DNA of 27,514 nt from the IMG/VR virus record IMGVR_UViG_3300037070_001046, positions 1 to 27,514 of that record; one strand, written 5' to 3'. Under the pieces are notes generated by a model. It did no database searches. It had not been told where the DNA came from and saw nothing but the letters and a program-made list of their open reading frames with translations. Of this stretch, positions 1 through 27,514 are shown in pieces; within the stretch, counting starts at the first letter, position 1; every line of letters starts with the position of its first letter. This DNA is from a virus. Both the position numbers and the translations under genes were made by a program.

Positions 1-2
1 TT

Positions 3-248
3 TCAGAGGATTCTCCCGTACAGATCCCGGATGGGTCTATCATTCTACATACTGAATTGATTGATGTAGATACGATTGAGGTCTGGGTATCGGTTCCTGT
101 TAGCTCAACCCTAGATACTAGTTCTTATTATACTCCCGTTGAGGCTCCTGCAAAGACTGAGGAAGTATTCCCCGTAGGCTATCCCGACGAAGAGCTACAA
201 AATGACGACCCTGTTGAGGATATGATTTTTGAGGATGACGACTACTAA
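3..248 (+). CDS. 3' end of an acidic protein of unknown function (5' truncated)
   Basis: The reading frame is open from base 3 to the TAA at 246-248 with no convincing start inside, so the gene begins upstream of the window. The visible 81 residues are rich in Val, Pro, Thr, Asp and Glu. They end in an acidic tail (EDMIFEDDDY) after a Pro-rich stretch. Such a low-complexity acidic C-terminus suggests an extended tail rather than a folded enzyme core. Its stop overlaps the ATG of the next gene by one base (TAATG), so the two are probably translationally coupled. I do not recognise a family and the domain that would identify it lies outside the window. Confidence 0.7.
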   Translation, partial: SEDSPVQIPDGSIILHTELIDVDTIEVWVSVPVSSTLDTSSYYTPVEAPAKTEEVFPVGYPDEELQNDDPVEDMIFEDDDY

Positions 249-733
249 TGACCGAAGACGATGTAAAGAAGTTAACGGACGTTATCGTGAAGCTTGCCCT
301 AGAGGTCCGTAAAGGTTCTAAGGCTATTCGTGATAATCCGGCCGTTGAGATTTCTGATGTTCGAGGAACCCTTGACAGATGGGACGGCATGAGGGATCTT
401 ATATTCAAGATTCGAATTCAAGTTCAGTTGGCTTTGAGAGAATCTGAGGAAGACTACAAAGACAAAATGAGGCTATATCTATCGGGTAAGGAAAGTGCGG
501 TAAACGCCCGAGGACTTGCATCGTATGAAGAAAGAAGAGCATACTACGAAACACAGAATCTTGACGAATACGGAAAGCACAATCGTTTAGAAGCTCTACA
601 TAAGTTACTTATGGAATTTACCTTCTATCTAAAAGAGAAAGAACGCTGGCTAGACGCCATTAGACGCGACCTGAGAGAAGATCAGAAGCGCGAAGATTTT
701 ATCACAAACGCCGAGTACGAAGTAGATATGTAG
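248..733 (+). CDS. Helical, highly charged protein of unknown function
   Basis: This 161-residue product is almost entirely Glu/Lys/Arg/Asp-rich and predicted helical by eye, with short heptad-like stretches (around residues 60-85 and 110-150). No cysteine cluster, membrane segment or nucleotide-binding motif is visible. The ATG overlaps the upstream stop by one base, so it is the second gene of an operon that enters the window from the left. It is followed by a 118-base gap with two promoters, so it is probably the last gene of that unit. I do not recognise the family; a small DNA-binding or scaffolding helix bundle would fit, but nothing in the sequence proves it. Confidence 0.75.
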   Translation: MTEDDVKKLTDVIVKLALEVRKGSKAIRDNPAVEISDVRGTLDRWDGMRDLIFKIRIQVQLALRESEEDYKDKMRLYLSGKESAVNARGLASYEERRAYYETQNLDEYGKHNRLEALHKLLMEFTFYLKEKERWLDAIRRDLREDQKREDFITNAEYEVDM

Positions 734-735
734 CG

Positions 736-764
736 TTGATTTGAGAGGCCATATATGGTACAAT
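736..764 (+). promoter_or_regulatory. Sigma70-type promoter P1 for the recombination operon
   Basis: TTGATT (736-741), a 17-base spacer and TACAAT (759-764), preceded by TG at 756-757 (extended -10). The -10 sits inside an inverted repeat, CATATAT (750-756) and ATATATG (763-769), separated by 6 bases, which could be an operator. It lies in the gap before the SSB-like gene at 852. Confidence 0.6.
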
Positions 765-769
765 ATATG
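750..769. repeat. Inverted repeat overlapping the P1 -10 element
   Basis: Seven-base perfect arms, CATATAT and ATATATG, with a 6-base centre. The right arm overlaps the end of the -10 hexamer. It is AT-rich, so chance is possible, but the position suits a repressor site. Confidence 0.4.
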
Positions 770-783
770 TATGGAAGTTGCCC

Positions 784-812
784 TTGCAATGACCTGTGAA
801 ACACGCTATAAT
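784..812 (+). promoter_or_regulatory. Sigma70-type promoter P2 for the recombination operon
   Basis: TTGCAA (784-789), 17-base spacer, consensus TATAAT (807-812). The predicted transcript starts near 819, giving a leader of about 33 bases that carries AAAGGA before the ATG at 852. Together with P1 it forms a tandem pair 48 bases apart. Confidence 0.7.
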
Positions 813-851
813 ACTAACTAAACAGAACTCGCAATAAAGGAAAATAACAGA

Positions 852-1745
852 ATGTCATTAACAGACCTAAGTGAAATTAGTCTAGAAGAAGATCGACCAT
901 CATTTGAGAAGTTCGATGTTCCGAAGAATGAAAAGGCAAGGATTTTGGTCCCGACTACACAGGCCGCTATCCACTACGTTCACGTCTTCCACAGTGATAC
1001 ACCAGAAATGGTTGAATTCAACGGAAAGATGAAGCCTGAATGGTCACGAGATTCCTATGCAGGATCATTTATCTGCACAGGAAACGCAAAGACCGTTGCA
1101 AAGAACACTCGCTACGGCGATCCTGAGAACTGTCCCGCATGTAAGGCTATGCATGAAGGCGGTCCACAGCTTGTAGAAATGCCTAAGAAGAATTACGCTC
1201 TAAACGTAATCAAGTATTCGACCAAGCAGCGGGATAACCTAAAGCTTCGAAGCAAGAACGTAGAAGTTCTAGTTTGGAAGCACGGGGACGACAAGAAGAT
1301 CGCACCGATTATTACTGCATCTAAGCAGATGGAGATTAGTCAGGTCGATTTCCTTGTAGCTGACGATGAAGGAAGCATTTACAAGAAGTGGTCTGTACAG
1401 CCTGCTCTTGACGGTGCCCTTTATACTAAGGACAAGGAACTTGGCGAAAATGTGAAGGCTGCTATGGAAGAGCTTCACGATTCTGACACTCTAACCCGAG
1501 CTTGTGGACGAGATTTGTCTGTAGACGAGCTTGAAGCAGAGGTCAATATGCTATTCAGTCAGTTCAATAGTGCCAATGGAGGCACTTCTTCGGGCGGTTC
1601 AACGACAACCACGAAGGCAGCAGCTAATACGCCTGCTGACGACGATGGAGAGATTGTCTTGGACGCTGGGGACGACGATGATTTCTCTGAACTAGAGGAT
1701 ATTGATATCGACGCCTTCGGTAGCCTACTTGACGAGGACGATTGA
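852..1745 (+). CDS. Probable gp32-like single-stranded DNA-binding protein
   Basis: The 297-residue product has the general layout of T4 gp32-type SSBs. It has a short charged N-terminus, a core with a zinc-type cluster (C75, C94-x2-C97, H101), then a flexible Gly/Ser/Thr/Ala linker from about residue 240 and a strongly acidic tail (about 263-297, ending LLDEDD). In gp32 the acidic tail recruits partner proteins and the zinc stabilises the DNA-binding core; I infer the same roles. It is the first gene after two tandem promoters and directly precedes RuvC-like and RecA-like genes, as expected for a recombination SSB. The start is supported by AAAGG upstream. The assignment rests on architecture and context, not on strong sequence identity, so a different zinc-binding DNA protein is possible. 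Confidence 0.6.
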   Translation: MSLTDLSEISLEEDRPSFEKFDVPKNEKARILVPTTQAAIHYVHVFHSDTPEMVEFNGKMKPEWSRDSYAGSFICTGNAKTVAKNTRYGDPENCPACKAMHEGGPQLVEMPKKNYALNVIKYSTKQRDNLKLRSKNVEVLVWKHGDDKKIAPIITASKQMEISQVDFLVADDEGSIYKKWSVQPALDGALYTKDKELGENVKAAMEELHDSDTLTRACGRDLSVDELEAEVNMLFSQFNSANGGTSSGGSTTTTKAAANTPADDDGEIVLDAGDDDDFSELEDIDIDAFGSLLDEDD

Positions 1746-2425
1746 GTGACACGATAAAGGTAATGGGCCTTGATATTGCAGCCGTTAACAGCGGAATGTG
1801 CATTATCGAGGCCCGTTGTCTATCCGAATACCCTTGGATAGAGATAGTAGACACTTATGAAGAGTGGCACTATTCCGATTTGGGGTCTTTTCAAGACCGA
1901 ATGAGGGTATCATCGCGTATTTCAGAATTCCAGACCGATGACTACAACGTAGATTTAGTAGTTCTAGAGGATTATGCCAAGAGGATGGGTAAAACCAATA
2001 CTTCGGCGTATGAACATGCGGAGCTTTGTAGTCTAATTAAGGCGTTCACTATCGCTAGTGGAAAGCCTATGCTTATTATCCCTCCCACAACCATGCGTAG
2101 CTTTATGGCTATCCCTAATGGTTTGAAGGATAAGGGCAAGCAAATGATTATCGACAACGTAAAAGAGACTTACGGATTCGAGTCAAAGGCACCCAGAAAG
2201 AACCAGCGTTCGAACATAACGGACGCATTTGTACATGCAGTCATTGGTGCCCTTGTCATTTATGGTATAAATGGTATACTGGTAGAAGAAGAGCTTGACG
2301 TACAAGCCAAGAAGCTTCTTTTCGGTAAGGGTAAAGTAACAGGAATCCTAGACCGGCCGCAGTTTCAGTACAATTTCCCGGAAAAGGAAGAGGAAGAGAA
2401 TGGCACAGAAGAACACGGGACATAA
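1742..2425 (+). CDS. RuvC-like Holliday-junction resolvase / RNase H-fold nuclease
   Basis: This 227-residue protein shows the RuvC order of acidic residues: D11 in GLDIAAVNSG, E76 in LVVLEDYA, and D161 in NITDAFVHA. The Asp usually found three residues before the last one appears to be N158. The family cuts four-way DNA junctions, and in phages it resolves recombination or packaging branches. The best start is TTG at 1742, which overlaps the upstream stop and follows GAGGA. An ATG at 1763 would still keep D11 (as D4). The C-terminal 50 residues, ending in a Glu-rich tail, extend beyond the usual RuvC core. It sits between the SSB-like and RecA-like genes, which fits a role late in strand exchange. 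Confidence 0.8.
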   Translation: MSDTIKVMGLDIAAVNSGMCIIEARCLSEYPWIEIVDTYEEWHYSDLGSFQDRMRVSSRISEFQTDDYNVDLVVLEDYAKRMGKTNTSAYEHAELCSLIKAFTIASGKPMLIIPPTTMRSFMAIPNGLKDKGKQMIIDNVKETYGFESKAPRKNQRSNITDAFVHAVIGALVIYGINGILVEEELDVQAKKLLFGKGKVTGILDRPQFQYNFPEKEEEENGTEEHGT

Positions 2426-3584
2426 AACCCTAGCGGAATTGATGGGTAAGATGGAACCCGCCGATGACGCGAAGAGAATTGACGGGAATTGGCCCGCTTA
2501 TTCATTCGGGCATCCATTACCAGACCGAGCTACCAAGATCATGGGTCTACCAAAAGGTAAGATCGTAGAAATCTTTGGTCAGGAAAACTGTGGTAAGTCT
2601 CTTATGACGCTACACGCTATTAAGGGCGCACAGGCCGAAGGCAAGATGAACTACATTCTTGATTCCGAGGATTCCTACGACGAGAAATGGCTACATAAGA
2701 ACGGCGTGAGTACCGAGCCGCATTTGTTGAAGGCGTTCGTACCGGATACTTTGGAAGAGGCTCTTGAATTCTGTGACCTAGCCGCGCAGGAAGACAATAT
2801 CGGCATTATTATGATCGACTCTTTGGCTAACCTAGTCTCTACAGACGAGCTAAATGTCTCTATTTATGAAGAGGCGCGTGTCGGTGGCAACGCAAAGAAG
2901 ATTAAGTCGGGCTTGCGCCGAATTGTCAGGGCTATGGCACGGAATCACTCCGAGCAAACCGTAGTTATTATTAACCAGCTTTACGATAAGGTGGCTGGTG
3001 GCATGACCCCGCGTGGTAATACTGGCGGTGGTAAGGCTATTAAGTATAATTCAGCTATGCGAATCATGTTTAGAAAGATTCAGCAGGTAGAAGGCTACAC
3101 TATTGACGCCCGAGGCAATAAGGTTAAGCAGCGAGTGGGCGATCTTATCGAAATCAACGTAATGAAGAATAAGGTAGCTCCGCAGAACGGAATTACGCAG
3201 TTTGTTCTTCGTGACGATATTGGTTTGGACGTACACGGCGACGTAGTTGACCTTGCTATCGAGAATAAGCTAATCACAGGAAGTGGTTGGTACACTATTC
3301 CGGCCGAGTATCACCATACTGGCGAGGATGGGCGTATTCAGGGCAAGGATAACATCTATACATACTATCGAGGTCAGAAGGCCGTCTTTGACAAGCTAGA
3401 AAAGGACGTTTTCGATCATATCAATATCAAGAATGGCGGTAATAAGGCCATTACTGACGATGACGATGATGACGACGATGACTTGCTAGATGACACGCCT
3501 GTAGCGACCCCTAAGAAAAAGGCTGGTCCCCCTAAGAAGGTCGCTACACCCGAAGCAACCGGAATCGTAGACCTAGGAGCCTAA
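2400..3584 (+). CDS. RecA/UvsX-like recombinase
   Basis: The 394-residue product is a RecA-fold strand-exchange ATPase. Walker A is GQENCGKS (60-67), Walker B is IIMIDS (about 136-141), and a RecA-type loop region GGGKAIKYNSAMR follows near residue 215. As in RecA, a C-terminal region carries acidic residues: an unbroken run of nine Asp near 354-362, followed by a Pro/Lys/Ala-rich linker. The extreme C-terminus, TGIVDLGA, resembles the tail of the nuclease at 7900. The ATG at 2400 follows AGGAAGAG and overlaps the RuvC-like gene by 26 bases. It probably coats single strands together with the gp32-like protein and drives recombination-dependent replication or repair. Confidence 0.93.
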   Translation: MAQKNTGHKTLAELMGKMEPADDAKRIDGNWPAYSFGHPLPDRATKIMGLPKGKIVEIFGQENCGKSLMTLHAIKGAQAEGKMNYILDSEDSYDEKWLHKNGVSTEPHLLKAFVPDTLEEALEFCDLAAQEDNIGIIMIDSLANLVSTDELNVSIYEEARVGGNAKKIKSGLRRIVRAMARNHSEQTVVIINQLYDKVAGGMTPRGNTGGGKAIKYNSAMRIMFRKIQQVEGYTIDARGNKVKQRVGDLIEINVMKNKVAPQNGITQFVLRDDIGLDVHGDVVDLAIENKLITGSGWYTIPAEYHHTGEDGRIQGKDNIYTYYRGQKAVFDKLEKDVFDHINIKNGGNKAITDDDDDDDDDLLDDTPVATPKKKAGPPKKVATPEATGIVDLGA

Positions 3585-3588
3585 GAAA

Positions 3589-4032
3589 ATGAATGCAAAG
3601 GATCGACTAGCACGGACGCGGGCCTTCCTAGACCAAGAGATTGGTATTTTGGAAACCAAGGGTCGAGAATATACTGCCGGTGCTGAAAAGGATAACGACA
3701 AGGATACTTTGGTCAACTTTAAGCAGGTTGGCGAAATGGTTTCTTGTAAGTGCGAGAAATGCGGGCATGTACAGCCTATCGGAGCAAAGGCAGCTTGGGC
3801 GGTTTACTTCCTAAAGCATGTTTTCTCGGTTATGACGCATGTAGGTGATCCCGGAAGGGAAATGTCTGAGCCGCTTATCGGGCGTCTACTAGATATTCGC
3901 GTGTACGCCGCTCTACTTGACTGCCTTGACGCCGAGGAACGGCAGCAAAAGGAAGATAGTAGAGAGCCTTTTGAGACATTTACCGAAGAAGTATTAGAAC
4001 GAAGAGTAGCAAGGACGGGTAAGGATGCCTAG
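3589..4032 (+). CDS. Possible MazG/DUF1599-like protein with a Cys-rich insert
   Basis: This 147-residue protein contains a segment with K-G-x-E-Y near residue 24, N-F near 43, and an alpha-helical half with VYFLKHVFSVMTHV and RLLDIRVYAALL. That pattern recalls phage proteins of the DUF1599/MazG-like type, which are linked to nucleotide metabolism. Between these halves is a zinc-ribbon-like insert, CKCEKCGH (about 52-59). I see the motif order but cannot prove the family. It starts 4 bases after the recombinase stop, with GGAG about nine bases upstream, and its end overlaps the next start by 8 bases, so it is part of the same operon. Confidence 0.6.
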   Translation: MNAKDRLARTRAFLDQEIGILETKGREYTAGAEKDNDKDTLVNFKQVGEMVSCKCEKCGHVQPIGAKAAWAVYFLKHVFSVMTHVGDPGREMSEPLIGRLLDIRVYAALLDCLDAEERQQKEDSREPFETFTEEVLERRVARTGKDA

Positions 4033-5089
4033 ATACACTAAAGAACAGATGTTGGAGCTAATGGGGCATATTGCCGGTTTCGAAGAGCGTCTATTTGAAA
4101 TGCAGGACGGCGCAGTTTCCTTCGAAATGGCCGAGGATGACGACGATAATGAGCGTTTGATCATGCGGCTTGGTGCTGAGAGGTTCAGCGTCAGTAAAGA
4201 TGCGTATGTAGAGGCGAATAAGATCATTGGTCTAGGCGGCGGGTACGTCGAACGAACACCTGTGGATTATGTAGTACCTCATTTGAATTACTGGTTCGAT
4301 GAAATGGGCGAAGAGCGTAAGGCTATTATCAAGGATGGAGAAGTAGTCACTTATTCCCGTCCCGGAACCGAGCTTTATGACCTTGTAGAGTTTGTGCAGA
4401 CGCTTTGTAATGCTATTGAAGAGCGTGGATACACAGAATACTACTTTGAGAAAGTATTCCATGACGTTGGAATTACTCTATTCTCTGTAGTTATTCCTGA
4501 TCTAAGCCGACAGATTGGTGAGGACACTGTAGAAGCGGGAATTCATGTACAGCATTCATTCCTAGGCAAGAAGCCCACTATTCTAACCGCTTATACGCAT
4601 CAGGACGTAGCTGGTTTTGAGGGTGGAACGCTTTCTGCCACGTACACTAATAAGTGGAACAGAAAGCTGGGTCAGTGGCGTGCGCCAAATGAGGATATCT
4701 TTGATACCGAAGAGGTTGAGGTACCGGATGACGTATATAATGTCTACCGTTGGCTTGAATCCGGTGTCGGAGAAATCATTGTTCGAGCAGGACGAGAGTT
4801 TGACACCATTGAACAGCTACAGAACTATCAAATCGGTGGTCATGGTGGTACGTTCTTAAACGATGTATTCACTAAGTACAAGATTCCGAACCCCTTGCAG
4901 AAGGCTATTCGGGAAGAGTACGGAATGGCAGAGCGTCAGACCATGTACGATTTGTATAAGGCGGTAATCGCCACTTCTGGACGAGCAGAGGTAGCCGAGA
5001 AGCCCACACAAATGCACTCTATCATGGAAGTTGCGGGAGAGATTGCCGCGCATCCGGGTAAGTGCGACGGCTGCCACAGGATGATTTGA
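4025..5089 (+). CDS. Unknown 354-residue phage protein with C-terminal CxxCH
   Basis: No family is recognised. The protein has an acidic N-terminal third (Asp-rich near 38-43) and a central beta-type region with conserved-looking segments (HVQHSFLGKKP, LTAYTHQDVAGFEGG). The C-terminal helical part ends in KCDGCHRMI, a CxxCH sequence that could bind metal. A heme c role is unlikely because there is no export signal. The ATG at 4025 follows GGGTAAGG and overlaps the previous gene by 8 bases. Its place between recombinase and Rad50-like genes suggests a DNA-metabolism role, which is context only. Confidence 0.75.
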   Translation: MPRYTKEQMLELMGHIAGFEERLFEMQDGAVSFEMAEDDDDNERLIMRLGAERFSVSKDAYVEANKIIGLGGGYVERTPVDYVVPHLNYWFDEMGEERKAIIKDGEVVTYSRPGTELYDLVEFVQTLCNAIEERGYTEYYFEKVFHDVGITLFSVVIPDLSRQIGEDTVEAGIHVQHSFLGKKPTILTAYTHQDVAGFEGGTLSATYTNKWNRKLGQWRAPNEDIFDTEEVEVPDDVYNVYRWLESGVGEIIVRAGREFDTIEQLQNYQIGGHGGTFLNDVFTKYKIPNPLQKAIREEYGMAERQTMYDLYKAVIATSGRAEVAEKPTQMHSIMEVAGEIAAHPGKCDGCHRMI

Positions 5090-5090
5090 T

Positions 5091-5402
5091 ATGGCTGCTG
5101 GAAACAATCGCGCAGTAGGTATTACGAAGGCTTATGTCGATGCACAGACTGGCCTTCATACTACCATCAATAATCACACCCATAATATCTACCCTCTTAC
5201 AAATGGCGGCGGTCTAACATATGGTGGAACGGCCACCAATTATCCTTATATTACGACAGCAACAAATGCCGACCTAACTATCAATGGAACAAGTATGAAC
5301 GAAATGATCAAGCTTGTAAATCAATTGGTTGAGCGGGTAGAAGAGCTAGAAAAGCTTGTAGCCGTTAAGTCAGTAGATGAAGAAAGTTACGACGTTGATT
5401 GA
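5091..5402 (+). CDS. Small tail-fibre-like protein with C-terminal coiled coil
   Basis: The 103-residue product looks like a miniature fibre. The N-terminal part is Gly/Thr/Asn-rich and contains ITKAYVDAQTG and NNHTHNIYPLT. The first recalls the (K/N)xYVD motif of the fibre repeats at 19320, the second the NHTH needle motifs at 20309. A short heptad stretch near residues 74-92 (LVNQLVERVEELEKLV) could trimerise it. It starts one base after the preceding stop and overlaps the Rad50-like gene, so it is embedded in the recombination operon, an odd place for a structural gene. It could be a virion component or a chaperone-like adaptor; function unknown. Confidence 0.65.
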   Translation: MAAGNNRAVGITKAYVDAQTGLHTTINNHTHNIYPLTNGGGLTYGGTATNYPYITTATNADLTINGTSMNEMIKLVNQLVERVEELEKLVAVKSVDEESYDVD

Positions 5403-6555
5403 GACAGTTGAATTAACTAATTTCCAGTCCCACAGACACGTTATACTACCTATGGGGGATCTTACGGTCTTCACAGGAAGTAGCAATAGCGGAAAAAGTT
5501 CTGTTTTGAGGGCTTTAACTGCTCTTGTTAGAAATGACGCGGTAGGGGATTACATTACTCATGGAGAATCTTTTCTCAAAGTTAAAGTTACGCTGGATTG
5601 TGGTACTGCTGTCGAGTGGGTTAAGGGTAAGAACGAAAATTCTTATCGTATTACTTGGCCTGACGGCAGGGAATCCTTCTTTCAGAAGGTCGGTGCTGAT
5701 GTACCTGACGAAGTTAAAGCGGTACTTAAACTCTCGCCTATAGTAATGGAAGGGGGGCAGAAGGCTCAGGTGAATATTCACGAACAGCTTGAAGCCCCTT
5801 TTCTAATTCAGGACACTCCCGGCCACGTAGCTAAGGTATTCGGTGAGTTAACGTCTGCCTCGAAGCTGTACACAGCGGTTTCTGAGGGCATCAAGAAAAT
5901 CAACAGGGACAAGGCGACGAAGAAGGTACGAAAGGGCGATCTAGAAGACTTAGAAACCCAGCTAGAAAGCTACCAGCTACTAGAGCAGCAAATCGACCTA
6001 GCCGAGAATGCCCGTATTAAGCTAAACGTAGCCAAAGATATTGAAATTCAGGCTAAGAACGCACAGGCAGCGGCTACAGAGGTCGGTATTATCGCATCCC
6101 AGATTTACACCGCTGGGGAGCGTATCGCTGAATTGCAGCCTATTTTAGCTGTTGATTTTGAGCCTATTGACGCCATTTCTTCCGAAATTGAGTCTATTTC
6201 CGGGCTTAAGAAGCAATGGGATACCACGCAACTATCCCTTGCGGGTCTAGAAAAGGTCGCTCAGGCTCTTGATAAGCTGTCAGACGTACCAGATTTGGAC
6301 GAAATAGAGGCTCTAGGGCAAGAGTATGCAGCCCTTAGTTTAGTTTCTGGCTCTCTAACCTCTCTAAACAGCCGAATTTCTGATGCAGAGGACGCTGTTT
6401 CTACACTTAATAAGGGGTTGTCGAGTGTTGACAAGAAAATTCAGAAAGCGTATACTCACTTAGATAGCTGTCCGTCCTGTGGACAGGATTTAACGGACGA
6501 AGCTAAGGAAACACTGGTTTCCATTAGAGAAACTATAAGTGTCGGAGGAAAGTAA
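5377..6555 (+). CDS. N-terminal half of a split Rad50/SbcC (gp46-like) ATPase
   Basis: The protein opens with the Rad50/SbcC signature VELTNFQSHRH and Walker A GSSNSGKSS (34-42). It continues through a lobe of about 150 residues and a coiled coil from roughly 165 to 360, and reaches a zinc-hook CPSC at 365-368, stopping 24 residues later. There is no signature motif, Walker B or D-loop, which are the C-terminal half of this ABC ATPase. Those parts are encoded by the gene at 10300-11046. Full-length family members carry both in one chain of about 560-1000 residues. ATG 5377 is used; a TTG at 5395 is an alternative giving a more usual N-terminus. Its partner nuclease gene (Mre11-like) lies one small gene downstream. 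Confidence 0.85.
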   Translation: MKKVTTLIETVELTNFQSHRHVILPMGDLTVFTGSSNSGKSSVLRALTALVRNDAVGDYITHGESFLKVKVTLDCGTAVEWVKGKNENSYRITWPDGRESFFQKVGADVPDEVKAVLKLSPIVMEGGQKAQVNIHEQLEAPFLIQDTPGHVAKVFGELTSASKLYTAVSEGIKKINRDKATKKVRKGDLEDLETQLESYQLLEQQIDLAENARIKLNVAKDIEIQAKNAQAAATEVGIIASQIYTAGERIAELQPILAVDFEPIDAISSEIESISGLKKQWDTTQLSLAGLEKVAQALDKLSDVPDLDEIEALGQEYAALSLVSGSLTSLNSRISDAEDAVSTLNKGLSSVDKKIQKAYTHLDSCPSCGQDLTDEAKETLVSIRETISVGGK

Positions 6556-6896
6556 TGGCAGAGAGAAAGTTTACAGACGGAAAAGTTTATAGTGGAGAGG
6601 ACTGGCTAGCTGACGTTGCCACTATTTCTTTCGATTTGGATAAAAAGGCGGGCAAGTTCATTCTAAATAAGGGTGACTTGGCTGTGGCTACCGCAGTTGT
6701 GGATGAAATGTCTTCGGACGTTGAGCTTCCCGACACCGTTGTATTGGAAGCAACCGATAATATTACTAAGGAAAGGGTCCGTTTGAAGGGTCTAATGGTT
6801 TGGACTGTCCCTATCGGATTCACGCCCGTAGATATTTTGGGAAAGAGTATTATTTTCTCCTATTCGGATCTGGAAGAAATCGAAGAGAGTGACTAA
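6555..6896 (+). CDS. Small unknown protein between Rad50-like and Mre11-like genes
   Basis: A 113-residue product with alternating hydrophobic positions suggesting a beta-rich fold and an acidic end (EEIEESD). No catalytic motif, cysteine or membrane segment is visible. Its ATG overlaps the Rad50-like stop (TAATG), and its own stop overlaps the Mre11-like ATG in the same way. It is therefore translated in step with both subunits and may be an accessory factor of that complex. That is context only; I do not recognise the family. Confidence 0.75.
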   Translation: MAERKFTDGKVYSGEDWLADVATISFDLDKKAGKFILNKGDLAVATAVVDEMSSDVELPDTVVLEATDNITKERVRLKGLMVWTVPIGFTPVDILGKSIIFSYSDLEEIEESD

Positions 6897-7900
6897 TGCG
6901 ACTATTAGTAGTAGGTGATGTACACGCTGCTGATACTGCTCCCGGACGACGAACGGAAACGTACCGCGACGACATTTTGAGGAAGTTAACAGAGTGTGTG
7001 GAACTAGCTAATAAAGCAAAGGTTCCATACCTTCTGTTTATGGGAGACATTTTCCATATGAAAGAGCCTCGAAAGGTGTCGCATCGTTTGGTGCAGGATA
7101 TCTCTAAGATCCTAGAGGACTATTCTGTGATGAATGGCGAGATTCTTATTCTTGTCGGAAACCACGATATCACTCATGGACGTTTGGAGAGCTTGGATAA
7201 GCAGCCTCTAGGCGTTTTAGCGCAGCTTCCAAAGGTGCGTCTATTAACACATGACGAGTACGTATTGAATGAGGACGTAGGCGGCGACCTAATGCCGCGT
7301 GTCACTCTTTATCCGATCCCCGGCATTCCCGGTATTACTGTCAACGACTATGCAATTGATCGTAACGAAGAGAATGGAACCCGTTGGCACGCGATTGTGT
7401 CACACCAATCTGTAGTTCCTGACGTTAAAGACGAAATGGAAGTCCTACAGAATAAGTATTTCATTCACGATTCGTATGCGGTAGCCAAAGTAGCCGATGT
7501 AGATATGGTGCTATATGGTCATCAGCATAGAAACGACGGAATGTACAAGCGTGACGGAAAGATTTTTGCGAATCTAGGCTCTATCTGCCGACTAACGGTG
7601 GGTAAGTCTGATGTAGAAAAGAAGCCAAGCGTGCTTTTGCTTGACTTTTCCGAGACTGATATTAAGAGAAAGATTATTGAGCTTGATAATGTCCGTCCTT
7701 CCGACGAGGCATACGACCTTGAAGAGCATGTGGAAGCAAAAGCGCATCGAGCAGACATTGAAGATGCTATCCACAGGCTAAACGATACCACCTTAGACAC
7801 CTTCTCTATTGAAACCATTATGATGGACCTTGAAGTTCGTGACGATGTTGAAGAAAATCCAAGGATGATTGCACTTGATCTGCTAGAAAGCGTGAAGTAA
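6896..7900 (+). CDS. Mre11/SbcD (gp47-like) nuclease subunit
   Basis: The 334-residue protein has the full set of calcineurin-type phosphoesterase motifs: GDVH (7-10), GDIFH (50-54, as in Mre11), GNHD (88-91), SH with H170, and GHQH (208-211). These residues hold two metal ions for 3'-5' exonuclease and endonuclease activity. The C-terminal 80 residues are charged and helical, where family members bind the ATPase coiled coil. With the split Rad50-like subunits it should form the end-resection complex used in recombination-dependent replication (T4 gp46/47 role). Start ATG overlaps the upstream stop by one base. Confidence 0.93.
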   Translation: MRLLVVGDVHAADTAPGRRTETYRDDILRKLTECVELANKAKVPYLLFMGDIFHMKEPRKVSHRLVQDISKILEDYSVMNGEILILVGNHDITHGRLESLDKQPLGVLAQLPKVRLLTHDEYVLNEDVGGDLMPRVTLYPIPGIPGITVNDYAIDRNEENGTRWHAIVSHQSVVPDVKDEMEVLQNKYFIHDSYAVAKVADVDMVLYGHQHRNDGMYKRDGKIFANLGSICRLTVGKSDVEKKPSVLLLDFSETDIKRKIIELDNVRPSDEAYDLEEHVEAKAHRADIEDAIHRLNDTTLDTFSIETIMMDLEVRDDVEENPRMIALDLLESVK

Positions 7901-8748
7901 TGGCTCAAAAAGAGTATGATCCCGACCTTCTGTACATTTCCTACTCGGGATACCAGAAGTATTTAGAGTGCCCACATGCATATTATGTAGAATATGTGTT
8001 GCGTGAGCGACCCGAGGTTCAGGACGAGCGGAATACTCTTAAGGGAAACGCCCTTCATCAGCTTTTAGAGGAATATATCCTTAATGGAGAGGACCGACCT
8101 AGGTGGTTGCTAGAAAATGCCGAGCGTGTTTGGAACGAACACGTCGATTCTCGCAAGTTTATCCATTGGAGGCACGAGGACGACAAGAAGGAATTGATTG
8201 CGTCCTACGTTAAGTGGGTTAAAGAGCTTGTTCGACTGGTAGACGTGGCTAAGATTAAGCCTGAGAACTGCCGTCCCGAGTTTAAGGCTGACCAGATTCT
8301 TAATCTAGAGGTAAATGGGAAGGTCCAGAAGGTTAAGCTTGCTGGACGTATCGACCTTTTGAGAGAAAAAGAGAACGGCGACTTCATTTTCTTCGACTTG
8401 AAAGCTTCCGAGAACCGTAGTATTATGAAGCTAGAGCAGATCACTTGGTATGCGACACTTTTGAGCTACTATTTTAAGGATGACGACCAGCCTCTTGCGG
8501 GCGGGTATATTCTTCCGGGCTTCAAAGAGGTAAAGCTGTACAAGATTCCGCTTGAAGCGAAGATGAAGCTTATGAAAGATATTATTAGGGTGCTAGGCTG
8601 CATCCAGCGGGGCGAGTTTGAAGCAAAGCCTGACCCGTCTAAGTATTTTTTCTGCAATGCGAAGCATAATTGTTGTTCGGCTGCCGTAACCGGCCCTGTC
8701 GAAACAGGTATTGTGGATCTATTTGGAGGCAACGATGAATCCTCTTGA
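7900..8748 (+). CDS. PD-(D/E)XK nuclease of the Cas4/RecB type
   Basis: The 282-residue protein shows the RecB-family nuclease motifs: GNALHQLLEEY with H53, GRIDLL with D152, FFDLKAS with D166 and K168, and Q180-x3-Y184. Cysteines at 24, 252, 258 and 259 flank the domain like the iron-sulphur ligands of Cas4/AddB, though their spacing (C-x5-C-C) is not the standard one. It probably degrades DNA ends to make 3' single strands for the recombinase. No CRISPR array is near, so this is a phage recombination nuclease and not an adaptation protein. The C-terminus carries TGIVDLFGG, whose VDLF resembles a sliding-clamp-binding peptide, and the clamp gene lies two genes downstream. Confidence 0.88.
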   Translation: MAQKEYDPDLLYISYSGYQKYLECPHAYYVEYVLRERPEVQDERNTLKGNALHQLLEEYILNGEDRPRWLLENAERVWNEHVDSRKFIHWRHEDDKKELIASYVKWVKELVRLVDVAKIKPENCRPEFKADQILNLEVNGKVQKVKLAGRIDLLREKENGDFIFFDLKASENRSIMKLEQITWYATLLSYYFKDDDQPLAGGYILPGFKEVKLYKIPLEAKMKLMKDIIRVLGCIQRGEFEAKPDPSKYFFCNAKHNCCSAAVTGPVETGIVDLFGGNDESS

Positions 8749-8977
8749 CGAAATCAAGGAATTAAAGGCTAAGAAGGCCAAGGGTGAAACGGCCCTGACT
8801 AAGTATTCGACCCAAATCGAGTCAATGGTCGAGCAAAGGGACCGTCTAGTTAAGTCCTTGCAAGACGAACACGGTATTTCTCCTGACGAGTTAGAGAGTT
8901 ACCTAGAGAAGTTGGAGCAAAAGCGTGATGCGCTTTTGGCAGAAGCAAAAGAGAAGCTTGACAAGATTAACCTTTAA
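8735..8977 (+). CDS. Small coiled-coil protein
   Basis: Starting at ATG 8735, with a strong GGAGG five bases upstream, the 80-residue product is two long charged helices around a short break (EHGISPDELE, about 47-56). That is typical of an antiparallel coiled-coil hairpin. It overlaps the nuclease gene by 14 bases and the clamp gene by one. Length and heptads resemble a stretch of Rad50-type coil, and it lies between the two halves of the split Rad50-like ATPase, so it might be an accessory of that complex. This is inference; the family is not recognised. Confidence 0.8.
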   Translation: MNPLDEIKELKAKKAKGETALTKYSTQIESMVEQRDRLVKSLQDEHGISPDELESYLEKLEQKRDALLAEAKEKLDKINL

Positions 8978-10080
8978 TGAGATTCACAATTTCAAAGCAT
9001 AGTATGGACACGGCCCTTTCAAAGATCGTGTCCTTTTTGCCCTCTAGGGATCATCCGACACAGCCGGTGATGCTTTCGCTAGAGGATGGGGGCGTTTATT
9101 TATCTACCTCCATTCCCGAAGCGTCTGTTGAAACCTTTGCCGAGCCAGTAACGGACCTACAGCTTGCCAATGGCGAAGAGAAGTCCTCTTTTGCTATAAA
9201 TGCCAAGCTGCTTTTGGACGTGGTTAAGCGTGCCAATGCTGATACTGTGACCTTCGACTATTCGGCTGAGACAAATGTTCTACGGATCGCTGCTAACACT
9301 AGCGTATGGACGTTGCCTCTGACCCACTACACAAACGCTCACCCGGCTCCAACGGCCGAACACACCCAATCTACCGCTGCGGCCCTAGTGACCGCTCTAA
9401 AGGCCGTACAGTACGCCGTGGGAGAAGAGACAGGGCGACCGTATCTAATGATGTTGGACGTTAAAGAGGGAAGGTTTAGGGCAACCGATGGAACGCGATA
9501 CCATGAAGTTAATACTGGTAACGATAAACTTAACTTTTCTATCTTCTGTACCGTTGTTGCTCCCGTTATTGCCTTCTTAAATAGCTATGGTGCCGCTGAC
9601 GTTACGGTAGGTGAGTGCGACGAGTATACTCACTTCACTATTGGTGACGATTCACTAGCTGTTTCTAAGCTGACGGTTGCGTTTCCTAACTTTGACGATG
9701 TGTGGTTAACTCCACTTAGAACACAGACGCCTCAAATCCTTCGTGTAAATCGTGTTGCCTTGCTTTCTGCTCTAGAACGTGTACAATTAGTAGCAGATAA
9801 GGATAAGCCTCACGTCGAGATTGCGATGGATAGGCAGTCTATTACTCTTAAGTGTTCTCGTAAGAACGGGGCACAGGCATCTACGACTATTGATGCGAGT
9901 TGGGCGGGAGCAATTCGGTCCACTACGTTTAATATCAAGGCTCTATTAAAGACTATTAAGCTTTCACAGGACGAGGATTTAGAGATTCGCTTTACCAGAG
10001 AGACACGGGAGCGAAAATCGCCTCTAATTATCGAGGAAGAAGGTTCGTGGTGTCTACTGAATCAAATCAGGACGCAGTAA
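8977..10080 (+). CDS. dnaN: DnaN-type beta sliding clamp
   Basis: The 367-residue length and N-terminus (MRFTISKHSMDTALSKI) match the bacterial beta clamp, a dimeric ring that holds the polymerase on DNA. Typical segments are visible: FAINAKLLLDVVKRA in domain I, RFRATDGTRYH near 160-170 (the RLxATDG-type strand), and a third domain that ends here without the usual terminal MPMR(L) motif. T4-like phages normally have a shorter trimeric clamp instead, so this is a bacterial-type replisome part carried by a phage. The ATG overlaps the previous stop (TAATG). A cognate DnaX-type loader gene lies at 12252. Confidence 0.88.
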   Translation: MRFTISKHSMDTALSKIVSFLPSRDHPTQPVMLSLEDGGVYLSTSIPEASVETFAEPVTDLQLANGEEKSSFAINAKLLLDVVKRANADTVTFDYSAETNVLRIAANTSVWTLPLTHYTNAHPAPTAEHTQSTAAALVTALKAVQYAVGEETGRPYLMMLDVKEGRFRATDGTRYHEVNTGNDKLNFSIFCTVVAPVIAFLNSYGAADVTVGECDEYTHFTIGDDSLAVSKLTVAFPNFDDVWLTPLRTQTPQILRVNRVALLSALERVQLVADKDKPHVEIAMDRQSITLKCSRKNGAQASTTIDASWAGAIRSTTFNIKALLKTIKLSQDEDLEIRFTRETRERKSPLIIEEEGSWCLLNQIRTQ

Positions 10081-10325
10081 GAGCGCAAGTTAGCGTCAAT
10101 TACCGCTCCGGTCGAGCCGAGTATCACGGTATCTGGTTAAACCTTACCGAAGAGGATATGGAAAACGAACAGCCGACCCTTGGAGAGCTAGAAGAGATTG
10201 TAGAAGCCGCCTTTGAGGGTGGCGATGAAGGATTTTTGACGTTGGACAACGATAAGGGCCAGCGTGTCGTTATCAGACTACGGGAAGTGGAGAGCATTAG
10301 TGTCCACGGAGTTAGAAACACTTGA
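10050..10325 (+). CDS. Small unknown protein after the clamp
   Basis: About 91 residues from GTG 10050 (a second GTG at 10047 is equally in frame), preceded by GAGGAAGAAGG. It overlaps the end of the clamp gene by 31 bases. The N-terminal half looks beta-stranded (VSVNYRSGRAEYHGIWL), and the C-terminal half has an acidic helix followed by strands (RVVIRLREVESISVHGV). No catalytic motif is seen. Its position between the clamp and the C-terminal Rad50-like half suggests a replication or recombination accessory role. The family is not recognised. Confidence 0.7.
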   Translation: MSTESNQDAVRAQVSVNYRSGRAEYHGIWLNLTEEDMENEQPTLGELEEIVEAAFEGGDEGFLTLDNDKGQRVVIRLREVESISVHGVRNT

Positions 10326-11046
10326 AACAGAGCTAAATAACCTTGAACGGCAGTTAAATCAGCGTCAGGGTGCTAAAGAAATGCTGGAAAAGAAGTCCAC
10401 AGAGCTTCGAGAGCAGGTTTCTGCACTTGACGTGTCTATTGTTGACACAGAAAAGGCTATTTGGATTCTACAGCAGTACGCCGAGAGCCAGCAGAACTAT
10501 TTGACTGAGCGTATCGAAGGAATTGTCACTAAGGGGCTGCGTGCGGTCTTCCAAGACCCAACTTTGGAGTTTAAGCTTAAGTATTCAGAGACAAAGACCG
10601 GGGAAAAGAAGAAGAACCCCGAAGTCGCTATGTCTGTCAGGTATGAATCTGGCGGCGAAATGGTTGAGGGTAACTTAAAGAACACTTTTGGTGGCGGCCT
10701 GTCAGTTGTAGCCGCAACCCTTTTGCGTGTTGTAGTTGTGTTGCATCTAAAGGATCGTGTCGCACCTATTATTCTTCTAGACGAGCCTTTGAAGGATCTA
10801 AGCCCTGCGTATGATGGTGGCGACGATATCGCAAATGGATACCGAGAGCGAATGTCAGAATTTATTCAGTCATTAGTGTCAGAAACCGATCTACAAATCA
10901 TTATGGTTTCTCACGAACCTGAGTACGGTCGAATTGCCGATACCCACCATCGCTTCACTGGCGCTGTCGGAGAGCAAACCACCGTTAGAACAATTGAAAA
11001 CATCACAGCAGAGGTAGAAGATTATGGGATGGATGAATTTATTTAG
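10300..11046 (+). CDS. C-terminal half of a split Rad50/SbcC (gp46-like) ATPase
   Basis: The product of about 248 residues begins with roughly 75 residues of coiled coil. It then shows the C-terminal ABC-ATPase lobe of the Rad50/SbcC type: a signature-like TFGGGLSVVAATLLR, Walker B with PIILLDEP, a D-loop LKDLSP, and an H-loop IIMVSHEPEYG. There is no Walker A. It complements the protein at 5377-6555, which has Walker A and zinc hook but no Walker B. The start is uncertain. GTG 10300 has GGAG seven bases upstream and a 26-base overlap with the previous gene; GTG 10264 (AAGGG upstream) would add 12 residues. The coil is shorter than that of the N-terminal half, so the assembled coil may be asymmetric. 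Confidence 0.85.
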   Translation: MSTELETLETELNNLERQLNQRQGAKEMLEKKSTELREQVSALDVSIVDTEKAIWILQQYAESQQNYLTERIEGIVTKGLRAVFQDPTLEFKLKYSETKTGEKKKNPEVAMSVRYESGGEMVEGNLKNTFGGGLSVVAATLLRVVVVLHLKDRVAPIILLDEPLKDLSPAYDGGDDIANGYRERMSEFIQSLVSETDLQIIMVSHEPEYGRIADTHHRFTGAVGEQTTVRTIENITAEVEDYGMDEFI

Positions 11047-11059
11047 AAGGAAGCAGCCA

Positions 11060-11245
11060 ATGTACGCGCTTATCTTTGAAGTAGATAGGGGTGTGATTGG
11101 AGATACACCTGTTAGGGTTGTTATTCCTGACGAGGTTAAGCACCAGATTACAGAACATTTTAGAAGGAACCTTGGACGGACTGTTCCTGATCCTGCTATG
11201 TTCCATTTACCTCCCGGCGTGACACTGAGGATCGAGAAGCTTTAA
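11060..11245 (+). CDS. Free-standing portal-subdomain paralogue (61 residues)
   Basis: From ATG 11060 (AGAAGGA about seven bases upstream) the whole product aligns with residues 305-368 of the portal protein encoded at 16112. Shared blocks include ALIFEVD, EHFR and NL, and the C-terminal blocks P-A-x-F-x-L-P-x-G-V-T-x-R-x-E-x-L. By eye about 35 of 61 positions are identical, with one three-residue gap. The ORF stops where the portal continues into SRGQTDSGW. The codons differ throughout, so it is not a recent copy, and the maintained frame and SD argue it is a working gene. An in-frame ATG at 11024 would add 12 residues but overlaps the Rad50-like gene. Role unknown; it could bind or cap portal subunits. 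Confidence 0.8.
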   Translation: MYALIFEVDRGVIGDTPVRVVIPDEVKHQITEHFRRNLGRTVPDPAMFHLPPGVTLRIEKL

Positions 11246-11487
11246 TGGATTTTCATAAAGTATGGACCGATGAAGGTTCAACTCAACACTTTATCTCACA
11301 GGATGAAAGAAAAACTTCTTGTGGAAAAGACATTCCCGAGGTTAGAAAGACTACAACCACCAGCAAAGACGGTCGGACCCACCACGTCGTAATTCACGAT
11401 ACGATCAGAATAGGTGGAAAGAGAAAATGTCCTGCGTGTCAAAACTTCGGGCCAACTACTTTTACAATTAAGGTTAAAAATGACTAA
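11245..11487 (+). CDS. Small protein with possible zinc site
   Basis: This 80-residue product has three cysteines, a single one in TSCGKD (residue 26) and a CPAC pair near 62-65, with His residues between (HHVVIH). They could form a small zinc site. The middle is Thr/Lys-rich and beta-like. Its ATG overlaps the stop of the portal-like piece (TAATG), and its end overlaps the dUTPase start by 8 bases, so it is clearly in the operon. No family is recognised. A DNA- or RNA-binding zinc ribbon is plausible but unproven. Confidence 0.7.
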   Translation: MDFHKVWTDEGSTQHFISQDERKTSCGKDIPEVRKTTTTSKDGRTHHVVIHDTIRIGGKRKCPACQNFGPTTFTIKVKND

Positions 11488-11923
11488 AAAAGTCGTTCAG
11501 GTAAAGCAAGTATTTGAGGGAGCGATTATCCCTGAGCGTCAGTATACGGATGACGCCGGATTTGACCTAGCCTCACATGAGCAGGTAGTTATTATGCCGG
11601 GAAAGCGTGCGACTGTTGGCACCGGGATTGCAGTAGCTATTCCGAAGGGTTATGTCGGCATGGTCTGCCCTCGTTCTGGACACGCTAGAAAATACGGTAT
11701 CACGATTGTCAACGCTCCGGGGATCATCGACACCGGATTCCGTGGTGAGGTCAAAGTAATCTTACACAATTTGGACAAGAAGGAAGCTTTCTATGTCCAT
11801 CCGGGGATGCGTATAGCCCAGCTTGTTATTGTTCCTATTATCGGAATTCCTATTGAGCCAGTTTGGGATTTTGACGAGGAAGAAACCGAGCGAGGCGAAG
11901 AAGGATTCGGTTCTACAGGTTAA
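11480..11923 (+). CDS. dut: dUTPase (deoxyuridine 5'-triphosphate nucleotidohydrolase)
   Basis: All five conserved motifs of trimeric dUTPases are present in this 147-residue protein: DAGFDL, PRSG, the GIIDTGFRGEV block with its uracil-site residues, GMRIAQLV, and the glycine-rich C-terminal arm RGEEGFGSTG. The enzyme splits dUTP to dUMP and pyrophosphate, keeping uracil out of phage DNA and supplying dUMP for thymidylate synthesis. ATG 11480 is chosen because it gives the normal family N-terminus; an upstream in-frame start at 11414 would lie inside the preceding gene. It is the last gene before a new promoter at 11924. Confidence 0.95.
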   Translation: MTKKVVQVKQVFEGAIIPERQYTDDAGFDLASHEQVVIMPGKRATVGTGIAVAIPKGYVGMVCPRSGHARKYGITIVNAPGIIDTGFRGEVKVILHNLDKKEAFYVHPGMRIAQLVIVPIIGIPIEPVWDFDEEETERGEEGFGSTG

Positions 11924-11932
11924 TGGTATAAT
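11924..11932 (+). promoter_or_regulatory. Extended -10 promoter giving a leaderless transcript
   Basis: TGGTATAAT: TG at 11924-11925 and consensus TATAAT at 11927-11932. No good -35 is seen at 16-18 bases upstream. The expected start of transcription, seven bases after the -10, is 11939, which is the A of the ATG of the next gene. No Shine-Dalgarno sequence could be in such an mRNA. Confidence 0.65.
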
Positions 11933-11938
11933 ATAAGT

Positions 11939-12268
11939 ATGGCATCTTTAATTCCTCTACTATACAAGCGATTCGATAGGCCCGATCTGGTGTTGCAGTT
12001 CGGGGCGCGTGAGTGTATACTACAAGCAACTAGAAGTATCGCAGAGGACATTGAGAAGATCGACGGCGTAACCGGGGTTTGGGAAGTTGTAGATACAAGC
12101 TTTGAACACGGAATGAACGTCGTTGTTGCGATACTCCATATTACTTACAGTTCATGGACGCCAACCATCGAGCAGCTTAATAGAGAGCTACTTGCCGATG
12201 GGTTTGTTTACCGTCCTGAGTTCAAAAGCTACGAGTGTCGTTTAATCTTTGATGAATTGGGCAGTTAA
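11939..12268 (+). CDS. Unknown 109-residue protein, probably from a leaderless mRNA
   Basis: The product has a mixed alpha/beta pattern (VWEVVDTSFEHGMNVVVAILHI, ending with YECRLIFDELGS) but no motif I can assign. Its ATG coincides with the predicted transcription start of the extended -10 promoter just upstream, and there is no Shine-Dalgarno sequence. The last 17 bases overlap the clamp-loader gene, so it heads the clamp-loader unit. Placement suggests a helper of the clamp loader or a regulator, which is context only. Confidence 0.75.
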   Translation: MASLIPLLYKRFDRPDLVLQFGARECILQATRSIAEDIEKIDGVTGVWEVVDTSFEHGMNVVVAILHITYSSWTPTIEQLNRELLADGFVYRPEFKSYECRLIFDELGS

Positions 12269-13367
12269 ATACCGACCACGCACCTTCTCGGCCGTAAAGG
12301 GTCAGCCTGAAAAGGCGATCTTGTTTCATATGGTTAGGGAAGAATCCGTGCCGTCCGTTGTTTTGTTTTCGGGTCCACCCGGAACAGGTAAAACAACCCT
12401 TGCCCGTATCTTAGCGGCCTCACTTAATTGTGAAAACCCGCAGGATGGAGAGCCGTGTACCGAGTGCCCGTCTTGCGAATCTATTTATGCAGGAAACCAC
12501 CCGTCTGTACAAGAATCAGACGGAGCATCTAATGGTTCTGCCGAGGATATGCGGTCAATCCGTGAGGATGCATACATGGCACCTATCGGTCGGCATCGAG
12601 TATTCATTATTGATGAAGCTCATTCTCTTTCATGGCAAGCGTGGAACGTCCTTCTTAAGCTATTCGAAGAGCCACCGTCCGATGTTGTGTTCGTCTTAGT
12701 TACTTCTGAGCCTAATAAAGTGCCAGTAAAGATTCGAACCCGATCAATCAGCTTTGCCTTTACTCCATTGACGCCTAAGCACCTAACTGATCGTCTTACG
12801 TATATCCTTAATGAAGAGGACGCCGAGATTGAAGAGCTAGACACGATCATTGATCTGTCTGATGGTTCGCTTCGAGAGGCTATCATGCTTCTGGAACAAT
12901 CTATTCGAGCAGGCAAGCCTCCGGCAGAGCTTTATCGTGGCCGTGATGTATCTGTTGCATTGATTGCTGCGGCAGTTAAGAACGATAGGGCAGAGTGCTA
13001 TAAGCTAGCCGAGGAAGCGTGGCAGCATACCGGCAATGCAAAGGGTATTCTAGAAGGTTGCGGCAGAGTAATGGAGAAGATTCTCTTTATTAGACACGAT
13101 ATTGTGGTCTATGCTTCCGAAGGTCAGACCCGAACGCTTGACGACTTGGCTGTTAGTATTGATGACCAACAGTGGGTCGCTGGATTAGAAGCCCTTTCCC
13201 TGTGGTTGCCTCGAACCACGACTAAGGCACACGTCACGTTTGCCATTACGGACTTTCTAAAGGCACTTCATGGAGCTACGGTTCCGACTAGGCAGGCTCC
13301 CGTGCAGGATACGAATAACAGGCGTATCGGAATTGAGCAGGCATTGGAGAGTATGGGCTTTGAGTAA
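12252..13367 (+). CDS. dnaX: DnaX-type clamp-loader ATPase (gamma/tau-like)
   Basis: The 371-residue product begins VKYRPRTF and has Walker A GPPGTGKT (41-48), and the zinc module C60-x8-C69-x2-C72-x2-C75 exactly as in bacterial DnaX. Walker B is FIIDEAH (118-124), sensor 1 is VTSEP, the arginine-finger region is IRTRS, and sensor 2 is DGSLREA. It opens the sliding clamp ring and loads it at primer ends, using ATP. The length fits a gamma-like form without the tau C-terminal domains. ATG 12252 is preferred over the adjacent TTG 12249. No separate delta or delta-prime subunit is seen in the window, so the phage may use a homopentamer, supply them elsewhere, or borrow host subunits. Confidence 0.92.
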   Translation: MNWAVKYRPRTFSAVKGQPEKAILFHMVREESVPSVVLFSGPPGTGKTTLARILAASLNCENPQDGEPCTECPSCESIYAGNHPSVQESDGASNGSAEDMRSIREDAYMAPIGRHRVFIIDEAHSLSWQAWNVLLKLFEEPPSDVVFVLVTSEPNKVPVKIRTRSISFAFTPLTPKHLTDRLTYILNEEDAEIEELDTIIDLSDGSLREAIMLLEQSIRAGKPPAELYRGRDVSVALIAAAVKNDRAECYKLAEEAWQHTGNAKGILEGCGRVMEKILFIRHDIVVYASEGQTRTLDDLAVSIDDQQWVAGLEALSLWLPRTTTKAHVTFAITDFLKALHGATVPTRQAPVQDTNNRRIGIEQALESMGFE

Positions 13368-13383
13368 AGACAGGAAGCATATT

Positions 13384-13740
13384 ATGATGCGAGAAAAGAT
13401 TCGAACACTGAATAACGGACACCGATCTGTTCTTGAAGGGGCGTTAGCCTCTTTGCTGTTGGAGAAAGACTACGACAAGGCTGTAGATAACTTCAATTTC
13501 ATGCGCGGTATTGTGGATCTAGAAGAGACACGAGACTTATATGACGCGAATCAGTATATTGAATACTGTGAGGTTATGCGAGAGCTAGCCGACCGTACTG
13601 GACAGACCGATTCTGAATTCCATATGGGAGAAATTATCGACTACTATAAGCTTAACAAGGATGCCCTAGAGGAAACCCTTAGAGCTTTGCGTATGGAAAA
13701 GGAATTCTCGGAGATTAGTAAGAACTTCTTCAACAACTGA
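13384..13740 (+). CDS. Small helical protein after the clamp loader
   Basis: About 118 residues from ATG 13384 (AGGAAG upstream; ATG 13387 is also possible). The product is helical and charged throughout, with no cysteine pairs, nucleotide-binding or membrane motif. Visible segments such as RSVLEGALASLLLEKDYDKAVDNFNFMRGI resemble a helix-turn-helix repeat. It begins 16 bases after the loader stop and ends just before the promoter of the packaging genes, so it is the last gene of the clamp-loader unit. It may be an accessory of the loader; the family is not recognised. Confidence 0.75.
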   Translation: MMREKIRTLNNGHRSVLEGALASLLLEKDYDKAVDNFNFMRGIVDLEETRDLYDANQYIEYCEVMRELADRTGQTDSEFHMGEIIDYYKLNKDALEETLRALRMEKEFSEISKNFFNN

Positions 13741-13766
13741 CCTCAACACCCCACTTATGCTATACT
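13737..13766 (+). promoter_or_regulatory. Promoter of the packaging (terminase) operon
   Basis: CTGACC (13737-13742, four of six to TTGACA), 18-base spacer, TATACT (13761-13766) with TG at 13758-13759. Predicted start near 13773 gives a 93-base leader before the small terminase ATG. The -35 overlaps the stop of the previous gene. Confidence 0.6.
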
Positions 13767-13772
13767 ATTACT

Positions 13773-13865
13773 GAGCGAGAACGAGTCGGAACGGGCTTCC
13801 AAACACATAAAACATGGGCCGACGACCTAAGTTATCGCTTAGACTTATGACATAAGGGGTACGAT
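13773..13865 (+). promoter_or_regulatory. Leader of the terminase mRNA with a 13-codon ORF
   Basis: The longest untranslated leader in the window. It holds ATG 13814 to TAA 13853-13855, coding MGRRPKLSLRLMT, whose stop overlaps the AAGGGG Shine-Dalgarno (13854-13859) of the next gene. Short inverted repeats lie here: CTAAG with CTTAG (6-base loop) and CTTAT with ATAAG (3-base loop). A regulatory leader or a remnant of an older terminase start are both possible. Confidence 0.35.
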
Positions 13866-14327
13866 ATGCCGATTGAAGGTCGGAGGGACGATGACGACGC
13901 CAAGAGAAAGGCGTTGGAGAAGAGGCAAGCCGGTGGCCTAGGTCAGCCCGGTGTTGCTGGGCGTCCAAAGAAGTTTGAATCGTCGGACCTTTGGGAGAAG
14001 AAAGCACAGGAAGAAATGCCTGAGCTTATCCGTCAAAGCTTTGAAGCAATTAAGCGTGGCGTGACCTCCCCGAACACTAAGCTGGCATCTGAGACTGCCC
14101 TTAAGCTTATGAAGATGACGTGGCCGCAGGATACCAAGGTCACTATTGAAGGTGGAGGCACCACCGAGACTAATAACTATCTTGTTATTGCTCAGGATAA
14201 TATTTCAGATAAAGACAAGGCTCTTTTGGCAAAGCTAAACGACGTGCTAAAAGAGGGTGCTGCGGCTGATGAAGCGGCAGACATTATTGAGGGGGAAGCC
14301 GTCGAAATCATTGAGGACGATAAGTAG
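13866..14327 (+). CDS. Probable small terminase subunit
   Basis: The 153-residue protein lies directly before the large terminase gene, the usual place for the DNA-recognition subunit of the packaging motor. It has a basic, Asp/Arg-rich N-terminus, a segment PGVAGRPKKFESSDLW, a helical centre with KKAQEEMPELIRQSF and ASETALKLMKMTW, and an acidic C-terminus that could contact the large subunit. The helical core is about the length of small-terminase oligomerisation domains. AAGGGG precedes the ATG by six bases. Identification is mainly by position and size; no clear helix-turn-helix score can be made by eye. Confidence 0.6.
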   Translation: MPIEGRRDDDDAKRKALEKRQAGGLGQPGVAGRPKKFESSDLWEKKAQEEMPELIRQSFEAIKRGVTSPNTKLASETALKLMKMTWPQDTKVTIEGGGTTETNNYLVIAQDNISDKDKALLAKLNDVLKEGAAADEAADIIEGEAVEIIEDDK

Positions 14328-14335
14328 GCTCCCAA

Positions 14336-16072
14336 ATGGAAGAAAAGCTACAGCAGCTTATTGAAATGCTGGACGATCCCGAGATTAGTGAAACCGTTAA
14401 AGATACGGTTCGGGCGTCTATCCGAGAACTTAATAGCGGCGGCTTCAAGGCAGCCCTAGAAAAGAACTCTGTATATTTAGCGCGTAACGACCTTGATGTA
14501 TTTGCCGAGGTCGTTTTTGGCGTTGTACCAGCAACGCATCACAAGGAAATGACGCGAGTGTTGATGGATGATTCTATTAAGAACGTCCTTATCGTTGCTC
14601 CACCCGGCCATGCGAAGTCCACTTATGTATCTCAGGTGTTTCCTGCGTGGTATATGGGTAAGCATCCCAACCGGGCTATCCAGCTTATTTCCAGTTCTTC
14701 TAGTCAGTCTTCGAAGCTGTCTTCTTCTGTGCGTTCCGTTGTTGGAAACAGCCCGGAATACAAGAAAGTGTTCCCCGAACTAGAGCCGGACGACGCTGAT
14801 GGTGGTATGGGTTGGACGAGAGATATGCTTTATATCAGAAATCGTACTCCCGGTAACAAAGATCCGAACTTGCTTGCAGCCGGTGTAGATTCTACTACCG
14901 TTCTAGGTTCCCGATCCGATTTAACGATTGTGGACGACCCGACCACGCAGCAGCAGGCCGCGTCACCCGGAGAATTGATCAAGCAGAAGGAATGGTTTAG
15001 GGATACGCTTCTAACCCGACTGCGACCCGGTGGCCGAATGGTCGTCGTATTGACCCGTTGGCACGAAAATGACCTTGCAGCCATGCTTGTTCGGGATTTG
15101 GGCTTTACTGTTATCCATATGCCTGCGATGGGTGAGGATGAAGAAGGCGCAAACATTGATTTTATCCCCGGTATGCGTATTGACAGCGCAAAGGGCTGGG
15201 ATATGGACAACTTGCCCGAGAATATTCAGTTCGAGCTTGAAGAATACTATGCAAGAGCTACCGCCGAGGGTTTCAGGGCTGAGATTACAAAATCTGTGGC
15301 CTATAATCGCCCGTGTGTAAGAAAGTGGCTTCACCCTGACCGTGATAAGGCTCTTTGGCCCGGTGAACACGACATTGAAGCACTAGAATACTATCAGGAA
15401 GTGCGTCTAGGGCCGATTAGATTCCGTTTGGTCTATCAGGGCGACCCAACCGGCGTGACGGGCGACATTTTCAAGAGAGAGTGGTTCCGATACTACGGCG
15501 AGGGACAAGAAAAGACCCGAATTCCCGAAGATGCGACCTATTTCCAGTCTGTCGATGTTGCTACGAGTACAAAGGCTCGCTCGGACTTCTTTGTTATTGC
15601 TACAGTAGCCCTTGATAGAGAGGGAAACTACTATGTTGTTAACATTGTGAGGGAAAAGCTTATGGCCCCCGAGCAGCGTGAGCTTGTTAAACAGAATTAC
15701 CTACATCATCCCAAGACTGTCTGGGTTCTAATCGAAACAGTAGCTTATCAGTTGGCTCTATTTCAGGAATTGAGTAAGATGAACGTCCCTTGTAGGACGT
15801 ATCGACCTAGGAATAAGAAGGAAGACCGAGCTATTTCTGCTTCGGCCGTCTTTTCTGCTAGAAGGGTCTATCTTCCCGTCGAGGCTGAGTGGCTAAATGA
15901 GTTCCGTGACGAGTTTACCTCTTTCCCAAGAGGGCGACACGACGACCAAATCGACGCTATTTCCTCTCTATTTGAGGAATTGGCAACAAACTGGAATCCG
16001 TTCCCCAAGGCAATGGATATTGGATTTGGTATGGACGAAGATGACGAGATAGACGTGGACGTATTCTTCTAA
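14336..16072 (+). CDS. Large terminase subunit (packaging ATPase and nuclease)
   Basis: The 578-residue protein has the ATPase Walker A APPGHAKST (88-96), a Walker B-like LTIVDDP (196-202), and coupling motif VVVLTRWHEND (237-246). The RNase H-fold nuclease follows, with acidic residues D407 (QSVDVAT), E467 (VLIETVA) and D536/D537/D540 (RHDDQIDA). It translocates DNA into the prohead and cuts the concatemer. GDIFKREWFRYY before the nuclease is a common family motif. The C-terminus ends in a short acidic tail, DEDDEIDVDVFF. It starts nine bases after the small-terminase stop without a strong Shine-Dalgarno, so it may rely on coupling. Confidence 0.95.
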   Translation: MEEKLQQLIEMLDDPEISETVKDTVRASIRELNSGGFKAALEKNSVYLARNDLDVFAEVVFGVVPATHHKEMTRVLMDDSIKNVLIVAPPGHAKSTYVSQVFPAWYMGKHPNRAIQLISSSSSQSSKLSSSVRSVVGNSPEYKKVFPELEPDDADGGMGWTRDMLYIRNRTPGNKDPNLLAAGVDSTTVLGSRSDLTIVDDPTTQQQAASPGELIKQKEWFRDTLLTRLRPGGRMVVVLTRWHENDLAAMLVRDLGFTVIHMPAMGEDEEGANIDFIPGMRIDSAKGWDMDNLPENIQFELEEYYARATAEGFRAEITKSVAYNRPCVRKWLHPDRDKALWPGEHDIEALEYYQEVRLGPIRFRLVYQGDPTGVTGDIFKREWFRYYGEGQEKTRIPEDATYFQSVDVATSTKARSDFFVIATVALDREGNYYVVNIVREKLMAPEQRELVKQNYLHHPKTVWVLIETVAYQLALFQELSKMNVPCRTYRPRNKKEDRAISASAVFSARRVYLPVEAEWLNEFRDEFTSFPRGRHDDQIDAISSLFEELATNWNPFPKAMDIGFGMDEDDEIDVDVFF

Positions 16073-16084
16073 CCATGCTATAAT
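16056..16084 (+). promoter_or_regulatory. Promoter of the portal gene
   Basis: TGGACG (16056-16061, four of six), 17-base spacer, consensus TATAAT (16079-16084) with TG at 16076-16077. The -35 lies inside the 3' end of the terminase gene. Predicted transcript start is near 16091, giving a 21-base leader with AGGA seven bases before the portal ATG. Confidence 0.65.
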
Positions 16085-16091
16085 CTAGCAT
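16075..16091. repeat. Inverted repeat across the portal promoter -10
   Basis: ATGCTA (16075-16080) and TAGCAT (16086-16091) are perfect inverted arms with a 5-base centre. The -10 hexamer lies across the left arm and the centre. A ten-base palindrome CCTAATTAGG (16094-16103) follows. Position suits a control site. Confidence 0.4.
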
Positions 16092-16111
16092 AACCTAATT
16101 AGGAATCCTTA

Positions 16112-18088
16112 ATGGCTGATATTGACGATGATGACGAGAAGGTAATCAAGCCTTTTATCCTTGACCTAGGCGACTGTTTTGTTTCAGGCGCACAGGCACG
16201 ACAGGGTAATGCCGTCGATCTGGACAACATAGGTGAGAAAAGCGCACAGCCTGTAACTGCGGGTACTCCTGTCGATCCTTCTGAGACTGAAATGGATCGC
16301 CGTTATGAGGTTCTAGAAAAGTCCGGGTCGTATGCGATGTATTACGACTTTGATGCAGAACACGTCCATGAGCCGCCTTATCCTCTAGATAAGCTTGCCA
16401 ACTTGAATGAAATCTCGATGATTCGTCAGGCGTGTATTACTGCTATTGCCCAGAATGTTGTCGGACTTGGATATAAGATCACTAAAATTGATCCCAAGGA
16501 AGGCGAAGCTGACTCCGATCAGATTGCCGACGACATTGTAGAGCTATTTGAAGACTGGTCTACCCGAGATAACTCTACCTTTACCGAGCTTATGTATAAG
16601 GTAGTTTATGATGTAGAATCTACCGGCAACGGCTACATTGAAGTGTCTCGAAAGATGAATGGCGAGATTGACGGTTGGTGGCATGTGCCCGCGCCGTCTG
16701 TTCGTGTATTGAAGAGCCAGTATACCGATACCGACCGACAGAAGAATGAGCCTACTCGACCCTCTTATGTACAGTTAAAGGGTGGCGACAGGGTTCAGTT
16801 CTACCGTTTTGGTGATAAGGTTGAGTTTGACGAAGAGGGACAGCACCATTACCGAGAGGGTGCAGACCGTTACGTTAATGAAATCATTCACTTTATGATT
16901 TACAGCCCTAAGTCTCCGTACTACGGTGCGCCTAGAGACATTGCCGGTATTCTTTCTATTGCCGGTGACGAAATGGCTCGTAACCATAACATTAAGTATT
17001 TCAATAACGGTGCTACTCCTGAGCTTGCCTTGATTTTCGAGGTTGATAAGGCTGCCATCCCAACGATTGCGGGCGATCAGCCGGTCAAGATTAATATTCC
17101 TGAGAATGTTAAGCGTCAAATCTTGGAGCATTTTAGAAAGAACCTATCTTCTCCGACCTTTGAGCCTGCCCTTTTCTACTTGCCTGCGGGTGTAACAGTA
17201 AGGGTCGAGCGACTGTCTAGAGGACAGACCGATTCTGGTTGGACTAAGTTCCGTGACGCTAACCGAGCCGAGATTAGAAATATCTTTAGGGTTCCTCCGA
17301 TTGTTTTGGGTGATTCTGATGCAGGAAACTATGCTTCCGCGTCAGTTCAGAAGCAAAACTTCTTGGAGCAGGTAATTGTTCCTGCCCAAAACACTTTACA
17401 GCAGAAGCTAATGAATCTTATTTGGCCTGAGCTTGTAATGATTAAGCCTGCCACCGTACCTCCCGTCGTTGATGAAAACGGCGAAATGAGTGTGCCGCCA
17501 CAGAATAAGGTAGCTCCCGAAGAGGGTACCGGCGTCAATAAGAGAGTATGGGTTCTACAGTTTAACCAGATGCGTGTTTACGATAAGACCGTGGATGCTC
17601 AGAACGATAATATCTACGGTGGTCTTGGAGTTAAGACTATTAACGAAATGCGACGTGGTATTGGCCTTAAGCCGTTTGAAGACGGAGATAAGGCACCCGC
17701 TCCACCGAAGGGTGAGAACGGGGATACTGTGGGCGCAAGACACCCGGCTCCCGGTGACATTCGGGGTCTGAGGCTTGTAGACGGCTCTGGACGGACGGAG
17801 AATGGCGCAATCAATACGCCGCAGCCTCGTCGTGTCTTGGAGAATGGTGTCCCTGTTCCAGCGAACGCTTCGACTGTCGGACAACCCGGCGCGTCTTACA
17901 TGGGTAAGCGTGATGACGAGTTTGAAGACGAGAACGAAAACGAGAATGAGATTGAAATTCAGATCATCGGTCTAGAAGATGCAACCCCGGAAGACCTTGA
18001 ATTTGATTCTGAGGCGTATCTAAAGAAGATCGAAGACGGCTTCAATACTTATATCGACCCGAATGCAGGGTACAACGACACGGAATAG
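16112..18088 (+). CDS. Portal protein
   Basis: This 658-residue protein carries the hallmark of HK97-type portals near residues 385-420: an arginine-rich helix followed by FRVPPIVLGDSDAGNYAS and a helical stem with NFLEQVIVPAQNTL. Portals form the dodecameric ring at one prohead vertex through which DNA enters and to which the neck attaches. The N-terminus is acidic and probably flexible. The C-terminal 130 residues are a Pro/Gly/Asn/Glu-rich extension with an acidic ENENE stretch. Residues 305-368 are duplicated as a separate small gene at 11060. It has its own promoter and follows the large terminase, as is usual for packaging operons. Confidence 0.93.
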   Translation: MADIDDDDEKVIKPFILDLGDCFVSGAQARQGNAVDLDNIGEKSAQPVTAGTPVDPSETEMDRRYEVLEKSGSYAMYYDFDAEHVHEPPYPLDKLANLNEISMIRQACITAIAQNVVGLGYKITKIDPKEGEADSDQIADDIVELFEDWSTRDNSTFTELMYKVVYDVESTGNGYIEVSRKMNGEIDGWWHVPAPSVRVLKSQYTDTDRQKNEPTRPSYVQLKGGDRVQFYRFGDKVEFDEEGQHHYREGADRYVNEIIHFMIYSPKSPYYGAPRDIAGILSIAGDEMARNHNIKYFNNGATPELALIFEVDKAAIPTIAGDQPVKINIPENVKRQILEHFRKNLSSPTFEPALFYLPAGVTVRVERLSRGQTDSGWTKFRDANRAEIRNIFRVPPIVLGDSDAGNYASASVQKQNFLEQVIVPAQNTLQQKLMNLIWPELVMIKPATVPPVVDENGEMSVPPQNKVAPEEGTGVNKRVWVLQFNQMRVYDKTVDAQNDNIYGGLGVKTINEMRRGIGLKPFEDGDKAPAPPKGENGDTVGARHPAPGDIRGLRLVDGSGRTENGAINTPQPRRVLENGVPVPANASTVGQPGASYMGKRDDEFEDENENENEIEIQIIGLEDATPEDLEFDSEAYLKKIEDGFNTYIDPNAGYNDTE

Positions 18089-18090
18089 TC

Positions 18091-18122
18091 TTGACAAAAT
18101 TGGCTGAATAAAGTGATACAAT
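18091..18122 (+). promoter_or_regulatory. Promoter of the appendage genes
   Basis: A consensus TTGACA (18091-18096) begins two bases after the portal stop. The -10 is either TACAAT at 18117-18122 with TG at 18114-18115 (spacer 20) or GATACA at 18115-18120 (spacer 18). The leader carries GGGGAA just before the ATG at 18155 and a small palindrome, ATACGTAT (18135-18142). Confidence 0.6.
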
Positions 18123-18154
18123 AGAAGTAGTTCTATACGTATGCGGGGAAGCCA

Positions 18155-19309
18155 ATGAGTAGAGACACAACCTTTGTGATCGGCACAATTGTCCGTGCCG
18201 AATACCTGAATGCTGATCAGGAAGTAGATACCGGCCTTACTTGGGGTCTTCGTTTGGCCCAAGACGGCGTGGGTGGACTTGTCACGCGCCCTGCTGGTAC
18301 CGACCAGACTTCTACCGCTATTATTGGTGGTAAGCGTGCGTGGAAGAACACGGACAGTGACCCGGCTACTCCTACCGGCGCGGCTGGTCAGCGGGTTCTA
18401 TGGGCGACCACTTGGGGACCGCCAACTCCAACATTCCCTACCGGAACAGGTATTCTTCCTGATTACATGCTTGAAGTGCATGATGTTGGTGACGTTCCTC
18501 TAACACCTTATTACCGTATTCTAGGTACAACTGAGTGGAATGGCACCCAGAATAGGCAGGTCCGACTAACAAATGGTGTCGAGGCCGACGCCTTCCAGTA
18601 CAATTCTTTTGTATTGCACACTGTTACATCAGCTATTGATGCAAACAACGCGATGACCCTTGCCGCGTATACCGCGCAGGACGATGCTAACGCACACCTA
18701 TTTACTGTAGGTGTAGACAACGGCACCGAAGTAGATAGACGCTACTGGATTTCATCTAGAGGCGTGACTGCTTATACCCCTGTTAACATGACAGATGTAA
18801 TTCTAAGAACCAATGTCTCAGACCTTGGTGGAATTATGGTATCAACGGACCCAGATACGTTTAGCTTTACTGGATACGGTCTACATGCGTGGGGCGATGG
18901 AACATTTGCTCAGGATACTTTCCTAGAGCGTTCAGGTGTGGGTACCCTAAAGATTTCTGGTCTTCCGGGAGCAGATGCCACCCTTGATCTTACTCATATT
19001 CAGAACAGTACCGCACTTGGAAACACTTGGGTTAACTTCTTAAGTGATATTAATATGTATCCCGGTCAGGTTCTTCGTTACGACGGTGATCCTTTTGGGT
19101 CTATTCACCTAGCAGACGCAGCAAACGTAGCTCACCTAGGGGATGATCCCTACGGAAATCCAGAAACCTTTATCGGAGACAAGACATTTGACAGCGACAC
19201 CGTATTTAATGGCGAAGTTGTGATGACGAATGATCTTTCGTCTATTGAAATCAGCAACGGTAAGCGATCTAGAATCGCTACCCGAGCGTTCACGACGTTT
19301 ATGATGTAA
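18155..19309 (+). CDS. Virion appendage / tail-fibre-like protein
   Basis: The 384-residue product is rich in Gly, Thr, Asp and Asn with short beta-strand patterns and lacks enzyme motifs. The N-terminal part reads GTIVRAEYLNADQEV, a docking-like start. The C-terminal part (DADAANVAHLGDDP-like stretches and FIGDKTFDSDTVFNGEV) resembles the beta-structured stems that precede fibre repeats. It is the first of five adjacent appendage-type genes and has a strong GGGGAA Shine-Dalgarno. It is probably a base or adaptor to which the following fibre proteins attach. Family not recognised with certainty. Confidence 0.65.
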   Translation: MSRDTTFVIGTIVRAEYLNADQEVDTGLTWGLRLAQDGVGGLVTRPAGTDQTSTAIIGGKRAWKNTDSDPATPTGAAGQRVLWATTWGPPTPTFPTGTGILPDYMLEVHDVGDVPLTPYYRILGTTEWNGTQNRQVRLTNGVEADAFQYNSFVLHTVTSAIDANNAMTLAAYTAQDDANAHLFTVGVDNGTEVDRRYWISSRGVTAYTPVNMTDVILRTNVSDLGGIMVSTDPDTFSFTGYGLHAWGDGTFAQDTFLERSGVGTLKISGLPGADATLDLTHIQNSTALGNTWVNFLSDINMYPGQVLRYDGDPFGSIHLADAANVAHLGDDPYGNPETFIGDKTFDSDTVFNGEVVMTNDLSSIEISNGKRSRIATRAFTTFMM

Positions 19310-19319
19310 GGGATTATTT

Positions 19320-20309
19320 ATGAGTTGGTCATTTTTCACAAAAGAGGGCGTAGAAAAGATCGGTGAGTTTGGCATTGTCGGACTAACTGGTGGTGACGCT
19401 GATACCCTAGACGGGCTTGATAGTTCTCAGTATTGGAAGAAGTCTGAGGTAATTGCTGCGGATACCCTTGAAGGGTATGGATCGGCAGATTTTGTTATGA
19501 TTACCGGAGATACCATGACCGGAGCATTAATTCTGTCTGGTTCCCCAACTATCCCAACCCATGCGGCAAACAAAAGTTATGTTGACGCTCAGGCTGCCCT
19601 TAAGCTTAATCTAACGGGTGGAACGCTAACTGGACCTTTAAATCTTCCTGTAGCCGACCCCGTTAACCCGACACACGCCGCTCATAAGTCGTATGTAGAT
19701 TTCCAAATTGGGGCGACCGTCGCCGTCGCGGGAGACACGATGACGGGAACCTTGTTACTAGCAGGAACCCCGCCTCCGGGTCTAGGTGCAGTTCCTCGAA
19801 ACTATGTTGACGCAACTTTCTTACCTATTGCGGGAGGAACACTAACCGGACAAATTACACAGGCTGCTTCACCTACTTCTGGAACACACTTAGTAAATAG
19901 AAACTATGTTGACGGAGAAGTTAATACTCTAGAAACGTATGTTGATGATCAAGATGACGCAATTTATGACTATGTAAATGATCAAATTGCCCTTGTCACG
20001 TCTGGTGCTTCCGGGACTACCCTAACGTCTATTGATAATACTGATAGCCCGTACCTAGTATCCAACACGGACTCAGTAATTTTGTGTACTTCTACAGCAG
20101 GTGTCATTACAGTCCTTCTACCTTCTGGCGCACCTACAGGTAAGATTTATACGATTAAAGACGCAGCAGGAAATGCTGATACTAATAATATTACAATTCA
20201 GGGCGGCGGCGGTGAGCTTGTAGACGGCGTAGCTTCTTATCTTCTAGATACACCTAGAGAATGGGCTGTTGTTGTGTTCGATGGAACGAATTGGCAGGTA
20301 ATTGGATAA
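19320..20309 (+). CDS. Tail fibre protein with four fibre repeats
   Basis: The 329-residue product begins MSWSFFTKEGVEKIGE, has the common fibre sequence DADTLDGLDSSQYW (26-39), and then four copies of a repeat of about 28-38 residues. Each repeat opens with (G/A)GxTLTG or GDTMTG and ends in a (K/N)xYVD motif (residues 62-89, 99-128, 137-164, 171-198). A coiled stretch with YVDDQDDAIYDYV follows, then a beta-rich C-terminal domain of about 100 residues. Such repeats form trimeric shafts in phage fibres. AAGGGA precedes the start. The stop overlaps the next gene's start by one base, so the two are probably made in fixed ratio. Confidence 0.85.
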   Translation: MSWSFFTKEGVEKIGEFGIVGLTGGDADTLDGLDSSQYWKKSEVIAADTLEGYGSADFVMITGDTMTGALILSGSPTIPTHAANKSYVDAQAALKLNLTGGTLTGPLNLPVADPVNPTHAAHKSYVDFQIGATVAVAGDTMTGTLLLAGTPPPGLGAVPRNYVDATFLPIAGGTLTGQITQAASPTSGTHLVNRNYVDGEVNTLETYVDDQDDAIYDYVNDQIALVTSGASGTTLTSIDNTDSPYLVSNTDSVILCTSTAGVITVLLPSGAPTGKIYTIKDAAGNADTNNITIQGGGGELVDGVASYLLDTPREWAVVVFDGTNWQVIG

Positions 20310-21133
20310 TGGGTTTTTCTAAAACAGCTATTAAGAATGAGGTTGCTTCACCAGTTGGCACGCTTGTAGCGTTTGGTGGCGTTACTGCGCCTACAAATTA
20401 CCTTATTTGTACTGGACAGCTTCTAAATAAGATTACATACTCTGAACTGTTTGCTGTTATTGGACACAGATATAATGGCGGCGTTGATCCGGGCAGCAAT
20501 CAGTTTAGGCTTCCCGCAAATGGTCGCGTCTTTATTGGACAGGATACAGGACAGACCGAGTTTGATACTGTGGGAGAAACAGGTGGAGCCAAGACGCACT
20601 TACTTACAGTAGCGCAGCTTCCGTCACATGATCATGGTGCCCTTACTGGAAACGATAATGTAGACCACTCCCATTCAGGTACTACTTCTACTGTTTCTTC
20701 CGACCATACACACTCTGGTACCACCGCAGATATTAACCAGAACCATACACACTCTGGTTCAACAGGTGGTATTAGTGCAAACCACACACATACTCCTGCT
20801 ACTGGCGGTAGCTTCCAGTATTCTAATGGATCAAATATTTCGACTCCCAGCGGTTCATTCTATACCTTTGTAGGAATGTCTGCAAATGGTCAGTCTGGTA
20901 CAACAAGCTTTGTATCCTCTGACCACGGGCACGCATTTACTACAGGTACAGTATCTAGTGGTCACACACACGGCTTTGGTACAGGCGGTATTAGCGCAAA
21001 CCACACCCATACTATTACTACGGGTGGACGTTCTGCATTCCACCAGCACGCTATTACTGCTCAGGGTGGCGGCACAGCACATAACAATTTGCAGCCGTAT
21101 CAGGTTGTTACGTTCATCATTAGGTATCAATAA
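20309..21133 (+). CDS. Tail-collar-domain fibre tip with two His-x-His arrays
   Basis: Starting at ATG 20309 (TAATG overlap), the 274-residue protein has an N-terminal tail collar domain (PVGTLVAFGG, YSELFAVIGHRYNGG, NQFRLPANGRVFIGQD; about 15-80). HxH motifs follow at residues 107, 120, 133, 146 and 159, and again at 206, 219, 232 and 245, each exactly 13 residues apart, with a Gly/Ser-rich insert between the two groups. In T4 gp37, HxH motifs in a trimer bind a line of iron ions and form a stiff needle, and the same is inferred here. The end (NNLQPYQVVTFIIRYQ) matches the usual fibre terminus. It is likely a receptor-binding tip. Confidence 0.88.
   Translation: MGFSKTAIKNEVASPVGTLVAFGGVTAPTNYLICTGQLLNKITYSELFAVIGHRYNGGVDPGSNQFRLPANGRVFIGQDTGQTEFDTVGETGGAKTHLLTVAQLPSHDHGALTGNDNVDHSHSGTTSTVSSDHTHSGTTADINQNHTHSGSTGGISANHTHTPATGGSFQYSNGSNISTPSGSFYTFVGMSANGQSGTTSFVSSDHGHAFTTGTVSSGHTHGFGTGGISANHTHTITTGGRSAFHQHAITAQGGGTAHNNLQPYQVVTFIIRYQ
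20627..21049 (+). repeat. 39-bp coding repeat encoding His-x-His needle units
   Basis: Nine units, five at about 20627-20790 and four at 20924-21049, each with a HxH pair every 39 bases. It is a coding repeat inside a tail-fibre gene and not a CRISPR or noncoding array, since the units differ in sequence while keeping the protein motif. Confidence 0.75.
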
Positions 21134-21142
21134 ACAAAATAC

Positions 21143-21150
21143 GGTATACT
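21143..21150 (+). promoter_or_regulatory. Probable promoter before the second fibre set
   Basis: A -10 TATACT (21145-21150) preceded by CGG, in the 42-base gap after the fibre tip gene. No fair -35 is seen. Transcript start would be near 21157, 19 bases before the ATG at 21176. Two tandem copies of CTAGGTAA (21151-21166) follow directly, and AAGGAA lies about five bases before the ATG. Confidence 0.5.
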
Positions 21151-21175
21151 CTAGGTAACTAGGTAAGGAATACTT

Positions 21176-21490
21176 ATGTACGAAGACTATAAAAGATTAA
21201 CTCTTACAACTTCTACGTTGCCGACCGCGCAAACTGTTTTGTACACGGCACCGGCCAATAGTAGTGTCATTATTAAGCATATTCTTGTTAATAATAACAA
21301 TACCACTATTAATAGAAATGCGTCCCTTTGGCACGGCACGGCTAGGGTTTTGCCTACCGCTACTATTGATGCTGGTGGTTGGGGTGAATTCGAGGGCACA
21401 ATTATCTTGAATGCAGGAGAGACACTTTCTGGACAAGTAGACGCGGGGACTGACGTACAGATTGTAGTGTACGCTTTGGAGGTTTCCTAA
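21176..21490 (+). CDS. Small beta-rich virion protein
   Basis: The 104-residue product has a repeated strand pattern (TVLYTAPANSSVIIKHILV, DAGGWGEFEGTIILNAGE, QIVVYALEV) with no Cys. This suggests a small jelly-roll or beta-sandwich, like neck or fibre-attachment proteins. Its stop overlaps the next gene's ATG by one base. It has its own promoter with the tandem CTAGGTAA repeat. The family is not named; function as a virion component is inferred from context. Confidence 0.6.
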   Translation: MYEDYKRLTLTTSTLPTAQTVLYTAPANSSVIIKHILVNNNNTTINRNASLWHGTARVLPTATIDAGGWGEFEGTIILNAGETLSGQVDAGTDVQIVVYALEVS

Positions 21491-22413
21491 TGCCGTGGTA
21501 TTTCTATAAAAGAAACGGTTCCCAGAAAATTGAGAGGCGTGACGACGACCAGCCGGGTATTATTAAGCTAACCGCAGTTGGCCCATCCTTAACGGCAGGA
21601 ACCGAAGCCGAAGCCAAGAGTTATGGTGCTGGGTATTTGTATTGTAATGGTGCGGCTGTCTTAATCACCGAGTTTACTGATCTATATAATGCCTTTGGTG
21701 CAACGGATAAGTTTAAAGGCTCAAATCCTGTTATTGCCGGTCGATTTTATTTACCAGACTACAGGGACCGTTTACCTATTGGTAGTGGCACCGGCGTATC
21801 TATGGCCTCTAGGGGTGGTAGCCACGTATGGCAGTTCGATATTCCTGCTCATAAGCATCCTATGCCCCATAATCACACAGTAAATGCTCATAACCACCGT
21901 TTTGAGCATACGCATGGCATGAGAGGGCATTCACACACTATTGACCATTCTCACTCACAGGCTGCTGCGCTTATTGGTACGCAGCAGGGGTCAACAGGTG
22001 CAGGAGATTTCCAGAGAATTCAGTCATTGAGCGATTTGGCAGGGTCACACGGAGGCCATGCTGCCCCAGATGTTCGAGGAAATCATCAACATCGCATTTG
22101 GGATGCGGCAGATAATCCTACTGATACAATTCCTGCCTTTTCTAGAAGCCAGCATACCCATCTTGTAACTGTTCCTGCAATTAATTTTTCAACAGCAGCA
22201 AGTTCGGGAGCAGCAGCATGGGACGGTGCAAATTCACAGTCTGATGGAGTTTCTGGTTCATCAAGCGGATCAAACCCCTTTACAGAAAATGCTTCTCCAA
22301 CAACTGTAGCCGATCCAGCCCTTGAAACAGGCAATAATACGGGCACGATGACTACTACACCTATTACTCAGCGGCCTGCTCACCAGACCTGTAACTTTAT
22401 TATCAAGATTTAG
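21490..22413 (+). CDS. Second tail-collar fibre with dense His-x-His cluster
   Basis: The 307-residue product begins MPWYFYKRNGSQKIER, similar in pattern to the start of the protein at 19320. A collar-like region follows (YLYCNGAAVLITEFTDLYNAFG, FYLPDYRDRLPIGSG), then HxH motifs at 121, 127, 134, 140, 147 and 153, alternately 6 and 7 residues apart, twice the density of the neighbouring fibre. Further HxH pairs occur at 199 and 222. The C-terminus is Ser/Gly-rich and ends CNFIIKI. It is probably a second receptor-binding tip with metal-stabilised needle. Two collar proteins side by side suggest either alternate tips or two parts of one fibre. Confidence 0.85.
   Translation: MPWYFYKRNGSQKIERRDDDQPGIIKLTAVGPSLTAGTEAEAKSYGAGYLYCNGAAVLITEFTDLYNAFGATDKFKGSNPVIAGRFYLPDYRDRLPIGSGTGVSMASRGGSHVWQFDIPAHKHPMPHNHTVNAHNHRFEHTHGMRGHSHTIDHSHSQAAALIGTQQGSTGAGDFQRIQSLSDLAGSHGGHAAPDVRGNHQHRIWDAADNPTDTIPAFSRSQHTHLVTVPAINFSTAASSGAAAWDGANSQSDGVSGSSSGSNPFTENASPTTVADPALETGNNTGTMTTTPITQRPAHQTCNFIIKI
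21850..21954 (+). repeat. Coding cluster of His-x-His units with 6/7-residue spacing
   Basis: Six HxH pairs at alternate spacings of six and seven residues (13 residues per two). It lies inside the second collar gene and is a protein-level motif, not a perfect DNA repeat. Confidence 0.7.
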
Positions 22414-22421
22414 GACGATAT

Positions 22422-22667
22422 ATGTATAGCAATGATGAACGACTACCTATGTCAGAACAGCTTGAAAAGGCTTACCATAATGGCGAGCATGGAAAGTTCC
22501 GTCGTGTGAAGGGTAAGAACGTATTTATCCGTTCTAAGGACAAGAAGGTAGTAAAAGGACCGGACAAACTAAAAGGTAAGCGTCTAATTATGAAATTAGA
22601 TTCTAATACCGATTCTGTGGTAAACTCTACACAGGGGGAATTGGGCCGATTGCAGCCCAACCAGTAA
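22422..22667 (+). CDS. Small basic protein of unknown function
   Basis: An 81-residue, Lys/Arg-rich product with a strand-like centre (KGKNVFIRSKDKKVVKGP, then KLKGKRLI). A comparable sequence, VFVETKGGK followed by VV and LKGK, lies near the N-terminus of the next gene's product, so the two may share a small domain. No cysteines or membrane segment. AGGACG precedes the ATG. It could bind DNA or another virion protein; family unknown. Confidence 0.65.
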   Translation: MYSNDERLPMSEQLEKAYHNGEHGKFRRVKGKNVFIRSKDKKVVKGPDKLKGKRLIMKLDSNTDSVVNSTQGELGRLQPNQ

Positions 22668-22694
22668 AGATGTTCGGAACGGTTGCTGTGCATA

Positions 22695-23651
22695 ATGAGT
22701 TCAGATATCGAAAAGCTACGCGAAATCTTAGATAAGCGAAGCATCACACATTATGATAAAGAGAATCCATCCCCTCCGACGATCTTCCAAGGTCATCGGG
22801 GGGTTTGGCGTACAATCGTACCCTTTGGCCGTGTCTTTGTAGAGACTAAGGGCGGCAAGCTGGGAAATGTAGTCGCCGGTAACGCCCGACTAAAGGGCAA
22901 GACCTTTGATGATGCCGCTGCCGAAGGTCTAAAAGAGATTAACGCACAGCAGGGAAAGAAGCCAGCGCGTCTGCGGCCCACTGATACCCCCAAGGATTCG
23001 GAAACGAAGCCTCGTCTTAAGCCTGTCGGCGGGGATAATAAGCCCCCAAACCGAACTAACCCCGCAGCACAGGGAGCGGCTCCTGAGCCGGAAGACAATA
23101 AGGGTGGGCTAGCAGGCGCACTAGCTATTCTAGAGCGTCCCGGAGCAAATAAGGCAGAGGCTTTGAAGGAAGCTGCTGACGCTTTGCTTAAGGCTGCACG
23201 ACAAACCGACAGTGATCTTGTACGACGACGCCTAGAAAAGCTTGCCTATGGTTTGCGATCTGGGTCTTTGAAGGTTACAGAAGTAAGAGAGCAGCTAAAG
23301 CAGCTTATTGATGGTGGAAACGTCGTTGGAACGCCCGTACCTTCACAGAATGAAGTGAATGTATTGCATGATCGTGTAGAACTACAGGATACTGTGGAGA
23401 GACTACAGGATAAGACTAATAGTATGACGGGTGCCAAGCCAGATCAGGTAGGCGGTAACACCGATGATGCCCGAAATGAAGCCGTCTTGGAAATCCTTGA
23501 GGCTCTTGAGGGCATTATTCGTACTCCACAGGCAAAGCAGCAGCTTAAGACTTTAATTAAGGAAGTTCGGTCTAAGGGTCTAGGCTCAAAGTCCGTCATT
23601 TTGAGACTTCTACAAATCCTACGCTTCCTTATGGCAGTAGTTCCGGCATAA
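22695..23651 (+). CDS. Unknown virion-associated or assembly protein with flexible linker
   Basis: From ATG 22695 (a TTG at 22683 would add four residues) the 318-residue protein has a small N-terminal domain (about 20-80). A Pro/Lys/Ala-rich linker follows (about 83-145), then a helical region (about 145-280) and a basic-hydrophobic end, KSVILRLLQILRFLMAVVPA. The Shine-Dalgarno is weak. The layout of linker, helices and hydrophobic tail recurs in the product at 24122. It sits between fibres and protease, so a scaffold, internal head or head-tail joining role is possible. I do not recognise the family. Confidence 0.65.
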   Translation: MSSDIEKLREILDKRSITHYDKENPSPPTIFQGHRGVWRTIVPFGRVFVETKGGKLGNVVAGNARLKGKTFDDAAAEGLKEINAQQGKKPARLRPTDTPKDSETKPRLKPVGGDNKPPNRTNPAAQGAAPEPEDNKGGLAGALAILERPGANKAEALKEAADALLKAARQTDSDLVRRRLEKLAYGLRSGSLKVTEVREQLKQLIDGGNVVGTPVPSQNEVNVLHDRVELQDTVERLQDKTNSMTGAKPDQVGGNTDDARNEAVLEILEALEGIIRTPQAKQQLKTLIKEVRSKGLGSKSVILRLLQILRFLMAVVPA

Positions 23652-23652
23652 T

Positions 23653-24120
23653 ATGAGTATCACAGTCCAAATCCAAAAAGTAATTGACTCTATTGAATCA
23701 GAAGAGGTCAAGTTGAGCGCGTCTGAGGCCGCGTTGCTTATGTGTACGGCTAAAGAGGCCGATCTTAAGAAGGCTGCGACCCAGACATACATTGCTTTGG
23801 CCCGATTTGGCTCTGTTTTGGAGCATACTGGAAATATTAACCCTCGAAGAGCCGACAATCTAGAGGATTTGGGTGACGAAGACCTAAGAAGTATAGTATC
23901 TAAGTCTGGGTTGTCCTATTTTGGCCCTATGTTCAAAGCAGAGGGTGATTACACCGCACTTAAAGATCCAGAAGGTATGTTAGAAGAGCTTGATGCAAAC
24001 GGATTTGATATTGTGTCGCTTCGCCACCTAACTCACCCCCAGCTAGATATGCTATTCACTAAAATTTTGGAGAGCGGGATTATCTCGAACCCAACTGAGA
24101 CACTTCCATTAGAGGGCTAA
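23653..24120 (+). CDS. Unknown helical protein
   Basis: The 155-residue product is mainly helical and acidic in the N-terminal two thirds. It contains GLSYFGPMFKAEGD (about 97-110), which resembles GIYHFGPFLKHYSREGD near the N-terminus of the following gene's product. Two bases separate its start from the upstream stop, so it is tightly coupled. No membrane segment or catalytic motif is visible. It is likely a partner of its neighbours in virion assembly; the role is inferred from position. Confidence 0.65.
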   Translation: MSITVQIQKVIDSIESEEVKLSASEAALLMCTAKEADLKKAATQTYIALARFGSVLEHTGNINPRRADNLEDLGDEDLRSIVSKSGLSYFGPMFKAEGDYTALKDPEGMLEELDANGFDIVSLRHLTHPQLDMLFTKILESGIISNPTETLPLEG

Positions 24121-24121
24121 T

Positions 24122-25000
24122 ATGTCAGAACACATTGACAAGGAACTAGAGGATCAGATTAAAGCCCGTCTTCGGGAGAAGGGCATTTATCACTTTGGCC
24201 CGTTTCTAAAGCACTATTCCCGAGAAGGCGACCAGCCCCGATACCCTATTGCTCCCCATTACCATAATAGATGGGCAAAGCCTCACCAGACGCCTCACGG
24301 TCATCGACCCGGTAAGCGTTCTTTGATTACTGCGCTAAGAGCATTGGCTCGCGCTAACCCAAATCTAAACATTCCGTCTTGGATTTCTATGCGATCTAAG
24401 TCCGAGGGTGAGATTAAGCGTATCTTCTCCCAGCATTTCGGTGCATTGGATCACGATATGATTAATGCAGTCATGGGTGGTAAGGGCGCACAGGTTAACT
24501 GGAAGATTACTGATTTCCCTCTTAATCGTGTGTTGGCTGTTGGTGGTAAAAAGCCTGTTGCCGGTGGGGATAAGGATACTAAGCCGAAGGCACCCGCCCG
24601 AGCCGCTGCACCGTCTGCTCCCAAGGCTCCAAAAGATGCCCCAAGAGGAAATGAACGTGCGACACAGGACGCTGCCGCGAATACTGAGAAGCCTAAGACC
24701 GAAACTTCTAGAGGTATGACCGAATCCGCTGCTAAAAAGCGTATCTCAGACCTTAAGCAAGTATTCCCTCCCTCTGTGGTTGGCGAACTTCTAAGAGCTA
24801 TCGCTAAGGTATCCGCAGGCGACCCCGGAAACACTAATCGTCGTCAGGTTCTTGCCGAGGCTATGTCAGAAATGTCCCCCAAGGCGCGTAAGGATCTACA
24901 AAGCAGATTGAATAAGCTAGAGGGAAGCGAAAAGCGATCTATTGCTCGTAAGCTTCTAATCTCTGTGCTTGATATTAAGCTACTACTGAGGCTTCTATAA
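24122..25000 (+). CDS. Unknown basic protein with linker and hydrophobic C-terminus
   Basis: A 292-residue product with a shared-motif N-terminus (GIYHFGPFLKH, then a His-rich stretch PHYHNRWAKPHQTPHGH). A helical section with RSLITALRALARANP follows. Next comes an Ala/Pro/Lys-rich linker (about 140-195) and a C-terminal helical region ending in RKLLISVLDIKLLLRLL. It starts two bases after the upstream stop. The linker, helical tail and hydrophobic end resemble the product at 22695. Position just before a small virion-like gene and the protease suggests a head- or scaffold-related job. The family is not recognised. Confidence 0.65.
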   Translation: MSEHIDKELEDQIKARLREKGIYHFGPFLKHYSREGDQPRYPIAPHYHNRWAKPHQTPHGHRPGKRSLITALRALARANPNLNIPSWISMRSKSEGEIKRIFSQHFGALDHDMINAVMGGKGAQVNWKITDFPLNRVLAVGGKKPVAGGDKDTKPKAPARAAAPSAPKAPKDAPRGNERATQDAAANTEKPKTETSRGMTESAAKKRISDLKQVFPPSVVGELLRAIAKVSAGDPGNTNRRQVLAEAMSEMSPKARKDLQSRLNKLEGSEKRSIARKLLISVLDIKLLLRLL

Positions 25001-25411
25001 GTGGCATCGCAAGTATACACAGACGGTAAGGCTTATATCCTACAAACATTCTTTGTAGGTGACGTGAGTGTGCCGCCTGTATTCTATATTGGTCTAGGAA
25101 CAGGTGGAGTTGTACCTGATCCCGATGCGACCTTAGTAGATGTACCAGAAGTCGAGGGTTTGGATTATGCACAGATCCAAATTGATCCAGATGACTGGAC
25201 GTTATCCGGTGATATCCTTATTAGCCCTCAACTAGAGTGGACTAATGGTTCTAATATTGATGCATGGACACCTGTAGACCATGCATTTCTAACCTTCTCT
25301 GCTACAGGCGACCCGGCTGACGCCATTCTAATTGGCGCGGCAGACCTAAAGAACACACTTATTGTGATGCCGGGTCAGACGATTCGAATTGTTGTACGGT
25401 TCCGTTTATAG
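25001..25411 (+). CDS. Small beta-rich virion-like protein
   Basis: The 136-residue product starts at a GTG directly after the previous stop. It has a strand-rich pattern (VFYIGLGTGGVV, ILISPQLEWTNGS, ADAILIGAADLKNTLIVMPGQTIRIVVRFRL) with no cysteine, like phage structural proteins of the neck or tail. It is the last gene of its unit; an 87-base gap with inverted repeats and a promoter follows. Role unknown beyond probable virion or assembly part. Confidence 0.6.
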   Translation: MASQVYTDGKAYILQTFFVGDVSVPPVFYIGLGTGGVVPDPDATLVDVPEVEGLDYAQIQIDPDDWTLSGDILISPQLEWTNGSNIDAWTPVDHAFLTFSATGDPADAILIGAADLKNTLIVMPGQTIRIVVRFRL

Positions 25412-25441
25412 TATAAATATAAACTGTACTAGTACGACTTT

Positions 25442-25492
25442 TTGACACCTTTCTAGCACAAAACCCCACTTCCTGTCAAGACGTGCTAGAAT
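25442..25492. promoter_or_regulatory. Promoter/control region of the protease gene with 9-bp inverted arms
   Basis: Plus-strand extended -10 TGCTAGAAT (TAGAAT 25487-25492); the predicted transcript start is 25499, the A of the protease ATG. Perfect inverted arms TTCTAGCAC (25451-25459) and GTGCTAGAA (25483-25491) flank 23 bases. A minus-strand TTGACA (25479-25474), 18-base spacer and TAGAAA (25455-25450) form a second, outward-facing promoter. TTGACA also occurs on the plus strand at 25442-25447. Confidence 0.5.
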
Positions 25493-25498
25493 AAACGT

Positions 25499-27514
25499 AT
25501 GTCTACTAATGCTGCACATACCACAAATGAAGAGCGTCCTCGGAAGAGGAAGGGCGTGACGATCCTAAAGGACGCACGTATTGACGCTATTTCCCTTGTG
25601 GACCGTGGAGCCAACAATCATCGGTTCTTTCTATTCAAGAGAGCTACCGACTTTGTAGACATTGACGGAAATCTAATTCACGTCGAGCAGTCGGAAGAGA
25701 ACGTAGACAAGATTCTTCCATTGTTTAAGGGTGACACGGATGAAAGCGGAAACTGGCGTACAGCTTATTGTGTTGTGGCCGTTCCGGGTGAAGTTGATCA
25801 GCAGGAAGATGTTTGGCCTCAAGAAGAGGTACGAAAGTCTGCCCATGAGTTCCTTAAGAACGGAGCTTTGATTAACTATATGCATAAGGATCTTTCTAAG
25901 ATTGGCGATACCGTCGAATCTTATATTGCTCCTGTAGATATGCAGATCGGTGATGAAAAGATTATCGCCGGTTCATGGATTATCGGCATTGAGCCGTTTG
26001 ATCAGGTGAAGCAGGAAATTGAAAAGGGTTACATTACGGGAGTTTCTGTTCAGGGAACGTCGCGTCGTGTAGCAATGGAAAAGAACACCGCTACTTTGAC
26101 AGCCTCTCCGAACGCAATGGCGGCCACCGTGCCTCCCGCTGCGCCCGTCGAGAACCAGAGTAATGGTGAGAACGCCAAAAATCAGAGGCGAATCCCTATC
26201 GGAGCCGAAGGTCCGGGAATCAAGAAGCTACAGCATCTTCTTGGTGTTCCAGAAACCGGCATTTACGATCAGGTGACTGAGTTGGCGTTCGTTGAATTCC
26301 TAATGCGTCAGGGTGTGGAGCCAGAGCCTACGGTTCAGGCAATGCAGGACGTATTAAAGCAGATTGAGGACAGCGCAGCAGGCGCGGCGGCTCTAGATAC
26401 AAGTACCCCGTCCGTCGCCCCTAAGACCGCCGTAGAAGCAGCACCTAATGTTGTGGCTCCGGTGGCTAAGGATTTTGTTTCCATGCAAGAAGTGGCGACA
26501 AGACGCAAGGATCACGGTTACGGAACGATGGACGTAACGGGACCAGTTCCCGGTACTATTACACACGTAGCTGTTAGTAATAATCCGACTACCGGCGTAC
26601 CGCAGGATAGTTCGGTAAATGTTGTGGACCTAAAGGCTATTGTATCTGGCGATTCTAACGATCCCGAGGATCTAAAGGTTGCTCTATACCTAGCGGCGAA
26701 GCGTGGTAACGATCATTTGATGAACCACCTTAATACGGTTCATGGTATTAAAGAGCCAGAAGAGATTTTCACGACGCCGTTCGAGCTTGACCACCTTAAG
26801 TTGATGGTAAAGGTGTTTATTTTGGGCGAGGGCGATTTAAGAGAAGAAGAGAATCAGACCGGAACTGAGGGTGCAGGCGTATCTTCTCAGGTACATAAGT
26901 CTGGTGAACTTTCTAAGTTGGCTACAGGAAATGTGGCTGTCTGGGATAACGGCAAGAGTGCCGGAGTAGTCCTAGAGGATAAGGGTGACACTGTTGTTGT
27001 CGAGGTTGAGGACAAGAGTGGAAAGATTACTAATGTAACAAAGAAGAAGACCGATGTAACTATTATCGGTTCTGGTTCTGAGCCTAAGAAGGCTGACGAC
27101 GAGGAAGAAGTCGAAAAGTGCGATTGCGAAGATAAGAAGAAGTGCAAGCACGCTTTGAATAAGACCGCTTCTCGTCCCGGCTCTATGCACGGCCATGATC
27201 CAAAGAAGAATGGTAAGATTAAGCACATTGTTCGTTCCTTCGGCAAGTGGGCGGGTGGCAAGCACCGAGTTTGTACCGCCAGAATCCGAACCGAGCATCC
27301 TGAGCTAGCAGCAAGTGGCGATGTTAATGCCCTATGCGCTTGGCTAAAGGATCAGTGGAAGGGCACGACGCATTGGCGAGGCGATGATAACAAGCTTGCA
27401 AAGGCTATGGAATCTTATGACCTTACCGACGAGCAGGTAGATGATATGTTTAACATCATGTGCGCCGATATGGGCATTGATGCGGAAGTATCACTAGAGA
27501 AAATGGTTTCTGAC
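25499..27514 (+). CDS. XkdF-type prohead protease, multidomain (3' truncated)
   Basis: The frame is open for all 672 codons to the window end with no stop. The N-terminal domain (about 20-195) matches XkdF/prohead serine proteases: DARIDAISLVDRGAN near 25-39, probable catalytic H129 (NYMHKD) and S183 (ITGVSVQG). After a Pro/Ala linker, residues 237-273 (GPGIKKLQHLLG, GIYDQVTELAFVEFL) look like a peptidoglycan-binding-1 module. Later come an acidic patch, a Cys/His cluster CDCEDKKKCKH (541-551) and a region with LCAWLKDQWKGTTHW (612-626) of a type seen at the C-termini of phage proteins. The ATG matches the predicted transcription start and no Shine-Dalgarno exists, so a leaderless mRNA is likely. 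Confidence 0.85.
   Translation, partial: MSTNAAHTTNEERPRKRKGVTILKDARIDAISLVDRGANNHRFFLFKRATDFVDIDGNLIHVEQSEENVDKILPLFKGDTDESGNWRTAYCVVAVPGEVDQQEDVWPQEEVRKSAHEFLKNGALINYMHKDLSKIGDTVESYIAPVDMQIGDEKIIAGSWIIGIEPFDQVKQEIEKGYITGVSVQGTSRRVAMEKNTATLTASPNAMAATVPPAAPVENQSNGENAKNQRRIPIGAEGPGIKKLQHLLGVPETGIYDQVTELAFVEFLMRQGVEPEPTVQAMQDVLKQIEDSAAGAAALDTSTPSVAPKTAVEAAPNVVAPVAKDFVSMQEVATRRKDHGYGTMDVTGPVPGTITHVAVSNNPTTGVPQDSSVNVVDLKAIVSGDSNDPEDLKVALYLAAKRGNDHLMNHLNTVHGIKEPEEIFTTPFELDHLKLMVKVFILGEGDLREEENQTGTEGAGVSSQVHKSGELSKLATGNVAVWDNGKSAGVVLEDKGDTVVVEVEDKSGKITNVTKKKTDVTIIGSGSEPKKADDEEEVEKCDCEDKKKCKHALNKTASRPGSMHGHDPKKNGKIKHIVRSFGKWAGGKHRVCTARIRTEHPELAASGDVNALCAWLKDQWKGTTHWRGDDNKLAKAMESYDLTDEQVDDMFNIMCADMGIDAEVSLEKMVSD

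Follow-up and report, generated by a model that had tools for sequence, protein, structure and literature searches.

A free-standing paralogue of a portal wing module among the recombination and nucleotide genes of an unclassified phage

The window analyzed here, a complete virus record of 27,514 bases from an unclassified phage, to which the view is limited, contains a short open reading frame that is, close to certainly, a portal-derived coding piece, a partial paralogue of the portal gene that the phage itself carries. The frame starts with ATG, runs for 61 codons and ends with TAA (11060-11245), and its predicted product is MYALIFEVDRGVIGDTPVRVVIPDEVKHQITEHFRRNLGRTVPDPAMFHLPPGVTLRIEKL. Judged against a structure model of the portal, it comprises exactly the beta-alpha-beta wing module that follows the last stem helix and precedes the tunnel-loop helix. 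A probability of roughly one third is given to the reading, better supported than any other with a function, in which the product is a translated mimic of this module that competes for portal contacts. The features compared are:

11060 to 11245 (end includes the stop codon), plus strand: free-standing portal wing-module paralogue, 61 aa, assigned by homology to the phage's own portal
16112 to 18088, plus strand: portal gene, 658 aa, HK97-type fold (Pfam PF04860, E=3.6e-28)
17018 to 17215, plus strand: source module, portal residues 303-368 (beta 305-311, helix 331-344, beta 361-367), from BLASTP and the portal model

Residues 3-61 of the fragment align by BLASTP with portal residues 306-368, with 35 of 63 positions identical (56%), 46 of 63 similar and an E value of 2e-21, in agreement with the sequence-only reading, which had described an end to end alignment with portal residues 305-368 and some 35 identities. 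The alignment score was 181, versus 53 for the best among 500 shuffles of the fragment, and when all six-frame ORFs of 30 aa or more were compared with one another, this pair was the sole strong duplication at the protein level in the contig. The match extends from the start codon of the fragment to its stop, and no portal homology was detected before or after these ends. Searched against the domain collections, the 61-aa protein retrieved nothing from Pfam at E<=1 and, from PHROG, no more than a weak, unrelated match.

The identity of the portal gene is further sustained by its PHROG portal match (E=2.8e-36) and by the occurrence of HK97-type portals among the top Foldseek matches. In its structure model, which is of modest confidence (pLDDT 59 overall), a stem helix (275-299) is followed by a strand (305-311), a helix (331-344), a second strand (361-367) and a further helix (374-392), after which come a conserved VPP loop and a long helix. 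We take the latter two as the tunnel-loop region by comparison with published portals, namely that of R4C, in which a stem helix, a wing with kinked helix and tunnel loop, and a crown are described (PMC10276861), and that of P23-45 (PMC7234808). The ends of the fragment coincide with secondary-structure boundaries of this model. Modelled alone from a 19-row alignment, the fragment shows the same strand-helix-strand (E-H-E) order with a mean pLDDT of 82, and 22 of the 27 hydrophobic positions of the module remain hydrophobic in it. A structure search with the isolated fragment gave PDB matches that are weak (E about 1, Z about 3); portals make up most of the top rows and are matched at the equivalent segment, e.g. 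about residues 222-273 of the RcGTA portal. This structural evidence is supportive only, the portal-module claim being carried by the sequence comparison. The fragment is thus homologous to the wing beta-alpha-beta segment of HK97-type portals (PF04860; HK97 gp3, RcGTA Rcc01684), yet differs from them in holding a single wing module (portal 303-368) within 61 aa, versus a complete subunit of 658 aa in this phage, and in being devoid of clip, stem, tunnel loop and crown. Formation of a portal ring by the fragment alone is implausible.

At the DNA level the fragment and the portal share 63% identity, with 71, 76 and 41% of first, second and third codon positions identical, respectively; dN is about 0.31 and dS is saturated. 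Divergence from the portal module was simulated with the portal under constraint and the fragment either neutral or constrained, scoring the runs that kept the frame free of stops, retained at least 35 of 59 identical residues and had randomised third positions. Such outcomes arose in none of 400 runs of neutral drift in place at fragment branch lengths of at least 0.3 and in about 1% at 0.2, whereas with omega at 0.1-0.2, for branch lengths up to 1, 33-73% of runs produced them. Neutral decay in place is therefore excluded by simulation unless it is very recent. Codon bias in the fragment's frame exceeds that of all out-of-frame windows and falls within the range shown by the phage's genes, consistent with the earlier view of a structural-piece copy lying as a free-standing, open frame among recombination and nucleotide genes. 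Since first and second positions were kept, third positions randomised and neutral runs of this kind limited to 1% or less, the fragment diverged under coding constraint and has been protein-coding for most of its divergence. This constraint acted either on the piece as a gene of its own or, prior to capture, within another portal. The proposal that the diverged codons show the piece to have been kept under selection holds, in consequence, for constraint on the protein during divergence; it does not extend to constraint on a stand-alone gene, given that the observed constraint could stem from a donor portal.

The lineage of the fragment is indicated by a segment of about 15 residues, EVD...IPTIAGDQPVKINIP in the portal sequence, which the fragment and its own portal have in common and which is absent from the portals of Streptomyces, Rhodococcus, Rhizobium and Bacillus phages and from nearly all others aligned; the fragment therefore derives from the phage's own portal lineage. 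Only two portals, at loci L093 (3006-3212) and L094 (10579-10785), have an insertion at this place, in both cases different and longer; these differing insertions indicate that the loop between the first wing strand and the helix is a variable site of HK97-type portals. At residue 305 the fragment has Y, as the family does (F/Y), where the own portal has L; the codon preceding ATG 11060 encodes a proline matching portal P303; and the ITE threonine (ITE[HF]F) and the LPP proline of the fragment are also found in the portal of phage Targaryen. The module was accordingly copied either before the portal acquired its present form or from the portal of a relative. Measured against the family profile, 14 of 21 differing sites favour the own portal over the fragment.

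In order to find relatives, IMG/VR was scanned with single proteins (fragment, portal, terminase, RecA) and with a fragment plus portal alignment, and these scans were complemented by degenerate DNA patterns, tblastn of INPHARED and two GTDB scans. Neither the phage nor the fragment had a close relative in INPHARED, IMG/VR or GTDB as searched, with very near records possibly withheld, and the searches recovered only portal relatives at 20-32% identity and distant terminase and RecA relatives; with the fragment alone as query, there was no portal match in 50,697 phage records. The sole DNA-pattern match (L106) has in-frame stops and was set aside as due to chance. The best annotated homologues of the portal, at about 29% identity, are those of Stanwilliamsviridae (Streptomyces phages Circinus and Targaryen), which have one wing per record, like the other records searched, and differ from the fragment and its portal in being devoid of the segment of about 15 residues. 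The Targaryen wing as query found exactly one place in each of 170 phage records, and a wing profile gave one match per record in 36 of 38, always within a frame of full length (about 500-590 residues). Across 95 loci with a portal and their 968 kb of flanking DNA, no second portal-like stretch was present; a first-pass match of 34 aa in one of the loci (L055, E=0.004) was not repeated at E<=1e-3. A free-standing portal-module gene occurs in no other phage searched and is unusual.

The immediate surroundings of the fragment consist of the following features:

10264 to 11046, plus strand: SMC/SbcC-like coiled-coil ATPase, C-terminal half (phrog_15167 ATPase)
11024 to 11059, plus strand: possible 12-residue N-terminal extension of the fragment in the same frame, from ATG 11024, with a stronger Shine-Dalgarno
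11245 to 11487, plus strand: following gene, 80 aa, with cysteine pairs (CPAC)
11480 to 11923, plus strand: dUTPase (PF00692)

The order on the plus strand is SbcC/SMC-like ATPase, fragment, 80-aa protein, dUTPase, 109-aa ORF, clamp loader, terminase and portal, and the fragment lies within a gapless string of overlapping genes, the ATG of the 80-aa gene overlapping the fragment's TAA by one base (TAATG). There is no convincing promoter or terminator between the fragment and its neighbours, and scans for promoters, terminators, Rfam families and tRNAs yielded nothing, or nothing above expectation. The Shine-Dalgarno that had been called good in the sequence-only reading is indeed present at ATG 11060 (AGAAGGA), where it is moderate only (-4.0 kcal/mol versus -7.2 at the upstream in-frame ATG 11024). 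Initiation at the latter would yield 73 aa, with an overlap of 23 nt with the 3' end of the preceding gene, and the choice between the two start sites is ambiguous. As a homologue of the stem helix, the 12-residue extension was rejected, scoring no better than shuffles and showing no significant portal homology.

Among 50,697 phages, one relative of the ATPase itself was detectable, gene 2 of Microbacterium phage Magritte ('exonuclease', 29% identity). Magritte was discarded as carrier of a similar gene, given that an unrelated 122-aa gene lies downstream of its ATPase relative and that it has no wing match. Elsewhere in the region, 8977-10080 encodes a DNA polymerase III beta-clamp-like protein and 12249-13367 a clamp-loader-like AAA protein; clamp and clamp loader, RecA/UvsX, SbcCD-like proteins, a RuvC-like resolvase and the dUTPase all occur within 12 kb.

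If the fragment is a mimic, it would be translated as a 61-aa (possibly 73-aa) protein from a long plus-strand array that includes terminase and portal, and would fold much as it does in the portal. It would then pair with portal subunits, or with the normal partner of that wing face, and this pairing would restrain nucleation of the portal ring or procapsid before the capsid genes are fully expressed. This reading is drawn from the 56% identity across the whole ORF, the shared segment of about 15 residues and the module-exact ends, together with the E-H-E fold model, the 22 of 27 conserved hydrophobic positions, the fit of omega values of 0.2 or below and the TAATG coupling. With start and stop at the module borders and nothing portal-like outside them, a designed small domain fits better than a random piece. 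Counting against a mimic are the lesser resemblance of the fragment than of its own portal to the family profile (14 of 21 sites) and the finding of such a gene in no other phage. In somewhat broader terms, the phage could tentatively be regarded as expressing a module of its own portal as a separate early protein that controls ring assembly in a dominant-negative-like manner, or keeps a host sensor from detecting the portal.

A captured or relict fragment devoid of function has about the same probability as the mimic; it would have been left either by illegitimate recombination with a co-infecting relative or by the loss of a second, displaced portal. Y305, the preceding P303 proline and the threonine (Targaryen ITEFF) and LPP are residues seen in functional portals, the strong coding constraint could be inherited from the donor's full portal, and the simulation leaves room for neutral change of about 0.2 substitutions per site after capture; no relative with the same gene appeared in the searches. 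However, random capture normally leaves flanking portal sequence or a random tail, whereas the fragment has module-exact ends, with a start codon and Shine-Dalgarno on the left and a stop overlapping the next start on the right, and no other portal or terminase relict was seen nearby. A neofunctionalised module, having lost the portal contact and become a partner of the neighbouring recombination and nucleotide proteins, is unlikely: its position between the SbcC-like ATPase and the dUTPase, and the TAATG coupling to the small cysteine-pair protein, would suit such a role, yet its residues and hydrophobic pattern are still portal-like, several of the changes are of a portal-type kind, and its neutral charge (pI 6.8) gives no sign of DNA binding. 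An assembly chimera or annotation artefact has very little probability. Although the source is a single virus contig of 27.5 kb with no relative for comparison, a DNA identity to the portal of only 63% implies that the fragment is not a mis-joined copy, and it combines phage codon bias in frame with its place in the gapless, overlapping gene string.

Portal proteins are also known triggers of host defence: they are among the known Avs ligands (PMC12931631), and SpbK senses the SPbeta portal YonE via its clip domain, not the wing (PMC12847820). Both SpbK-YonE and AVAST (Avs) exemplify how host proteins can bind portal pieces as ligands (PMC12847820, PMC12931631), and an early fragment could occupy an Avs4-like or SpbK-like sensor without ring assembly, the gene being located upstream, among presumed early genes. 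This is improbable. The fragment holds the wing module and has no clip segment, so the earlier suggestion of a decoy for something that targets the portal finds no support in SpbK, which reads the clip (PMC12847820); in addition, no defence context is visible around the gene. The papers searched contained no case of an anti-defence protein built from a portal wing module.

Portal rings initiate procapsid assembly, and how phages avoid wrong or premature portal assembly is an open question. If the mimic reading is true, phages would derive regulators from copied pieces of their own structural proteins, and the 61-residue module would offer a ready means of probing or inhibiting a portal surface. 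If it was only captured, a portal piece would still have been transferred, with module-exact ends, into another operon.

Additional structural-looking genes were observed in the window. An ORF of 103 aa among the recombination genes (5091-5402) has a virion or fibre-type look (THNIYPLTNGGGLTYGG...NADLTINGTSMNEMIKLVNQLVERVEELEKL, with a coiled-coil-like end) and constitutes, within the replication block, a second small gene of structural appearance; it has no PHROG family and no INPHARED match. Between the portal and the fibre genes a major capsid or protease gene was not recognised. Directly after the portal, positions 18155-22413 encode several tail-fibre/collar-like genes with repeated YVDA and HTH/GHTH motifs.
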